In this document: positions 1 through 62,350 of the stretch, one piece after another
Layout of the letters: each line of letters starts with the position of its first letter
Numbering within the stretch: the stretch's first letter is position 1
NCBI RefSeq assembly: GCF_000428825.1
Contig: NZ_KE386803.1
Coordinates: 74,542 to 136,891, forward strand
Direction of reading: 5' to 3'
Length of the DNA stretch: 62,350 nucleotides
Origin: Desulfomicrobium escambiense DSM 10707
GTDB taxonomy: Bacteria > Desulfobacterota > Desulfovibrionia > Desulfovibrionales > Desulfomicrobiaceae
Made by a program: the position numbers and the translations under genes
Notes under the pieces: model-generated
Databases searched by the model: none
The model's input: only the letters and a program-made list of their open reading frames with translations
Told to the model about the DNA's origin: nothing

Positions 1-1
1 G

Positions 2-34
2 GTTTCAATCCACGCCCTCCGCACGGAGGGCGAC
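2..34 (-). CRISPR. Leader-proximal repeat of a type I-C CRISPR array
   Basis: On the minus strand the unit begins GTCGCCCTCC and ends GGATTGAAAC. Those are the conserved ends of type I-C (Cas5c-processed) repeats. Inside it, CGCCCTCCG and CGGAGGGCG form a perfect 9-bp hairpin around two bases. The unit is about 33 nt long. Only this one repeat is in the window, so the spacers lie to the left of position 1. It follows cas2 in the same transcriptional direction, which makes it the first, leader-side repeat. Confidence 0.88.
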
Positions 35-211
35 CGTGAGTTGCGAAATATGTTGGCATCATTGCGTTCCCCAAGACTATTCCGCGAACCATGTCGGAGA
101 AAATACAACCCTTCCGTCCGCCAACAACTCAAATCAATATTAGTCCAGCAAAACCGATTACTCCCGTAATCGCGAACCTCCCAGACAAACCGGGACAGCT
201 TGGGGTTCGCG
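35..211 (-). promoter_or_regulatory. CRISPR leader between cas2 and the array
   Basis: These 177 nt separate the cas2 stop from the first repeat. The stretch is clearly richer in A and T than the surrounding genes and has no credible ORF. By position it is the leader, which would carry the promoter for pre-crRNA and the site where Cas1-Cas2 inserts new spacers. That role follows from general CRISPR knowledge. I could not assign exact -35 and -10 boxes. Confidence 0.75.
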
Positions 212-502
212 CTATAAAATCAGGGGGCCTTCCGGGTCGTACTCGGGCTTGGCACCGACATGCTCGATTTTTCGTTTCCAGTTGGCGCCCAGATAGTAGA
301 AGCGCAGGCTGTCCTTCCGCTCATCCATTTCGGTCAGCAGCCGGTGTTTGAGCCTCGCCCATTGCGCCGGATCAACCACGCATTCGAACACGGAGTACTG
401 CACCCGCTGCCCGTAATCCTGACAGGCTTTGGCGATGCGCCGCAGACGTCTCTCACCCCCCGGGTCCTCGAAACTCACGTCGTAGCTTATGAGTACCAGC
501 AT
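212..502 (-). CDS. cas2: CRISPR-associated endoribonuclease/integrase subunit Cas2 (type I-C)
   Basis: This 96-residue protein starts [13 protein letters not shown]. That is the Cas2 ferredoxin-fold first strand with the family's conserved aspartate in YDV. The C-terminal part ([11 protein letters not shown], then RFYYLG) matches the usual Cas2 strands. A longer reading frame upstream would run through the end of cas1. The start at 502 gives the normal family length and lies 4 nt after the cas1 stop. Cas2 dimers bridge two Cas1 dimers in the spacer-integration complex. It is the last gene of the cas operon, immediately before the leader and array. Confidence 0.93.
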
Positions 503-506
503 GTCG

Positions 507-1538
507 TCATTTTCCCACAAACGGAGGATATCCATCCACGTCGCCGCGAAGCCATCTCGCCATGAGCATGGCCTGTACATGGAAGACGAGCCCCATGGAA
601 ATCCGCTCATTCAAAAACGGATGCACGATCTCATCCTGTTTGCGTTTCTGGTAAGCGACCAGCAGCGTTTTTCGGGCGTCATTGGTCATCCTGACCGCAC
701 CGGTTTCCAGAATCTCGAAGTCGTCTTTCTTGATCTGTCCCAGATTGATGAGCGAAAGTGCCAGACGGTCACCGACGAAGGCCCTGAACTCTTCCATGAC
801 GTCGAGCGCCAGTCCATGGCGTCCGGGCCTGTCCCGGTGCAGGAATCCCACCTCGGAATCCAGTCCGACGCATTCCAGGGCGCTACGCACGTCATGGGCC
901 AACAGGGTGTAGATGAATGACAGCAGACAGTTGACCCGATCCAGAGGCGGACGGCGACTGCGCCCTATAAAGCGGAATTCCGGTTCCCCCGAGAGGATCA
1001 GATGGTCGAACACGCCGAAATAGCCGTTGGCCGCTTCGCCCTCGATGCCGCGGGCGACATCGAGGCTGACCGGCTGCTGCAGACGCTGCAGGCAATCCTT
1101 CAGATGCGACACCTCTTTGTCCAAGGGCGAACCGTCAATCTTGCCGCCATGGTCTCTCAGGGCCCGCTGGACTATCCGTCGAGCATTGATGATCTTGGCG
1201 CTGATGATGGATCTGGCCACCTCGGCGCTTGCCTCTGGAGAATCCGCCCGGCGATACTGCTCTCGTCGAAGCAGGACATTGCCGGAAACAGGCCCCTGCA
1301 CCCGGGCCAGAAAGCGCCCGTTCTCGGTCAGAAAACTGAAGCCCAGCCCTCGCTCGGCGGCAAATCCCATCAAAAACGGGCTGCACGAGACCTGCCCGAA
1401 ACAGACGATACCGCCAAGGGTATGCACCGGCACACGCAGCCTGACTTCGTTGTCCATGCGCACGGCCACGCATTCCCCGTCCTTGGCCAGATATGCGCCC
1501 TGAGTCGTCACGTAGAGCGTATTGAGCAGCTTCTTCAT
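507..1538 (-). CDS. cas1: CRISPR integrase Cas1 (type I-C)
   Basis: This is a 343-residue protein of normal type I-C length. It starts [17 protein letters not shown], the N-terminal beta domain of Cas1. The helical catalytic domain contains [13 protein letters not shown] and, further on, [22 protein letters not shown]. These carry the family histidine and the acidic residues that bind metal. The ATG at 1538 overlaps the cas4 stop in an ATGA, which supports translational coupling. Cas1 catalyses the transesterification that inserts spacers at the leader-proximal repeat. No truncation or missing active-site residue is apparent. Confidence 0.94.
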
Positions 1539-2212
1539 TCGGTGTCCGCCATGGCAGCCAGATACTTCCTGACGGTCTTGCCCCGTGGAAGTTCCGGCAT
1601 GCACAGATCGATCAGTGAACAGGCATCGCACTTCGCCTCGTAGAGAGCCGCAGGGGTTTTCCCCGACGCGACAAGCTCATGCAGACGCGCAGAGGCTCCG
1701 ATCGTTTCCTCACGCAAGACGGCGTCGAATGCGACCACCTCCCTTCGTCTGGTCTTTCCGTAAAAGAGCGCCCCTTGAGCGATGGCCACGCCGAGCATCT
1801 CCTCCAAGGCCATGGCCTGGGCGCAGAGTTGAATCCTGTCCCAGTTGGCGGCCTTGCTGCGGCCCCGTTTGTATTCGATGGGGTAGACATCCCCCCTTTC
1901 AGGGCCGAACTCGACCACGTCGGCCAGACCGGACAACCCGAGGCGCAAGGAACGCAAGGGCAGACTGCGTGCGATGCGCCGTCCCGCACGCACAAGGTCC
2001 ACTCCAGCATCGACCTTCTCGTGAAGTATGCGGCCTTCGGCCGTGAACAGATTTTCCTCCCAGACCCGCTCGATATGGATGAGCGCACATTGCCGCTCGC
2101 AATAGAGCAGATGCTGCAAGGCTGATATGGGGAGAAGGTCGTCTTCCGTATACACAGGAGCTGACTCCGTTTGCGCTTTGCGACGTCGCGACTCGGCAGG
2201 GAAGCGAGTCAA
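1535..2212 (-). CDS. cas4: CRISPR-associated exonuclease Cas4 (RecB-like, 4Fe-4S)
   Basis: This 225-residue Cas4 has an N-terminal cysteine pair in the motif YCERQCAL. The nuclease motif PIEYKRGR (the D/E-x-K element) is mid-protein. The C-terminal pair lies in CDACSLIDLC. Together the four cysteines should hold the [4Fe-4S] cluster. In type I-C systems Cas4 trims prespacers and sets PAM choice and orientation during adaptation. The start overlaps the stop of the HEAT/nuclease gene (ATGA), and its own stop overlaps the cas1 start. It is therefore locked into the operon on both sides. Confidence 0.93.
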   Translation of the reverse strand: MTRFPAESRRRKAQTESAPVYTEDDLLPISALQHLLYCERQCALIHIERVWEENLFTAEGRILHEKVDAGVDLVRAGRRIARSLPLRSLRLGLSGLADVVEFGPERGDVYPIEYKRGRSKAANWDRIQLCAQAMALEEMLGVAIAQGALFYGKTRRREVVAFDAVLREETIGASARLHELVASGKTPAALYEAKCDACSLIDLCMPELPRGKTVRKYLAAMADTE

Positions 2213-3147
2213 CGGCAGCGCCTCAGCTTGCCCATAAGAATTTCACGCATGCTCGGTTTGTCCTCCGGATACAGGGAGATGAGCCGCTTACCCTGCTGCT
2301 GATACAGTTGCTGCTTCTTGAGCATGCCGATCTTGTAGTCAGCGGTGTCCATGCCCCAATACTCAATATAGACATCGAACTCGGGCAGATAGAAATCCGG
2401 CCGGATGGCGTAGCCGTCGAGGATGCGAAAACGCTCGTCGTACCGATAGCGGATACCCTCGGCGCTCAGAGCCTCGCAGACAAGCCGTTCGCCCTCGGAC
2501 TGCACCCAACTGCCGTCCTTGGCGCGGATGGTCTTCTGCAGTTCGATTTTGGTCTCGTAGTTGCGGCGCTCCAGAAAGACTTCGTCGAAGCAGTGGTCGC
2601 AGAACGGTCTCTGAAAGGCCTTGTGACTGCGCACATATTCGTCGGCCGCCAGTTCCACGCCGCAACGCTGACAGCAGTGCACAACCGCACGGTCCGCGAT
2701 ATCCGAAGCCGCACGGATCAGCTTGCCCGCAGCCAGCACACTGCGCTTGACGTAATCGCGCTCGGCCGGATTGGCATAGAGATCGCGCAGGTCCGACAGC
2801 ACCGCCCGGGCAGCGGCCCCGTAAGAGCCAAGGGCCTTGGCCGCGTACTGTCGAACCTGCGGATGTTCGTCACGTAACAGTGGATGCAGCGCCTCCACCG
2901 CTGGAGCCGACGTCACGATGCCCGCCAGTTTGCCCAGGCCTGAGGCCGCAAGTCTGCGCACCAGCGGCGACACGGATTTGGACAGTTCCAGCAACTCCGG
3001 CAGGGCTTGCGGGTCCGCGCTGTTGCCGAGTTCCGTGGAGCGCCGGGCCAGCGTCTTTTCGGTGGAGGCGTTCATGTGTTTCATGACTGATTTCGATTCC
3101 GGGGAATCTCCATGGCGTCGCGACAGTGTGTACCGGCGCGATGCCAT
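2209..3147 (-). CDS. HEAT-repeat, zinc-ribbon and PD-(D/E)XK-like nuclease protein inside the cas operon
   Basis: This is not a standard cas gene. Residues about 46-150 are alpha-helical HEAT-type repeats (for example PLVRRLAASGLGKL and PQVRQYAAKALGSYG). Residues 159-186 hold a CxxC...CxxC zinc-ribbon pattern (C159, C162, C183, C186). Residues about 215-295 resemble a restriction-endonuclease fold: E218/E220, then RPDFYLP (D251), then VYIEYWG (E262), then a lysine-rich helix. The canonical E-x-K lysine is absent and may have migrated to the helix. The gene lies between cas7 and cas4 and overlaps cas4 by ATGA. The first ATG (3147) lacks a good ribosome site; ATGs at 3084 or 3075 are alternatives that leave all domains intact. 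The role is unknown. Defence-related DNA cleavage or help in adaptation is inference from the position. Confidence 0.8.
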   Translation of the reverse strand: MASRRYTLSRRHGDSPESKSVMKHMNASTEKTLARRSTELGNSADPQALPELLELSKSVSPLVRRLAASGLGKLAGIVTSAPAVEALHPLLRDEHPQVRQYAAKALGSYGAAARAVLSDLRDLYANPAERDYVKRSVLAAGKLIRAASDIADRAVVHCCQRCGVELAADEYVRSHKAFQRPFCDHCFDEVFLERRNYETKIELQKTIRAKDGSWVQSEGERLVCEALSAEGIRYRYDERFRILDGYAIRPDFYLPEFDVYIEYWGMDTADYKIGMLKKQQLYQQQGKRLISLYPEDKPSMREILMGKLRRCR

Positions 3148-3155
3148 GTGTGCGG

Positions 3156-4016
3156 TTAGAGTTTTTCGATAACCTCGACGCCGGAGGGAGCCTGGTCGAC
3201 TGCCACCGCGTAGTCGGCAAAGGAGCGTGCCGGGCCGGCGGAGCCTTCGGCGCGCCTGACTTGCACCAAATCGAAGAGCTTATGCGCCGGGGCGTTGCCG
3301 AGCTTGTTCTCGTGCCGGAAGACAATAAGCTTGCGGCTGCTCATGAGGCCCCGGGCAGCCGAGCGGTCATGTTCGAACATGTTCGCCAGGGCATCCCAGA
3401 GCAGATTCAGGTCGTCCTCGGAAAAGCCGGTCTTTTCCGCTAGCGGGGCAGAGACAAAGCCGTGCGCCACATACAGTCCGTAGGGCACGATGTGCTTGCG
3501 GCCCATGGTGCGTTCCTTTTCGAGATCCTTCTCGTTGGTCACGGCCATGCGGGTGATGCTGACTTCCTGCGGAATGATCGGCTCAACGCTTTTGGCAAAG
3601 GCGAGCTGCACCGGGCCGCGCACTTGGCCGCAGTTGACCTCGGTGGTCATGACCGCGCCGAATGTACGGATGTCGAAGAAGTTGGCGCACATCCAGTCGG
3701 TTACTTCTTTCGCCTTTTCGGCATTCTTGGGCAATTTTTTCGCTTCATGAGTCAGTTTGGCTTCAGTGTACGCTTCCAAATGGCTGGTATTCAATACCGC
3801 TTTCTCCTGAATATAAATGCGAAAACCCTTAGCGCCTTCCTTGGCCAGGGTCACATGGTTCCTGATCTTGCGCTTCAGGCACACATCCGTGACCAGACCA
3901 TGCCCTGTTTCCGGGTCGATGCGCGGCATGTTGCCCGCGTCCGGGTCGCCGTTGGGGTTGCCGTTCTCGACGTCAAAAAGCAGCACGAATTCGTAGCGGT
4001 TGGCGATGGCGGTCAT
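3156..4016 (-). CDS. cas7: Type I-C Cascade backbone protein Cas7 (Csd2)
   Basis: This 286-residue protein of the Csd2 family has the hallmark N-terminus YEFVLLFDVENGNPNGDPDA, followed by KRKIRNHV. The C-terminal half contains the conserved TRMAVT and GRKHIVPYGLYVAHGF segments. Cas7 polymerises along the crRNA spacer to form the backbone of the I-C Cascade complex. It follows cas8c by 2 nt and precedes the extra HEAT/nuclease gene by 8 nt. Length and motifs look intact. Confidence 0.94.
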   Translation of the reverse strand: MTAIANRYEFVLLFDVENGNPNGDPDAGNMPRIDPETGHGLVTDVCLKRKIRNHVTLAKEGAKGFRIYIQEKAVLNTSHLEAYTEAKLTHEAKKLPKNAEKAKEVTDWMCANFFDIRTFGAVMTTEVNCGQVRGPVQLAFAKSVEPIIPQEVSITRMAVTNEKDLEKERTMGRKHIVPYGLYVAHGFVSAPLAEKTGFSEDDLNLLWDALANMFEHDRSAARGLMSSRKLIVFRHENKLGNAPAHKLFDLVQVRRAEGSAGPARSFADYAVAVDQAPSGVEVIEKL

Positions 4017-4018
4017 GG

Positions 4019-5764
4019 TTAGTTCTCCTTGCTCTTCTTGGTGAAAAAGTCTCTGCGCTGGTGGTAGTAGCCGATCATGAACAGGCCTTGCTCCTCGGAT
4101 GCCATGGTAGTCGGGAAGTCGCTGAAGGCGCTGATAATGTCCTGCATCATGGCTTCGTAATGGAAGGCCATCCCTTTCTTCTCGGGGTCCTTGCGAAGTT
4201 TGGCCGTGTGGTTGGCCGCATTCTTGAGCAGCATGTGGAAGACCTGTCCCGGATTGGCTGACGCGGAGGCCAGATAGCGGTCCTTGATGGTCGCGCCGGC
4301 TCCGGGAATCGCCTCTTCCTGGGCTTTTTCCAGGACGGCGAAAAGTCGGCCAAGCAGATACGGGCGGTCTGTTCTTGCGGGGTCGAGTGACACGGGTACC
4401 TCCAACTGTTTGTTTCGCGTGAGAAATGCCTTGATGAGTGCGGCCCGGTAATACGTCACCGCGTGTTCGGCACGGATGCGGCCGAGCACCGCCGGCAACA
4501 GGCTCTGCGGGTACTGCCCACCGGTGAGCATGGCCCTGGCCACGCCTCCGGCCAGCACGGGCGAGATGTTCTCGCTCTTGTTCAGCGTCGCGGTCTGGCG
4601 AAGCAGGAGCCAGAGCGGCGGAAACTCGGGCTCGTTGTCGTACTGCCGGATGATTTCCAGATCCCGGAAATGCCTGCCGATCTTGTGCAGCAGACCGCCT
4701 ACGGTATCGACCTCCCAGAAACGTATGGACAGACGGGCCGCGTTTGGGGCCAGGGCCAGCACATAGAAGCGAACGGATTCATCCAGATCGGGCACGATAT
4801 CGACGGCGTGCTTGCCGGAACGGATAGCCTGGAGCAGGTCGTGCAGCTTGATTGCGGTCTGATGGTCGACAGTGGTTTCCGGCTGCGACGATTGTGATGA
4901 AGGGTCAAAGAGATCAGCCAGGAAATCTTCCGCAGGGCTGGTGCACTCGGCCCAGAAGACGATGGTGGCGTCGCCGATGGTGATTTTTTGGCGACTGCCG
5001 CGTGTCAGCAATGCGTTGAGCGCCGTGGTGTAGGCAAAGGCGGATATTTCCCCGACATCCGCCTTGTCCTTGTCATAGGAGACAAAGGCGCTGGCATTGT
5101 ATGAAACGATGTAGCCGCCTGATGTCTGACCGCCTGCGACACCCTTGATGGGAGTATGCACCCGCGCCTGGGCGACATCTTGCTCACCCGTGATCAGACA
5201 CTGCACTCGCGGGGCGGCGTCGGACTTGCCGCAATGCGTGAGCCATACCTTTTGAATCGGCAACCGATTGTGAATGAAGCCCTTGGTTCCTTCGAGGCGA
5301 AAGACGAGATTTGCTGCAGCGATATCGTGCCAGTTCAGAAAAGCGGCGACATTCTTTTCCGCCTGCTCCGGGTCCCAGCTGTCCAGAAATCTTTTTATCG
5401 CCAAGAGCCCGGCGTCATCGAGATCTTCGCAAATTGAGCAAAGCAGCTCTTTGAAGGCGGCAAAACGCTCCGCATTGTCTTTTGCCCCGTTCTTGTCATT
5501 ACCCAGGGCGTACGCCGCTTTGTCCCAGCAAAAGTTGGCCTTTACGCCGGAAGTCCTTGTCACAGCGGCAGGAACGGCCATCTTCCGAGGCCGCAACTTC
5601 CTGCCATCCTGCTCCCGCAGGTCCTCGATGCCCCGCAAATTCCCATCCCCATCCAGCACCAGTGCAAAAGAGATGTTCTCCAGGCTGGTGCCATACGGCG
5701 GCATGCCTGAATCCGGGTCCTCGCTCATGCGTTCGTAATATCCGTGCAGTGCTTGCAGAATCAT
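4019..5764 (-). CDS. cas8c: Type I-C Cascade large subunit Cas8c (Csd1)
   Basis: This 581-residue protein of the Csd1/Cas8c family begins [13 protein letters not shown]. It contains the family-typical region [16 protein letters not shown], followed by the ITGE and [15 protein letters not shown] segments. Cas8c recognises the PAM and helps recruit Cas3. In I-C systems an internal translation start inside cas8c is known to yield the small subunit Cas11c. The same could apply here, but I did not identify a specific internal start. The gene overlaps cas5c by ATGA. Confidence 0.93.
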
Positions 5765-6426
5765 GTCCGCACCTCCGGGGACAGGCGTGACGGCGGAGCT
5801 ATCACCCCGTCCTGCATGATGGCATTGAAGAAGAGTGGGGTCATGTCGCGCTCGAAATCGATGTCCAGCAGCATGTAGCCCAGTTCTCGCTTTTCCCCGG
5901 CGTAGCAGGACGGCGGGACATCGCCTTCAAGCAGTTCGAAGGACGCCGGGAACTCACGGCAGCCCAGACACGGCTGGTGGAAGAACTGTCCGCTGCGCGC
6001 GCGGCGGTTGAAGATGTCCAGATGCTTGCCCTCGTTGTCCGCCGCTCCGGCCTTGTCGGTCAGTTCGAAATGGGCCTCGATGACGTACTCGACGTTGCGC
6101 AGCAGGGTTGCGGCACGCTGCTGGCGGTTGCCGCCGTCATCGACCAGAAAATAGAGCGGCTTTCTGTCGCGCATGGCCGTGACCGGGTTGGGTTTGGGGA
6201 TCTTGGAACTGACCTCGTTGCGGCGCACGTTGTCGAAAACGATGGGCCGCAAGACATGGATTCTGTCCACCACCCAGCGGATGGCCGGTTTCCAGTGAAT
6301 GGCCTCCAGAATGCCCCGGGCGGCGGACGGGGTCATGACGTCATAAGACACCCGCTCCACCTTCATTTCCGGCCTGGTGAAGCAGGCATAGTCGCCCCAG
6401 ACCCGCAGTTTGATGCCAAATGCCAT
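5761..6426 (-). CDS. cas5c: Type I-C Cascade subunit and pre-crRNA endonuclease Cas5c (Cas5d)
   Basis: This 221-residue protein begins [20 protein letters not shown], typical of Cas5d/Cas5c. That family replaces Cas6 as the repeat-cleaving RNase in type I-C, and no cas6 gene is present here. The segment [19 protein letters not shown] is the conserved RAMP core. A strong AAGGAGGAG ribosome site precedes the ATG. The stop overlaps the cas8c start. The repeat hairpin at the left end of the window would be its substrate. Confidence 0.93.
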
Positions 6427-6440
6427 AGGCTCCTCCTTAT

Positions 6441-8618
6441 TCAGGCTATTAAACCTTCAGCTTCCCAAACCCCGCCAGCATCCACGCAGAGGCCGACATT
6501 GTCGCTGTACGCAGCCATATTGCGCAGCACGGGGTACGTGTCCCGGATCATTTCGATGGCGCCATCGGACCTGAGCCGTGCCAGATCCCTGCTTCTGGCC
6601 GTCACGGAATACTGTTGCAGCCTGCGCAGGACAGGACGCGGGAACTCGGTGAAGCGCAGTTGTCGGACCAGTTCTTCCGCCTCGTCTTCCTTGGGGACGA
6701 TCAGGGCGGTTCCTTCATCCTCGATGAAGCGGAACTCCCCCGCGATCTCCCTGAACGGAAAGAGCAGATCCTTGCCCACGGAAGCGTTCAGGCGTTTGAC
6801 GATCTGTTTTTTGTCCAACTCCTGCACGTCATAGAGCAGCCCAAAATACCGGCGCATGGCCGTCAGCCCGAGCGGATCCTCTTCAGGCAGGGAGCGCAGG
6901 GTTTCGCCCGCGCGGCTGGCGCAACGCTGCAGCCACGGCATCCTGGGCGGATTTTCGGGTTCGTACACGACAACCATGCCCAGTCCGTCCAGTCGCCCCT
7001 CGCGGTTGCAGCGCCCGGCGGCCTGGGCGATGGAATCAAGCCCAGCCATGGCCCGATACACGACCGGAAAATCCACATCCACCCCGGCCTCGATGAGCGA
7101 GGTCGATATGACGCGGCAGGGGCGGTTGTCCTTGAGCCGCCGCCTGATGTCGTCAAGCGTGCGCCGCCGGTGTTCGGGATACATGTTCGTTGACAGATGG
7201 AACGCGCCTTCCCGTTCGTGCAGCAGGTCGAACACCGCTCTGGCCTGGGCCTTGGTACCGACAATGCAGAGTACCTGCGTCAGGCCGTCGAGTTGTCCGG
7301 CCAGCGCCGCGTCGGTCAGTCTGCCCGCAAAAGTGACTTCGGTTCGTCTGAGATCGGTGTAGAGCATTGACGGGTCGGCGATGATCTCGCGCACATCCGG
7401 CAAGCGGGTGCGCAGACTTTCGTCATCCACGGCGGGCTGGGTGGCCGTGCACAAGACCACCGAACACCCGTAGTGATCCACCAGCTCTCGCAGGGCGCAG
7501 AGGCAGGGTTCCAGATACTCCGTGGGTATGGCCTGCGCCTCGTCGAGGACGATGACGCTGCGGGTGATGTTGTGCAGCTTGCGGCAACGCGACGGTTTGT
7601 TGCTGAACAGGGATTCGAAGAACTGCACGTTGGTGGTCACGACCACCGGCGCGTCCCAGTTTTCGGCGGCCAGGCCGCGCCACCTGTCATACCCGCGCTC
7701 TTCGGGCTCGTCCTTGCCCATGTAGTTGCAGTGATGCTCCAGCACATTTTCCTTTCCCAGCAAGGCGCTGAAGACACCGGCGTTTTGTTCAATGATGGAA
7801 GTGAACGGAATGGCATAGATGATCCGTCGAAGACCGTGCGTCACGGCATGATCAAGGGCGAAGGCCATGGACGAATAGGTTTTGCCCCCGCCAGTCGGCA
7901 CGGTCAGGGAAAAGAACCCCGGCTCGTCGCCGGCCCTGGTCCGACAATCGGCAAGAACTGTCTGGCGCAGTCTGTTCACCCGGGACGGCGCTGCGTCGCG
8001 GGCAAGTTCAGCAAGCCGTCCATTCAAGGCATCGCGCAAAATCCCGAGGTCGGAACGATGGTTGCCGCTGCGCACGCAGGACTGGCCTGGGTTACAGAAT
8101 GCCTCGGTATCCAGAAAATCCGCGTCCGTAAGGCAGGAAAAAAGCATGCGGGTAAAAAAAGACAGAGAAAAACCGGGATTCGCCGGCCGTTTTGAAAAAG
8201 GCAATTGCAACGCGGCGGGGCAGGTGACACCAGGCAGAATCGCGACATCCGCCGGAATCCGCTCATGCCGGAGGCGATAGTGAAGTTGGCCGTCCTGTAT
8301 CCCGCCGTCGGGAAGGCCGCCGTGGTGCCCGGCGATGATGTACGATAACATTTGGCCGAGCCTGCCGCCCTCATCCCGGCCAAGCCTGGCTCCGAAAATG
8401 GAATGATTGACCCTCAGTGGTTTGCCTTCGAGGCGCCAAATGAATTCTTGAGAGGCCTTTCCGGCGTCGTGCAAAAGGCCGGCAGCCTTTCCCCAGTCGC
8501 TTGCGCCGAAGGCTCCGGCAAACCCTGAAGCCAGGCTGGCCACGTTCCGAAGATGCTCCTCCAGCCCCTGCCAATCGGACTTGTCCGAATTGTCCGTCGA
8601 GTGGGCGTAGTATTTCAT
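6441..8618 (-). CDS. cas3: CRISPR effector helicase-nuclease Cas3 (HD plus DExD/H)
   Basis: This protein is about 725 residues. An N-terminal HD nuclease domain has YAHS at the start and LLHDAGKAS near residue 47. The SF2 helicase follows, with Walker A in [15 protein letters not shown] and motif [13 protein letters not shown]-terminal helicase half contains [14 protein letters not shown] and [11 protein letters not shown]. Cas3 unwinds and degrades target DNA once Cascade is bound. The chosen start (MKYYAHSTD) fits the family. An in-frame ATG at 8639 would add seven residues and overlap the upstream regulator gene. Confidence 0.93.
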
Positions 8619-8628
8619 CTTTCCGCGC

Positions 8629-9600
8629 TCATATCCCATACCTCCCCATCATCCCCCTCACCTTCTCCATCGCCTCCGCCCTCAACCACCCCGGTTCCAG
8701 CACCTCGAAATCCGCGCCCCAGCGCATGGCCCACCAGAGCACTTCTTTGGGTTCCGTGGCCCGAACTTCGTAGACCAGCGAGCCGTCGGGGTTGTCCGTG
8801 AGGCGCTGGCTGGGGTTGTGGTACTCCTCGCGGATGTACGGGGCCGCGAAGGGCGAGAACCAGATCCGCACCGTCTCTGGCTCGCGGTCCACGGCGAAGA
8901 CGCGAAACGAGTTCTGGCGGCGCTCGTCGTAGGCGTAGCCCCGGTTGTTGGTGAACGTGATCCCCGTGAGCCTGGCCCTCGCGATGCGGCACGCCTTGAA
9001 GCATCGCACGGCTCTGCGCCCCCAGTGGTAGCCGTCCAGGTACAGGGCCCCGTCCAGGACGTAGAGTTGGTACGGGTCCACCTCGAACTCCTCGGGTTCT
9101 GCGTGGGGCTTGGCGTAGGAGACCTCGACCCGTCGGCGTTCGGTGACCGCCCGGAACAGGGTGTCCACGACTTGACCCCGGCCGCCGACGTGCGCCGGCA
9201 TTTCTGGCCCGCTCAAGAGGGCCGAGCAGGCGGCGGCGACCGGCGCCTCGTTCACGGCCAGGAGCTTGGTCGCAGCCTTTCTTGCCCGCGAGGCCAGGAA
9301 AGACTCCTGCAGCCCGCCGAGCCGGCCCACCGCCAGGATGATGGCTAGGCGCTCGTCAAGGGTCATATCCGGCGCGGTCAGGAAGGCGTCCTTCTCGATG
9401 ATGTGCCGGCGGGCCTTGCGGTCGAAGCGGAACTCCACGCCGAGCCCCTTGAGCAGCGCGCAGTATCTGCCGTAGGCCGATTTTTCGATCCCCAACTCCT
9501 GTCGAAGCGCGCCCGGCGATATTGCGGGAGTCGCCTTGATCGCCATGTAGAGGTGGAGAATCCGCTCCAATTTCGAGGAGTCAAAGACCTTTGCGCCCAT
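8629..9600 (-). CDS. WYL-domain transcriptional regulator adjoining the cas operon
   Basis: This protein is about 323 residues. The N-terminal winged-helix region spans residues 1-70 (SSKLERILHLYMAI onward). The WYL ligand-binding domain spans about 140-240 and includes PYQLYVLDGALYLDGYHWG. A C-terminal WCX-like extension ends the protein. The ATG at 9600 has an AAGGGG ribosome site at good spacing, whereas the longer frame begins with TTG. It ends 10 nt before cas3 on the same strand and may be co-transcribed with it. WYL proteins near defence operons often act as repressors responding to nucleic-acid ligands. Control of this cas operon is inference from position. Confidence 0.87.
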   Translation of the reverse strand: MGAKVFDSSKLERILHLYMAIKATPAISPGALRQELGIEKSAYGRYCALLKGLGVEFRFDRKARRHIIEKDAFLTAPDMTLDERLAIILAVGRLGGLQESFLASRARKAATKLLAVNEAPVAAACSALLSGPEMPAHVGGRGQVVDTLFRAVTERRRVEVSYAKPHAEPEEFEVDPYQLYVLDGALYLDGYHWGRRAVRCFKACRIARARLTGITFTNNRGYAYDERRQNSFRVFAVDREPETVRIWFSPFAAPYIREEYHNPSQRLTDNPDGSLVYEVRATEPKEVLWWAMRWGADFEVLEPGWLRAEAMEKVRGMMGRYGI

Positions 9601-9642
9601 CTTCTGCCCCTTTGATTCGTTATCAGGCAAGTGCAGTGACCG

Positions 9643-9670
9643 GGATCTTCCCCGACAGTGGGGAAGATCC
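9643..9670. promoter_or_regulatory. Perfect 11-bp inverted repeat upstream of the WYL gene
   Basis: GGATCTTCCCC (9643-9653) and GGGGAAGATCC (9660-9670) are perfect reverse complements around a 6-nt centre. The dyad ends 43 nt upstream of the WYL start codon. It could be an operator for autoregulation by the WYL protein or a hairpin in the 5' leader of its mRNA. There is no T-run on either side, so a terminator is less likely. Confidence 0.6.
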
Positions 9671-10054
9671 TTGAACGTGATGCGTTGTGCTGCAACAAAA
9701 TTTTACAGCCGTTGTTGCCGAATATTTCCGGGGAAAACAAGGAAGAAGAACTGTAAGACAAAAAACAATCTTTTGAGTAAGAGGTATTCGTCAAAAAATC
9801 AGTGCGGTTGTATATAAGATGCTGATTTTTGTATGGCAGGGTCGACAGTACTGTAGTGAAGCGTGTGGCGATCAGTCTTTCGGGCCGGGAGGGGTGATGG
9901 ATTGATCGGATCGAAGGCTGTCCGGCGGCGCAAGAGTGCAGGTCTGCTTCGGAGGGTTGGAATCCGGTGATGAACGCTGCGGATGCGGGGATGTCGGTGC
10001 GTGGATGAGACGGCATCCAGGCCGGAGCGGGCCGGAATCCGGGCGGCAGAACTG

Positions 10055-10090
10055 AAAAATCCTCCCGGCTGAGGAGGCGGGAGGATTTTT
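10055..10090. terminator. Bidirectional intrinsic terminator
   Basis: AAAAATCCTCCCG (10055-10067) pairs perfectly with CGGGAGGATTTTT (10078-10090), giving a GC-rich stem with A and T tracts at its base on both strands. It follows the stop of the minus-strand small gene at 10159 and can insulate the WYL/cas promoter region from it. Confidence 0.85.
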
Positions 10091-10158
10091 GCGTTGGCGC
10101 CGTCTGTTCGGAGCCTGGCGGACCGGGCGGGCGTTTTGGCGCTGAGTATGCTTGGGTG

Positions 10159-10368
10159 CTAGATGCGGCCCATGGAGTGGCGCAGTCTGAGTTCGTTCAG
10201 GATGGCGTTTTCGTAGTGGGCCGAGGGCGGGCACTCGTGTTCGGGGGTTTCGAGGTACTTGTCGAGCATCTGGCTTTCTTCCCAAAAATCGAGCAATTCG
10301 TCGTTGCCGAGGATCTTGAGCTGGTCTTCCAGGGTGAAGGGATCCTCATTGGGAAGGAATCGTGCCAT
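10159..10368 (-). CDS. Small acidic protein of unknown function (69 aa)
   Basis: This 69-residue protein begins MARFLPNEDPFTLEDQLKIL and ends LNELRLRHSMGRI. It is rich in acidic residues and leucine and is predicted helical, with one cysteine and no membrane segment. A GGAG ribosome site lies 8 nt before the ATG. The reading frame continues far upstream, but the ribosome site and the terminator just downstream favour this short gene. I do not recognise a family. It is divergent from mfd and preceded by a structured leader (10383-10439). It may be a lineage-specific conserved protein, but I cannot test that here. Confidence 0.65.
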   Translation of the reverse strand: MARFLPNEDPFTLEDQLKILGNDELLDFWEESQMLDKYLETPEHECPPSAHYENAILNELRLRHSMGRI

Positions 10369-10382
10369 CGAGTATGCTCCTT

Positions 10383-10439
10383 GGACAGGGTTACGGGGGC
10401 CGCAAGCCCAGTCCTTACCCATACCAACCTGGGCTGTCC
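10383..10439 (-). promoter_or_regulatory. Structured 5' leader of the 69-aa gene
   Basis: On the minus strand GGACAG (10439-10434) pairs with CTGTCC (10388-10383). Inside it CCCAG (10433-10429) pairs with CTGGG (10411-10407) around a 17-nt loop. The closing stem ends about two bases before the AAGGAG ribosome site of the small gene. This layout suits a cis-acting RNA element that influences translation. I could not match it to any riboswitch class I know. Confidence 0.4.
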
Positions 10440-10632
10440 ATCCTTTTTCAGGGTGTCCCGGAGGGCGACGGAGCGCAGGGAGAGGCCGCGGAGTCCCGCC
10501 CCGGGAATGGACTCGGAGAGGCCCTTCATCGCGAGGGGCGTTTCCCTGCGCATGCTTGACCTGAGGCGTCTTTTGGGCAACGTAGGGTTGCCGCAGCTTG
10601 GGCCCAGCCCGGCCGCGCATGGCCGAAACCCG

Positions 10633-13600
10633 ATGCACAAGCCGCCTCCCGACGGGGGGCGGCCTTTCCCCGTTCCTCCAACCCGTGACCGGTACCGCGT
10701 GTTCATTCCCCCCGCCCTGCAGAAGCTCGTTTCCGGCGCCGACCGACAGCAGCGCATTTTCAAGAGCGGCCCCGCGGCCCAGATGTACCTGGCGCACGCT
10801 TTCATGGAACAGGGCCAGAACGTCGTGCTTGTCCTGCCGCCAAGCGCCGACATGCCCCTGTACGCCTCCCTAGCCCGCATCCTGTCTCCGGGCGATCAGG
10901 AGCGGAACTTTTGGGAGCGCCGCTGGCTGCGCTTTCCGCACTACAACATCGAGGACCCGCGTCGCTCCCCCTGGCCCGACCGCTGGCGGGCCCTCTTCAC
11001 CCTGGCCCACAAGGGCAAGGGCAGAGGCGTTCTCCTGCCCCTGGAAAACCTGATCCAGAAATGGCCGCATCCGGACCTGCTGCAGCGTGAGCACCTTTCC
11101 GTAGCGCAGGGTGACGAGATCGACCAGGATGACCTCCTCGAAACCCTGGTCAACTGGGGGTACACCCGGGTGTCCATGGTCACGGCCATGGGCGAGGCGT
11201 CCCTGCGCGGCGACATCATGGACATCTTCTGCCCGGGCTACGAGCATCCCCTGCGCCTGGAGTTCTTCGGCGACGCCCTGGAGCGCATCCGTCTCTTCGA
11301 GCCCATGACCCAGCGTTCCCGGGCAGAGCTCAAGTCCGCCGTGGTCCTGCCCGTTGCCGGCTGCATCGGCGCCGAGACCTACCGTGAGGCGGCGCGGGGC
11401 ATGTTCGACGGGTGGATGCGTCTGGGTGAAATTTCCAAGGGGACGCGTGCCGATCTGGAAAAGGAACTGCTGCAGCCCCACCCGCACCTGCCCCCGAGCA
11501 TGTACTATCCCGACACCGTGGGCCTGGAGTCCTGGCTGCCCGAGGGGTGCGTCTTCCTCATGGCCGAGGCCCAGGACCTGCGCACCAAGCTGGAGGAGAC
11601 GAGCTGGGCCTGGCAGAACCATTTTCGCGACGAGGAGCGCCTGTGGCCCCGGCACGGCCTGATCCAGACCCCCGGCGACGTGCGCCGGATCTGGGAGCAG
11701 GGCCGGCAGATCTTGTGCGAGAGCCTGGTCATGGGCGTCAGGGAGGAGGGCGCGGATCTGCCCGAGGAGGCGGTCAACGCCTTCGAGGACCTGTTCTGGA
11801 CCCCCGAGAGCCGCAACCGCCCCTGGCGGGCCCTGATGCAGGAGGTCGACGCCTGGCGGCGCGAGTGGCGCCAGACCCTGCTGTGCTTCCATTCCGAACA
11901 GTCGCGCCGCAAGTTCATGCAGCTCGCGGCCCAGGACGACCAGGTCTTCAAGACGGCCTACGCGCCCGGCGAGTCGGGCATCTTCGCCCTGGTCGGCTCT
12001 CTTGGCCACGGTATGCGCCTGCCCTGGGCCGGCGTGCAGCTCCTGCCCGAGTCCGTGCTCCAGCCCGGGGCGCCCAAGGCCCAGCGCGCGGCGAGCAAGG
12101 CCTTCAAGGGTCTCGACGCCTTCGACGAACTGGAGCAGGGCGACCTGCTCGTGCACCGCGACTACGGCCTGTGCCGTTTCGGCGGCCTGCAGCGCATCAA
12201 GTTCGGCGACGTGGCCAACGACTATCTCCTGTTGCAGTACGACGGCGAGGACCGCCTCTACCTGCCCGTGGACCGCCTCGGCCAGGTCCAGCGCTACAAG
12301 GGTCCCGACGGCGCGGCCCCGGCCCTGGACCGTCTGGGCGGCACGGCCTGGTCCAAGGCCCGCGAGCGCACGCGGCAGTCCATCGCCAAGATCGCCCGCG
12401 ACCTGGTCGAGATGTACGCCTTCCGCAAGATCGCCAAGGGCTACCGTTACAAGCCCGTCTCGGAGCTGTACTGGGAGTTCGAGGCCAGCTTCGGCTTCGA
12501 GGAGACGCGCGACCAGGAGAAGGCCATCGCCGACGTGCTGGCCGACATGGAGAAGGCCGAGCCCATGGACCGCCTGGTCTGCGGCGACGTGGGCTTCGGC
12601 AAGACCGAGGTGGCCCTGCGCGCGGCCTTCCGCGCCGTCCTGGACGGCAAGCAGGTGGCCCTGCTGTGCCCGACCACGGTCCTGGCCGAGCAGCACTACC
12701 AGACCTTCCGCCAGCGCATGGAACCCTTCTCCATCAACGTCGGCCTGCTGAGCCGCTTCGTCCCGGCGGCGGGGCAGAAGCGGGTCCTCGAAGCGACGCG
12801 GCGCGGCCAGGTGGACGTGCTCATCGGCACCCACCGCATGCTTTCCAAGGACGTGGAGTTCGCCAACCTGGCGCTCATGATCCTCGACGAGGAGCAGCGC
12901 TTCGGCGTCAAGCACAAGGAGCGCCTGAAGAAGATGCGCTCGACCATCGACGTGCTGACCCTGACGGCCACGCCCATCCCGCGCACCCTGCAGCTGTCCC
13001 TGTCGGGCATCCGGGGCTTGAGCGTCATCGAGACCCCGCCCCGCGACCGCAAGCCCGTCGAGACCTCCCTCATGGAGCGCGACCCCGAGCAGCTGCGGGC
13101 CATCCTGGAGCGTGAGCTGGCCCGCGGCGGCCAGGTCTTCTGGGTCTACAACCGCGTGCAGGGCTTGGAGCGGGTGGCGGAGTTCGTGTCCGGCCTGGTG
13201 CCTGGGGCGCGGGTCGGCATGGGCCACGGCCAGATGAAGGCCCACGACCTCGAGGAGACCATGCACAAGTTCTGGCACGGCGAACTCGACGTCCTGGTCT
13301 GCACGGCCATCGTCGAGTCTGGGCTGGATTTTCCGCGGGCCAACACCCTCATCGTCGACCAGGCCCAGCTCTTCGGCCTGGGCCAGCTCTACCAGCTGCG
13401 CGGCAGGGTGGGGCGCTCCAGCGAGCAGGCCTACGCCTATTTCATCATCCCCGACCTGGACCGCCTGCAGGAAACATCGCGCAAGCGCCTGAAGATCATC
13501 CTCGACATGGACTACCTCGGCGCCGGCTTCAAGGTGGCCATGGAGGACCTGCGCCTGCGCGGGGCCGGCAACATCCTGGGCGAGGCCCAGTCCGGGACCA

Positions 13601-14163
13601 TCGGCAAGGTCGGCCTGGACCTGTTCCTCGAAATGCTCGAGGAGGAGGTCACGAGGCTCAGAGGCGGCAAGGTCGAGACCGAGATCGAGCCGGAGCTCAA
13701 CCTCGGCTTCCAGGCCCTCATCCCCGAGGAGTACGTGTCCGACCCCAAGGAGCGCCTGCACTACTACAAGGCCCTGTCGTCCTGCCGCGACGAAGGGGAG
13801 ATCGCCGAGATCGTGGACGACATGCGCGACCGCTTCGGCTCCCTGCCCGACGCCCTGAAGACCTTCGTGGCCGTGCTGATGATCAAGATCGACGCGCGTC
13901 GGCTGGGTGCGGTGCGCATGGACCTCTTCGAGGACCGGGCGCTGGTGCACTGGGACGAGACACGGCACAACCTCGACCCGGTCCGCCTCATGGCCTGGGT
14001 GGGCGAGAACGCAGCGGCGGCCAGGATCCTGCCGCCGGCCAAGCTGGAACTGCGCATGCCGGGACATGGTGCCGTCACGGCGGCCATGCAGGCCCTCAAG
14101 GACATGCTCCTGGGCCTGCGGGACAGGTTGGGTGCCGGCGCCGCGGAGGCGGGACAAGATTGA
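10633..14163 (+). CDS. mfd: Transcription-repair coupling factor Mfd
   Basis: This SF2 translocase is about 1176 residues; E. coli Mfd has 1148. It removes RNA polymerase stalled at DNA lesions and recruits UvrA. The N-terminal UvrB-like module begins near FIPPALQKLVSGADRQQ. The RNA-polymerase-interacting domain is near residue 500 (GDLLVHRDYGLCRFGGL). Walker A is GDVGFGKTEVALRAA near 651, and the DEEQ box lies in LILDEEQRFGVKHKE. A RecG-like TRG region and a C-terminal regulatory domain follow. The start is uncertain: the ATG at 10633 gives the usual length, ATG 10552 and GTG 10699 are alternatives, and none has a strong ribosome site. uvrC lies at the other end of the window. Confidence 0.93.
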   Translation: MHKPPPDGGRPFPVPPTRDRYRVFIPPALQKLVSGADRQQRIFKSGPAAQMYLAHAFMEQGQNVVLVLPPSADMPLYASLARILSPGDQERNFWERRWLRFPHYNIEDPRRSPWPDRWRALFTLAHKGKGRGVLLPLENLIQKWPHPDLLQREHLSVAQGDEIDQDDLLETLVNWGYTRVSMVTAMGEASLRGDIMDIFCPGYEHPLRLEFFGDALERIRLFEPMTQRSRAELKSAVVLPVAGCIGAETYREAARGMFDGWMRLGEISKGTRADLEKELLQPHPHLPPSMYYPDTVGLESWLPEGCVFLMAEAQDLRTKLEETSWAWQNHFRDEERLWPRHGLIQTPGDVRRIWEQGRQILCESLVMGVREEGADLPEEAVNAFEDLFWTPESRNRPWRALMQEVDAWRREWRQTLLCFHSEQSRRKFMQLAAQDDQVFKTAYAPGESGIFALVGSLGHGMRLPWAGVQLLPESVLQPGAPKAQRAASKAFKGLDAFDELEQGDLLVHRDYGLCRFGGLQRIKFGDVANDYLLLQYDGEDRLYLPVDRLGQVQRYKGPDGAAPALDRLGGTAWSKARERTRQSIAKIARDLVEMYAFRKIAKGYRYKPVSELYWEFEASFGFEETRDQEKAIADVLADMEKAEPMDRLVCGDVGFGKTEVALRAAFRAVLDGKQVALLCPTTVLAEQHYQTFRQRMEPFSINVGLLSRFVPAAGQKRVLEATRRGQVDVLIGTHRMLSKDVEFANLALMILDEEQRFGVKHKERLKKMRSTIDVLTLTATPIPRTLQLSLSGIRGLSVIETPPRDRKPVETSLMERDPEQLRAILERELARGGQVFWVYNRVQGLERVAEFVSGLVPGARVGMGHGQMKAHDLEETMHKFWHGELDVLVCTAIVESGLDFPRANTLIVDQAQLFGLGQLYQLRGRVGRSSEQAYAYFIIPDLDRLQETSRKRLKIILDMDYLGAGFKVAMEDLRLRGAGNILGEAQSGTIGKVGLDLFLEMLEEEVTRLRGGKVETEIEPELNLGFQALIPEEYVSDPKERLHYYKALSSCRDEGEIAEIVDDMRDRFGSLPDALKTFVAVLMIKIDARRLGAVRMDLFEDRALVHWDETRHNLDPVRLMAWVGENAAAARILPPAKLELRMPGHGAVTAAMQALKDMLLGLRDRLGAGAAEAGQD

Positions 14164-14315
14164 ACTGGACTCGGCCTGCGCTCAAGGTTAGTACCGTGAA
14201 CGCGTTTGACGTTCGCGCGCCCTGGCCCCGCGCTCTTTTCGATGCGCCGGTTGGGCCGTGCGCGTTCGTCGAAGACGTGCCCTTCAGCGACATATTCAAA
14301 GGATAAGAGCTTCCG

Positions 14316-15236
14316 ATGATCAAAAAAACGTGTTTCCGTGTTCTTCTGGCCCTGTCTCTTCTGCTCGCCGTCATCGGCCAGGCGCAGGCCGCGCAGGTCC
14401 TGGACCGCATCGTCGCCGTGGTCAACGGCGAGATCATCACCTACGTCGACCTGCAGCAGCAGATCCGCCTCATCGCGGGTCAGACCCCGCCGGCCGAGGA
14501 GGCCGCCAAGATCGCCCCCCAGGTGCTCGACGGGATGATCGACGACATCATCATGCGCCAGGAGGCGGCCAGGCTCCAGGTCGAGGTCTCCGACTCGGAA
14601 GTGGACAACGAGATCCGGCAGTTCAAGGCACGGCACCGCATGACCGAGGACGACTTCGAGCGTTCCCTGCGCCTGCAGGGGCTGACGGCGGAGCAATTCA
14701 AGGAACGCAGCCGCCAGGACATCGTCAAGCACAAGATCATCAACTACATGGTCCGGCGCAAGGTGGTGGTCACGCAGGAAGAGATCGACGCCTACAAGGA
14801 GCGCAACAGTGCCGAACTGACCACGGAGCGCACCGTTGACCTGCAGATCCTGGCCGTGATGGACTCCGCCCAGGCCGAGGAACTCTGGACCAGGATCGGT
14901 GCGGGCGAAATCGGTTTCGCCGAGGCTGTGGACCGGTATTCCGTGGGTCCCAAGGCCGACGACGGCGTCATGGCCGGCGTGCGGTGGCGCGACCTGGCCG
15001 AGCCCTGGCGTCAGGCCCTGCGGGACCTTTCCGTTGGCGACATGAGCCGTCCCGAGCTGATTCAGGAGCGCTGGGTCATCCTCAAGCTGCTGGACCGCAA
15101 GGACGAGGCGCGGCAGGAGCAGGGCACCGTCGAAGATGAGGTGCGCGAGGCCATCATGCGTCCCAAGCTCGAAGAGCGTTTCAAGGAATACATGGCCGGG
15201 CTGCGCGCCAAGGCCGTGATCGACAAGCGGCTCTAG
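14316..15236 (+). CDS. SurA-like periplasmic chaperone/peptidyl-prolyl isomerase
   Basis: This 306-residue protein has a cleavable signal peptide (about residues 1-24, ending QAQAA). The SurA N-terminal domain starts VLDRIVAVVNGEIITYVDLQ and includes the helix with IIMRQEAARLQVEVSDSEV. A parvulin-type domain spans about 170-265 (DLQILAVMD to ERWVILKLLD). Such proteins help fold outer-membrane proteins in the periplasm. The parvulin part is short and diverged, so isomerase activity is uncertain while the chaperone role is likely. It follows mfd by 152 nt and precedes a rodZ-like gene. Confidence 0.85.
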   Translation: MIKKTCFRVLLALSLLLAVIGQAQAAQVLDRIVAVVNGEIITYVDLQQQIRLIAGQTPPAEEAAKIAPQVLDGMIDDIIMRQEAARLQVEVSDSEVDNEIRQFKARHRMTEDDFERSLRLQGLTAEQFKERSRQDIVKHKIINYMVRRKVVVTQEEIDAYKERNSAELTTERTVDLQILAVMDSAQAEELWTRIGAGEIGFAEAVDRYSVGPKADDGVMAGVRWRDLAEPWRQALRDLSVGDMSRPELIQERWVILKLLDRKDEARQEQGTVEDEVREAIMRPKLEERFKEYMAGLRAKAVIDKRL

Positions 15237-15273
15237 GCCTCTTTTTCCAATCCACGACGGAGTGACGCGGAAT

Positions 15274-16209
15274 ATGGATCTGATCGAAATCGGAACGTTG
15301 CTGCGCGAAACGCGGGAGCGAAAGGGCCTGAGCATCGAGGCGGTCGAGGAGAAGACCAAGATCGCTCCCTCGGTCATTTCCGCCCTCGAAGAGGGCAACC
15401 GTGAAAGATTTCCCCACCCGGTCTACGCCAGGGGCTTCGTGCGGAGCTACGCCCTGCTGCTCGGCCTCGACGCGCAGGACCTGTGCGCGCATTTCAGCCG
15501 CGAGTATCCCGTGCCCACTGAGGCAGACCACCCCGAGCACCATGCGCCCAAAATCAGGGTCCGGACCCATGATGCGGACCACGTGAACACCATCGTGCGC
15601 GTGGTCGCCATCGCCGGCATCCTGGCCCTGGGGGCGCTTGGCTGGTACGTCTTCGACGTCTACCGTTCGCGCCAGGTCACAGAGTCCGCGCCGGCCGTTC
15701 AGGAGCCCGCGCCCGCCCCGGCGCCGCAGGCCCAGACCCTGCCGCCCGAGAATGTGCCCGCCCCCCTGACGCAAATGCAGGAGGTGGCCGCCGAGCCGCA
15801 ACTCCCGGCAGGAGCCGAGGCCGTGCAGAACGCCTCTCCCGCCGATGCCGGCAATGCCTCCGCCGCCCCCGCCGCCGGGCAGGTTCCGGCGCCTGCGGCC
15901 GCGAAACAGCCCGAGGCCTCCGTCGTCGCCCCCGCGGTGACCCGCGAGCAGGCGCCAAGCGCTCCCGCGGCCACCGGCGGCGAGCGGACGCTGCGCATCA
16001 GCGCGAGCTCGGCCAGTTGGCTGCAGGCTCGGCCCGACGACAAGGTCGTGGACTATTTCTTGCGCAAGGGGGAGTCGGCGACGATCACCTTCCGCGACTC
16101 CCTGAGCGTCAAGTTCGGCAATGCCGGCGGCGTGGCCCTCGAACTCGACGGCAAACCCTACCCCTTCGAGGCCAAGCTCGGGGAGGTCAAGACGCTGGTC
16201 GTGCAGTAG
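15274..16209 (+). CDS. rodZ: RodZ-like HTH membrane protein (DUF4115)
   Basis: This protein is about 311 residues. An XRE-type helix-turn-helix spans residues 1-70 (LLRETRERKGLSIEAVEEKTKI). One transmembrane helix lies near 104-127 (VAIAGILALGALGWYVF), followed by a long proline/alanine-rich periplasmic linker. The C-terminal DUF4115 domain (RTLRISASSASWLQARPDD onward) completes the RodZ layout. RodZ links MreB filaments to the cell-shape machinery. The ATG at 15274 has a GGAG 11 nt upstream. A GTG at 15262 is possible but sits directly on that ribosome site. Confidence 0.86.
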   Translation: MDLIEIGTLLRETRERKGLSIEAVEEKTKIAPSVISALEEGNRERFPHPVYARGFVRSYALLLGLDAQDLCAHFSREYPVPTEADHPEHHAPKIRVRTHDADHVNTIVRVVAIAGILALGALGWYVFDVYRSRQVTESAPAVQEPAPAPAPQAQTLPPENVPAPLTQMQEVAAEPQLPAGAEAVQNASPADAGNASAAPAAGQVPAPAAAKQPEASVVAPAVTREQAPSAPAATGGERTLRISASSASWLQARPDDKVVDYFLRKGESATITFRDSLSVKFGNAGGVALELDGKPYPFEAKLGEVKTLVVQ

Positions 16210-16242
16210 GCCGGCGCCGGAAGCGTCGGCGAGGATCGGAGC

Positions 16243-16986
16243 GTGGAATTTTCCGAACAGGTTCTTGTGCTGCGGGTGGGCACGTTTCGTGAAGCGGACT
16301 GCTGGGTCCGTTTTTTTTCACCCACCCACGGCCTGCTGACGGGCTTCGCTTTTGGCGGACACCGCAGCCGCCGGCGCTTCTGCGGCTGTCTGGACCACCT
16401 GAGCGTGGTCCACTTCCGGGTCAGCCGGGGCCGTCAGGAGTATTACTGCCTGGAGGAGGGGACCCTCATCAACGGCTTCCCGACCCTCAAGCGGGACCTC
16501 AAGAAGTTGGGGATGATCAGCAACTGCGTGCGTTTCTTCGAGTCCCTGTCCTTCACCCCGGACGGGTACGCGCCGGCCTACGCCCTGCTGCGGGAGACCC
16601 TGGAGGCCCTGGACCGGGAAGAGCCGGGGTCGTGGTTCATCCCGCTGCTGTTTCGGGCCAAGATGGCCTTTTCCCAGGGCTACCAGCCGGACCTGCGGCG
16701 CTGCCGCCAGTGCGGCGGCCCCCTCGACGCCCATCACCGCTCGGTCTTCGCCGTGCAGGAGGGCGGGCTCTATTGTCTGCGCTGCCCGTCTGGGGGCGGC
16801 GCCAAGATTTCCACCTCCCGCGAGACCCTGGGGCTGCTGGACCATCTGGCCCGCACGGGCCCCAAGGAATGGGCCGGCCTCATGCCGCCGGCCAGGGTGC
16901 GGGAGGAATGCGCCCACCTCGTGGACGCCTTTGTCCAATGCCATCTGGGCCTGACCTGCGAGGGCAACCGCTTCGTGCGGTGCTGA
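16243..16986 (+). CDS. recO: DNA repair protein RecO
   Basis: This 247-residue protein starts with GTG. The N-terminal OB fold begins EQVLVLRVGTFREADCWVRFF, and the linker carries the family's FSPTHGLLTGFAFG pattern. A CxxC...CxxC zinc module (CRQCGGPL and CLRCPSG, about residues 151-182) is typical of RecO. RecO loads RecA with RecR and anneals single strands in gap repair. It sits between the rodZ-like gene and glyQ, 33 nt from each. Family length is normal. Confidence 0.9.
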   Translation: MEFSEQVLVLRVGTFREADCWVRFFSPTHGLLTGFAFGGHRSRRRFCGCLDHLSVVHFRVSRGRQEYYCLEEGTLINGFPTLKRDLKKLGMISNCVRFFESLSFTPDGYAPAYALLRETLEALDREEPGSWFIPLLFRAKMAFSQGYQPDLRRCRQCGGPLDAHHRSVFAVQEGGLYCLRCPSGGGAKISTSRETLGLLDHLARTGPKEWAGLMPPARVREECAHLVDAFVQCHLGLTCEGNRFVRC

Positions 16987-17019
16987 CGCGGCCGGGCATA
17001 TCGTTCTAAGGAGCTTCGC

Positions 17020-17889
<870 letters not shown>

Positions 17890-17926
17890 CCTTCCCGTTC
17901 ACGGGTTCTGCATAGGGAGTTTTTTC

Positions 17927-20008
17927 ATGAGTCATTTCGTTCTTGAGATCGGTGTGGAGGAAATGCCGGCGCGTTTCCTGCCCCTGCTGGACCGGGAGCT
18001 GCGCGAACGCTTCGAGGCCCTGCTCGGCGAGTCCGGGCTCGAATTCGGCGCCGTGGCCTCCTTTTCCACGCCCCGGCGTCTGGTGGTGGACATCACGGGA
18101 CTGGCCGGCGTGCAGAAGACCGAGGAGATCGTGGTCTCGGGCCCGCCCGTGCGCATCGCCCTCGACGCCGACGGAAAACCGACCAAGGCGGGGCTGGGCT
18201 TCGCCAAGTCCCAGAACGTTGAGTTCGACCAGGTCTACGTGGAGAAGACGGACAAGGGCGAGTACCTGGCCCTGAAGAAGACCGTCGGCGGCCGCGTCGC
18301 GGCCGACATCCTGGCCGAGACGTGCGCGGCCGTGCTGCCGTCCCTGACCTTCCCCAAGAAGATGCAGTGGATCGGCAAGGACTGCACTTTCGGCCGCCCC
18401 GTGCGCTGGCTCCTGGCCATGCTGGACGACAGGGCGGTGCCCTTCGACTTCGCGGGCCTGACGGCGGGCTCGGAAACACGCGGTCACCGTGTCATGGGTC
18501 CCGGCCCCTTCGCCGTGCCCCACGCCGACGACTACGCCCGCGTCCTTCTTGAGCAGGGCAGGGTGGTCCTCGACGCCGCGGCCCGCAGGTCCGCCATACG
18601 CGCCGACGGCGACCGCCTGGCCGCCGAGGTCGGCGGTACGGTGGAGTGGTCCGAGTCGCTGCTGGACCAGGTGGCCAACCTGGTGGAGGCGCCCAGGGCC
18701 ATGCTTGGCGGCTTTCACGAAAAATTCCTGGAACTTCCGGCCGAAGTCCTGCTGACGAGCATGGAAACCCACCAGAAGAGTTTCGGCCTGCGCGGTGCGG
18801 ACGGCAAGCTCCTGCCGTATTTCCTGACCGCCGCCAACATCGAGTCCCGCGAGCCCGCCCTGGTCCGTAAGGGCTGGGAGAGGGTCCTGCGGGCCCGCCT
18901 GGAGGACGCCCGCTTCTTCTGGGAGGCAGACTGCGCCGCCACCTTCGAGCAGTGGCTGGACAAGCTCGACAAGGTCATCTTCATCGGCCCACTCGGCACC
19001 ATGGGCGACAAGACCCGCAGGCTCGAAAAGCTCGCCGCGTCCATCGCCTCGCGCATCGCCCCGGAACTGTCCGCGGACATGGGCCGGGCAGGCCGCCTGT
19101 CCAAGGCCGATCTCGTATCCGAGATGGTCTACGAGTTCGACGACCTGCAGGGCAAGATGGGCGGCATCTACGCCCGCATGAAGGGCAAGGGCGAGACCGT
19201 GGCCCGGGCGCTCTACGAGCAGTACCTGCCCGCGGGCCAGGATTCCCCGCTGCCGGGGAGCATGGCCGGCGTCATCCTGTCCCTGGCCGACAAGCTTGAC
19301 AACCTGGCCGGCTGCTTCGGCCTGGGCATGATGCCCACGGGCGCGGCCGACCCGTACGCCCTGCGGCGCAACGCCCTGGGCGTGTGTCGCATCGTGCTCG
19401 AAAAGGGGCTGACCCTGGACCTGGCGGAACTCCTGCGCGAGGCCCAGGTCGGGTACGTCGGTGTGGAGTGGAAGCTGCCGCCCGAAGAGGCGCTGGACAA
19501 GCTCATGGATTTCTTCGGCCAGCGTCTGCGCGCCTACTGGAACGCCCAGGGCGTCCCGACCCTGGTCCTCGAGGCTGCCATGGCCCCCGGCTTTGGCGAC
19601 ATCTTCGAGACTTGGCGGCGGGTGGAGGCCCTGGCCGATTTTAGCCGCGAGGCGGATTTCGAGGCCTCGGTCCTGACCTTCAAGCGCGCAGCCAACATCA
19701 TCCGCAAGCAGGCCGGTCAGGAACTCTCGGGCGAGATCCGCGAGAACCTGCTCGAAGGCGACGCCGAGAAGGCCTTCTGGGCCGCGCTGCAGGCCGTCGA
19801 GCCCGAGTGGGCCCGTCTGGCCGAGGCCGGCGACTACCCGAAGATGCTGGCCCTCCTGGGCACCCTGCGCCCGGTGGTGGACGCCTTCTTCGACGGCGTC
19901 ATGGTTATGTGCGACGACGCGGCCTTGCGCACCAATCGCCTGAACCTGCTGCAAAGGCTGGTCTCGACCCTGGGACGGGTGGCCGATTTCGGAAAATTCC
20001 AGGTCTGA
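17927..20008 (+). CDS. glyS: Glycyl-tRNA synthetase beta subunit
   Basis: This 693-residue beta subunit has the typical N-terminus FVLEIGVEEMPARFLP. The conserved segment FPKKMQWIGKDCTFGRPVRW follows, and the GlyS-specific LTSMETHQKSFGLR lies mid-protein. A C-terminal tRNA-binding region with KADLVSEMVYEFDDLQG and DPYALRRNALGVCRI completes it. Beta binds the tRNA and is required for aminoacylation by alpha2beta2. A GGGAG ribosome site lies before the ATG. No truncation is seen. Confidence 0.97.
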   Translation: MSHFVLEIGVEEMPARFLPLLDRELRERFEALLGESGLEFGAVASFSTPRRLVVDITGLAGVQKTEEIVVSGPPVRIALDADGKPTKAGLGFAKSQNVEFDQVYVEKTDKGEYLALKKTVGGRVAADILAETCAAVLPSLTFPKKMQWIGKDCTFGRPVRWLLAMLDDRAVPFDFAGLTAGSETRGHRVMGPGPFAVPHADDYARVLLEQGRVVLDAAARRSAIRADGDRLAAEVGGTVEWSESLLDQVANLVEAPRAMLGGFHEKFLELPAEVLLTSMETHQKSFGLRGADGKLLPYFLTAANIESREPALVRKGWERVLRARLEDARFFWEADCAATFEQWLDKLDKVIFIGPLGTMGDKTRRLEKLAASIASRIAPELSADMGRAGRLSKADLVSEMVYEFDDLQGKMGGIYARMKGKGETVARALYEQYLPAGQDSPLPGSMAGVILSLADKLDNLAGCFGLGMMPTGAADPYALRRNALGVCRIVLEKGLTLDLAELLREAQVGYVGVEWKLPPEEALDKLMDFFGQRLRAYWNAQGVPTLVLEAAMAPGFGDIFETWRRVEALADFSREADFEASVLTFKRAANIIRKQAGQELSGEIRENLLEGDAEKAFWAALQAVEPEWARLAEAGDYPKMLALLGTLRPVVDAFFDGVMVMCDDAALRTNRLNLLQRLVSTLGRVADFGKFQV

Positions 20009-20022
20009 TGCCGTCTGCGGGC

Positions 20023-20052
20023 TTGACAGCGTCCAAAAGCATCGGCTACAGC
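20023..20052 (+). promoter_or_regulatory. Candidate sigma-70 promoter of rpsT
   Basis: A consensus -35 TTGACA lies at 20023-20028, just after glyS. A weak -10 (TACAGC, 20047-20052) follows at 18-nt spacing. This would give a 5' leader of about 60 nt before the rpsT start. The -35 is perfect; the -10 matches only three of six positions. Confidence 0.45.
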
Positions 20053-20118
20053 CTTCGGATTGCAGAGACATCTTCTTACTGACTGAAACACGCGTATATT
20101 TTTGAAAGGAGTTTTATC

Positions 20119-20379
20119 TTGGCCAATCACAAGTCTGCCCTCAAGAGACACCGCCAGAGCCTCAAGGCCCGCGAGCGCAATAGAATGATGAAAACCCGTG
20201 TGAAGAACGCCATGAAGGCCGTGCGCACCGCCATCGAGTCCCAGGACCAGGATGCCGTGACCACCGCCCTGAAGGCCGCCACCACGGTTCTGGACAAAGC
20301 CGCGAGCAAGAAAGTCGTGCACTGGCGCACTGCCGCCCGGAAGATTTCCCGTCTTTCCCTGGCCGCGAACAAGATCTAG
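20119..20379 (+). CDS. rpsT: Small ribosomal subunit protein S20 (TTG start)
   Basis: This 86-residue basic helical protein begins [20 protein letters not shown]. That is the universal S20 start, and the internal [15 protein letters not shown] also fits. The initiation codon is TTG, preceded by AAAGGAG at good spacing, and no in-frame ATG could give the conserved N-terminus. Rare start codons are known for rpsT, where they help autoregulation. A strong terminator follows. Confidence 0.96.
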
Positions 20380-20403
20380 CCATACGCACCCGATTCAGTC
20401 ACG

Positions 20404-20436
20404 AAAGCCCGTCATGATGCTGCATGACGGGCTTTT
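20404..20436 (+). terminator. Rho-independent terminator after rpsT
   Basis: AAAGCCCGTCATG (20404-20416) pairs perfectly with CATGACGGGCTTT (20423-20435) around a 6-nt loop and is followed by T residues. It ends the rpsT transcript 24 nt after the stop. Confidence 0.9.
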
Positions 20437-20554
20437 GCATTTTCGGCCCCCGTCTGGGACCACGCCGTTTCCTCCGTATTTCCGCCTCCCCGCGCCCCCT
20501 GCGCCTCGGATCGCCTCGAGGCCCGGAACCCCTGCATTCCCGGTCGTTCCTCGA

Positions 20555-20584
20555 TTGACAGGCCTTGTGTCATCAGGTTATCGA
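20555..20584 (+). promoter_or_regulatory. Candidate sigma-70 promoter of the liv operon
   Basis: TTGACA at 20555-20560 and TATCGA at 20579-20584 are separated by 18 nt. They lie about 60 nt upstream of the substrate-binding-protein start and downstream of the rpsT terminator. The -35 is perfect; the -10 is a 3/6 match, so the call is tentative. Confidence 0.4.
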
Positions 20585-20641
20585 TTATCGTTCAAATTGT
20601 CCGGTTTTCCGGGTTCACCCTCACACGTTTCGGAGGTCTTC

Positions 20642-21781
20642 ATGAAAGCGGCGAAGTGGGTCGTTGCCCTCGTTTTCACCCTGTTGTCCTGCGTCCCGGC
20701 CCTGGCGGCCGACACGATCAGGATCGGCGCCATCTTCTCCGTGACCGGCCCGGCCTCCTTCCTGGGCGAGCCCGAGAAGAACACGCTCCTCATGCTCAAG
20801 GACAAGGTCAACTCGGCCGGAGGCGTGAACGGGAAACAGGTCGAGGTCATCGTCTACGACGACGAGTCCGACGTGAACAAGTGCGTCATGGCCGCCAAGA
20901 AGCTCCTGGACCAGGACGGCGTCAGCGTGGTCATCGGCCCGAGCATTTCCGGCAATACCCTGGCCATCTCCAAGTTCTTCTCCTCGGCCGAGGTGCCGCT
21001 GGTGTCCTGCGCGGCCGCCGAGAAGATCGTCAAGCCCGTGGACCCGTGGGTCTTCAACACCCCGCAGCTGGACCGCCATGCCGTGACCAAGATTCTCCAG
21101 AGCGCCAAGGCCAGGGGCTTCTCCAAGCTGGCCATCCTGACGGTGTCCGACGGCTACGGCCAAGCCGGCCGCGGGGTCCTGAACGAGCTCATCCCGGCCG
21201 GGGGCTTCCAGCTCGTGGCCGACGAGGTCTACGGGCCCAAGGACACGGACATGACCGCCCAGCTGACCAAGATCAAGGGCGCCGCGCCCGACGCCATCAT
21301 CTGTTGGGGCACCAACCCCGGCCCGGCCGTAGTGGCCCGCAACCGCGTCCAGCTGGGCCTGACCACGCCCTTGTACATGAGTCACGGCGTGGCCTCGGAC
21401 AAATTCATCGAACTGGCCGGCGACGCGGCCGAAGGGCTCGTTCTCCCGGCCGGCCGCCTGGTGGCCGTGGACCTGGTCCCGGCCGACCATCCCCAGAAAC
21501 CGGTGCTTGAGGCCTACGTGGCCGATTACGCCAAGGCCTACAACTCCCCGGTCTCGTCCTTCGGCGGCTACGCCCACGACGCCTTCGCCCTGGTCCTGGA
21601 GGCCGTCGGCAAGGGCGGCTCTGCCAAGCCCGCCGACATCCGCGACAACCTGGAGAAGATCGCGAAGTTCCCCGGAACGTCGGGGGTGTACACCTACGGC
21701 CCCGACAACCACAACGGCCTTGACGAGAGCGCCTTCATCATGGTGACCATCAAGAACGGCACCTGGAACGTGACCGAGTAG
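20642..21781 (+). CDS. Periplasmic substrate-binding protein of a branched-chain amino acid type ABC transporter
   Basis: This 379-residue protein has a signal peptide (residues 1-23, ending PALAA). The type I periplasmic binding fold starts DTIRIGAIFSVTGPASFLG, the LivJ/LivK family signature. The ATG at 20642 has GGAGG at ideal spacing. It heads an operon with two permeases and two ATPases. The ligand need not be leucine: the aryl-CoA ligase gene downstream suggests an aromatic acid as an alternative. That is inference from context. Confidence 0.9.
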   Translation: MKAAKWVVALVFTLLSCVPALAADTIRIGAIFSVTGPASFLGEPEKNTLLMLKDKVNSAGGVNGKQVEVIVYDDESDVNKCVMAAKKLLDQDGVSVVIGPSISGNTLAISKFFSSAEVPLVSCAAAEKIVKPVDPWVFNTPQLDRHAVTKILQSAKARGFSKLAILTVSDGYGQAGRGVLNELIPAGGFQLVADEVYGPKDTDMTAQLTKIKGAAPDAIICWGTNPGPAVVARNRVQLGLTTPLYMSHGVASDKFIELAGDAAEGLVLPAGRLVAVDLVPADHPQKPVLEAYVADYAKAYNSPVSSFGGYAHDAFALVLEAVGKGGSAKPADIRDNLEKIAKFPGTSGVYTYGPDNHNGLDESAFIMVTIKNGTWNVTE

Positions 21782-21843
21782 AACCGCAACGTCCGAACAG
21801 GCCGACGGATGGAAGCGTCCGCCGGCCTTTTTCTTGGGAGCAC

Positions 21844-22725
21844 ATGGACCCGTCGAGCCTCCTGCAGTACCTCATCACCGGCCTGACCCTGGGTAGCACC
21901 TACGGCCTGACGGCGCTGGGGTTCACCATCATCTTCAACACCACGGGCGTCATCAACTTCGCCCAAGGCGAGTTCGTCATGCTCGGCGGCATGATGAGCG
22001 TCTATTTTACCCGCGTCCTGGGGCTCGGAGAACCGGTGGCCGTGATTCTGGCCGTGGTCGGGGCCACCGTGGCGGGTGCTTTGGTCGAGCGCCTGGCCAT
22101 CCGCCCCGTGCGCGACTGCCCGACCATCAACCTGGTCATCATCACCATCGGCGTGTCCATCCTCGTTCGCGGCCTGGCCATGCTGGCCTGGGGCAAGGAC
22201 ACGCACGTGCTCGAACCCTTCTCGGGCGACCGGCCCATCATGGTCCTGGGCGCGGCCGTCATGCCCCAGGCCTTGTGGGTGCTGGCCGTGAGCCTCCTGC
22301 TCCTGGCGGGCCTCAAGGCCTTCTTCTCCGGGACCATCCACGGCAAGGCCATGCTGGCCTGCTCCCACGACCCCAAGGCCGCGTCCCTGGTGGGCATCGG
22401 CGTGCAGCGCATGGTCCTGCTGTCCTTCATGATCTCGGCGCTGGTCGGGGCCGTGGGAGGCGTGATTCTCGCGCCCATCACCATGACATCCTACGACGTG
22501 GGCATCATGCTCGGCCTCAAGGGCTTCGCGGCCTGCATCCTGGGCGGCCTGGGCAACCCCTTCGGGGCGGCGGCGGGCGGGGTCATCCTCGGCGTGCTGG
22601 AATCCCTCGGTGCAGGCTTCATCTCCTCGGCCTACAAGGACGCCCTGGCCTTCGTCATCCTGCTGGCCCTCCTCTTCGTCAAACCATCGGGGCTGTTCGG
22701 CCTCAAAGACAGCAAGCGGGTGTGA
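21844..22725 (+). CDS. livH: ABC transporter permease, LivH family
   Basis: This is a 293-residue polytopic membrane protein. The N-terminus contains LTLGSTYGLTALGFTIIFNTTGVINFAQGEF in hydrophobic blocks, a hallmark of LivH permeases. The EAA-like loop near AILGGLGNPFGAAAGG is also conserved. It forms the membrane channel with the following LivM-type permease. The ATG follows a GGGAG. The next gene begins one base after its stop. Confidence 0.92.
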   Translation: MDPSSLLQYLITGLTLGSTYGLTALGFTIIFNTTGVINFAQGEFVMLGGMMSVYFTRVLGLGEPVAVILAVVGATVAGALVERLAIRPVRDCPTINLVIITIGVSILVRGLAMLAWGKDTHVLEPFSGDRPIMVLGAAVMPQALWVLAVSLLLLAGLKAFFSGTIHGKAMLACSHDPKAASLVGIGVQRMVLLSFMISALVGAVGGVILAPITMTSYDVGIMLGLKGFAACILGGLGNPFGAAAGGVILGVLESLGAGFISSAYKDALAFVILLALLFVKPSGLFGLKDSKRV

Positions 22726-22726
22726 C

Positions 22727-23707
22727 GTGAGCTACCGCAAGGACATGATCTGGCTGGGCTGCTTCTTCGCGCTGCTCATGCTCGCGCCGGCGGCGCTGCC
22801 CAACAACTATTTCCTGACCATCCTCATCCTGGGCTGCCTGCACTCCCTGAACGCCGTGGGGCTGTGCCTGCTGGTGGGGCACGCCGGGCAGATCTCCCTG
22901 GGGCACGCCGGATTCTACGGCCTGGCCGCCTACGCGAGCGCCTGGCTGAGCGCCACGGCCGGCTGGCCCGTGGAGGCCTCCATGCTGGCGGGCGTGGCCC
23001 TGACCGTGGTCGTGAGCGTGCTCATCGGCATGCCGTCCCTGAAGCTCAAGGGCCACTACCTGGCCATGGCCACCCTGGGCTTCGGCATCATCCTGTCCAT
23101 CCTTTTCACCGAGACCGTGGACATCACCGGCGGCCCCTCGGGTTTTGTCGGCATCCCCCGCCTGTCCTTCTTCGGCCACGAGGTGAAGAAGGACCTGGCT
23201 CTGTACCGCGTCGTGGCGGGCGTGCTGTGCCTGGCCGTGTGGCTGGCCTTCAACCTGCTGCACAGTCGCATCGGACGGGCCCTGCGCGCCCTGCACACCT
23301 CCGAGAAGGCGGCCCAGGCCATGGGCGTGGACATCGCCCGCTACAAGCTCTTCGTCTTCGTCCTCTCGGCCGCGTTCTCGGCCGTGGCCGGCGTGCTCTA
23401 CGCCCACTACCTGACCTTCATCGCGCCGTCGTCCTTCGGCTTCATGTTTTCGGTGGAACTCATCGTCATGGTCGTGCTGGGCGGCATGGTCAGCGTGCCG
23501 GGGGCCATCGTCGGCGCCTTCTTCGTGACCGTCCTGCCCGAGTTCCTGCGCGCCTTCGAGAACGTCGAGGTCGTGCTCTTCGGGGCCATCCTCATCTTGT
23601 GCATGATGTTTATGCCCGACGGCATGGCCGGGGGCTGGAACAGGCTGTGGGCCCGGGTCAGACGGGCCTGGGCGGCGCGCAACGCCTCGGGGGCCGCCCA
23701 TGGGTAG
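22727..23707 (+). CDS. livM: ABC transporter permease, LivM family
   Basis: This permease is about 326 residues with eight or more hydrophobic segments. It contains the LivM pattern VGHAGQISLGHAGFYGLAAYAS and PSLKLKGHYLAMATLGFG. The preferred start is GTG at 22727, one base after the livH stop, giving MSYRKDMIWLG. An ATG at 22745 is the alternative. Its 3' end overlaps the ATPase gene by 8 nt. It works with LivH as the heterodimeric membrane domain. Confidence 0.9.
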   Translation: MSYRKDMIWLGCFFALLMLAPAALPNNYFLTILILGCLHSLNAVGLCLLVGHAGQISLGHAGFYGLAAYASAWLSATAGWPVEASMLAGVALTVVVSVLIGMPSLKLKGHYLAMATLGFGIILSILFTETVDITGGPSGFVGIPRLSFFGHEVKKDLALYRVVAGVLCLAVWLAFNLLHSRIGRALRALHTSEKAAQAMGVDIARYKLFVFVLSAAFSAVAGVLYAHYLTFIAPSSFGFMFSVELIVMVVLGGMVSVPGAIVGAFFVTVLPEFLRAFENVEVVLFGAILILCMMFMPDGMAGGWNRLWARVRRAWAARNASGAAHG

Positions 23708-24473
23708 CGCGGTGCTGGCAACGCGCGGCGTGTCCGTACGATTCGGCGGGGTGCACGCCCTGGCGGAGGTCGATTTCGAGGCCGAAGCCGGGGCCATCAC
23801 GGCCATCATCGGACCCAACGGCGCGGGCAAGACTACGCTTCTGAACGTCATTTCCGGCATGGTGTCGCCCAGCGGCGGAAGCATCCTTTTCGACGGACGT
23901 GACATAACCGCCTGGCCGGCCCACGCGCGGGCCCGGGCGGGCATGGTCCGGACATTCCAGAACCTGGAGATATTTTCCAACATGACGGTGCTCGAGAACG
24001 TGGCCATGGGCTGTCACGGCCGCCTGAGCGTCCCGGCCTGGCACAGCATGCTGCGCACGCCGCGTTCGCGCAGGATCGAGGCGGACATCCGGCGCGAGGC
24101 CATGGACGCCCTGGAGTTCGTCGGCATGGCCGAGTACGCCCAGGCCACGGCCAAGGATCTGGCCTTCGGCCGGCAGCGGTCGCTGGAGCTGGCTCGGGCC
24201 CTGGCGGCGCGGCCCCGGCTCCTGCTGCTGGACGAACCGGCCGCCGGTCTGAACATCGCCGAAACCCAGGCCCTGGCGGCCATGATCGTGCGCATTCGCG
24301 ACACCTACGGGCTTTCGGTCATCCTGGTCGAGCACGACATGGAACTGGTCATGGGCATCAGCGACGCGATCATGGTGCTCTGTTTCGGCCAGACCATCAG
24401 CCGCGGCACGCCGGCCCAGGTCCAGAAGGACCCCAGAGTCGTGGCCGCCTACCTCGGGGGGGACGAGGAATGA
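23700..24473 (+). CDS. livG: ABC transporter ATPase, LivG family
   Basis: This 257-residue ATPase has Walker A GPNGAGKTTLLNVISG near residue 38. The LivG-specific long insert contains VRTFQNLEIF. The signature is the degenerate LAFGRQRSLELARAL, with Walker B LLLLDEPAAGLN. The downstream region VILVEHDMELVMGISD includes the H-loop. It overlaps livM by 8 nt and livF by 4 nt. It energises transport as a heterodimer with LivF. Confidence 0.93.
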   Translation: MGSAVLATRGVSVRFGGVHALAEVDFEAEAGAITAIIGPNGAGKTTLLNVISGMVSPSGGSILFDGRDITAWPAHARARAGMVRTFQNLEIFSNMTVLENVAMGCHGRLSVPAWHSMLRTPRSRRIEADIRREAMDALEFVGMAEYAQATAKDLAFGRQRSLELARALAARPRLLLLDEPAAGLNIAETQALAAMIVRIRDTYGLSVILVEHDMELVMGISDAIMVLCFGQTISRGTPAQVQKDPRVVAAYLGGDEE

Positions 24474-25207
24474 AGACCCTGCTGTCCCTCAAGAACGTCG
24501 ACGTGTTCTACGGCCGCATCCACGCCGTGCGCCGCGCCACCCTGCACGTGCGGCAGGGCGAGATCGTGGCCCTCATCGGCGGCAACGGCGCGGGCAAGAC
24601 GACCATGCTCTGCACCATCTCGGGCCTGAACCGCCCCGGCCAGGGCAGCATACTTTTCGGCGATGAGGAACTGACGCGCAGAAGCCCCGAGCAGATCGTG
24701 CGCGCCGGCATCTCCCACGTGCCCGAGGGGCGCCTGGTCTTCAGCCCCCTGTCGGTGGAGGACAACCTGCGCCTGGGGGCCTACACCCGGCCGCGCTTCC
24801 GCGAGCGCGCCGCCATCGCCGAGGACATGGAAACCATGTACGCCATGTTCCCGGTCCTGCGCGAGCGCCGGGCCCAGGCCGCCGGGACCCTGTCGGGCGG
24901 GGAGCAGCAGATGCTGGCCATCGGCCGCGCCCTCATGGCCCGGCCGCGGATGCTGCTGCTGGACGAGCCGGGCATGGGCCTGGCCCCGCTGGTGGTCCGG
25001 GACATTTTCCGGCATATCGTGGAACTGCGCGACAGGCTGGGCCTGACGGTCCTGCTCGTGGAGCAGAACGCCAAGAGCGCCCTGAAGATCGCCGACCGCG
25101 GCTACGTCCTGGAGAACGGCCGCGTCATCCTGCAGGGCACCGCGGCCGAACTGCTGGCCAACCGCGACGTCCAGCGCGCCTACCTGGGCCGCGAGCAGGA
25201 AGCGTGA
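24470..25207 (+). CDS. livF: ABC transporter ATPase, LivF family
   Basis: This 245-residue ATPase has Walker A IGGNGAGKTTMLCTISG, signature LSGGEQQMLAIGRAL and Walker B MLLLDEPGMGLAP. These are typical of LivF, as is the segment ISHVPEGRLVFSPLSVEDNLRLGAY. The start overlaps the livG stop (ATGA). It is the last transporter gene, followed after 150 nt by the CoA ligase gene. Confidence 0.94.
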   Translation: MKTLLSLKNVDVFYGRIHAVRRATLHVRQGEIVALIGGNGAGKTTMLCTISGLNRPGQGSILFGDEELTRRSPEQIVRAGISHVPEGRLVFSPLSVEDNLRLGAYTRPRFRERAAIAEDMETMYAMFPVLRERRAQAAGTLSGGEQQMLAIGRALMARPRMLLLDEPGMGLAPLVVRDIFRHIVELRDRLGLTVLLVEQNAKSALKIADRGYVLENGRVILQGTAAELLANRDVQRAYLGREQEA

Positions 25208-25232
25208 AAAGGCCCGATTGTCGCGTTGTTGC

Positions 25233-25285
25233 GGCCAAAACGGGCCCTCATGTATGTCGCGATACACTTCGGCCCCGTTTTGGCC
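25233..25285. repeat. Long inverted repeat between livF and the CoA-ligase gene
   Basis: GGCCAAAACGGGCC (25233-25246) is matched by GGCCCCGTTTTGGCC (25271-25285), its reverse complement with one extra C. The loop itself contains TGTAT and ATACA arms around GTCGCG. The result is a stable two-tier hairpin about 70 nt before the next start codon. No T-run follows on the plus strand. It may attenuate or stabilise the mRNA between transporter and enzyme genes, or serve as an operator. Confidence 0.6.
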
Positions 25286-25357
25286 TTGCGCCTTGCACTC
25301 GAACCTTTTCACGCGTCCTGCGAATGGTCGGGAATTTAGGGATATAGGGGGAGAAAG

Positions 25358-26644
25358 ATGTACTGGCAGAGCGAATATGAATGCATGGACCGCGGCGACC
25401 TGGAGCTTCTGCAGCTGGAGCGACTGCAGGCCACCCTGAACCGCGTGGCCCGCAACGTGCCCCTGTACCGGCGGCGGTTCGCGGAACTGGGCATCGACCC
25501 CTACGACGTGCAGTCCCTGGCTGACGTGCGGCGTCTGCCCTTCACCACCAAGGCCGACCTGCGCGAGAACTACCCGTACGGGCTCTTCGCCGTGCCCCTG
25601 CGCGACGTGGTGCGCATGCAGGCCTCCATGGGCACCACGGGCAGGCCCACGGTGGTGGGGTACACCTCGGGCGACGTGCGCCGCTGGTCCGAGCTGGCCG
25701 CGCGAATCCTCACGGCCGGCGGCGTGACCAAGGACGACGCCGTGCAGATCGCCTTCAACTACGGCCTGTTCACCGGCGCCTTCGGCATCCACTCCGGGGC
25801 CGAGCTCATCGGCGCATCGGTCATCCCCAGCTCGGGCGGCAACGCCCGGCGCCAGATCTCCATCATGCAGGACTACAGGACCACGGCCCTTATCTGCACC
25901 CCGAGCTACGCCCTGCACCTGGCCGACACCCTCGACGAGATGGGCATCAACAAGACGGCCTTGAGCCTGCGCTTCGGCCTTTTCGGCTCGGAGCCCTGGA
26001 CCGAGGATGCACGCCGAGAGATCGAGGAGCGCCTGGGCGTCCAGGCCACGGACAACTACGGCTTGAGCGAGATCACGGGTGTGGCCGGGGAATGCCTGGA
26101 ACGCTGCGGACTGCACATCAACGAGGACCATTTCCTGGCCGAGGTCGTGGACCCGGAGACCGGCGAGGTTCTGCCCGAGGGGCGGAAGGGCGAACTGGTA
26201 CTGACCACCCTGACCAAGGAGGCCTTCCCCCTGGTCCGTTTCCGCACCGGCGACCTGACCACCCTCATCGGCGCGCCCTGCGCCTGCGGTCGGACCTTCA
26301 GGCGCATGACCCGCATCCCGGGCCGCAGCGACGACATGCTCATCATTCACGGCGTGAACATCTTTCCGGCCCAGATCGAGACGCTCATCGCCTCCACGGG
26401 TCTTGCGGACCCGCACTACCAGGTCGTCCTGGACCGCCAGGGGCACATGGACCAGGCGACGATCCTTCTGGAGGCGCCGGAGTCCTTCTGCACCGATTCC
26501 ATCAAGCAGTCCCAGCGCATCCTCGAAAACGTGCGCATCCGCCTGCAGACCGAGCTGGGCGTGTCCTTCGAGGTCCGCCTGGTGGAGCCCCGCACCCTGC
26601 AGCGCGAAGGAGGCGGAAGGATCGTGGATCGCCGCAAAATCTAG
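25358..26644 (+). CDS. paaK: Phenylacetate-CoA ligase family (aryl-CoA/AMP-forming) enzyme
   Basis: This 428-residue adenylate-forming enzyme has the PaaK N-terminus (YWQSEYECMDRGDL, then RLPFTTKADLRENYPYG). The phosphate-binding loop is SMGTTGRPTVVGYT near residue 90, with YGLSEITG near 233. The C-terminal RFRTGDLT, followed by RIPGRSDDMLIIHGVNIFP, is the PaaK C-domain hinge. It converts an aryl acid plus ATP and CoA to the acyl-CoA. The location after a liv-type importer suggests uptake and activation of the same class of acid. Exact substrate unknown. A GGGGGAG ribosome site precedes the ATG. Confidence 0.88.
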   Translation: MYWQSEYECMDRGDLELLQLERLQATLNRVARNVPLYRRRFAELGIDPYDVQSLADVRRLPFTTKADLRENYPYGLFAVPLRDVVRMQASMGTTGRPTVVGYTSGDVRRWSELAARILTAGGVTKDDAVQIAFNYGLFTGAFGIHSGAELIGASVIPSSGGNARRQISIMQDYRTTALICTPSYALHLADTLDEMGINKTALSLRFGLFGSEPWTEDARREIEERLGVQATDNYGLSEITGVAGECLERCGLHINEDHFLAEVVDPETGEVLPEGRKGELVLTTLTKEAFPLVRFRTGDLTTLIGAPCACGRTFRRMTRIPGRSDDMLIIHGVNIFPAQIETLIASTGLADPHYQVVLDRQGHMDQATILLEAPESFCTDSIKQSQRILENVRIRLQTELGVSFEVRLVEPRTLQREGGGRIVDRRKI

Positions 26645-26660
26645 CGCCGAGCGATCAATA

Positions 26661-26700
26661 ACAAAACGCCCGCGGCAGAGATGCCGTGGGCGTTTTGTTT
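26661..26700. terminator. Terminator between paaK and the convergent uspA
   Basis: ACAAAACGCCCGCGGCA (26661-26677) pairs with TGCCGTGGGCGTTTTGT (26682-26698) around GAGA, with one mismatched or wobble position. A and T tracts flank the stem on both strands, so it can serve the two convergent genes. Confidence 0.88.
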
Positions 26701-26813
26701 TGACGCGCGGGTGCAGGAGCGCTCTCACGAGCCGTGCGTTTTCGTGAGGCCTGGTCAGCGGAATACGCTTCCGCGCCTGGTCGGGCTGGGCGTTGCGGCC
26801 GCCGGAACCCGCC

Positions 26814-27338
26814 TCAGCAGGCGCACATGTCGTTCTGCAGGTTCGGGACGGGTTTGAAGCCCAGACGGCGCAGGCAGGACCCGCCGCAGGAATTGGCGCA
26901 ATCGCATTCATCGCCCACGACGGCCACGGGCACGGAACTGCGAGCGCTGACCCTGTCGGACAGCGAGCCGAGGAACGAACGTACGCCGGTCGCGCCGCCG
27001 GAGCCCATGATGATCATGTCGCAGCGGTTGGCGCGGGCGGCGTCGACGATGGCGTCGGCCGGAGTGCCGTGGCCGATGACCGTCTTGAACACCACGCCGG
27101 CCTCGCGACAGCCGTCCTCGTACAGGCGCAGGACCTTGGAGATGCGCTCCATGTCCTTCATGTTGATCTTCTTGCGGGCCTCGGGGCTGATGCGGGCGCT
27201 GACGAGGCTCAGGGCGTGAAAGAGCACGACCTTGCCGCCGCACTGCTTGGCGAGGCCGATGGCGTAACGCTTGGCGCGACGGGACGCTTCGCCGCCGTCA
27301 ACGGGAACAAGAAATGTTTTGAGACCTGGCAGTTCCAT
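26814..27338 (-). CDS. Universal stress protein with a cysteine-rich C-terminal tail
   Basis: This 174-residue UspA-type protein begins with the fold strand KTFLVPVDGG. The ATP-binding signature Gx2Gx9GS is met by GSGGATGVRSFLGS near residues 112-125. After the domain ends (VPVAVVG) there is a tail of about 30 residues with six cysteines (145, 147, 151, 155, 172, 174), ending CAC. Standard UspA proteins lack this. The tail could bind a metal or an iron-sulfur cluster, or act as a thiol sensor; that is inference. A GGAGG ribosome site precedes the ATG, and a CRP-type site lies upstream. Confidence 0.88.
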   Translation of the reverse strand: MELPGLKTFLVPVDGGEASRRAKRYAIGLAKQCGGKVVLFHALSLVSARISPEARKKINMKDMERISKVLRLYEDGCREAGVVFKTVIGHGTPADAIVDAARANRCDMIIMGSGGATGVRSFLGSLSDRVSARSSVPVAVVGDECDCANSCGGSCLRRLGFKPVPNLQNDMCAC

Positions 27339-27380
27339 ATATGCTTCCTCCGAAAGTTTTAGGTTGGTCAGTCAACCAAT

Positions 27381-27398
27381 TTGTGACACGGCTCACAA
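27381..27398. promoter_or_regulatory. CRP/FNR-family operator (HcpR-like) upstream of uspA
   Basis: TTGTGA-CACGGC-TCACAA is a perfect 6-6-6 palindrome. It matches the CRP consensus and, from memory, the motif described for HcpR, a CRP/FNR-family regulator in Desulfovibrio. Its centre is about 51 nt upstream of the uspA start on the minus strand and about 187 nt upstream of the deacetylase gene. uspA is therefore the likelier target. Confidence 0.7.
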
Positions 27399-27575
27399 TG
27401 TCCGTCAAGAGGAAAGTTGCTCCATGGACGAGGGGCTGGGAAAATGGGGGGTCGCGAACGGCATGGCATTGCTTGCGCTTGCGTGTGGAGGGACGCCGTG
27501 CGATCGTCCGCACGTTTCGTCGGGCGGGAATCGCCGTCTGCCCGGCACGGTCTTCCAACAAGCGGGGCAGGTTCC

Positions 27576-28613
27576 ATGCAGGTGTTGCGTCACGCGGCCG
27601 GGTTCATCCTTCTCTTCATGGCATCGGCAGGGCTGGTCCAGGCCGGACAGGGCTCACGCGTCCTTCTGGACGGGCTGTGGACCCGGGCGCAGCTGGCCGG
27701 GACGCCGGCCGACCATGTGGTCAGCCGCCCGTATTCCAAACCCGCGGACATCACGCCGCCTCTGCGGCTCGAACCCGTCGCGCGTCTGGCCGAAGTCCCG
27801 GCGGGCTCGCGCGGCGTCATCCGTCGCGTGCATGTCCCGGCCGGGGACAAGGTCCTGGCCCTGACCTTCGACCTGTGCGAACGGGCCAGCAACCGCACGG
27901 GCTACCGCACCGAGATCGTCAATTTCCTGCGCGGCCAGGGCATTGCGGCCACGTTCTTTGCCGGGGGCAAGTGGATGCGTTCCCACCCGGAGCAGACCAT
28001 GCAGCTCATGGCCGACCCGCTCTTCGAACTGGGCAATCACTCCTGGACCCATGCCAATTTCGCCCTGACGGACGAGGCCGAAACTCGCGACCAGGTGCTC
28101 TGGACCCAGGCCCAGTACGAACTGCTGCGCGAAGAGCTGGCGCGCCGGGCCGACGGGCGCGGCCTGGGGGCGGAGATGGCCGCGGTGCCTGCTTCCATGA
28201 CGCTTTTCCGCTTGCCTTACGGCCGCAACGCGCCCGAAACCCTGGAGCGTCTGGCGGTCATGGGGCTGCCCGTGATCCAGTGGGACGTCTTGGGCGAAGG
28301 CGGGGCGGGCACGGCGCGGGATATGGCTCTGCGCGCGGCGGGCGAGGTGCGCCCCGGCTCCATCGTGCTCATGCACGCCAACGCCGTGCCGCGCCACACG
28401 CACGAAATCGTCCCGGTCTTCGTGGACGAACTGCTGCGCCGGGGCTGGCGTTTCGTGACCGTGAGCGAACTTCTGGCCATGGGCCGGGCCGAGACCGTGC
28501 AGGACGGCTACTTCGAGCGGCCTGGCGACAACCGGCAGTTCGACACGGGCTATCCGGGCAAGGGGACCCTGCATCCCGCACCCCGGCCCGAGGCCGGGAA
28601 GGCGGCGCAGTGA
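27576..28613 (+). CDS. Secreted polysaccharide deacetylase (NodB homology)
   Basis: This protein is about 345 residues with a hydrophobic signal segment (residues 6-22, AAGFILLFMASAGLVQA). The NodB domain shows motif 1 TFDLCERAS, motif 2 NHSWTH (metal histidines) and motif 3 FRLPYGRN. A later WDVLGEGG and VLMHAN fit motifs 4 and 5. Motif 1 has TFDLCE rather than the common TFDDG. Members hydrolyse N-acetyl groups from cell-wall or surface glycans. The ATG at 27576 with AGG upstream was preferred over a 53-residue extension lacking a signal peptide. Confidence 0.83.
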   Translation: MQVLRHAAGFILLFMASAGLVQAGQGSRVLLDGLWTRAQLAGTPADHVVSRPYSKPADITPPLRLEPVARLAEVPAGSRGVIRRVHVPAGDKVLALTFDLCERASNRTGYRTEIVNFLRGQGIAATFFAGGKWMRSHPEQTMQLMADPLFELGNHSWTHANFALTDEAETRDQVLWTQAQYELLREELARRADGRGLGAEMAAVPASMTLFRLPYGRNAPETLERLAVMGLPVIQWDVLGEGGAGTARDMALRAAGEVRPGSIVLMHANAVPRHTHEIVPVFVDELLRRGWRFVTVSELLAMGRAETVQDGYFERPGDNRQFDTGYPGKGTLHPAPRPEAGKAAQ

Positions 28614-28743
28614 CGTTGCGCCGCACCCGTTTGTGCGTGCCGTTCCCGGCTTTGCGCTCAAATCCGGTTTTGTCGCGCAGAAGACAAAGATTTCTTTCAA
28701 CGCCCTTTTGAATCTGCTAGGACATCGAAAAAGGGAGGCAGCC

Positions 28744-29097
28744 ATGGACCGCAAGAAGGTGCTGGTCATCGACGACGAAGAGCACGTGCGCATGCTCTAT
28801 GACGCGGAGCTCCGGGCGCAAGGCTACGACGTGGCCGTGTCCGACGGCAGCGAAGACCCTCTGGAACTCGTGCGGCGCAATGCCCCCGACCTGATCATTT
28901 TGGACATCAAGCTCGGCAGCAGATCGGGGCTCGACCTGCTGCAGTCCATCCGCCAGAAGCATCTGGACCTGCCCGTCATCCTCTGCACCGCCTACGACAG
29001 CTTCCGCTGCGACCTCAAATCCATCGCCGCCGACGCCTATGTGGTCAAATCCTACGACAGCACGGAATTGATGAACAAGGTCAAGGAACTCATCTAA
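28744..29097 (+). CDS. Stand-alone response-regulator receiver protein
   Basis: This 117-residue CheY-like protein has the acidic pocket VLVIDDEEH, the phospho-acceptor Asp in LIILDIKLGS near residue 49, the conserved T in ILCTAYDS and the K in VVKSYDS. There is no output domain, so it must act through a partner protein or phosphorelay. A GGGAGG ribosome site lies before the ATG. No histidine kinase gene is adjacent. Confidence 0.9.
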   Translation: MDRKKVLVIDDEEHVRMLYDAELRAQGYDVAVSDGSEDPLELVRRNAPDLIILDIKLGSRSGLDLLQSIRQKHLDLPVILCTAYDSFRCDLKSIAADAYVVKSYDSTELMNKVKELI

Positions 29098-29160
29098 CTA
29101 CGCGAAAAGGCTCCGTTGCGTACGCGGTGGCGGAGCGCTCTTTCTGAATTTTCTCCGAAG

Positions 29161-29205
29161 CGTCGAAAGCCCCCGCACAGAATGGCTGTGCGGGGGCTTT
29201 CGACG
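29161..29205. terminator. Perfect 19-bp hairpin terminator between convergent genes
   Basis: Bases 29161-29179 (CGTCGAAAGCCCCCGCACA) and 29187-29205 are perfect reverse complements around a 7-nt loop. The element lies between the stop of the receiver gene and the stop of the convergent oxidoreductase gene. It fits a shared terminator, although no long T-run follows. Confidence 0.8.
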
Positions 29206-29221
29206 CTTTCAAGGAGGGAAG

Positions 29222-30913
29222 CTATTGTTCCCTGGCGAAGGGCCAGGCCATGAGGCCGCCTTCCATGACGCGCACGTCGGTGTAGCCTTCCTTTTCCAGG
29301 ATGCGCTGGGCCTCGTAGCCGCGCATGGAGACCTTGCAGAAGGACAGGATGGTCGCGTTCTTGTCCTCGGGCAGTTCGGACACGCGCTTGCGCAGCTGGC
29401 CCAGGGGGATGAGGGTTTCGCCGCGTCCCAGGCGCATCTCCTTGAACTCCTCGGGGCCGCGCACGTCGAGGACATACAGGGGGCCGCCCGCGTCGAACAG
29501 GGCCTTGGCCTCCACGGCGGAGATGCCGGTCATGAGCCCGCGCATCTTGTTCTGCAGGATGTGCGCCGTGGCGATGGCGTGGTCGATGGCCTGCGAATAG
29601 GGCGGGGCGTAGGGCAGGTCGGCCATGGCCATGTCGTCCACGGTCCAGCCGGCGGCCACGGCCACGGCCATTTCCGAAGCCTGGCGGTTGACGTCGCCCT
29701 GGCCCACGCAGGCGAAGCCGAGGATGCGGCCCGTGGCGCGATCGGCAATCATCTTGGAGACCAGGGGTTTTGCGTTCATGAAACCGGGCTTGTCGGGGCT
29801 GGCGTTGACGGCCGTGACCACGTCGAAGCCGGCTTCGCGGGCTCGGCGCTCGGACAGGCCCGTGGAGGCGGCGGTGAAGTCGAAGACCTTGCAGATGCCG
29901 CTGCCGATGGTGCCGGGGAAGCGCACCGTGTCGCCGAGCACGGCGTTTTCGCCGGCCACGCGGCCTTCGAGGTTGGCCAGGTCGCCGTAGGGGGCGAACA
30001 TCTTCGCACCCGTCAGCCGGTTGGTGACCTCGACGCAGTCGCCCGCGGCGTAGATGTCCGGGTCCGAGGTGCCCATGAAGTCGTTGACGACGATGCCGCC
30101 GAACCGGCCGATCTCAAGGCCGGCCTCCTTGGCCAGGGCCGTGTTGGGGGCCACGCCGATGGCCATGACCACCAGGTCGCAGGGCAGCTCGCGGCCGTCG
30201 GCCAGGCGCACGCCCGTGACGTGGCCGTCTTCACCCGTGATCGCGGCGATGCCCGTGCCGGTCAGGATGTCCGCGCCCTTGGAGCGGGCGTGGTTCTCCA
30301 CCAGCAGGGCCAGTTCCGTGTCGAGAAAGCCCAGAACCTGTGGCAGGGCCTCGACCACGGTGACATGAACGCCGGATTCGTGCAGGGCTTCGCAGGCTTC
30401 CATGCCGATGAGGCCGCCGCCGACGATGACGGCGCGCTTGCCCCGGCCGTGTTCGGCCCAGGCGCGCATGCGGTCGGCGTCGGCCATGGAGTTCAGGGTG
30501 GTCACGCCCTGCAGGTCGCGGCCCAGGATGGGCGGCATCTTCGGCACCGAGCCGGTGCAGAGGATGAGCTTGTCGTAGGCCAGCATGCCGGTCTCGCCGG
30601 CGGCGTTGATCCAGTTCACGACCTTGGCCTCGCGATCGATGCGCACGGCCTCTGTGTTGACCATGGCCGTGATGCCCTTGGCGCCGGCGAAGAATGACGG
30701 GTCGCGGACCACGCCGGCCGGGGTGCACAGCAGCTTTTCGCGTTCCTTGAACATCCCGGAGACGTAGTAGGGGTAGCCGCACGAGGCCATGGACAGCTCC
30801 GGGGCCTTCTGCAGGAGGATGACCTCCGCGCTCTGGTCCAGGCGGCTGGCCCTGGCCGCGGCCTTGGGTCCGGCGGCAGTGCCTCCGATGACGACGATAC
30901 GCTTGGGAACCAT
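29222..30913 (-). CDS. CoA-disulfide reductase-type flavoprotein with C-terminal rhodanese domain
   Basis: This 563-residue flavoprotein has an FAD GxGxxG-like motif VVIGGTAAGPKAA at the N-terminus. The single active cysteine C45 lies in SMASCGYPYY. The NAD(P)H motif is VIVGGGLIGMEACEAL, and YAAGDCVEV is the second FAD site. The C-terminal about 100 residues form a rhodanese domain with Cys526 in FCKVSMRG. This is the CoADR-Rhd/Npsr layout, whose known members reduce CoA persulfide, polysulfide or sulfur with NAD(P)H. An AAGGAG ribosome site precedes the ATG. It lies at the distal end of the minus-strand cluster 34538-29222, 108 nt after the membrane-protein gene, and may have its own promoter. 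Confidence 0.88.
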   Translation of the reverse strand: MVPKRIVVIGGTAAGPKAAARASRLDQSAEVILLQKAPELSMASCGYPYYVSGMFKEREKLLCTPAGVVRDPSFFAGAKGITAMVNTEAVRIDREAKVVNWINAAGETGMLAYDKLILCTGSVPKMPPILGRDLQGVTTLNSMADADRMRAWAEHGRGKRAVIVGGGLIGMEACEALHESGVHVTVVEALPQVLGFLDTELALLVENHARSKGADILTGTGIAAITGEDGHVTGVRLADGRELPCDLVVMAIGVAPNTALAKEAGLEIGRFGGIVVNDFMGTSDPDIYAAGDCVEVTNRLTGAKMFAPYGDLANLEGRVAGENAVLGDTVRFPGTIGSGICKVFDFTAASTGLSERRAREAGFDVVTAVNASPDKPGFMNAKPLVSKMIADRATGRILGFACVGQGDVNRQASEMAVAVAAGWTVDDMAMADLPYAPPYSQAIDHAIATAHILQNKMRGLMTGISAVEAKALFDAGGPLYVLDVRGPEEFKEMRLGRGETLIPLGQLRKRVSELPEDKNATILSFCKVSMRGYEAQRILEKEGYTDVRVMEGGLMAWPFAREQ

Positions 30914-31021
30914 GAGAAACTCCTTGATGATGAATTTTTGTGTTGATCGAGGTCCGGTCCGGCCGTGTCCGCGCGCCCGACGAGAGTCGGCAACGGGCGG
31001 CGGGAGGGCCGTCGGGAAAAG

Positions 31022-31456
31022 TTACTGCGCTGCGTCCGCCTTGGTGCGGGCCGCCAGGGCATGGCCCAGGCTGACGGCTCCCAGCAGCATGACGAAGCCC
31101 AGGTGTGCCCAGTCCACGGCCATGACGAGGTTCGGGGAAAAGAACACGTCGGGCTGGTTCTTCATGACCCGCACGAGGCCCGTGGCCACGACGCCGGCCC
31201 AGCTCAGGGTTAGGAGCAGTCCGCCGGAAGTCCACCTTCGCTTCATGGCCAGGGGCAGCCGCCAGCCCAGGAAGACCAGCAGGACGGCGGCCAGGCCGTA
31301 GTGCAGGATGTGGTTCAGGTAGTAGTCGGCCGTCCAGGCGAAGCCCGGCACGTCGGCCAGGTAGTAGCGCGCGAAGATGGGCATCTGCGCGAAGCCCGTG
31401 AAGAGCAGGGCGAAGACCGTCAGGCGGAAGATCAGATTCAGGCCGCGCTTATTCAT
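31022..31456 (-). CDS. Small four-helix membrane protein, possible cytochrome b-type partner of the ferredoxin
   Basis: This 144-residue protein has four hydrophobic helices (about 8-28, 50-66, 79-97, 109-132). Histidines at 49, 52, 118 and 132 are placed at helix ends and could ligate heme b. That is a pattern, not proof. The gene overlaps the Tat-exported ferredoxin gene by 8 nt. The two products probably form a membrane-bound electron-transfer unit exchanging electrons with quinone. I do not recognise a named family. Confidence 0.6.
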   Translation of the reverse strand: MNKRGLNLIFRLTVFALLFTGFAQMPIFARYYLADVPGFAWTADYYLNHILHYGLAAVLLVFLGWRLPLAMKRRWTSGGLLLTLSWAGVVATGLVRVMKNQPDVFFSPNLVMAVDWAHLGFVMLLGAVSLGHALAARTKADAAQ

Positions 31457-32423
31457 GGTCGTCCTCCGAAGCCGCGCCGCGGATCAGGTGCAGCGCTCCG
31501 GCGACCAGACCGGCCAGGGGCGCGGCGTAGACGGCCCGGGCAAGGGTGTCCTCGGTGGTGAAGGGATTGCCGACGGAGGCCAGGTGCGGCCGGCCCGGCC
31601 CCTTATCGATGGCCTGGTTCACGACGTCGAAGGGCACGGGCGAGACGTAGAACGTGTTGGTCCCGCCGTTTTCCGTGTCGCCGTAGAGGAAGCCGCCGGT
31701 CTCCTCGGCCAGCTTGCGGGCCTGGGCCAGGATCTTATCGCGCGGGCCGATGGTCTGCACGCCCTCGGGGCAGACCTCGATGCAGGCGGGCGTGCCGCCG
31801 GCTGCAACGCGGTCCTGGCAGCGGTCGCACTTGTACATGACGCCGTTGCCCGCGAAGCTGGGGGCCAGCTTCAGGTACAGGCCCACGCCCGTCTGGCGCT
31901 CGGGGATGTGCCACGGGCAGACGTCCTTGCACTTGGAGCCGCCCAGGCAGATCTCGTCGTTGATCGCCACGATGCCACGCCCGTCCTTGGACGCCGCGCC
32001 CCAGGGGCAGAGGTTGGCGCAGGGCGGGTTCTGGCAGTGCAGGCAGCGCCGCGGGATGTTCAGTTCGAAGGTCCTACCGTTGTACTCACCAGAGGCCGTC
32101 TGGATGTAGAGCCAGTTGTAGGGCGTCAGGCGGTCATTCACGTCGCGCTTGTCGCTCCAGTCTGCGGCCTTGACCCGGGACGGGTACATCTTCGGGAAGG
32201 GTTTGACGGGTTCGGGATACCTGTGTGCGTTCGCCTCGCGGCAGGCCTCCACGCAGGCCCCGCAGCCGATGCATTTGGACAGGTCGAGCAGGGTGGCCAG
32301 AACGACTGCTACGCTCGAGGCCGAACTGGATCCTTCCGCGGCTCTGCCCTGCGCAGGTCCGGCCACGGCTCCGGCCGCTGCGGCCAGACCCGTGGCGAGG
32401 AAAGATCTGCGGTTGATTTTCAT
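31449..32423 (-). CDS. Tat-exported multi-cluster [4Fe-4S] ferredoxin subunit
   Basis: This protein is about 324 residues. A Tat-type signal starts MKINRRSFLATG and continues in an alanine-rich helix. Four cysteine groups follow: CIGCGACVEACRE at 51-63, CLHCQNPPCANLCPWG, CLGGSKCKDVCPW and CDRCQDRVAAGGTPACIEVCPEG. This resembles the electron-transfer subunits of the DmsB/HybA/NrfC type. No molybdopterin catalytic subunit is nearby. The ATG at 32423 has GGAG 6 nt upstream. Predicted location is the periplasmic face of the membrane, anchored by the 31022-31456 product. Confidence 0.87.
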   Translation of the reverse strand: MKINRRSFLATGLAAAAGAVAGPAQGRAAEGSSSASSVAVVLATLLDLSKCIGCGACVEACREANAHRYPEPVKPFPKMYPSRVKAADWSDKRDVNDRLTPYNWLYIQTASGEYNGRTFELNIPRRCLHCQNPPCANLCPWGAASKDGRGIVAINDEICLGGSKCKDVCPWHIPERQTGVGLYLKLAPSFAGNGVMYKCDRCQDRVAAGGTPACIEVCPEGVQTIGPRDKILAQARKLAEETGGFLYGDTENGGTNTFYVSPVPFDVVNQAIDKGPGRPHLASVGNPFTTEDTLARAVYAAPLAGLVAGALHLIRGAASEDDHE

Positions 32424-32490
32424 GCATTTCTCCAAATGGTTCTAAGTGTAGCGATCCATGCCTTTTCCGGGTTTGCAGGCCTGCTCATCC

Positions 32491-32994
32491 TCACGCCTTC
32501 TCCCCAGGCAGCCGCACGGTCAGCACCGGCACGGGACTCAGTCGCACGACCTTGCGGGCCACCGAGCCCAGCAGCATGTCGGCGAACACGCCCCGGCCGT
32601 GGGCGCCCATGACCACCAGATCGTGGCCCGGGATTTCCTCGAGGATGCGTTCGGCCGGATCGCCAGTCAGGATCTTCACCTCCGCCCCTGCCACGGGGCA
32701 GGCGGCGTGGTTCGTGGCGCACTCGGCGGCCATCTCGCGCACGCGCTTCTCGGCCTTGTCCTTGGCCCGCGTCGTGGCGGACGCGTTGAGGTCCTTCCAG
32801 CCGGCGGCCTCGAAATGCGTCTCGATGTCGAACCCGGCGTCCTCGCTCATGAGGTCCACGAGGTCCGGAACCACGTGCAGGATGGTCATGGCCGCTCCGT
32901 AACGGGTGGCCAGGGATACGGCGTGGCGCAGGGCCAGGCGGGCGCTTTCGGACAAGTCGGTGGCGTAGAGGATGCGTCTGTATTCGGGCAGCAT
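32491..32994 (-). CDS. Universal stress protein UspA family
   Basis: This 167-residue protein has the Usp fold start YRRILYATDLSESARLAL. The ATP-binding signature GAHGRGVFADMLLGS (Gx2Gx9GS) is followed by VARKVVRLSPVPVLTV. It sits 4 nt downstream of the permease gene and 67 nt upstream of the ferredoxin gene, so it belongs to the same transcript. Unlike the other UspA in this window it has no cysteine tail. A regulatory role for the neighbouring transporter is plausible but not shown. Confidence 0.9.
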   Translation of the reverse strand: MLPEYRRILYATDLSESARLALRHAVSLATRYGAAMTILHVVPDLVDLMSEDAGFDIETHFEAAGWKDLNASATTRAKDKAEKRVREMAAECATNHAACPVAGAEVKILTGDPAERILEEIPGHDLVVMGAHGRGVFADMLLGSVARKVVRLSPVPVLTVRLPGEKA

Positions 32995-32998
32995 GGTT

Positions 32999-34003
32999 CT
33001 AGCTCCTGCCGGCGGGTTGGGGTGCGGTGAATCCCGGCGCCTGGGCCGGGCCGAAGAGGCGGTCGGTCAGCCGGACGTACCAGGCCGCGCTCTGGACCTG
33101 GATGATGTAGGCCATGGCCACGACCAGGGCCGCATCGGAGCCGCCCGCGCCGAAGGCGTTCATGGCCACGGCCAGGGCGATGGACAGGTTGCGCATGACC
33201 GTGCCGTAGACCATGGCGATGGCGTCGCCGCGCGGCAGGAGCATGCGCCCCAGGATCGTGCTGAGGATGAAGTTCGCCCCGTAGATGACGGCCAGGGGGA
33301 CGAGGATCTGCAGCAGCACGGCGGGCGCGCCCATGATGGTCTTGGCTTTGAGGGCCAGGGCGATGAAGACGATGCCGAGCACCCCGACGGTGGACAGGGC
33401 CGGGAATCGCGGGCCCAGGCGTTCGGCGAAGGCCTTCTGGCCGTAGACGCGAACCAGAACCCGCTGGGTGGCGTACCCCAGGGCCATGGGCAGGAAGACG
33501 ATGAGCACGATCTGGGAGAAGACGGCCGAGACATCCATCTCGATGCTGGCTCCCAGCAGGCTCCGGACGTAGATCGGCGTGGCCAGGGAGCCCAGGGTCA
33601 GCCCGATGACGGTCATCTTCACGGCCGCGGCCACGTTGCCCTTGGCGAAGCCCGTCCAGGAGATGGTCATGCCGCTGGTGGGCACCAGGCCGGCCAGGAC
33701 GACGCCGAGCATCATGTAGGGCTGTTCGCGGAAGAAGACCCAGGCCACCCCGAAAGCCAGGAAGGGCACAAGGCCGAAGTTGACGAGCTGGGTGATGATC
33801 TGGGCCTTGATGTCGCCGCCGGAGAAGACCTGGTTGATCTTGAGGGTGACCATCATGGGGTAGACCATGAGAAAGGTGAACGGCACGATAAGACCCTTGA
33901 GCCACGACACGTCGCCCAGCAGGCCGCTGATGAAGCCCAGGACCATGACCGCCGGGATGGCCGTGACCAGATTTTTCGAGATGGTTTGCAGTACGTTCCA
34001 CAT
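32999..34003 (-). CDS. BASS/ACR3-type membrane transporter
   Basis: This 334-residue protein has about ten hydrophobic segments and the bile acid:sodium symporter/arsenite permease fold. Characteristic parts are PFTFLMVYPMMVTLKIN and LAGLVPTSGMTISWTGFAKGN (a discontinuous helix with TSGM). Several members are annotated as arsenical-resistance proteins. I see neither arsR nor arsC nearby, so another anion, such as a sulfur oxyanion or organic acid, is equally likely. It is part of the minus-strand cluster with the TusA-like and zinc-ribbon genes. Confidence 0.8.
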   Translation of the reverse strand: MWNVLQTISKNLVTAIPAVMVLGFISGLLGDVSWLKGLIVPFTFLMVYPMMVTLKINQVFSGGDIKAQIITQLVNFGLVPFLAFGVAWVFFREQPYMMLGVVLAGLVPTSGMTISWTGFAKGNVAAAVKMTVIGLTLGSLATPIYVRSLLGASIEMDVSAVFSQIVLIVFLPMALGYATQRVLVRVYGQKAFAERLGPRFPALSTVGVLGIVFIALALKAKTIMGAPAVLLQILVPLAVIYGANFILSTILGRMLLPRGDAIAMVYGTVMRNLSIALAVAMNAFGAGGSDAALVVAMAYIIQVQSAAWYVRLTDRLFGPAQAPGFTAPQPAGRS

Positions 34004-34018
34004 GGTGTCGTTCCCGCT

Positions 34019-34240
34019 CTATTCTTCGCAGGTCGCGCTGGTTTCGACTTCCCGGCAATCCGGGTTACTCATGCACGGGGCGTCGGCGACCTTCATGACC
34101 CTGAGTCCGCCGGCACGTCTCTCGGCGATGAAATTCTTCCCGCACGAGGGGCATGGGTGAAACTGTGGTGCGTAGTCGTCGGCTTGGGTAATGGTTGTTT
34201 CGGCCTGACAATACGGACAGGTGACGGTGATGGCGGACAT
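34019..34240 (-). CDS. Small zinc-ribbon protein (73 aa)
   Basis: This 73-residue protein carries two CxxC pairs, CPYCQAE near residue 8 and CPSCGKNF near 30, forming a zinc ribbon. The C-terminal tail has three further cysteines (PCMSNPDC and ATCEE). The ATG has GGAGG 5 nt upstream. A DNA- or protein-binding role is possible. I do not recognise a named family. It lies 13 nt after the TusA-like gene and 15 nt before the permease gene. Confidence 0.72.
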   Translation of the reverse strand: MSAITVTCPYCQAETTITQADDYAPQFHPCPSCGKNFIAERRAGGLRVMKVADAPCMSNPDCREVETSATCEE

Positions 34241-34253
34241 GTTGGCCTCCTGA

Positions 34254-34538
34254 TTACTGGTTTTCGACCTTGGGAACGGTTCTGGCGACACGGACGAGGT
34301 AGTCCGCATTCTCTTCGAAGCCCATGACGCAGGATACGGTCTCGAAGGTGCAGTCGGGGTGCACTCGCTGCAGGTCCGCGAGGAAATTCCTGTCGTTGGC
34401 CAGGACGTGTACGCTCTCGCCGGGGTGGAGCCGTTTGATCAGGGCGCAGGTCTTGAGCATGCAGAAGAAATCCATGCTGTTGCGCATGTCGATCCGGGCC
34501 GCTGCGTCCTTGCGCTCAAACTGGTCGTGGCACTTCAT
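34254..34538 (-). CDS. TusA/SirA-like sulfur-carrier-fold protein
   Basis: This protein is up to 94 residues. The core IDMRNSMDFFCMLKTCALI followed by PGESVHVLAND mirrors the TusA pattern LDxRG-x-CPxPxLKTxxAL then PGxxxxVxAxD. One cysteine sits near the usual active site, but the CP dipeptide is replaced by CM. TusA proteins pass persulfide sulfur between enzymes; whether this one does is open. It is the first gene of the minus-strand cluster. The start is uncertain: ATG 34538 keeps the whole fold, while ATG 34487 would leave room for a leader after the sigma-54 site. Confidence 0.65.
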   Translation of the reverse strand: MKCHDQFERKDAAARIDMRNSMDFFCMLKTCALIKRLHPGESVHVLANDRNFLADLQRVHPDCTFETVSCVMGFEENADYLVRVARTVPKVENQ

Positions 34539-34549
34539 GCGGCCTATAG

Positions 34550-34566
34550 AGCGAAGGCCATGCCAC
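34550..34566 (-). promoter_or_regulatory. Candidate sigma-54 promoter for the TusA-like cluster
   Basis: On the minus strand TGGCATGGCCTTCGCT has the invariant GG and GC elements exactly 10 nt apart (GG at 34564-34563, GC at 34552-34551). It matches TGGCAC-N5-TTGCA at most positions. It faces the TusA-like gene, and an enhancer-binding protein gene lies divergently. The predicted start site near 34540 almost coincides with the ATG at 34538, so either that gene starts at 34487 or the site is fortuitous. Confidence 0.5.
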
Positions 34567-34687
34567 CACGGGAACTTGAGCGGCGCCGCGATGATTTTTT
34601 ATGTTTAACTATATGAAATGTAGAGAATAAATTGTCATTAATCCTGAGGTGCGCGCTTGCTCGAAGCGGAGTTCCTTGAACTTTTCA

Positions 34688-34733
34688 TGTTCATAAAATA
34701 AACATCTGAACGGCATGGTGTTCATAAAAATAA
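34688..34733. promoter_or_regulatory. Tandem AT-rich direct repeats in the divergent regulatory region
   Basis: TGTTCATAAAATAA (34688-34701) recurs as TGTTCATAAAAATAA (34719-34733), 31 nt apart, close to three helical turns. They sit just upstream of the activator gene and about 120-180 nt upstream of the sigma-54 site. That is a normal distance for an enhancer. They could be binding sites of the activator itself. Confidence 0.5.
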
Positions 34734-34756
34734 CGTTTTGGTTGACAGGTGAACAG

Positions 34757-36121
34757 ATGGAAGAAAACCTGAATCAGTACTGGAAGACCGTGGTCAACAC
34801 CATCCAGGACGGGGTCATGATCGTCACCCCGGACGGGCAGATCGTGTCCGTGAATCAGGCTCTGGTGGACATGACGGGCTATGCCCGGGAGGAGCTCATC
34901 GGCGCGCCGTGCTCCATCCTCGGTTGCTCGACCTGCGAGTTGGCGCGGGGAATCCCCCAATGCCATTTCTGCGTGATGTTCGAGAAGGGCGAGCTGCGCC
35001 GCCAGAAGTGCGGCCTGGTCAGGAAGGACGGGACGCGGCTGCCCGTGGTCAAGAACGCCTCGGTGCTGCGCGACGCCGACGGCTCGGTCATCGGCGCGGT
35101 GGAAACCATCACGGACATTTCCGACCTCGTGGACAAGGAGGCGCAGATCGAGATTTTCCGGCGAGAACTGTCGGCCGAGGACAGCTTCCACGGCATCGTC
35201 GGCCGCGACGCGCGCATGCAGCAGGTCTTCGACCTCATCGACGGCGTGGCCCAGACCGACGCGCCCGTGGTCATCTACGGCGAGAGCGGCACGGGCAAGG
35301 AACTGGTGGCCAAGGCCATCCACGACGCCGGGCCCCGGCGCGATCAGCCGTTCATCAAGGTCAACTGCGCGGCCCTGAACGAATCGTTGCTGGAGAGCGA
35401 GCTTTTCGGGCATGTACGTGGCGCCTACACCGGGGCCCACAAGGACAGGGTCGGCCGGTTCGAGAGCGCGGCGGACGGCGACATCTTTCTCGACGAGATC
35501 GGGGACCTGCCCATGGCCACCCAGGTCAAGCTCCTGCGCGTTCTGGAAGAGAAGGTCATCGAGCGCGTCGGCGACCACCGGCCCATCCCGGTCCGCGCAC
35601 GCATCATCACGGCCACCAACCGCGACCTGCCGGATCTGGTGGCCAAGGGCCAGTTCCGCCAGGACCTCTACTACCGCATCAACGTCATCCCCATCCGCAT
35701 CCCGCCCCTGCGCGAACGGCGGGAGGACATAGCGCTCCTGGCCGCGCACTTCTTCCGTCGCAGCCAGATGAAGTCGGGCAAGCAGGTCCGCGGCATCTCC
35801 CGCGAGGCCATGGATCAGATTCTGCGCCATCCCTGGCCCGGCAACGTGCGCGAACTCAGGAGCGCCTTCGAGTACGCATTGGTGGCCTGCAAGACGGACA
35901 TGATCGAACCCCGCGACCTCCCGGCCGAGGTCTTCCGCCAACCCGAAGTCTGCCTCCCCGGCGAGGTCTCGGGCCGCAGCCTCGACGAAATCAAGAAGGA
36001 GCGCCTGCGCAAGGCCCTGGAAGAGGCCGGGGGCAACCGGTCCGAGGCGGCGAGGATATTGGGCATTTCTCGGACGAGCGTGTGGAGCCAGATGAGGCGG
36101 TATGGGATTGGGAGCGAGTGA
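34757..36121 (+). CDS. Sigma-54-dependent activator with a cysteine-rich PAS sensor domain
   Basis: This protein is about 454 residues. The N-terminal PAS domain (about 10-130) has six cysteines at 52, 57, 60, 69, 72 and 85, suggesting a redox, metal or thiol sensor. The AAA+ domain has Walker [16 protein letters not shown], the sigma-54 contact loop as GAYTGA rather than GAFTGA, and Walker [12 protein letters not shown] Fis-type helix-turn-helix ends the protein ([19 protein letters not shown]). There is no receiver domain, so it should sense its signal directly. It is divergent from the 34538-29222 genes and is their likely activator. The ATG at 34757 follows AGGTG. Confidence 0.9.
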
Positions 36122-36263
36122 GCCGGCGCGTGATCGGTCCGGACTCCGGTTGCCGCCGCATCGTGCGCGCGCTACGTGCAGTGCGCGGGGGAACCCGGAA
36201 ACAGTGGAACCTCGGGATGCAGGATCGATCCCGTGCCACGCAGCACTTCAAAGAGGAAATATA

Positions 36264-37163
36264 ATGAGGACATCTCTCGACTGCCTGCCGTGCATCGTCC
36301 GCCAGGCGGCGGACGCATCCAGGATGGTCACGGACGACGATGGGGTCGTGCTGGAGATCATGAAGATCGTTTTCGACAGGCTCGCCCGGGCGGATCTTTC
36401 GGTCACGCCTCCGGAAATCGTGCGGGCCGTCCATGCGGTCATCCGCCGCGAACTTCATGACGCCGACCCGTTCCTGTCCATCAAAAGGAAATCCACGCAG
36501 CGGGCCCTGGACATCGCTGCCAGCGCCAGAGAAGCCATCCGGAACGCCGGGAATCCTTTTGCCGCGGCGCTGGCGTTTTCCATTGCCGGCAACATTCTGG
36601 ATTTCGGCATGCGGTCCGAGTGGAACGAGGCGATTATTACGGATTCCTTTTCGAAGGCTCTGGAGCGGTCCACGGCATTCGACGCCGAGGCGCTGGCGCG
36701 GCTTCGTGACGAGATCGCCGCGGCCGACACGGTTCTCGTGCTGGGGGACAACGCGGGGGAAGCGGTCTTTGACAGGCTGCTCATCGAACATTTTCCGCGG
36801 CGGAAGAACGTGCACTACGCGGTCAAGGCCTCGCCGGTCATCAACGACGCCACCTGGGAGGACGCCGCGGCAGCCGGCATCGACGAGGTGGCGGCAATCG
36901 TCAGCAATGGCGCGGACATCCCCGGCACGGTCCTCTGGGAATGCTCCGCCGAGTTTCAGCGGATTTTTCACGCCGCGGACGTCGTGATCTCCAAGGGGCA
37001 GGGCAATTTCGAAACCCTCAACGAGGACCCGCGCAAGATCTGGTTTCTGTTCCAGGTCAAGTGCCCGGTCATCGCCAATCATTATTCCTTCAGCGTCGGA
37101 GACTGGATGCTGCTTGAGAAGAACGGGAGTTGCAATGAGCAAGACGGTCTGCACTCATCATGA
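36264..37163 (+). CDS. DUF89/ARMT1-like metal-dependent phosphatase family protein
   Basis: This 299-residue protein begins MRTSLDCLPCIVRQA, where the CxxC-containing start is typical of prokaryotic DUF89 proteins. It contains the family metal-site motif VLGDNAGEAVFDR and later KASPVINDATWEDA and SKGQGNFETL. DUF89 enzymes are metal-dependent phosphatases proposed to remove damaged phosphometabolites. A GAGGAAA ribosome site precedes the ATG. Its last 29 nt overlap the next gene, so the two are probably co-translated. Confidence 0.85.
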   Translation: MRTSLDCLPCIVRQAADASRMVTDDDGVVLEIMKIVFDRLARADLSVTPPEIVRAVHAVIRRELHDADPFLSIKRKSTQRALDIAASAREAIRNAGNPFAAALAFSIAGNILDFGMRSEWNEAIITDSFSKALERSTAFDAEALARLRDEIAAADTVLVLGDNAGEAVFDRLLIEHFPRRKNVHYAVKASPVINDATWEDAAAAGIDEVAAIVSNGADIPGTVLWECSAEFQRIFHAADVVISKGQGNFETLNEDPRKIWFLFQVKCPVIANHYSFSVGDWMLLEKNGSCNEQDGLHSS

Positions 37164-37956
37164 GAATGTAAAAGTCAAGTCACGTCCTCCCTTGCAGGGC
37201 GGGGAGCTGCGGCTGGCCGAGGAGATGGTCCGTTCTCTGGCACGGCCCGAGGCAGTGGTCGAGCGGGTCGTCGTCGGCGACAAGTTTCTGGCCGTCGTTG
37301 CCGGCAGCCGCGTGGGGCTTTCCTCCCTGCTCGGGGCCAGGGCCGACGACGAGGGCTTGCGGCAGGTCCATACCGCCGAAGGTCGGACCGTGGCCGAACT
37401 TGCCCGGAACATCATGTCATGCTCAGCGTTCTGCGTCAGCTTGGGTCTGGCGGCGGTCAACGCGGCCAACGCGCCGGGGCCCGAGAGCGCCTCGGCCGCC
37501 CCGGGCGGGCCTGCCGACGAGCTCATCGTCGCCCTGGGGCAAAACGGCAAGGTGGGGCTGGTGGGCGAGTTTCCGTTCGTGTCCTCGCTGCGCGAACGGG
37601 TCGGTGAAATGCATCTCTTCGAGTTGCGCGACGTCCCGGGCGCAGTCCCGCCTCAGGCATGGGACGAGACCCTGGCCGGGCTCGACGTGCTCGCCGTGAC
37701 AGGGACCGCGCTGTTGACCCGCCGGATGGCCTACTTCCTGAGCCGCGCCCGGCAGGCCACTGTTCTCGTGCTCGGGCCGAGCACCCCGCTGTCGAACTCC
37801 CTGTTCGAATTCGGGGCCGATTACCTGTGCGGTTCGGTGGTCACGGACCCCGAGCCCGTCCTCGACGGCATCCGCGCCGGCCTGCCCTTTCACCAGGTCA
37901 AGAAGAACGGCGGCATCCGCTTCACCCGCTGGACCCGCGAGGACCTGCCCGGTTGA
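37135..37956 (+). CDS. DUF364-type (putative heavy-metal chelation) Rossmann-like protein
   Basis: This 273-residue protein has an N-terminal DUF4213-like region (about 20-110, with VVVGDKFLAVVAGSRVGLSSLL). The C-terminal DUF364 Rossmann-like domain includes GKVGLVGEFPFV and VLAVTGTALLTRRM, then VLVLGPSTPLSNSLFEFGADYLCGS in separate strands. The family is annotated as putative heavy-metal chelation; biochemical function is poorly known. It overlaps the DUF89 gene by 29 nt with its own GGGAG ribosome site. Pairing with DUF89 suggests a shared task around a metal or cofactor. Confidence 0.82.
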   Translation: MSKTVCTHHENVKVKSRPPLQGGELRLAEEMVRSLARPEAVVERVVVGDKFLAVVAGSRVGLSSLLGARADDEGLRQVHTAEGRTVAELARNIMSCSAFCVSLGLAAVNAANAPGPESASAAPGGPADELIVALGQNGKVGLVGEFPFVSSLRERVGEMHLFELRDVPGAVPPQAWDETLAGLDVLAVTGTALLTRRMAYFLSRARQATVLVLGPSTPLSNSLFEFGADYLCGSVVTDPEPVLDGIRAGLPFHQVKKNGGIRFTRWTREDLPG

Positions 37957-38231
37957 GGCTGTCCTGCGGATTGCGCGGCTTCAGCCGGCTGCCAACCTTT
38001 CCTCCATCGTGCGGCGAAGACTTCGCACAATCGCCGCATGATACGCGGAGAATAACGCTACATCCGACAACAGGGGGCGTGGCCGCGGCGGGCTTGTGAC
38101 CCGAAGCGGCTGTTGCCGCCGCTCGTGGGCGCATCGGGCCCGGGGTATGCGTTGGGACGGTTGCGTGATGTCGGCCAAGAGCTGCCGTCGCCGCATGCCT
38201 CATCGTCGCACTTCGCGATCAGTCACGAAAA
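37957..38231. other. Intergenic stretch without a credible gene
   Basis: With the terminator and its flank, the gene-free interval 37957-38305 is 349 nt. Short frames on both strands lack ribosome sites and have low-complexity translations. A short imperfect hairpin lies near 38010-38030 (GTGCG and CGCAC arms) and could help end the DUF364 transcript. I see nothing else. Confidence 0.5.
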
Positions 38232-38257
38232 AAGGGGGAAAGTCGCCTTTCCCCCTT
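38232..38257 (-). terminator. Intrinsic terminator of the glutamate synthase operon
   Basis: AAGGGGGAAAG (38232-38242) pairs with CTTTCCCCCTT (38247-38257) around a four-base loop. On the minus strand the stem is followed by a run of T residues. It lies 48 nt beyond the last stop codon of the minus-strand glutamate synthase genes. Confidence 0.88.
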
Positions 38258-38305
38258 CGATATCGTTGAGTGACCTCGCCGTTCTTCGTCCGGAGTTGCC
38301 GCCGG

Positions 38306-40690
38306 TTATCCCAGCGGCGTGTTCGGGATCAGCGTCCAGATGCCGCATGGGCAGGCTCCGGCGCAGAAGCCGCAGCCGATGCACTTCTCGCTGTCGCAGA
38401 CCATTGCGAACTCGTTGTCCGGCAGGGCCTGGCGGCTGATGGCGCCGCGGGGGCAGATGGCCTCGCAGATGCCGCAGTCGCGGCACACGCCGCACGACGA
38501 GCACTCCTCGGCGCACTGGTCCAGGCTCTCGAAGCCGCCCAGGCGCGGGTCGAAGTAGGCCAGGTTCATGCGCGAGTAGTCGATGGTCTCGGACATGTGG
38601 TTGCCCGGGTCCATGTACTCGATGCGCGTCTTGAGCTCCTCCATCATGTCGGCCGTGACGGACAGGGGCCGGCGGCCGGCCACGATGTCGTCGATGGCCT
38701 GGGCCGCGCGGCGGCCGTCGCCGATGGCCTGGGTGAGTAAGCCCAGCTTGACCAGGTCGCCGATGGCGAAGACGTGCGGGTCCGTGGTCTGGTTGACCTC
38801 GTTGACGGTGATGAAGCCGCGTTCGCGGGCGATGTTCTCGGGGAAGGCCTCCAGGTCCGGCGTGTCGCCGATGGAGATAACGACCGTGTCGGCCGGCAGA
38901 ACCCGCCCGTCCGTCAGGACCACGCCTTCGGCCGTGATCTCCTTGGTGAAGCAGGGCCACATGAACTGGGCCCCGGCCTTTTCGGCCTCCTCGCGCTCCT
39001 TGCCGAAGGAGGCGGGCTTCTGCACGTCGATGAGGGTCAGGCTCTTGGCGCCCAGGCGGGCGGCCTCGGTGGCCACGTCGCAGCCCACGTTGCCGGCGCC
39101 GATGACGACCACGCGCTCACCGACCTTGCCGTCGCCGTGCTTGGCGGCCTTGAGGAAGTCCAGGGCCGTGACGAGCCGCTCGTTGCCGGGTACGGGCAGG
39201 GTGCGCGGGCGCTGGGCGCCGGTGGCCAGGACGATGAAGTCGTAGTCCTTCCTGATGGCCTCGAAGTCCTCGCGGGTCAGCTTCTTCTCCAGGCGAACGT
39301 GGGGGATGACCTCGCGGGCGCGGTCAAGTTCCGCCGCCAGCACCTCGGGCGGGATGCGGTTGGCCGGGATGGAGGCCTGCAGCTTGCCGCCGAGCTTCTC
39401 GTCCATGTCGAACACGGACGCCTTGTGCCCTTTCAGGCGCAGCTGCCAGGCCACGGAGATGCCGGCCGGGCCGCCGCCGATGACGGCCACCTTCTTGTCC
39501 GAGGACAGGGGCAGCATGGGCGGGTGGGCGTTGATGCCCTCCTTGCCGAGCATCTTGGCGTCCACGGGCTTGAGGCTGCCCAGGCCGCGCGTGCAGCCTT
39601 CCATGCACAGGTTGGGGCAGAGGTAGCCGCAGACCGTGGCCGGGAAGGGCGTGAACTCCAGGGACAGGTCCACGGCCTCGGCCAGGCGGCCTTCGCGGAT
39701 GAGCTGCCAGCGCTTCTGCACCGGGATGCCCGAGGGGCAGCTGGCCTGGCAGGGAGGCATGTACTTGCAGTTTTCCCAGACGGGCACGTTGCGGCGCAGC
39801 TCGCCGGTGGTGATGAGGCCGATGGGCGATCGGTCGACGGAGGTCAGGTCGCCGACCAGGCCGCCGCGGCCGAGCTCCATGTCCCAGACCTTGGCGTGGA
39901 ACTCGGACATGGACTTGCGCTTTCTGGTGATCTTCTCGTGCGGCGTCTTGGCCCGGGCCAGATGCCACTCCTCGCGCACGGCAAGCGTGGCGAAGAGGTC
40001 GTCCTTGCCCAGTTTGTTCAAAAACTGCTTGAGGTTTTCGGTCAGCCAGGCCCAGTCGTCGTCGGTGATGGGGGCGTGGATGGCGTCGGCCGCGCTGACT
40101 GTCTGCTCCTGGCCGCGGTAGAAGATGCGGCCGCCGACCATGCCCACGCAGGGCCGGTAGCCCAGGGTGCAGGCCTGGTCGATGGCGTCCACGCCGCAGA
40201 CCACGGCCACGCCGCCGGCCATGAACTCGGCGAAGTAGTCCCCGGCCTGGCCCAGGACCCACAGTTCCGGGGCGGGGAAGCGCGGGTTCTGCTTGGTCAT
40301 GGTCATGGAACGGGAGCCGACGTCGCCTCCGACGAAGACCTTGCCCTGGGCCATGGCGTTGCAGGTGCCGTTGCCGGCATTGCCGTGCACCACGACTTCG
40401 GCGCCGGCGTTGAGCCAGCCCGTGTCGTCGGAGGCCGGTCCCATGACCTCGATGAAGGTGCCGGGCACGCCCAGGGAGGCCATGCGCTGGCCGGGCGCGC
40501 CGGTGATGGTGACGTGGATGGGTTCTTCCTTGGCCACCCACAGGCGGCCGCCCAGGCCGTGCTGGCCGCAGGCCTCGATGGTCAGTTCGCGCGCTCCCTG
40601 ACGCACGGCATCCTGGATGCGTTCCTCCAGGATGCGCGATTCCAGGCGCACGCCGTTTTCCTTGCCCGCAATGAATGTGTTGTTCTGCAT
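38306..40690 (-). CDS. Glutamate synthase GXGXG domain fused to GltD-like flavoprotein and ferredoxin
   Basis: This 794-residue fusion starts with a GXGXG beta-helix (about 1-250, with GCGIDAID-like repeats such as GAEVVVHGNAGNGTCN), normally the C-terminus of large GltB. Next is a GltD-like NAD(P)H/FAD module: cysteine-rich CKYMPPCQASCPSGIPVQ, then AVIGGGPAGISVAWQL and VVVIGAGNVGCDVA. Two [4Fe-4S] motifs close the protein (CRDCGICEAICPRG and CIGCGFCAGACPCG). It supplies electrons for the synthase reaction. It follows the FMN subunit by 14 nt with a GGGAGAGAAG-type ribosome site. Confidence 0.9.
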   Translation of the reverse strand: MQNNTFIAGKENGVRLESRILEERIQDAVRQGARELTIEACGQHGLGGRLWVAKEEPIHVTITGAPGQRMASLGVPGTFIEVMGPASDDTGWLNAGAEVVVHGNAGNGTCNAMAQGKVFVGGDVGSRSMTMTKQNPRFPAPELWVLGQAGDYFAEFMAGGVAVVCGVDAIDQACTLGYRPCVGMVGGRIFYRGQEQTVSAADAIHAPITDDDWAWLTENLKQFLNKLGKDDLFATLAVREEWHLARAKTPHEKITRKRKSMSEFHAKVWDMELGRGGLVGDLTSVDRSPIGLITTGELRRNVPVWENCKYMPPCQASCPSGIPVQKRWQLIREGRLAEAVDLSLEFTPFPATVCGYLCPNLCMEGCTRGLGSLKPVDAKMLGKEGINAHPPMLPLSSDKKVAVIGGGPAGISVAWQLRLKGHKASVFDMDEKLGGKLQASIPANRIPPEVLAAELDRAREVIPHVRLEKKLTREDFEAIRKDYDFIVLATGAQRPRTLPVPGNERLVTALDFLKAAKHGDGKVGERVVVIGAGNVGCDVATEAARLGAKSLTLIDVQKPASFGKEREEAEKAGAQFMWPCFTKEITAEGVVLTDGRVLPADTVVISIGDTPDLEAFPENIARERGFITVNEVNQTTDPHVFAIGDLVKLGLLTQAIGDGRRAAQAIDDIVAGRRPLSVTADMMEELKTRIEYMDPGNHMSETIDYSRMNLAYFDPRLGGFESLDQCAEECSSCGVCRDCGICEAICPRGAISRQALPDNEFAMVCDSEKCIGCGFCAGACPCGIWTLIPNTPLG

Positions 40691-40704
40691 ATCCGCTTCT
40701 CTCC

Positions 40705-42339
40705 CTACACCACGTACTTGATGGCCAGTCTGTCAGCCGCGTCCTTGTCGGCGATGCCCAGGGCGTCGGACATGCCGATGGGCAGCGAGGTGGAGCGGCC
40801 CAGGGGGGCGACGATCTTCTTCAGTTCCGTGTCGAAGCTGACGTAGAGGTCCACCAGCCGTTCGGCGACCTTCTCCGGATCGAGGCGGCGGTAGACGCGC
40901 GGATCCTGCGAGGTGATGCCCTTGGGGCAGACGCCGATGTTGCACACGTTGCAGCGGTCGGACTCCGAACCCACGCACCCGGCCGCGGCCTGCATGGCGT
41001 ACTTGCCGATCTGCACGGCCGAGGCGCCGAGCATGATCAGGGCCGCGGCGTTGGCGGCCAGGTTGCCGTTCTTGCCGATGCCGCCGCCGGCGATGAGCGG
41101 GACCTCGTTCTGTTTGCCGATCTTGCACAGGGTCAGGTAGGCGTCGCGGATGTTGGAGGCGATGGGGCTGCCCATGTGGTTCATGGACACGTTGTAGGCC
41201 GCGCCGGTGCCGCCGTCCTCGCCGTCCACGGCCAGGCCCGCGGCGTAGGGGTTGCGGCAGAGGTTGTTGAGCACGGCGTTGGTCGTGGTCGTGGCCGAGA
41301 TCTTGGGGTATACGGGCACGCGGAAGCCCCAGGCCATGGACATGGACTGGATCATCTTGGCCACGGACTCCTCGATGGAGTACTGGGTCTGGTGCGTCGG
41401 CGGGCTCGGCAGGCTCACTCCCGGAGGCACGCCGCGGATGGCCGCGATGAGCTTGTTGACCTTGTGCCACATGAGCAGGCCGCCGTCGCCGGGCTTGGCG
41501 CCCTGGCCGTACTTGATCTCGATGGCGCAGGGGTCTTCCTTCATGTGCGGGATGGCGTGGATGATCTCGTCCCAGCCGAAGTAGCCCGAGGCGATCTGGA
41601 GAATGACATATTTGAGGAAACGCGACCTGAGCAGGCGCGGCGGGCAGCCGCCCTCGCCCGTGCACATGCGCACGGGCATGTTCAGTTCCTCGTTCAGGTA
41701 CGCCACGCCCATCTGCAGGCCTTCCCACATGTTCGGGGACAGGGCGCCAAACGACATGCTGCCGATCATGAGCGGGTAGATCTCGCGCACGGCCGGGGCC
41801 CAGCCCTGCTCCTTGAAGGTGGCCAAGCCTTCGGCCGGGGACTGGATGCGGCCGATGAGGGTGCGCAGGTCGAACTCGTGGCGGCCCGAGTCCAGGGCCG
41901 GGTCCGTCAGCATGGAGATGCGGATGAACTTGATCTGGTCGAGCACCGAGCCGCTGTCGTTGCGGCGGCCGCCGCGGGTGCGGGGCTGTCCGCCGAGGTT
42001 GACGTGCATGCGCAGTTTGTCCTTCTCGTCGGAATGCATGGGCATGATGGCGTCATTGGGGCAGACCATGGTGCAGGTCGCGCAGCCGATGCAGGCCTGA
42101 TGCGGGGCCGTGCGCTGGCGGATGCCGTAGTAGACGGTGTGCTCGTTCTCGGGCTTGCTCTTCAGCCCGGCCGGGACCTTGACGATGCGCTTGCGGAAGG
42201 TGCCCAGTTCCAGCGTCTGCATGGGGCACACGGCCGCGCACTGGCCGCACAGGGTGCAGCGGTCCTTGTCCCAGCGGATCTGCCAGGGCAGGTCCTTGAG
42301 GCTCAGTTGGGAAGGGGTAATGGCTGCGACTGCCGACAT
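40705..42339 (-). CDS. gltB: Glutamate synthase central FMN domain with ferredoxin (archaeal-type GltB)
   Basis: This 544-residue protein has two N-terminal [4Fe-4S] motifs (CTLCGQCAAVCPMQ and CIGCATCTMVCPND). The FMN-binding synthase domain includes IGSMSFGALSPNMWEGLQ, AIEIKYGQGAKPGDGG and VDGEDGGTGAAYNV. The 3Fe-4S-like cysteines lie in CNVCNIGVCPKGITSQDP. It catalyses 2-oxoglutarate amination with ammonia delivered from the amidotransferase subunit. The start overlaps the upstream gene by 37 nt, but AGGAGGT at perfect spacing makes it certain. Confidence 0.92.
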   Translation of the reverse strand: MSAVAAITPSQLSLKDLPWQIRWDKDRCTLCGQCAAVCPMQTLELGTFRKRIVKVPAGLKSKPENEHTVYYGIRQRTAPHQACIGCATCTMVCPNDAIMPMHSDEKDKLRMHVNLGGQPRTRGGRRNDSGSVLDQIKFIRISMLTDPALDSGRHEFDLRTLIGRIQSPAEGLATFKEQGWAPAVREIYPLMIGSMSFGALSPNMWEGLQMGVAYLNEELNMPVRMCTGEGGCPPRLLRSRFLKYVILQIASGYFGWDEIIHAIPHMKEDPCAIEIKYGQGAKPGDGGLLMWHKVNKLIAAIRGVPPGVSLPSPPTHQTQYSIEESVAKMIQSMSMAWGFRVPVYPKISATTTTNAVLNNLCRNPYAAGLAVDGEDGGTGAAYNVSMNHMGSPIASNIRDAYLTLCKIGKQNEVPLIAGGGIGKNGNLAANAAALIMLGASAVQIGKYAMQAAAGCVGSESDRCNVCNIGVCPKGITSQDPRVYRRLDPEKVAERLVDLYVSFDTELKKIVAPLGRSTSLPIGMSDALGIADKDAADRLAIKYVV

Positions 42340-43433
42340 ACTCTGACCTCCTGGCGGTCCGGGCCAACGATGGCCGAATCCAGATGCATGGGTTGGAAAT
42401 CCTGGGACTTGTCACGATCGGGGATGGCCAGGTCCAGGCCGCAGATCTCGGACGAGAACGCGTACAGGCCGGGACGGCCACCGACCACGCCGGGGCGCAG
42501 CTTCTTGCTGTCCTGGACCATGAACATGGACTTGTCCGGCAGGCAGCCGATGACGCAGTTGGGGCCGTCGATGATGAGGCGCCGGCAGATCTGCTTCAGC
42601 TTGGACAGGAAGGCCTGGTCGGGGTGGCCTTTCATCTCGTGGTCCTTCAGAGGCGTGATGATATGCTTGTACGCCTCGAAGGGCAGCCCCAGCCTGCGGA
42701 TGGTGTAGTGCAGGATGTGCGTGAAGACCTCGGAGTCAGAGTTGTAGCCCTCGTAGCCGGGCACGCCCTGGCCCATGAGGTAGTCGCGGATGGGCACGAA
42801 GGCCGTGTTCTCGCCGTTGGTCATGGTGCTTAAGCCTTCGATGAAGAAGGGGTGGCAGGCGTAGAGGTTGATGGCGTAGTTGGTGTTCTGCCGGCCCTGG
42901 GCCAGGATGAGGCGGCTCATGATCTCGGGGCGGTCCAGGCCCAGGTACTCGCCGACCTGCAGCGGGTCGCCGATCTCCTTGATCATGACCGTGTCGGGCC
43001 AGAAGGAGAAGACGGTCATGCTCTCGTCCTGCAGGCCCATGTGCTTGAGTTCCAGACGGGTCAGCAGGTAGCCCTGGCCCTTTTCGGCGTCGCTCAGGTC
43101 CTTCCAGGCGGCGGGGATGTCGTAGGCGCGGACCACGTAACGGTCACGCTTGGGCGTCCAGGTCGGCAGCGGCCCCTTGGGCGTGATGGGCATGTCGTAC
43201 CTGAGGGTGAAGCCCTTGGCTTCCATGAACTCGTCGAGACGCTTCATGCCCAGGTCGGTGAAGATTCCGGACAGGACGGGGCTGTCCTTCATGGACTCGA
43301 ACGGACCGGCCAGATCCGACAGGTACAGGCCGACGCCCGAGCCGTCGTGTCCCTCGCGCATGACATCCAGGGCCCGGATGGCATCCATGGGGGAGACGGG
43401 GTCGCTGCTGGTCAGCGCAAACAATCGACACAT
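42303..43433 (-). CDS. Glutamate synthase glutamine amidotransferase subunit (class II)
   Basis: This 376-residue protein begins MCRLFALTSSD. Cys2 is the N-terminal nucleophile of class II amidotransferases after Met removal. REGHDGSGVGLYL and the NGENTAF segment later fit the glutaminase site. It hydrolyses glutamine and feeds ammonia to the FMN subunit. It is the first gene of the three-gene operon. A perfect palindrome lies 58-77 nt upstream of its start. Confidence 0.9.
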   Translation of the reverse strand: MCRLFALTSSDPVSPMDAIRALDVMREGHDGSGVGLYLSDLAGPFESMKDSPVLSGIFTDLGMKRLDEFMEAKGFTLRYDMPITPKGPLPTWTPKRDRYVVRAYDIPAAWKDLSDAEKGQGYLLTRLELKHMGLQDESMTVFSFWPDTVMIKEIGDPLQVGEYLGLDRPEIMSRLILAQGRQNTNYAINLYACHPFFIEGLSTMTNGENTAFVPIRDYLMGQGVPGYEGYNSDSEVFTHILHYTIRRLGLPFEAYKHIITPLKDHEMKGHPDQAFLSKLKQICRRLIIDGPNCVIGCLPDKSMFMVQDSKKLRPGVVGGRPGLYAFSSEICGLDLAIPDRDKSQDFQPMHLDSAIVGPDRQEVRVCRQSQPLPLPN

Positions 43434-43490
43434 AGCGCGCTACTCCCTGATGAGTGTTCTTTCCCCGGCGCCTTTGAGAAGTGGAGATTT

Positions 43491-43510
43491 ATATGACAGA
43501 AATGTCATAT
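43491..43510. promoter_or_regulatory. Perfect palindrome upstream of the glutamate synthase operon
   Basis: ATATGACA and TGTCATAT are perfect 8-bp arms around GAAA. The site lies 58-77 nt before the first start codon in an AT-rich segment, where a repressor or activator of the operon would bind. A related half-site, AATGACAAAA, occurs about 25 nt further upstream. I cannot name the regulator. Confidence 0.62.
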
Positions 43511-43769
43511 TTTCCCAGGGCGACAAGGCTTTTAATGACAAAATTGAAGAAAAATACTGCTCTCCGGCCTGAAATTCGAGCCGGGGAGTTGAAATAAGCA
43601 AGGAAGAGGCCAAAAAATCGATTATCGGATGGGAAAACGGGCGGTCAAGTAGGAAATATTCCCGGTATCGCTGGGAAGATTTCCTGTTGTCGAGGATGCC
43701 CGGTATTGATGGACGAAACCGGCACTGATTACGTGTGCGGGACCATACAAGATTCGCGCCTGTGCGGCC

Positions 43770-43944
43770 GCCATCCTGACCGGTCCGGGCGAGGCCCGTC
43801 GACTGTCTGACTGAGCCAGGCATCGTTCGTTTTCCCGTCGCCCGCCGCCCGAAGTGACAGCCTCGGTCCGAAGAAGCGACGGGAAAACGTTACGAGGCCA
43901 GCGAAGGAGTTTCGACGGGCCTCGCCCGGACCGGTCAGGATGGC
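43770..43944. mobile_element. MITE-like element with 33-bp terminal inverted repeats
   Basis: Bases 43770-43802 (starting GCCATCCTGACCGGTCC) and 43912-43944 (ending GGACCGGTCAGGATGGC) are perfect reverse complements over 33 bp. Nested inside, CGTTTTCCCGTCGC (43828-43841) pairs with GCGACGGGAAAACG (43876-43889). The 175-nt unit can fold into one long hairpin and has no ORF. That is the form of a miniature inverted-repeat element. No target-site duplication is obvious. A large structured RNA or palindromic REP cluster is the alternative. Confidence 0.6.
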
Positions 43945-43996
43945 TGGGGGTGGCGCTTGGAGGAGAGGTCGGGAAGAGGAAGCCGGAGGAAAAGCG

Positions 43997-44107
43997 TGGA
44001 TCCCCGCCTTCGCGGGGATGACGCGAGACGATGCGTATGGCCATCGCCTGAATGGTCCGCCGCTTTCCGCAATATCACCACGTCATCCGCGCGAAGGCGG
44101 GGATCCA
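43997..44107. repeat. Pair of REP-like repeats in inverted orientation
   Basis: The unit TGGATCCCCGCCTTCGCGGG... occupies 43997-44023. A near-identical copy in reverse orientation is at 44081-44107, with one or two differences. Each has a GC-rich self-complementary core (CCCCGC/GCGGGG). This sequence type is widespread in bacteria as an intergenic palindromic repeat. It lies in the gene-free interval 43434-44164 (731 nt), which otherwise holds only the palindrome at 43491 and the MITE-like element. Confidence 0.75.
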
Positions 44108-44164
44108 TTCTTTCGGAAGGCTGGCGGCTTCAAGCAGGGTCTGAACACGTGCGAAGGGACCGGC

Positions 44165-44452
44165 TCAGACAATGGTCCGGTTCTTCCTCTCCGGCGTGTA
44201 GTGCCACCACGGCCTGGGCTCCTCGCCGTCCATGAATCTGGTCACGGAGACGAGGACGTCCAGCACGCACGGGTCCTGGCGGCCGCCGGTCAGTTCTCCG
44301 AGGCGGTCGTAGAGGGCCTGCGGGTCCTGGCCCGCGAGCTGCGCGGGGTGGTCGAAGCCCAGCAGGCGCAGGTCGGCGGCCATGGCCGGGCCGATGTTGG
44401 GCAGGTCGGTCAGGGTTTCGAGACGGTCGCGGCTGACTTTGGACGGGTTCAT
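44165..44452 (-). CDS. Helix-hairpin-helix protein of the Cdd1/'pathogenicity locus' family
   Basis: This 95-residue protein contains an HhH motif near residues 13-40 (LTDLPNIGPAMAADLRLLGF). The ending WWHYTPERKNRT resembles the small Cdd1-type family. Such HhH modules usually bind DNA non-specifically; the cellular role is unknown. It sits 3 nt after the transglycosylase gene on the same strand and is probably the last gene of that transcript. Despite the family nickname there is no evidence of a link to virulence here. Confidence 0.78.
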   Translation of the reverse strand: MNPSKVSRDRLETLTDLPNIGPAMAADLRLLGFDHPAQLAGQDPQALYDRLGELTGGRQDPCVLDVLVSVTRFMDGEEPRPWWHYTPERKNRTIV

Positions 44453-44455
44453 GGC

Positions 44456-45508
44456 CTAGCCCATGCGCCGGGTGATCTCGTAGTGATTGACGAGGATCTT
44501 GCTGACGTAGTCCACGGTTTCGGCGAAATTGGGGATGCGGCCGTAGGGTTCGTAGATGCCGGCCTTGGCGTAGTCCGTGCTGCCGAGGCCCGCGTTGTAG
44601 CCGGCGGTGGCCGCCAGGATATTGCCGCTGCGGGAACGCAGGTTCTCGGCCATCATCCTGACCATGGCGTCGATGCAACGCTCGTAGAGGACGCGCTGGT
44701 CGAATTTCTCGAAAAAGGCCGCATCCTGGGGGTTGAAGATGGAGCGGCCCCGGAAGTTCTCCTCCATGAACAGCCGGCAGTTGTCCCGGGCCATGGCGTA
44801 GCTGGACTGCAGGAGGTCCATGCGGTCCAGGGCCAGGGCGTAGGTCCCGGCCGAGGGGATGGCCTTGCCCGCAGTCTGGGCGTTCAGCAGGGTGCGCAGG
44901 AGCTTTGCGGGGTTGCCGAAGAGGTCGGGTTGCTCGCGGCGCAGGGCGCGCATCTGGTCGCGGCGGTCGGCCATGTTCGCGAATTCCGGTTCCAGGTCCG
45001 GGCGTCGGGCGAAGCCGGCGGGCTGGCCGTGGGCGTCGGCGCAGACCATGCCGTACCCCCGGGCCGTGGCGGAAATGAACTGGCAGGGCCCCACGGCCAG
45101 GGCCGAGGACACGGCGAACTCGCAGAAGAAGGATTCGGCCATCATCTGGCCCATGATCCAGCACGGGTCCACCGGATGGATGGCGGCGTGGCGGATCACG
45201 CCGCGCACCACGTGTTCGCAGATGAGGGGGATGCGCGTGTTGAAGTCCACCTCGGCCAGGGGCTTTTTCCAGACCGGGAGGTTGCCCTTGGGGTAGCCCT
45301 CGATGATGAAGGCCAGCACGGACTGGGCCAGGGCGTGGGCGTAGCCCGGGGCGGACACGCGTTCCAGGGTCCGCGCCGGGTCCTTGGTCTGGATGACGCG
45401 TATTTCGGACACTTCGGACACGGCCGTGGCCCGGGCCTCTCCGCCCAGCAGGGGCAGGAGCAGGGGGGCGAGGGCGGCCTTGAGCAGGGTGCGGCGATGT
45501 GGGTTCAT
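44456..45508 (-). CDS. Exported lytic-transglycosylase-like (SLT fold) protein
   Basis: This protein is about 350 residues with a signal beginning MNPHRRTLLKAALAPLLLPLL (twin arginine, leucine-rich), cut near ARA. The SLT-type core has the catalytic Glu in MMAESFFCEFAVSSALAVG (E125), then PCQFISATARGYGM and later AATAGYNAGLGSTDYA, all matching the lysozyme-like motifs. It likely cleaves peptidoglycan in the periplasm. The ATG overlaps the DUF1992 stop (ATGA); a 54-residue extension in frame lacks a signal and was rejected. Confidence 0.82.
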   Translation of the reverse strand: MNPHRRTLLKAALAPLLLPLLGGEARATAVSEVSEIRVIQTKDPARTLERVSAPGYAHALAQSVLAFIIEGYPKGNLPVWKKPLAEVDFNTRIPLICEHVVRGVIRHAAIHPVDPCWIMGQMMAESFFCEFAVSSALAVGPCQFISATARGYGMVCADAHGQPAGFARRPDLEPEFANMADRRDQMRALRREQPDLFGNPAKLLRTLLNAQTAGKAIPSAGTYALALDRMDLLQSSYAMARDNCRLFMEENFRGRSIFNPQDAAFFEKFDQRVLYERCIDAMVRMMAENLRSRSGNILAATAGYNAGLGSTDYAKAGIYEPYGRIPNFAETVDYVSKILVNHYEITRRMG

Positions 45509-45882
45509 GATGTGGTGTTCAGGGTGGTTCGGGCCACCACTTTTTGAAAGTACGCCTCGTTTTCCTCCTGCAGGAGGCCGCCGTGGCGGATTTTGGCGCG
45601 GGCCAGGAAGAGCTGGACCTTTTGGATCTGGCGCATCTTGCGCGACTCGTCCGTCTCGTTCTCCAGGCATTCGATCAGGGAGCGGATTTCACGCTGGGAC
45701 TGGATGGCTTCGGGCACGTAGCCGGAGTTCTTCAGGACCTTGTAGGCCATGCGCAGGGCTTCGGGCATGAACGGGTCCGACTGGTCGGGCAGCGGCCGCC
45801 CCTGACCTTCGAGCCCATCGAACTCGCCGCGCAACTGGGCCTCGATGATCGCCCTTTCGGCCAGTTCCGCCAGAATCTTCAT
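45505..45882 (-). CDS. DUF1992 (DnaJ-homologue C28 conserved domain) protein
   Basis: This 125-residue protein starts with AERAIIEAQLRGEFDGLEGQGRPL in short conserved blocks, the DUF1992 signature. LRMAYKVLKNSGYVPEA and a helical C-terminus follow. The function is unknown in bacteria. It overlaps both neighbours by ATGA (thioredoxin-like gene upstream, transglycosylase gene downstream), so the three are translationally coupled. Confidence 0.87.
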   Translation of the reverse strand: MKILAELAERAIIEAQLRGEFDGLEGQGRPLPDQSDPFMPEALRMAYKVLKNSGYVPEAIQSQREIRSLIECLENETDESRKMRQIQKVQLFLARAKIRHGGLLQEENEAYFQKVVARTTLNTTS

Positions 45883-46346
45883 GGGGTTCCCAGCAGTCGC
45901 GCCACCACGTGGCGGAAGCTTTCCTCGGGGATGAACCCGAGGTGGTCGAGAATCTTCTTGCCCTGGCGGTCGTAGATCAGGGTGCGCGGGATGGAGCCGA
46001 TGTCCATCATCTGGCCGATGGAGCCGTCATCGAGGAAGATGGGGAAATTGACCTTGTTCTGCTTGATGAAGTTCTCGACGAGCTTGGGGTTGTAGTCCAC
46101 GGAGATGCCGACGATGCTCAGGTCGCTCTCGGCGAATTCCCTGCGTACGTTCATGAGGCCCGGAAACTCCTTCACGCATGGGCTGCACCAGGTGGCCCAA
46201 TAGTTGACGATCAGGACACGCCCCTTGCTCGAATCGATAAGGTTCCGCAGGCCCTGCACGCCGATTTTCTCGACGCCCTGGGCCATGAGGATCGTGGGTG
46301 CGCAGAGGAGTAGCAGGGTGGCGAACAGGGTTTTCAGGGCCTTCAT
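45879..46346 (-). CDS. Exported TlpA-like thiol-disulfide thioredoxin
   Basis: This 155-residue protein has a signal peptide (residues 1-22, LFATLLLLCAPTILMA) and a TlpA/ResA fold. The active site WATWCSPCVKEFP has C54 and C57. The cis-proline region is GSIPRTLIYDRQGK. It would reduce or exchange periplasmic disulfides, for example in cytochrome c maturation. It heads the ATGA-coupled set with DUF1992 and the transglycosylase. It is divergent from the shikimate kinase gene across about 150 nt. Confidence 0.88.
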   Translation of the reverse strand: MKALKTLFATLLLLCAPTILMAQGVEKIGVQGLRNLIDSSKGRVLIVNYWATWCSPCVKEFPGLMNVRREFAESDLSIVGISVDYNPKLVENFIKQNKVNFPIFLDDGSIGQMMDIGSIPRTLIYDRQGKKILDHLGFIPEESFRHVVARLLGTP

Positions 46347-46497
46347 GGGCGATCCTTGTTGGGGTGGTTGGTGGTGAATCATGAATGCTAGCCCGAGTTG
46401 CGATTGGCCGTCAACGTACGGAGCAGTCGGTATTGCGCGTTGCATTTTGGCCCTTTTTGAATGATTCGGGATGCCGTCAACGACGAGGAGGACAACC

Positions 46498-47154
46498 ATG
46501 ACGACATTCATCAAAAAGAAAACCGAGATCGAAGAGTCCGACGCGACCATGACTTTCCGTCCCGGCCAGTTCAAGCGCGCCCCCTTCTCCCTGGCGGAGA
46601 AGAATATCTACCTGCTCGGCATGCGCGGTAGCGGCAAGACCACCGTGGGCGCGGTCCTGGCCGCCGCTCTGGGCTGCGCCTGCATCGACACCGACGTCCT
46701 GGTCGTCGAAGCCGCGGGCAAGACCATCGAAGCCATTGTCGCCGACGCGGGCTGGGACGAGTTCCGCCGCCTCGAGTCCGAAGCTCTGGCCCGCGCCGCG
46801 GAACTGCCCGGCAAGGTCGTGGCCACGGGTGGCGGCATTGTCATGTCCCAGGCCAACCGAGACCTCATGTACCGCACGGGCGTGAGCTTCTACCTGGCGG
46901 CCGACGCGGCGCTGCTGATTGGCAGGCTTCTGCGTGACGGCAACGCGGCCCAGCGCCCCGCCCTGACCCCCCTGGACCTGCACGACGAGGTGGCCGCGGT
47001 CATGGCCGAGCGCGAGCCCCTGTACATGGCGGGCATGGACCACATGCTCCAGGCCCACCGCAGTGTGGACGAACTCGTCGACGACATCCTCGTGGCCCTG
47101 GGCCTCAAGGAATGGGATTTTACCGAGAAGGAGCGGGTTCTGGACAGGTATTAG
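46498..47154 (+). CDS. aroK: Shikimate kinase with an N-terminal extension
   Basis: This 218-residue protein has Walker A GMRGSGKTTVG at 41-51. The shikimate-binding D is in CIDTDVLVVEAAG, followed by FRRLESEAL and the GGG motif VVATGGGIVMSQ. It phosphorylates shikimate at O3 in aromatic amino acid synthesis. About 36 residues precede the kinase fold, so it is longer than typical AroK (around 170). The extension is basic and then acidic, of unknown role. A GGAGG ribosome site fixes the start at 46498. Confidence 0.88.
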   Translation: MTTFIKKKTEIEESDATMTFRPGQFKRAPFSLAEKNIYLLGMRGSGKTTVGAVLAAALGCACIDTDVLVVEAAGKTIEAIVADAGWDEFRRLESEALARAAELPGKVVATGGGIVMSQANRDLMYRTGVSFYLAADAALLIGRLLRDGNAAQRPALTPLDLHDEVAAVMAEREPLYMAGMDHMLQAHRSVDELVDDILVALGLKEWDFTEKERVLDRY

Positions 47155-47216
47155 GACGGTTCTGGGCCGGGGCGTTCATGTCAATTGGGTTGATTCATTG
47201 ATGATTCACAAGATTG

Positions 47217-48524
47217 TCAGATGCGGGCGACGGCCAGGAAGACTGCGTGCAGGGCGATGACCAGAGTGATGAAGACCTGGCGCGCCCGGTCCCGCCCCAG
47301 TCCCGGAAAGGCGTAACCCAGATGCCCGTGGGGGCAGCGCGGCAGACAGTCGCCGCACAGGGAGCAGGTCAGGCCGGGGCGCTTTCGTTCGAGATCGGCC
47401 CTTGTCAGGGCGTTGTAGCGGCAGGCCTTGGCGCACAGGCCGCAGCCCGTGCAGGAGCTGTCGATGGACACGCGCCAGGGCAGGACGCGGCCGATCAGGT
47501 TGTTCAGGAGGCCGATGGGGCACCAGGCCGTGCAGTGGACCATGGTGCCGCTGCGGCGCGAAACCAGGGCCATGACCGCCACCCCGGCCAGACCGAACAC
47601 CGCGGCCAGGCCAAGGCCCCACGCCCAGCCCGCGCCCAGGGCGCGCAGGACCAGGGGCGCGGCCACGGCGGCGGCCAGGAGGGCGACCCGCAGGCGCGGC
47701 GCCCAGGCCGGCAGGGCCTTGGGTTTGCCGTCGTGGAGACGGGCCAGGCGGTCGTCCCAGGCGCCGATGTAGCAGAGGTGGCTGCACCAGGCCGGACCGA
47801 CCAGCAGCAGCGACACGGCCAGCAGGATGGGCATGAAGAAGCCTTCGCCGCGGAACAGGGGGCCCGAAACGATCAGGGCCGGGACGGGCAGGTGGAGTTT
47901 CCCGGTCATGAGGAACTGCTCCCACCCCGACAGGCCGAGCAGCAGCTGGCCGAAGAAGACGGCCGAGAAGAGGGTCCAGATGTGTCCGCGGATCTTGGCC
48001 GAAGGCCCGTCCAGCATCCAGCCGGCCACGAGGCTGCCGTAGACGGCGAAGAGGGCGATCCAGAGAGGCCCCGAGCCGGGGAGAAACCGTTCGCCCAAGA
48101 GCAGGGGAAAGGACGTTTTGGACACGGCCAGGGCGAGGGTGCCGGCCACGAGCAGGGCCACGGCCGAGGAGACCATGTCCTGCGGGCGCAGGCTTCCGAA
48201 GATGCGTCGACCGGGTCCGCCCGCAAGCAGCAGCGCGGCGGCCGCGTGGGCTAGGCTGACGGCGCCCAGGATCAGGGCCAGGCGCACCCAGGGCAGCCCG
48301 AAGCTCATGCGCCAGGCCACCAGGGATTGGGCCTGGAAGGCCCACAGGGCCGTCCCGCCGACGGCGGCCAGGATGAGCAGGGGGCGGGGCAGGAATTTCG
48401 GGAACCAGACCGCGGGGGCCAGGATGAGCGCAGGCAGGGCTTCCCACAGGGTGCCGAAGCGCAGAAAGTGCGCGGCCGAGGTCAGGGCGCAGAGGGTGAA
48501 GAGGACGCGGGTGGAGGTCTTCAT
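47217..48524 (-). CDS. Membrane polyferredoxin (NapH/CcoG-like)
   Basis: This 435-residue protein has about ten hydrophobic helices and CxxxCP-type motifs at the membrane face (WCSHLCYIGAW and HCTAWCPIGLL). Two [4Fe-4S] ferredoxin motifs lie near the C-terminus (CTGCGLCAKACRYNAL and CSLCGDCLPRCPHG). Such proteins pass electrons between quinol and soluble or periplasmic iron-sulfur partners. Its start overlaps the siroheme-motif ferredoxin gene by ATGA, pointing to a two-protein complex. It converges on the shikimate kinase gene, 62 nt apart. Confidence 0.82.
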   Translation of the reverse strand: MKTSTRVLFTLCALTSAAHFLRFGTLWEALPALILAPAVWFPKFLPRPLLILAAVGGTALWAFQAQSLVAWRMSFGLPWVRLALILGAVSLAHAAAALLLAGGPGRRIFGSLRPQDMVSSAVALLVAGTLALAVSKTSFPLLLGERFLPGSGPLWIALFAVYGSLVAGWMLDGPSAKIRGHIWTLFSAVFFGQLLLGLSGWEQFLMTGKLHLPVPALIVSGPLFRGEGFFMPILLAVSLLLVGPAWCSHLCYIGAWDDRLARLHDGKPKALPAWAPRLRVALLAAAVAAPLVLRALGAGWAWGLGLAAVFGLAGVAVMALVSRRSGTMVHCTAWCPIGLLNNLIGRVLPWRVSIDSSCTGCGLCAKACRYNALTRADLERKRPGLTCSLCGDCLPRCPHGHLGYAFPGLGRDRARQVFITLVIALHAVFLAVARI

Positions 48525-49150
48525 GGCCGCACCGCCGCGTCGAAATTTTCCCGGCCCATCCTCTCGACGAAATCCCCGAGGCGCAGCCCGGGCCGACCTT
48601 GAGTCATGAGCGTGCGCAAGACCCGCTCCAGGATGCCCATGGCTTCGGGCAGACCGTAGACACCCAGTTCGTGGGCCAGGCGCGGGTGCCGGCCGAGCTT
48701 GCCGCCCAGGACCACGCGCCAGCCTGTTGCGGCGGTTTGCAGGGCTCCGGAGGGGCAGGCCCGGACGCAGGCCCCGCAACCCAGGCAGCGCGACGGGTCA
48801 AGACTGATCGGGCCGCCCAGGGTCAGGGCCTTTTCGGCGCAGGCGTCGACGCAGAGCCCGCAGGCCGTGCATGCGTCCGGCTCGACGCCGACCCGGCCGA
48901 AGGCGATCAGGCCGAAGTCTGCGATGTGCGGCTGGGAGCATCCGTTGGGGCACGAGGCCACGGCGAGACGGAATTGATGGTGATGGCGGATGGGCTTCAC
49001 GCCGGCGGCAAGGAAGGCGTTCCAGCCGGAACGGGCCATGACGGCGTCGATTTCCTTCGAGATGTCCCGTCCGATGACGGCATGGGGGCATCCGGTCGCG
49101 CCGCGGCAGACCTTGAGACTGTGCGTGGGGAGAGTGTCGGGTGTGGTCAT
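48521..49150 (-). CDS. Sulfite-reductase-like siroheme/[4Fe-4S] half-domain fused to a 2x[4Fe-4S] ferredoxin
   Basis: This 209-residue protein has C15-x5-C21 (CRGATGC) and C67-x3-C71 (CPNGC), the cysteine spacing that holds the coupled siroheme and [4Fe-4S] centre in sulfite and nitrite reductases. Two ferredoxin motifs follow, at C94-C104 and C122-C132. The N-terminal substrate half of a normal sulfite reductase is missing. It may be a minimal or non-catalytic relative. An AGGAT ribosome site supports the ATG at 49150. It is coupled by ATGA to the membrane polyferredoxin gene. Confidence 0.78.
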   Translation of the reverse strand: MTTPDTLPTHSLKVCRGATGCPHAVIGRDISKEIDAVMARSGWNAFLAAGVKPIRHHHQFRLAVASCPNGCSQPHIADFGLIAFGRVGVEPDACTACGLCVDACAEKALTLGGPISLDPSRCLGCGACVRACPSGALQTAATGWRVVLGGKLGRHPRLAHELGVYGLPEAMGILERVLRTLMTQGRPGLRLGDFVERMGRENFDAAVRP

Positions 49151-49175
49151 GCCGTCATCCTGGTGCAAAACGATC

Positions 49176-49207
49176 CGGGAATCCTTGACCTGAGTCAAAA
49201 ATTCCCG
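49176..49207. promoter_or_regulatory. 32-bp symmetric dyad with an FNR-like core
   Basis: CGGGAAT (49176-49182) and ATTCCCG (49201-49207) flank TTGAC-CTGA-GTCAA (49185-49198). The whole is symmetric except for two opposed bases (CC against AA). The inner core resembles FNR/CRP-type half-sites. The site is centred about 41 nt upstream of the siroheme-ferredoxin start on the minus strand. There is no T-run, so an operator is more likely than a terminator. Confidence 0.6.
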
Positions 49208-49247
49208 AATTGCACACGCCGGCGCGTGAGGAAATTGTTGCTGTCCG

Positions 49248-49628
49248 TCAGGCGATCCTGATGGTAAAGGGTATGACGTGCAGGCTGCGCGAGATTTCCC
49301 GGGTGGCGCCAAGGGCCCACGAGGCGGGGGTTTTGCCGATGCGTTCGCCGAGGGTCTGGGCCAGCTTGGCCAAGGCCAGGACCGGGTGCCGGGTGAAAAC
49401 CTGGGGCAGGCCGTAGGTCAGGTTGCAGGCCAGGCACATGCCCGGGCGCTGGTGCAGCTGAAAGGCGAAGGCGAGCTCGTCCGGAGCGTGCTTTTCGAAC
49501 CGCAGACGGATGTCGTAAGCCCCGTCCTCGGCGTCGCCGAAAAGGGCCTCGAAGAAGGCGTCGGTCCGCGACTGGGGGAAGACCTCGTCCAGGAAGTCCG
49601 GAGTGAAGATCTGGGCGGCGTTGGTCAT
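49248..49628 (-). CDS. Hypothetical protein (126 aa)
   Basis: This 126-residue soluble protein begins MTNAAQIFTPDFLDEVFPQS. It contains the two-cysteine segment GMCLACNLTYGLPQVFTRHP, and its C-terminus ends in hydrophobic strands (LHVIPFTIRIA). An AGGAG ribosome site precedes the ATG. I do not recognise the family. It lies upstream of the siroheme-ferredoxin gene on the same strand, separated by 97 nt that contain the dyad at 49176-49207. Confidence 0.7.
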   Translation of the reverse strand: MTNAAQIFTPDFLDEVFPQSRTDAFFEALFGDAEDGAYDIRLRFEKHAPDELAFAFQLHQRPGMCLACNLTYGLPQVFTRHPVLALAKLAQTLGERIGKTPASWALGATREISRSLHVIPFTIRIA

Positions 49629-49733
49629 GGGGCGTCTCCTGTGGGTGCCGGATTGATGGCGATTCCCTATCGGCGCCCCCCGCTTCAGGTCAAGGGAGAT
49701 GACCGACAAACCATCCCGCTGCCGGAGGAGCAC

Positions 49734-49931
49734 ATGCAGGAAAGATTCGAAGACATTGAGATCAAATACCTCTATTTACAAAAAACGGTTGATGAGCTGA
49801 GCTCGGTTGTCATAGAACAGCAGAAGGAAATCCGGGAGCTTCGGCATCTGGTGACGCTCTTGGGCAGGAAGCTGAAGGACGTCTCCGCCATGCCTCCCTT
49901 CGATCCAGATGAAAAACCGCCCCACTACTGA
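49734..49931 (+). CDS. slyX: SlyX-family small coiled-coil protein
   Basis: This 65-residue protein is mostly a heptad-repeat helix (MQERFEDIEIKYLYLQKTVD, then ELSSVVIEQQKEIREL). The SlyX-type ending with proline residues is PPFDPDEKPPHY. A GGAGGAG ribosome site precedes the ATG. SlyX function is unclear. The 3' end overlaps the frame of the kinase gene downstream. Confidence 0.85.
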   Translation: MQERFEDIEIKYLYLQKTVDELSSVVIEQQKEIRELRHLVTLLGRKLKDVSAMPPFDPDEKPPHY

Positions 49932-52680
49932 ACAGGCCGGAGTTGCCGTGGACCCCACCCCCTCCCGAAGCGAGACCGTGCCCGGAAAGACCGCACCCAC
50001 CGCCGGAGCCGACCGCTCCCTGCACGCCATCCTCCAGCGCATAGAGGCCCTGCCTTCGTTGCCGTCGGTGGCCAACGCCATCCTTGGTCAGGTCCTGACC
50101 CAGGATTTCGACCACGCAAAGCTCGCCCGCATCATCGAGACGGACCAGGCCCTGACCATGAAGATCCTCGACCACGCCAACAGCGCGACCTACATCTCCA
50201 GGGGCATGGTCTCGCAGGTGGAACAGGGGCTCAACCGTCTGGGGAGCAGAGTCGTCCAGACCCTTATGCTCTCGGTCCTGATCAAGGACTCGCTGATCAA
50301 GGGCGACAGAAGCGGCGTGGCCGCGCACAAGACCCTGTGGCGGCACAGCCTGGCCACGGCCGTCTACGCCTCCCTCATCGCCGGCAGGAGCTATCCGTCC
50401 CTGGCCGGCGAGGCCTTCGGCGCGGGCGTCATGCACGATCTCGGCCGTATTTTCCTGCAGTTGCACGTGCAGGACGAATACGTCCATGTCACCGAGCGCA
50501 TGGAGGAATTGTACGAGGCGGTCCTGGACGCGGAGCAGGAGGTCTTCAAGACGGACCATACGGCCGTGGGCCGCTGGATTGCCCAGAAATGGAAGCTGCC
50601 GCCGTCCATGACCGACGCCATCTGGCTGCACCATCACTCGGCGCCTGCGCTGGGCGCCATGAAGGACAACGGCCCCCTCGTGGCCATCGTGGCCCTGGCC
50701 AACATTCTGGCCCATTTCACACTGATGGACGTGCCCCAGAGCATGAGCCGGGATAAGCAGCGCCAGGCCGGCCTGCAGGACATGCTGGGACTGGGCGAGA
50801 AGGAGATCCAGGACATCCACCGCGCCTTCGCCCCGGCCTTTGCCGAGCGCGCCGAACCTTTCGATCTGGACGGGGACCAGGTGACCCTCTTCCTGTCTTC
50901 CCTGCAGCAGGCCAACCAGCAGCTCATGCGCATGGGGCTGGACCTGGAGCAGGCCGTGGGCCGGCTGGAGGACGCCAACCGCTTCACCAACCTGGGCTCC
51001 ACCGTGGGTCTGAAGATGAGCACGGCGACGAGCGTCGACGAGATTTTCGAGGCCGCGGCCGTGAGCATGCAGGGGGAGGTCGGCGTGCGCGGTGGGTTCG
51101 CCTACTGGATGGTGCCGTCAGAACGGCTCATGCAGGGGCTCATCTGGGGCGGCGGCAACCGCCGCAGCGTGTCCTACGCCCTTGACGGCGACGGCCTGCC
51201 CCTGACCTCCGACGGCCCGCCCCTGCCCGAGAGCCTTCTGGTCATCCTGCGCAGCCATCACGAGCGCCACGAAGGCGCCTTCGCCATGGACCGCGAACTG
51301 CGCCTCAAACAGTTTTTCGTGGTCCAGGGTTACTGCATCTTTCCCCTCGTCGGCAGCGACTTCACCGGCGAACTGTGCATCCTGCGCTCCCAGGACCGCC
51401 CGCCCAAGATGACCCCCCAGGAGTACATGGGCTATTCGCAGGTCTCCTGCGTGGCCTCGGCCACCCTGGACCGCCTGCGCCTTTTCGACAGCCTGCAGAT
51501 GCGCGCCGACGAGCTGTCCCGGGCCCTGTGGAAGAACCAGCAGATCAACCTGCAGCTCCTGCAGACCGAGCGCCTGGCCGCGGTGGGGCAGCTGGCCGCC
51601 GGGGCGGCCCACGAGATCAACAATCCCCTGGCCATCATTTCCGCGCGCACCCAGCTTCTGGAGAGCCGCGAGGACGACGAGAAGAAGCGCCGCGACCTGC
51701 GCCAGATCTCCGAGCAGATCGAGCGCATCTCGTCCATCCTGCTGAGCCTCATGGGATTCGCCCGGCCCAACGCGCCGCAGGTGACCAAGGTGGACCTGAA
51801 CACCCTGCTGCAGAAGATCGTCGGCCTGGTCGAATCCATTTTCCATACCCACCGCATCCCCATCGTGCAGAATCTGTCGCCGGAAATGCCCCTGATCCTT
51901 GCCGACGCCAACCAGCTCGAACAGGTTTTCCTTAACCTGGTCATCAATGCCCAGCACGCCATGGAGAACGGCGGCGGGGTCCTGACCATCATCTCGTCCT
52001 TCCTGTCCGACGGCAAGCGCGTCTGCGTGACCGTGAAGGACACGGGCTGCGGCATCCCTCCGGAAAACCTGTCGCGCATCTTCGACCCGTTCTTCTCCAC
52101 CAAGTCTGAGGGCAAGGGCACGGGCCTGGGGTTGTCCACGGCCTACGGTATCGTCACCAACCACTACGGCGAGATCAAGGTCCTGAGCGAGCCGGGGCGG
52201 GGCACGGAGATGGTCGTCATCCTGCCGGTGTCCACTCCCGTGACCATGCCCGAGAAGCCCGCGGCCGTGACCGCTCATCAGTGCGTCCCCCTGCCGGAGA
52301 ACGAGGGCCGGATTCTGGTCGTGGACGACGAGGGGCATATCCGCGACATCCTGGCCGAGACCCTGCGCGAGGCCGGCTACGCCGTGGAGGCGGCCGCCAA
52401 CGGCGAGGAGGCCGTACGCAAGCTGCGTGTCGGGACGTTCGACCTGATCCTTCTCGACATCCGCATGCCCGTGCATTCGGGCCTCGACGTGCTGAAGCTC
52501 CTCCGGCGCAAGGGCGGATTCCCGCCGGTCATGGTCATCACCGGTCTTGCCTCTTCCGAGGAAATGGACGAGGCCCTGCGCCTGGGCGCGGCCAAATGCG
52601 TGCGTAAACCCTTCCAGCTGAAGACCCTGCTGGCGGACATCTCCTGCCTGCTGCAGGGACATCGCTCAGGCCAGGCCTAG
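49909..52680 (+). CDS. HDOD / sensor / histidine kinase / receiver hybrid protein
   Basis: This protein is about 923 residues. The N-terminal HDOD domain (about 40-240) includes LPSLPSVANAILGQVL and GVMHDLGRIFLQLH. A GAF-like region (about 340-500) follows. The HisKA H-box is AAGAAHEINNPLAIIS, with HATPase boxes LVINAQHAMENGG, DTGCGIPPENLSRIFDPFFSTK and GTGLGLSTAYGI. A receiver domain (about 800-915) has its phospho-Asp in LILLDIRMP. This is a soluble hybrid kinase. The ATG at 49909 overlaps slyX by 23 nt. A GTG at 49948 with GGAG just upstream is an equally good start. Confidence 0.9.
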   Translation: MKNRPTTEQAGVAVDPTPSRSETVPGKTAPTAGADRSLHAILQRIEALPSLPSVANAILGQVLTQDFDHAKLARIIETDQALTMKILDHANSATYISRGMVSQVEQGLNRLGSRVVQTLMLSVLIKDSLIKGDRSGVAAHKTLWRHSLATAVYASLIAGRSYPSLAGEAFGAGVMHDLGRIFLQLHVQDEYVHVTERMEELYEAVLDAEQEVFKTDHTAVGRWIAQKWKLPPSMTDAIWLHHHSAPALGAMKDNGPLVAIVALANILAHFTLMDVPQSMSRDKQRQAGLQDMLGLGEKEIQDIHRAFAPAFAERAEPFDLDGDQVTLFLSSLQQANQQLMRMGLDLEQAVGRLEDANRFTNLGSTVGLKMSTATSVDEIFEAAAVSMQGEVGVRGGFAYWMVPSERLMQGLIWGGGNRRSVSYALDGDGLPLTSDGPPLPESLLVILRSHHERHEGAFAMDRELRLKQFFVVQGYCIFPLVGSDFTGELCILRSQDRPPKMTPQEYMGYSQVSCVASATLDRLRLFDSLQMRADELSRALWKNQQINLQLLQTERLAAVGQLAAGAAHEINNPLAIISARTQLLESREDDEKKRRDLRQISEQIERISSILLSLMGFARPNAPQVTKVDLNTLLQKIVGLVESIFHTHRIPIVQNLSPEMPLILADANQLEQVFLNLVINAQHAMENGGGVLTIISSFLSDGKRVCVTVKDTGCGIPPENLSRIFDPFFSTKSEGKGTGLGLSTAYGIVTNHYGEIKVLSEPGRGTEMVVILPVSTPVTMPEKPAAVTAHQCVPLPENEGRILVVDDEGHIRDILAETLREAGYAVEAAANGEEAVRKLRVGTFDLILLDIRMPVHSGLDVLKLLRRKGGFPPVMVITGLASSEEMDEALRLGAAKCVRKPFQLKTLLADISCLLQGHRSGQA

Positions 52681-52691
52681 ATTTTCGACTC

Positions 52692-54101
52692 ATGGAGCAG
52701 ACGTTGAACACAGCTCGCCACAGGCACACCCGCATCCTGGCCCTGGCCAGCGGCAAGGGCGGCACGGGCAAGACCACCGTGGCCGTGAACCTCGCCCTGG
52801 CCCTGAACCGCGCCGGGCACACGGTCTGCCTGCTGGACGCCGACTTCGGCCTGGCCAATGCCGAAGTGCACCTCGGGCTGCCCGCGCCCGCCAGGACTCT
52901 TGAGCACGTCCTCTTTGACAACCTGCCCCTGGAGGAGTGCCTCGTCCCGGTTCGGCCGGGCCTGGACCTCATTTCCGGCAGCAGCGGCGTGGCGCGCATG
53001 GCCGAACTGGACACGGCGGCACGCAAGCGCCTCATCGGCGAGTTTTCGGGCCTTTCGAACTACGATTTCCTCATCCTGGACAATTCGCCGGGCATTTCGG
53101 CCCAGGTCGTGTCCCTCTGCCTGGCCACGCGGGAGATCATCCTCGTGGTCAACCCCGAGGCCAGTTCCCTGGTGGACGCCTACGCCCTGATCAAGGTCCT
53201 GAAGGAGAACGGCCTGTGGTGGCCGCCGCTGGTCCTGGTCAACCGCGCCGAGTCCGGGGCCCAGGCCCGTCAGGTCTTCGCGCGCTTCCAGGAGACGGTG
53301 GTGCAGTTCCTGGATCTCAAACCGCTTTTTCTCGGCGCCATCCCCATGGATGACGCCGCCCGGCGCATTTCCGCCGCGGGCAAGCCTTTCGTGGCCCTGC
53401 GCGAGGACTTGCCCGCGAGCCAGGCCATTCTGTCCGTGGCCAAGCTGCTGGCCGAACGGCTGAACAAGGACTGGACCAGGAACGAACCGGCCGGCTTTTT
53501 CGAGAACGTGGTCGTACGCATGAAGCAGCGCCCGGATTTCGGCCGTCTCGTGTCCCATTCCGGAAGTGTCGGGAGCGACGCGTCCCAGCCGGACACGTAC
53601 ATGGAGTTGGTGGCCACCCTCGACAAGGCCGCGGGTCTGTGCGAGCGCCTCCTCGAGAATCCGGCCTACGCCTTCGTGCGCGAGCGTTTCGGGCTGGTCC
53701 GCCTGGCCATGGAGAATTTTCTGCAGCCCCTGGACCGCATGCGCAAGCCGCGCGGCGCCCTGAAGCCGCGCATCCTGGTGCTCAGCAACCACGAACAGAT
53801 GCGCACCATGCTGCGCGAGATCGTGACCGAGGTGGGCTACGAGGCCGAGGCCTGCGTACCGGGAAGCGGCGATTTCCTGAAGTTCAGGGACACATGCAAC
53901 CTCGTCCTCGTGTCCTGCGACCGGCCAGAGGCGCTCATCCGCTCCTGCCTCCAGCAGTTGCCCGAGACGCCGCTCATCCTTCTGACGGGTTTCGGCAGCT
54001 CGGCGCTGGAGACGGAGTTCCGCCACCGCACCGTGGCCGTGGTGCCAAGACCCTTCCATGTCAACGAGTTGCGCGGCATCCTGCAGTCCGCGCTGAAGTA
54101 G
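52692..54101 (+). CDS. MinD/FlhG-like ATPase with a degenerate C-terminal receiver domain
   Basis: This 469-residue protein has the deviant Walker A SGKGGTGKTTVAVNLALAL at 20-38. VCLLDADFGLANAEVHLG and FLILDNSPGIS complete the MinD/ParA ATPase fold. After a helical linker, residues about 385-469 look like a receiver domain, but the acidic pair reads SNHE, the phospho-Asp position reads VSCD and the lysine is R in VVPRPFHV. It therefore should not be phosphorylated normally. It lies 11 nt after the hybrid kinase gene and probably works with it, perhaps in localisation or signalling. Confidence 0.82.
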   Translation: MEQTLNTARHRHTRILALASGKGGTGKTTVAVNLALALNRAGHTVCLLDADFGLANAEVHLGLPAPARTLEHVLFDNLPLEECLVPVRPGLDLISGSSGVARMAELDTAARKRLIGEFSGLSNYDFLILDNSPGISAQVVSLCLATREIILVVNPEASSLVDAYALIKVLKENGLWWPPLVLVNRAESGAQARQVFARFQETVVQFLDLKPLFLGAIPMDDAARRISAAGKPFVALREDLPASQAILSVAKLLAERLNKDWTRNEPAGFFENVVVRMKQRPDFGRLVSHSGSVGSDASQPDTYMELVATLDKAAGLCERLLENPAYAFVRERFGLVRLAMENFLQPLDRMRKPRGALKPRILVLSNHEQMRTMLREIVTEVGYEAEACVPGSGDFLKFRDTCNLVLVSCDRPEALIRSCLQQLPETPLILLTGFGSSALETEFRHRTVAVVPRPFHVNELRGILQSALK

Positions 54102-54230
54102 GCTCCCTGCCTATTTACAATCCCTGGGCCGTGGAATAAGCATTTTTCCTTTATTTCATGCCCCTTTCGCGGGGCGCATCATCTTCCTGCGCGGTTTTAG
54201 ACCGGACCGCGCGGCAATCGGGACGTTTTT

Positions 54231-55532
54231 ATGCGCAGAGACATCGAACATGTTGGCTGGGGAAAGCTGACCTACGAGATCAGGGCCATCGTGGCCGTGG
54301 CCCAGGACCTTCGCAACCTGGGTCTTCAGATCACCTGGGAGAACATCGGCGACCCCATCGAGAAGGGCGAGCAGGTGCCGGGCTGGATTAAGGAAATCAT
54401 CGCCGACCTGGTCATGAACGACAAGACCTACGGCTACTGCGCCACCCAGGGCGTCCTGGAGACGCGTGAGTTCGTGGCGCAACTCGTCAACCAGCGCGGC
54501 AGCTACCAGGTTACGGCCGACGACATCATCTTCTTCAACGGCCTGGGCGACGCCGTGGCAAAGATCTTCGGCTTCCTGAAGCGCGAGGCCCGCGTCATCG
54601 GGCCCTCCCCGGCCTACTCGACGCACTCCTCGGCCGAGGCCGCCCATTCGGGCTATGAGCACCTGACCTACGAGCTCGACCCGAACAACGGCTGGATGCC
54701 CGACCTCGTCGACCTGGAGAACAAGGTCCGCTACAACGACTCCATCGCCGGCATCCTGTTCATCAATCCCGACAACCCCACGGGCGCGGTCTACCCCTGC
54801 GAGCTCATCGAGAAAATCGTGGACATCGCCCGGCGCTACAACATCTTCATCCTGGCCGACGAGATCTACGCCAACATCGTCTACAGCGGCCACCCGACCT
54901 GCAGCCTGTCCGAGGTCATCGGCGAGGTGCCGGGCATGGCCCTGCGCGGCATCTCCAAGGAATACCCCTGGCCCGGGGCGCGCTGCGGCTGGATCGAGGT
55001 CTACAACAAGGACAAGAACCCGGATTTCAAAGCCTACATCAAGAGCCTCTTAAACGCCAAGATGCTCGAGGTCTGCTCCACGAGCCTGCCCCAGCTGTCC
55101 ATCCCCCCGGTCATGGGCGACCCGCGTTACGCCGCACATCTCGACGCCCGGCGCAGGATGTTCGAGCACCGCGCCCAGGAGGCCTGGGAGGCCTTTCAGG
55201 GCGTGAAGGGCGTCAAGGTCATCAAGCCCCAGGGCGCGTTCTACATGTCCGTCATGTTCGAGGACGGGGCCCTGAATCCGGACCAGACCCTGGAGATTGA
55301 GAACCCCAAGGTGCGCGAGTACATTGAGGAGATCGTCAAGGGCGTGCAGGTGGACAAGCGCTTCGTCTACTACCTCCTGGGCGCAACGGGCATCTGCGTG
55401 GTCCCGTTGACGGGCTTCTGCTGCAACCGTAAGGGCTTCCGCGTCACGCTCCTGGAAACCGACGACGCCAAGCGGCAGCGCACCTGGCGCACCATCGTCG
55501 ACGCCATCACCCGGTACTTGGCCTCGGCCTGA
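54231..55532 (+). CDS. PLP-dependent class I/II aminotransferase
   Basis: This 433-residue fold type I aminotransferase has FINPDNPTGAVYP, then ILADEIYANIVYSG and the PLP lysine in ISKEYPWPGARCGW. The family's R near the C-terminus is in RKGFRVTLL. It resembles alanine/aspartate-type aminotransferases; the exact amino acid pair cannot be set from sequence. The ATG lies after a C+T-rich stretch without a strong ribosome site. The Nudix gene starts 4 nt after its stop. Confidence 0.88.
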   Translation: MRRDIEHVGWGKLTYEIRAIVAVAQDLRNLGLQITWENIGDPIEKGEQVPGWIKEIIADLVMNDKTYGYCATQGVLETREFVAQLVNQRGSYQVTADDIIFFNGLGDAVAKIFGFLKREARVIGPSPAYSTHSSAEAAHSGYEHLTYELDPNNGWMPDLVDLENKVRYNDSIAGILFINPDNPTGAVYPCELIEKIVDIARRYNIFILADEIYANIVYSGHPTCSLSEVIGEVPGMALRGISKEYPWPGARCGWIEVYNKDKNPDFKAYIKSLLNAKMLEVCSTSLPQLSIPPVMGDPRYAAHLDARRRMFEHRAQEAWEAFQGVKGVKVIKPQGAFYMSVMFEDGALNPDQTLEIENPKVREYIEEIVKGVQVDKRFVYYLLGATGICVVPLTGFCCNRKGFRVTLLETDDAKRQRTWRTIVDAITRYLASA

Positions 55533-55536
55533 TCCC

Positions 55537-56166
55537 ATGGTCGACGACCCCACGCCGCGCTGGCTGGAATGGGCCCGGGAGATCCAGGCCCTTTCCCAGA
55601 CCGGCCAGGCCTTCACCAAGAGCCATTACGACCGGCTGAGCTTTGGGCGTCTGGAAATGATCGCGGCCGAGATCGTGGCCGAACACTCCTCGCTCGAAGC
55701 CGCCGAGGCGGCCCGCGTCTTTTCCCTGGAGCCGGGTTACGCCACGCCGAAGGTTGACGTGCGCGCCGCGGTGGTTCAGGACGGGCGCATCCTCCTGGTG
55801 CGGGAGACGGCCGACGGCAAGTGGGCCATGCCCGGCGGCTGGGCCGACGTGGGCGACCGTCCGTCCGAGACGGCCGAGCGCGAGACCAGGGAGGAGAGCG
55901 GCTTCGAGGTCCGCGCGAAGAAGCTCGTCGGAGCCTTCGACGCCAACCGCGGGGCCAAGGCCAGTATGTTCTTCCATGCAGTGAAGCTGGTGTTCCTCTG
56001 CGACCTCCTTGGCGGGGACGCGCGGCCCAGCATGGAAACGCTGGAGGTCGGCTTCTTCGATTTCACCGATCTGCCGCCCCTGTCTGAACATCGCACCAAC
56101 CGGCGGCACATCGATGAAGTCCGAGCCCATCTGCGCGATCCGTTGCGGCCGGCCGCTTTCGACTGA
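55537..56166 (+). CDS. Nudix hydrolase with an N-terminal helical domain
   Basis: This 209-residue protein has about 65 N-terminal helical residues ([20 protein letters not shown]). A Nudix domain follows, whose box reads [24 protein letters not shown]. It matches Gx5Ex7REUxEExGU except that the first E is D. These NUDIX_4-linked enzymes often act on ADP-ribose or other nucleoside diphosphate derivatives; the substrate here is unknown. It is co-directional with and 4 nt after the aminotransferase gene. Confidence 0.88.
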
Positions 56167-56187
56167 CATTCAAATAAAGTTCACAAG

Positions 56188-57006
56188 ATGTACGATCCAG
56201 ACTGCACCCTGCCCATCGGGGTTTTCGATTCCGGCATAGGCGGCCTCACGGTTCTGAAGGCCCTGACCGAGGCCCTGCCGCGGGAAAGCTTCGTCTATCT
56301 CGGCGACACGGCGCGCCTGCCCTACGGCACCAAGAGCGCCAAGTCCGTGACCCGTTACTGCCTTCAGACCACGAGCCTTCTGAAGGAGCGCGGCATCAAG
56401 CTTTTGGTCGTGGCCTGCAACACGGCCACGGCCGTGTCCCTGGAAGCCCTGCAGGAGGCCTATCCGGGGCTGCCCGTGGTCGGCGTCATCCGCCCGGGGG
56501 CCGAAGCCGCGTGCCGGCAGAGCGAGAGCGGGCGCATCGGCGTCATCGCCACCGAGAGCACGGTCAATGGCGGCAGCTACGAGCGCGAGATTCTGCGCCT
56601 CCGCCCCGAAGCGAAGGTCTTCTCCAGGCCGTGCCCCCTCTTCGTGCCCCTGGCTGAGGAGGGCTGGTGCGATGGCGAGATCGCCGAACTGACCGCCCGG
56701 CGTTATCTCGGCTCCATGGTCGAGGAGACGGGCATCGACACCCTGGTCCTCGGCTGCACGCATTTTCCGGTCCTGGCTGACGCCATCGGCAAGGTCGTCG
56801 GGCCGGGCGTGGCTCTGGTGGATTCGGCCCGCACCACGGCCGAGTTCGTGCAGGACATGCTGGAACGGCGCGACATCTGCTCCACGACCACGGAGCGCCG
56901 CCTGACCTTCCTGGCCACGGACGGGGCCGAACGCTTCGCGCGGGTCGGCGGGTATTTCATGCACCACGCCCTGAGTCCGGACGACGTGGAGATCGTGGAC
57001 CTCTGA
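56188..57006 (+). CDS. murI: Glutamate racemase
   Basis: This 272-residue enzyme has GVFDSGIGGLTVLKAL at the N-terminus (the first catalytic aspartate region), the catalytic Cys in VVACNTATAVS and the second Cys in VLGCTHFPVL. YLGDTARLPYGTKS is also conserved. It interconverts L- and D-glutamate for peptidoglycan synthesis. The start lies 21 nt after the Nudix stop. The final base of its stop is shared with the next start (TGATG). Confidence 0.95.
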   Translation: MYDPDCTLPIGVFDSGIGGLTVLKALTEALPRESFVYLGDTARLPYGTKSAKSVTRYCLQTTSLLKERGIKLLVVACNTATAVSLEALQEAYPGLPVVGVIRPGAEAACRQSESGRIGVIATESTVNGGSYEREILRLRPEAKVFSRPCPLFVPLAEEGWCDGEIAELTARRYLGSMVEETGIDTLVLGCTHFPVLADAIGKVVGPGVALVDSARTTAEFVQDMLERRDICSTTTERRLTFLATDGAERFARVGGYFMHHALSPDDVEIVDL

Positions 57007-57467
57007 TGTCCGCGCTGCTGGCCGTGGACGCGGGCGTGCGCACTGGTCTCGCCCTGCTGGACCGGGACGGCCGGCTCGTGTGGTGCCGTTCCCACAACCT
57101 GGGCACCACGGCCCGCCTGAAAAAAGCGGCCGCCAGGGTGCTTTATGAGTTGCCCGCGCTGGAGTATCTGGTAGTGGAGGGTGGCGGGCAGACGGCGGGC
57201 ATATGGGAGCGCGCCGCGGCCAGGCGGGGCCTGCCTTGCATGGTCATCCAGGCCCAGGACTGGCGGACGGATTTTCTTCTTCCCCGGCAGATGGTCAGTG
57301 GAAGTGCGGCCAAGGCCGCGGCTTGCGCCCTGGTGACCGCGATTCTGCACCGGGAAGGCTGGTCGTCGCCGACCACGCCCGGCCATGACGCGGCCGAGGC
57401 CGCTCTTATCGGGCTGTGGGCCGCCGTGCGCCTCGGCTGGCGGGCCATGCCCATGCTCAATTCGTGA
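57006..57467 (+). CDS. RuvC/YqgF-like RNase H-fold protein of unknown function
   Basis: This 153-residue protein begins ALLAVDAGVRTGLALLDRDG, a RuvC/YqgF-type first strand with Asp8. A second acidic residue is in YLVVEGGG (Glu58), and the C-terminal helix motif GHDAAEAALIG (Asp128/Glu131) completes a possible metal-binding triad. This fits a nuclease of the RNase H superfamily, but it is not RuvC or YqgF itself. The ATG overlaps the murI stop by one base. Function unknown. Confidence 0.68.
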   Translation: MSALLAVDAGVRTGLALLDRDGRLVWCRSHNLGTTARLKKAAARVLYELPALEYLVVEGGGQTAGIWERAAARRGLPCMVIQAQDWRTDFLLPRQMVSGSAAKAAACALVTAILHREGWSSPTTPGHDAAEAALIGLWAAVRLGWRAMPMLNS

Positions 57468-57478
57468 AGGCAGGACAC

Positions 57479-58327
57479 ATGGAATCTCTCAGCTTCGACC
57501 TCCCGGGGATCAGTCCCGTCGGCCTGGACCTCATCGCCATGCTCAACTCGACGCAGACCACGGTCAAGCAGATCGCGGCCCAGGCCAAGCTCGACCCGGT
57601 CATCTTCGGCAACATCATCGCCTGCGCCAACTCGCCCCTTTTCCACGAGGTCAACAACACCACGGACATCCTGACGTCCCTGGTCCGCCTCGGCCAGAGG
57701 GAGATCAAGCGCATCGTGTACCAGGTCGTGCTCCGGTCCGCCTTCTTCCACGAGTCCACGGAGATCAACGCCATCCTGCGGCGCGTCTGGCAGCAGAGCC
57801 TCACGGCCAACGTCTTCATGCAGAAGTTCGTCTCGGCGGTGCCCGAGGCCTACGTGCTGGAAAGCGAAGGGCACGACCATCTCGAATGCCTGGGCCTGAT
57901 CCACAACATCGGATACGTGGTGCTGCTGGTCAATTACCAGGATCGGTTCCTCGAGTTTTTCACCGCCAGCGCGAACCTGCCCCTGCCCGAGTTTTTCGCC
58001 AGGGAGCGCAGCTGGTTCGGCGGGCACGACCATTTTTCCGCGGGGGCCGAGGTCCTTGCGGCCTGGAACTTTCCGGTCTCCATCCGGGAGATCGTCGGGC
58101 AGTACGCCCTGCACAGCCGGGATTTCCGCGGTGCGTATCCGGCCCTGCACAATCTGTTGCGCCTCTCCAGGCATGTCATCATGATGACCGAGTGCAACTT
58201 CCACCCGCGCAAGCCTGCCGACTTCTGGCTTGAAGGGACGGAGATCCCTTCGGCCGAGGTGGATTACGACCAGATCATCGGCGACGTGCGCGAAACGGTC
58301 CGCAGCATCGAGGGGGTCTTCGCATGA
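57479..58327 (+). CDS. HDOD-domain signalling protein
   Basis: This 282-residue protein is one HDOD domain. It begins with a short N-terminal stretch and the helical part LDPVIFGNIIACANSPLFHE, then TSLVRLGQREIKRIVYQ. The HD position reads GLIHNIGYVVLL, where Asn replaces Asp, so no phosphohydrolase activity is expected. The ATG lies after GGACAC. Its stop overlaps the start of the small dual-CXXC gene (ATGA), linking the two. Confidence 0.87.
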   Translation: MESLSFDLPGISPVGLDLIAMLNSTQTTVKQIAAQAKLDPVIFGNIIACANSPLFHEVNNTTDILTSLVRLGQREIKRIVYQVVLRSAFFHESTEINAILRRVWQQSLTANVFMQKFVSAVPEAYVLESEGHDHLECLGLIHNIGYVVLLVNYQDRFLEFFTASANLPLPEFFARERSWFGGHDHFSAGAEVLAAWNFPVSIREIVGQYALHSRDFRGAYPALHNLLRLSRHVIMMTECNFHPRKPADFWLEGTEIPSAEVDYDQIIGDVRETVRSIEGVFA

Positions 58328-58524
58328 TGCTCGACCGCAGGGAGTTTCCGACTCGCCTGCGCTGCAGGAAGTGCCGGGCCATGCTGCAGGTCCGCCGGCA
58401 TTGACGCGGTGTGGAGCTGCGCTGCAGGTCGTGCGGCGCCGTTTACGGGCTTCAGGAGTACAGCGCGAACCTCGACGACCTGCTGGAGGAGTTTCTGGCC
58501 AACGTCCCCTGCGACAGGGTCTAG
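58324..58524 (+). CDS. Small dual-CXXC protein with an in-frame TGA (probable selenoprotein)
   Basis: The reading frame has 66 codons. It begins MMLDRREFPTRLRCRKC, reaches TGA at codon 27 (58402-58404) and continues RGVELRCRSCGAVYG to TAG at 58522. Two matching CxxC pairs (C14/C17 and C34/C37) flank the TGA, and G/C dominates third positions on both sides, so the downstream half looks coding. A hairpin with loop AGGTCGT lies 14 nt after the TGA; E. coli fdhF has loop AGGUCU. Selenocysteine insertion is the best explanation. From memory, dual-CXXC small (seleno)proteins are annotated in Desulfovibrio relatives. A plain nonsense mutation is the alternative. GAGGGGG precedes the ATG, and it overlaps the HDOD stop. 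Confidence 0.8.
58419..58439 (+). promoter_or_regulatory. Bacterial SECIS-like hairpin
   Basis: GCGCTGC (58419-58425) pairs with GCGGCGC (58433-58439), seven pairs with one U-G wobble, around the loop AGGTCGT. The E. coli fdhF SECIS has the apical sequence GCAGGUCUGC; here it is GCAGGUCGUGC. The loop GGU lies 22 nt after the UGA, within the distance tolerated by SelB. It is inside the coding sequence, as bacterial SECIS elements are. Confidence 0.75.
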
Positions 58525-58609
58525 GCCCCGCGCCAGGCCTGCGCAGTGCGGTGCCTCGCCTTTGCCTTTCCGACACCATGAGAATTGAGAACAGGATTTT
58601 TTGCGACCT

Positions 58610-59884
58610 ATGACTTCAGTCATCATTCCCCGATCAGAACACACCGTCTCGCGGCAGAATATCCATCCCGACGCCCTGAAGGTCATGTACCGCCTGGTGC
58701 GCAAGGGTTTCACCGCCTACCTTGTCGGCGGCAGCGTGCGCGACCTCATCCTCGGACGCACGCCCAAGGACTTCGACGTCAGCACCAACGCCACGCCGAG
58801 CCAAATCAAGAAGATCTTCCAGAACTGCTTCCTCATCGGCCGCAGGTTCCGCCTGGCGCACATCCGCTTCGACGACCAGATCATCGAGACCTCGACCTTC
58901 CGGCGCTGTCCCGACCAGGACGAGGAGAACGGCGGCGACGATCTCTACCAGTTCCGCGACAACTGCTACGGCACGCCCGAAGAGGACGCCCTGCGGCGCG
59001 ACTTCACCATCAACGGGCTCTTCTACGAGGTCGAGCGCTTCACCATCATCGATCACGTGGGCGGCCTCTCCGACATCCAGAACCGTCTCATCCGCTGTAT
59101 CGGCGACCCGAACATCCGCTTCCGCGAAGACCCGGTGCGCATGATCCGGGCCGTCCGCTTCGCCTCACGCCTGGATTTCCACATCGAGCCGGCCACCTAC
59201 AACGCTATCCTCCGGCACCACGAGGAGATTCTCAAGGCCTCGCCGCCGCGCATCTTCGAGGAACTGCAGAAGCTCTTCGCCTTCGCGGCCGGCGAAAAGG
59301 CCTTCCGCCTGCTCTACAAGACGGGGCTGCTGCATGTCCTGCTACCCGAGATCGCCGATTTTCTGGACCACGACCACGGTCAGGACTCGGTCCTGTGGAC
59401 GTGGCTCGAACACTTGGACGAGCGCATCCGGACCGTGGGCAAGGTCGAGCCGGTCCTGGTTTTCGCGGCCCTGTTTACGGCCCCGGTGCGCCACGTGGCC
59501 GAACGCTACGAGACGGCCGGGGAACGGGTGGTCTACAACGCCCTGCTGGCCGACCTGCTGCCGCCCATCTGCACGCGCATGAGCATGCCCAAGTGGATGT
59601 CGACGCGCATGATCCAGATCATGGCCAACCAGAGCCGTTTCGAGCCCGACAAGAAGAAGCGCTTCTCCAAGCGCGGCTTCGTGGCCCAGGACTGTTTCCC
59701 CGAAACCCTGGCCCTCTACCAATTGGGCCTGCTCGTGGCCGGCGAGGACCTCGGCCCGGCCGAGATATGGGGAAGCCTGCGCAGCGAGGTGGAGGCCGAG
59801 ACCCCGCAGTTCGTGCGCGGCGAGGTCAGAACCGAGCAGGGGAGGCCGCCCCGCAAGAGGCCGCCCCGCAGGCGACGGAGATGA
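58610..59884 (+). CDS. pcnB: Poly(A) polymerase / tRNA nucleotidyltransferase family protein PcnB
   Basis: This protein is about 424 residues. The nucleotidyltransferase signature is YLVGGSVRDLILGRTPKDFDVST (about 41-63), with the metal aspartates in DFD. RRDFTINGLFY and the RNA-binding segment RFREDPVRMIRAVRFASRL follow. A basic tail (RPPRKRPPRRRRR) ends it, as in PcnB. It adds poly(A) tails that promote RNA decay. The ATG at 58610 has only a weak AGGA upstream. The stop overlaps uvrC by ATGA. Confidence 0.88.
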   Translation: MTSVIIPRSEHTVSRQNIHPDALKVMYRLVRKGFTAYLVGGSVRDLILGRTPKDFDVSTNATPSQIKKIFQNCFLIGRRFRLAHIRFDDQIIETSTFRRCPDQDEENGGDDLYQFRDNCYGTPEEDALRRDFTINGLFYEVERFTIIDHVGGLSDIQNRLIRCIGDPNIRFREDPVRMIRAVRFASRLDFHIEPATYNAILRHHEEILKASPPRIFEELQKLFAFAAGEKAFRLLYKTGLLHVLLPEIADFLDHDHGQDSVLWTWLEHLDERIRTVGKVEPVLVFAALFTAPVRHVAERYETAGERVVYNALLADLLPPICTRMSMPKWMSTRMIQIMANQSRFEPDKKKRFSKRGFVAQDCFPETLALYQLGLLVAGEDLGPAEIWGSLRSEVEAETPQFVRGEVRTEQGRPPRKRPPRRRRR

Positions 59885-61734
59885 TCTCCCGCGACGTCCT
59901 GACCACCTTCCCGACCTGCCCGGGCGTGTATCTGATGAAGAACGCCGCGGGCAGAATCGTTTACGTGGGCAAGGCCAAGCAACTGCGCAGGAGGCTTTCT
60001 TCCTATTTCCAGCCCGAACACCGGCTGCCGCCCAAGGTGCGGGTCATGATGCCCCGGGTCGAGGTCATCGACTTCCTGTGCACGGCCACGGAGAAGGAGG
60101 CGCTGCTTCTTGAGGCCAGCCTGATCAAGAAGCACCGGCCCAAGTACAATATCGTCCTGCGCGATGATAAGCAGTACGTTCTTTTCTGTCTGTCCCGTAA
60201 TCACCCATTCCCGGCCCTGCGCCTGACGCGCAAGGTTCTGCGCGACGGGTCCGTCTATTTCGGCCCCTTCACCTCGGCCCTGGCGGCCCGCGAGACGCGG
60301 CGCGTCATCGACCGACTCTTCCCCCTGCGCAAGTGCCGCGACACGGTCTTCGCCAATCGCACCCGGCCCTGCCTGCAGTACCACATCGGCCGCTGTCTGG
60401 GGCCGTGCTGCTTGCCCGTGTCCGAGGAGGACTACCGGCAGGTGGTGCGGCAGGTGGAGCTGTTTCTGTCCGGAAAGTCGGGCGAGCTTCTGGAAGGGCT
60501 GCGCGCCGAGATGCTGCGCCGCTCCGGCGCCCTGGACTTCGAGGGCGCGGCGCGCCTGCGCGACAGCATCCGCGCCGTGCAGGAAACGGTGGAGCGGCAG
60601 GCCGCGGTGCTGTCCGACGGGCGCGATCTCGATGTGCTGGGGATAGGCGGGGGAGAGCAGGGGGCGGCCCTGTCCGTGGTCTTCGTGCGTCAGGGGCGGA
60701 TCATCGACGGCCAGAATTTTTGGTTCGCGGGGGAGACGCTCGAGACCCCCGAGGACGGGGTCCGACTCGTGGAGTCCTTCCTGACGCAGTACTACACGGC
60801 CGAGCGCTTCATCCCGGCCCGCATCGTCACGGCCACGGGCGGGGTGGATCCGGCCCTGGAGGAACTCCTGGGCGACATGCGCGGCGGCAAGGTTCATGTG
60901 GCCAAGGCGAGGGGCGACCAGGAACGGCGGCTGGTGGACATCGCCACGGCCAACGCCGAGGCCCACGCCGCCGGGCGCAGGCGGGTCCAGGCCGGTCCGG
61001 CCGAACTGGCCCGCGCCCTGGGGCTCGACGGCGAGGTGGAGCGCATCGAGTGCGTGGACGCCTCGCACATCCAGGGCGAGGGCATGCGCGTGGGCATGGT
61101 CGTCTTCGTCGACGGCCGGGAGGAGAAGGAGTCCTACCGGCTTTACGGTTTTCCCGAACTCGAAGGTTCTGCCGACGACTATCTGGCCCTGGCGTCCTTT
61201 GTGGCCCGCCGCCAGGTCTCGGGCCCGCCCTGGCCCGACCTGCTGCTCGTGGACGGCGGAAAGGGCCAGCTGGCCGCCGTGGAGCGGGCCATGGCCGAGC
61301 ATGGGCTGGAGGGCGTCGCTCTGGCGTCCATCGCCAAGGGCGAGAGCCGCCGCGCAGGCGAGTTGGGCGACGCGATCTTCCGCCCCGGCCGCAAGAACCC
61401 CATGCCGTTCAAACCCGGCAGCCCGGAACTCCTGTTTCTGCAGCACGTGCGCGACACGGCGCACCGCTTCGTCATCTCCCGCCTGCGCCGCCACAAGCGC
61501 ACGGCCCAGCTGTCATCGGGTCTGGACGCGCTGCCAGGCGTCGGGCCCAAGACCTCCCGCCTCCTGTGGGAGCGCTTCGGCAGCCTGGAGGCCATGCTCG
61601 CCGCCAACGTCGAAGACCTCGCCACGATGCCCGGCTTCGGATCGCGCAGGGCCGCTGCACTGCACGACGCCCTGCGGGGGCTCGAAAACGCAGGCGGGCC
61701 CGAACCGCCGTCTGCGACGGCCTTTCTCCCGTAA
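59881..61734 (+). CDS. uvrC: Excinuclease ABC subunit UvrC
   Basis: This 617-residue protein has the GIY-YIG domain at the start (FPTCPGVYLMKNAAGRIVYVGKAKQL), then FGPFTSALAARET. A cysteine cluster lies in CLQYHIGRCLGPC, followed by a UvrB-binding region. The RNase H-like C-terminal nuclease is in VECVDASHIQGEGMR-like sequence with LLLVDGGKGQL. Tandem HhH motifs end it (LPGVGPKTSRLLWERFG). It makes both incisions in nucleotide-excision repair. The start overlaps pcnB by ATGA. Confidence 0.95.
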   Translation: MISRDVLTTFPTCPGVYLMKNAAGRIVYVGKAKQLRRRLSSYFQPEHRLPPKVRVMMPRVEVIDFLCTATEKEALLLEASLIKKHRPKYNIVLRDDKQYVLFCLSRNHPFPALRLTRKVLRDGSVYFGPFTSALAARETRRVIDRLFPLRKCRDTVFANRTRPCLQYHIGRCLGPCCLPVSEEDYRQVVRQVELFLSGKSGELLEGLRAEMLRRSGALDFEGAARLRDSIRAVQETVERQAAVLSDGRDLDVLGIGGGEQGAALSVVFVRQGRIIDGQNFWFAGETLETPEDGVRLVESFLTQYYTAERFIPARIVTATGGVDPALEELLGDMRGGKVHVAKARGDQERRLVDIATANAEAHAAGRRRVQAGPAELARALGLDGEVERIECVDASHIQGEGMRVGMVVFVDGREEKESYRLYGFPELEGSADDYLALASFVARRQVSGPPWPDLLLVDGGKGQLAAVERAMAEHGLEGVALASIAKGESRRAGELGDAIFRPGRKNPMPFKPGSPELLFLQHVRDTAHRFVISRLRRHKRTAQLSSGLDALPGVGPKTSRLLWERFGSLEAMLAANVEDLATMPGFGSRRAAALHDALRGLENAGGPEPPSATAFLP

Positions 61735-61835
61735 CGCAGCCGTTGCGGCTCCTTTCACGATTCGCCCGGAATGTGTTCGAAGTGTTGTTTTCGGATCGTA
61801 ACAGTCCAATTTTCCGAGAATAACTTCCTGCCCTG

Positions 61836-61866
61836 ATTGCATGAATTCAATGTTGTGGTATGCAAT
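61836..61866. promoter_or_regulatory. Inverted repeat upstream of the octaheme cytochrome gene
   Basis: ATTGCAT (61836-61842) and ATGCAAT (61860-61866) are perfect 7-bp arms separated by 17 nt. They lie 50-80 nt before the cytochrome start, in an AT-rich segment. This could be an operator for a dimeric regulator. I could not place -35 and -10 boxes reliably. Confidence 0.45.
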
Positions 61867-61915
61867 GGCAAACATGCATCCCTCATTCATCAATCTTCGA
61901 CCGCATGGAGGGTTT

Positions 61916-62350
61916 ATGGACAAGACCTTTTGGAAGGGGGCCCTGGCTCTGGCCCTCTGGCTGTGGCCCCTGTACGCCATGGCCGCCACGGAGGAGGCCC
62001 CGGGCAGGCAGCTGGCCCGGCAGGCGGTCAAGGACGACGCTACCCGATGGATCACCACGGACCACTCGAAACATCCCATCCTCAAGCAGCCCTTCGAGAA
62101 ACCCGAGGACGTGACCAAGGCCTGCCTGTCCTGCCACAACGAGGCGGCCACGCAGATCCACAAGACCATCCACTGGACCTGGAAGGACCCGGCCGACCCC
62201 TCGGGCGAGACCGGCAAGGGCGGCCTGTCCGTCAACAACTTCTGCATCGCCGTGGGCTCCAACGAGCCGCGCTGCACCTCCTGCCACATCGGCTACGGCT
62301 GGAAGGACAAGGACTTCGACTTTTCCAAGGCCGAGGCCGTGGACTGCCTC
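61916..62350 (+). CDS. Octaheme c-type cytochrome, tetrathionate-reductase family (5' part)
   Basis: The first 145 codons are in the window; the gene runs off the right edge. A signal peptide (residues 1-22, ALALALWLWPLYAMAA) precedes DHSKHPILKQPFEKPEDVTKA in short conserved blocks and the first heme site CLSCH (C70). A second heme site is CTSCH (C120), and a third begins at C144 where the window ends. HWTWKDP and the VTKACLSCH context are typical of the octaheme tetrathionate reductase (OTR) group, known to reduce tetrathionate, nitrite or hydroxylamine. A GGAGG ribosome site precedes the ATG. Confidence 0.8.
   Translation, partial: MDKTFWKGALALALWLWPLYAMAATEEAPGRQLARQAVKDDATRWITTDHSKHPILKQPFEKPEDVTKACLSCHNEAATQIHKTIHWTWKDPADPSGETGKGGLSVNNFCIAVGSNEPRCTSCHIGYGWKDKDFDFSKAEAVDCL

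Follow-up and report, generated by a model that had tools for sequence, protein, structure and literature searches.

Is the putative nuclease gene embedded in the type I-C CRISPR operon of Desulfomicrobium escambiense DSM 10707 a part of that system, or is it a mobile gene that the operon has picked up? The window, by which we mean the whole stretch of DNA analysed (62,350 nucleotides of contig NZ_KE386803.1, positions 74,542 to 136,891 of the forward strand), contains on its minus strand an operon of subtype I-C with the order WYL regulator, cas3, cas5c, cas8c, cas7c, nuclease gene, cas4c, cas1c and cas2 (Table 1). A preliminary description made from the sequence alone had placed an ORF between cas7c and cas4c (2209-3147, minus strand), and this ORF, of 312 aa, is confirmed.

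Table 1. Features of the I-C operon around the nuclease gene, in window coordinates.
Feature	Position	Strand	Remarks
cas2	212..505	-	profile matches
cas1c	507..1538	-	profile matches
cas4c	1535..2155	-	likely GTG start at 2155
Right palindrome-like stretch TGACTCGC...GGAGTCAGC	2160..2211	-	recognised by eye; between gene stop and likely cas4 start
Nuclease gene: HEAT, four-Cys ribbon, predicted PD-(D/E)XK (Vsr-like)	2209..3075	-	likely start M25, 288 aa
Left hairpin motif	3085..3123	-	model R1, 40.4 bits; this copy is among R1's own 35 rows
Outer inverted repeat of left hairpin ATGGCATCGCG...CGCGACGCCAT	3111..3148	-	between cas7 stop and likely start codon
cas7c (Csd2)	3156..4016	-	profile matches
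cas8c (Csd1)	4019..5764	-	profile matches
cas5c	5761..6426	-	profile matches
cas3	6441..8639	-	profile matches

How tightly the gene is packed into the operon depends on the start codons chosen. Both the PADLOC match of the protein and many tblastn matches to its relatives begin at residue 25, and the most likely start is therefore M25 (position 3075), 80 nt past the cas7 stop. In an alignment of 76 sequences M1 is likewise invariant, but the start codons of the relatives were assigned by a script that snapped each row to a start codon, so this invariance is no independent proof of M1. The spacing of 8 nt after cas7 reported earlier rests on M1 at 3147; with M25 it gives way to an 80-nt gap that contains an imperfect palindrome (DNA fold -15.0 kcal/mol, z -3.2, 0/200 shuffles as good). 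At the other border, the cas4 start of L084, the nearest relative without the gene and of the same genus, aligns with the GTG at 2155, which would leave 53 nt between the nuclease gene and cas4. The ATGA overlap reported there is actually TTGA, and it depends on a TTG start of cas4 that we consider unlikely. The apparent 8-nt gap and the overlap thus stem from start codons chosen inside the element, and tight spacing in a cas operon is weak evidence of function. The fold energy of the right-hand palindrome-like stretch is no better than that of shuffles (z 0.17).

The protein carries HEAT repeats (Pfam HEAT_2, 5.7e-13), and the Cx2C...Cx2C, RPDF and IEYWG motifs noted before are all present in its sequence. 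In the same Pfam search zinc-ribbon-like matches were weak and no nuclease family matched. Four cysteines (C135, C138, C159, C162, numbered from M25; the preliminary description's numbers are higher by 24) are invariant in the 76 aligned sequences, as are E196, D227, E238 and K254 (E220, D251, E262 and K278 in the earlier numbering), among which the catalytic residues may be found. The layout, however, had been presented as undescribed, and it is not: the PADLOC-DB (2023) family HEAT_CxxC_PDDEXK (PDLC01150) matches it over 288/288 positions (E 1.3e-176).

An AF2 model of the whole protein (pLDDT 86.8, pTM 0.51) has HEAT repeats at its N-terminus, and a fold search with it returned mainly HEAT/ARM-type proteins; for this reason the C-terminus was modelled alone (pLDDT 84.8, pTM 0.64). 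The closest fold to the C-terminal model is that of the homing endonuclease I-Bth0305I (Z 9.5, 88 residues, 2.7 A), followed by Vsr (Z 9.0) and TnsA (Z 7.4), on a scale where Z 7-8 is common even for models without a clear match. Identity in the structural alignment with the best fold matches is about 18%. In Foldseek by itself, no PDB entry matched the C-terminal model at E <= 0.001, I-Bth0305I scoring E 0.013 with probability 0.99. Taken together, the models point to a PD-(D/E)XK nuclease core fold at the C-terminus, probably Vsr/EDxHD-like, in agreement with the nuclease-like C-terminus first proposed. I-Bth0305I and Vsr are counted among the EDxHD / Vsr-like PD-(D/E)XK enzymes. Such a protein would be expected to cut DNA. 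Its dN/dS of 0.05-0.18 in 12 pairs of relatives indicates that it is kept by purifying selection and rules out a non-functional ORF.

One answer to the opening question is that the gene encodes a true CRISPR accessory nuclease, which would trim or select prespacers with Cas4-Cas1-Cas2 or back up interference, its copies outside cas loci being strays. In the host's order, where cas7 is matched at E <= 1e-60 in 67/297 genomes, the nuclease gene is found in 4/297 genomes and every copy lies in an I-C operon, as this reading would have it. Against it, the gene is absent from 24 of the 28 I-C loci that show both cas7 and cas4 (drawn from the best 30 of 69 cas7 matches in the order); the four that have it, namely the window's own, L083 (by length and identity the same contig as L002), L085 and L086, account for all four genomes. 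The nuclease gene is therefore not a core or regular I-C cas gene.

The I-C loci of this order also show what can stand at the cas7/cas4 junction. L084, whose cas7 and cas8 are 88% and 84% identical to those of the window, has a gap of 67 nt that contains a perfect palindrome, with arms that resemble or are shared with the window's (fold z -3.75). It is suggestive of an excision scar by eye and by its fold, yet model R1, described below, gave no match at this junction with filters off, and we keep it as a weak candidate. In L085 and L086 the start codon directly follows the cas7 stop and the left hairpin is absent. In L101 and L102 the gap measures 577-583 nt, and in L101 it codes for a 23S-rRNA-IVP-like protein that scores 32.0 bits against a curated cut-off of 33.8.

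Beyond the order, 202 relatives were found in a scan of genome contigs; the best 80 were kept, so the sample leans towards the context of the query. Judged by their titles, most of these 80 belong to Kiritimatiellota, Lentisphaerota, Verrucomicrobiota and delta-proteobacterial groups. Cas proteins of the window have a tblastn match within 3 kb of 33 of them (the weak ones being L060, L065 and L074 at 37-42 bits, and L021 and L046 at 50-52 bits), and cas4 follows within 400 nt downstream in 26. Seven more relatives stand in I-E-like operons (L010, L029, L039, L041, L055, L056, L064), six of which are grouped by one neighbour-ORF cluster. Four Cas7e proteins were present among the neighbours scanned (loci not named), and Cse2-, Cas6e- and Cas7e-like ORFs were read in L056 and L010, where the nuclease gene sits upstream of cse2. 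Cas3-like helicases are encoded downstream of the gene in L061 and L071, and in L046 the gene is itself upstream of cas3. In total, at least 42 of these best 80 relatives adjoin cas genes of several type I subtypes, with the subtypes other than I-C named from partial matches and ORF reading. With so many relatives in cas operons, a one-off chance insertion, the other outcome that had been envisaged, can be set aside.

For up to 38 of the same 80 relatives, no cas gene was seen when the search used the Cas proteins of the window, clusters of ORFs and a small number of HMM scans, which may have missed some cas loci; moreover, most of the 80 loci are MAG contigs, and mis-scored contexts are possible at contig ends, some of which lie near the gene. 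Neighbours in these settings include carB, an Omp85 protein, a SNF2/PLD helicase, a subtilase, uvrA, CheB/CheR, a Clp-type ATPase, members of the DNA polymerase I (polA) and tryptophan synthase alpha (trpA) families, and aconitase. Among 100 neighbours from 56 loci without obvious I-C-like genes, no family besides cas had more than three members in the matches listed. When the PADLOC model was searched against 32 genomes, 12 had at least two strong matches (E below 1e-90); two genomes (G013 and G022) hold fragments in addition.

Genomic context has switched repeatedly in the history of the family. The CRISPR/other label, mapped on a protein tree of 77 rows, shows 21 changes, and at least 16 of these fall on well-supported (starred) branches; shuffled labels average 25.8 changes and 16/500 shuffles are as low as the tree, so the CRISPR label is clustered no more than weakly. 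The earlier idea of a true accessory cas gene, which was to be judged by the neighbourhoods of homologues, thus holds in part. The cas neighbours of at least 42 of the best 80 relatives, the nearby cas4 of 26 and the strong purifying selection speak for it; the sparse occurrence in I-C loci, the other subtypes, the relatives without a visible cas gene and the label switches do not. The two operons with the gene upstream of cse2 also weigh against it, I-E operons as a rule being without cas4. We regard an accessory nuclease, which would spread through its usefulness to type I systems, as a rather doubtful explanation of the whole, although one compatible with a mobile unit.

When the flanks of the loci were read, a sequence was seen to recur before the start codon. 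It is a hairpin that covaries, sits beside the gene and is rare elsewhere: one hairpin pattern has a density of 0.71 per kb up to 250 nt from the gene, compared with 0.010 per kb in the rest of the loci. We aligned 35 copies (alignment A2), which form the basis of model R1. In this alignment 94.4% of the cells of a seven-pair structure are paired and 33 are compensatory, where shuffles average 8.2 (0/500 as high), and the pairing is lost when the partners are slid. The numbers of pairs changed on both sides (41/500 shuffles) and of pair types (185/500) did not go beyond shuffles. Searched against 81 sources, R1 gave 62 matches up to E 1; at E <= 0.01 it matched 39 sources, always on the gene's strand. 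At this threshold 34 of the 81 have a hairpin (about 40 nt) whose end lies 0-30 nt ahead of the start codon, and five sources have a match solely after the gene, where it overlaps no leader (L021, L029, L035, L045, L074). Because R1 was built from pattern-picked copies beside the gene, and 31 of the 39 matched sources supplied rows to it, only matches outside its 35 rows count as tests.

In two whole-genome searches, for which the 150 best first-look candidates of each genome were scored, R1 matched 11 of 14 genomes at E <= 0.01, with 1-2 matches each, and 19 of 23 genomes, 18 with 1-2 matches and one (G329) with six in a single locus. Nearly all of these matches are loci of the gene; the exception is the sole match of G345 (L126), a hairpin alone with the gene not nearby. 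These low numbers among the candidates scored rule out a dispersed REP repeat. When 146 genomes of the class of G003 were scanned motif-first (45 best candidates per genome), at least 23 matches emerged in 20 genomes, 19 of the 23 adjoining a nuclease gene and four not. Nine lie outside the 80 loci, and five of these nine (L113, L115, L122, L127, L133) are beside a nuclease gene, four genes in all since L127 and L133 flank the same one. Three lone hairpins (L117, L126, L129) have no nuclease gene within 3 kb. In L131, an I-C operon, R1 matches weakly (28.8 bits) where cas7 and cas4 would meet, ahead of a gene of the 23S-rRNA-IVP family (E 1e-21), which encodes a four-helix protein. Extra hairpin copies are found past the stop codon in L014, L031, L046, L049 and L052.

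A second, looser type of palindrome (GACTYCRCTTCG...) was recognised by eye in other loci; its alignment (A5) was too degenerate to serve as a model. In seven loci searched there was no Rfam match at gathering threshold, and the leader of L015 had five sub-threshold matches.

Across contexts, homology is mostly limited to the hairpin and the gene. We compared DNA in 24 pairs of relatives, 13 of which differ in context by our labels, and in 10 of these 13 the similarity is confined to about -95 to +10. For example, L014, located after carB, shares 84% identity with L015, from an I-C operon, along 904 nt (-36 to +1). The other confined pairs are L014/L012, L006/L013, L049/L055, L055/L057, L027/L055, L027/L057, L068/L074, L010/L017 and L024/L031, where L010 (I-E) and L017 (I-C) belong to one assembly, as do L068 and L074. 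In the three exceptions homology goes further: it reaches into cas4-cas1 in L079/L081 and L003/L008, and it starts at about -230 in L019/L040. Pairs that share a context, L051/L058, L020/L028 and L063/L066 among them, are similar far past the gene, as inheritance predicts.

In 11 of 79 loci a stretch of the left flank recurs in the right one (E <= 1e-3), in eight of them directly and in three in inverted orientation (L059, L063, L066); the same was seen in 8/216 displaced controls, six of them at +4000, which are probably CRISPR arrays. A looser threshold adds weaker repeats, for instance in L014 and L076. In L079 a 129-nt copy of the cas4 start (83% identical) lies ahead of the gene, and in L046 copies of a cas3-like start surround it; both look like target-derived duplications. 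The gene occupies the cas7/cas4 gap, sites upstream of cse2 or cas3, after carB, beside uvrA and others, and we saw no shared sequence and no constant insertion site among them. No clean empty site was found among the relatives compared; the carB locus was considered as one, as 8/8 relatives there are without the gene, but the sequence that follows carB differs in them too.

The explanation that we favour, and hold to be probable, is a hairpin-borne mobile nuclease gene that CRISPR operons have captured repeatedly. The unit, of about 0.95 kb, would consist of a covarying hairpin (about 40 nt), the nuclease ORF 0-30 nt behind it and, in some cases, a second hairpin or a direct or inverted repeat past the stop codon. 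Such units would move between genomic sites and would have been acquired many times by cas operons, where the position just upstream of cas4 is the most frequent one. The settings in other subtypes and outside cas operons, the gene's own hairpin and the homology that mostly ends at the unit borders all argue for a mobile gene rather than a dedicated cas gene.

An equally doubtful rival to the accessory nuclease, but a serious one, since the hairpin points the gene's way and abuts its start codon, is a single-gene defence or DNA-repair nuclease that spreads by ordinary horizontal transfer with its own 5' leader, the hairpin acting as an autoregulatory RNA, a translational operator. The strand of every R1 match at E <= 0.01 in the 81 sources and the position just before the start codon in 34 of them fit this well; so do the PADLOC listing of the family as candidate defence, the resemblance of the fold to the repair enzyme Vsr, and the purifying selection. 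What such an operator would not lead one to expect are the hairpins past the stop codon in five loci, the inverted flank repeats in three, and the three hairpins that have no gene. Quite unlikely is a non-autonomous passenger of an unseen transposase or integrase with the nuclease as mere cargo: hairpins without any nuclease gene exist, and that of L131 precedes a different gene, yet the nuclease gene is the partner in 19 of the 23 motif-first matches and no non-cas family exceeds three members among the neighbours in the matches listed.

Within the mobile-gene reading, units seem to be far more frequent in cas operons than random landing could explain, and cas sites must therefore be favoured by targeting or by selection. 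As no constant target sequence was seen, selection for co-expression with CRISPR, most often beside cas4, is our preferred though unproven addition. Inside cas operons the gene would be kept since co-expression with the adaptation genes is useful, and the protein may possibly work with Cas4-Cas1. We infer that the protein recognises its own hairpin and drives movement as a homing endonuclease does; a nuclease fold common to a homing endonuclease makes self-mobilisation plausible. The boldest version is tentative, and we think it somewhat unlikely as it stands: a new kind of self-mobilising HEAT/Zn/Vsr-like nuclease gene that would recognise the covarying hairpin at its own end, move gene and hairpin into intergenic gaps, and have been recruited many times by several type I subtypes at the entrance of the adaptation module.

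These observations hint that CRISPR systems repeatedly take in mobile genes of a little-known kind. Such a finding would link two areas of research, mobile nucleases with palindromic ends and the origin of CRISPR accessory genes. If the nuclease acts on the hairpins, its repeated capture beside cas4 makes the gain of extra nucleases by cas operons directly testable.

Among known systems, HEAT_CxxC_PDDEXK of PADLOC-DB is the same protein family over its full length; the entry gives a name only, and the hairpin, the unit borders and the range of contexts are not part of it. The origin of this model was not found in open-licence PMC texts, nor was anything on the nuclease family or its hairpin. 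I-Bth0305I and Vsr provide the best fold matches of the C-terminal domain, and like a homing endonuclease the gene is a nuclease ORF beyond which homology in most cases does not extend. It differs from both in its added HEAT scaffold and four-Cys ribbon, and in that no constant target site is seen. The REP/RAYT systems are alike in pairing a stand-alone gene for a nucleic-acid enzyme with short imperfect palindromes. REPs are high-copy palindromes that include a CGTC-tagged class without a dedicated transposase (PMC3733652); in contrast to that high copy number, the hairpins described here number 1-2 per genome at E <= 0.01, with six in G329. The enzyme also differs from RAYTs in being of the PD-(D/E)XK type and not an HUH/Y1 transposase, and no HUH tyrosine transposase family is among its Pfam, NCBIfam and PADLOC matches. 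Lastly, the intervening sequences (IVS) of 23S rRNA with an S23/IVP ORF are selfish ORFs with inverted repeats (PMC4990558), and genes of the IVP family occupy the very same cas7/cas4 gap in L131 and L101. Their protein is unrelated and the elements described sit inside rRNA genes.

The sequence around some copies of the nuclease gene carries duplicated cas or cas-like starts (table below). At the relative's locus L079, the copy of the cas4 start reads as if the mobile unit proposed here, hairpin plus nuclease gene, may have arrived carrying its own cas4. At L046, the direct repeat includes a cas3-like start (MKYYAHS), and its second copy also seems to include the opening codons of a further nuclease gene.

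Features beside the nuclease gene, in the cas7/cas4 gap or near cas3
Feature	Locus	Coordinates	Context
Copy of cas4 start, 129 nt	L079	6750-6880	upstream of nuclease gene
Direct repeat, 99 nt	L046	9916-10991	both sides of nuclease gene
Five additional hairpin copies	L031	2627-5985	3' of nuclease gene
23S-rRNA-IVP (S23) four-helix family gene	L131	1424-2068	cas7/cas4 gap, type I-C operon
23S-rRNA-IVP (S23) four-helix family gene	L101	2398-2967	cas7/cas4 gap, type I-C operon
WYL/WCX-domain regulator gene	window	8629-9630	same strand as cas3, directly upstream of it

All the additional hairpins at L031 lie less than 3.5 kb downstream of the nuclease gene, and two are over 3 kb from it; they surround a repeat-rich stretch. 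At four loci (L045, L046, L062 and L122), the nuclease gene is immediately preceded by an HTH and M78-peptidase-like gene, recognised by clustering of neighbour ORFs, by Pfam (L045) and by eye (L122).

The IVP-family genes of L131, from the hairpin scan, and L101, from the host's order, occupy the position held by the HEAT nuclease in other operons; at L131 a weak hairpin match lies upstream. Judged by the usual look of such repeats, window positions 1-38 resemble the final repeat in a CRISPR array of type I-C.
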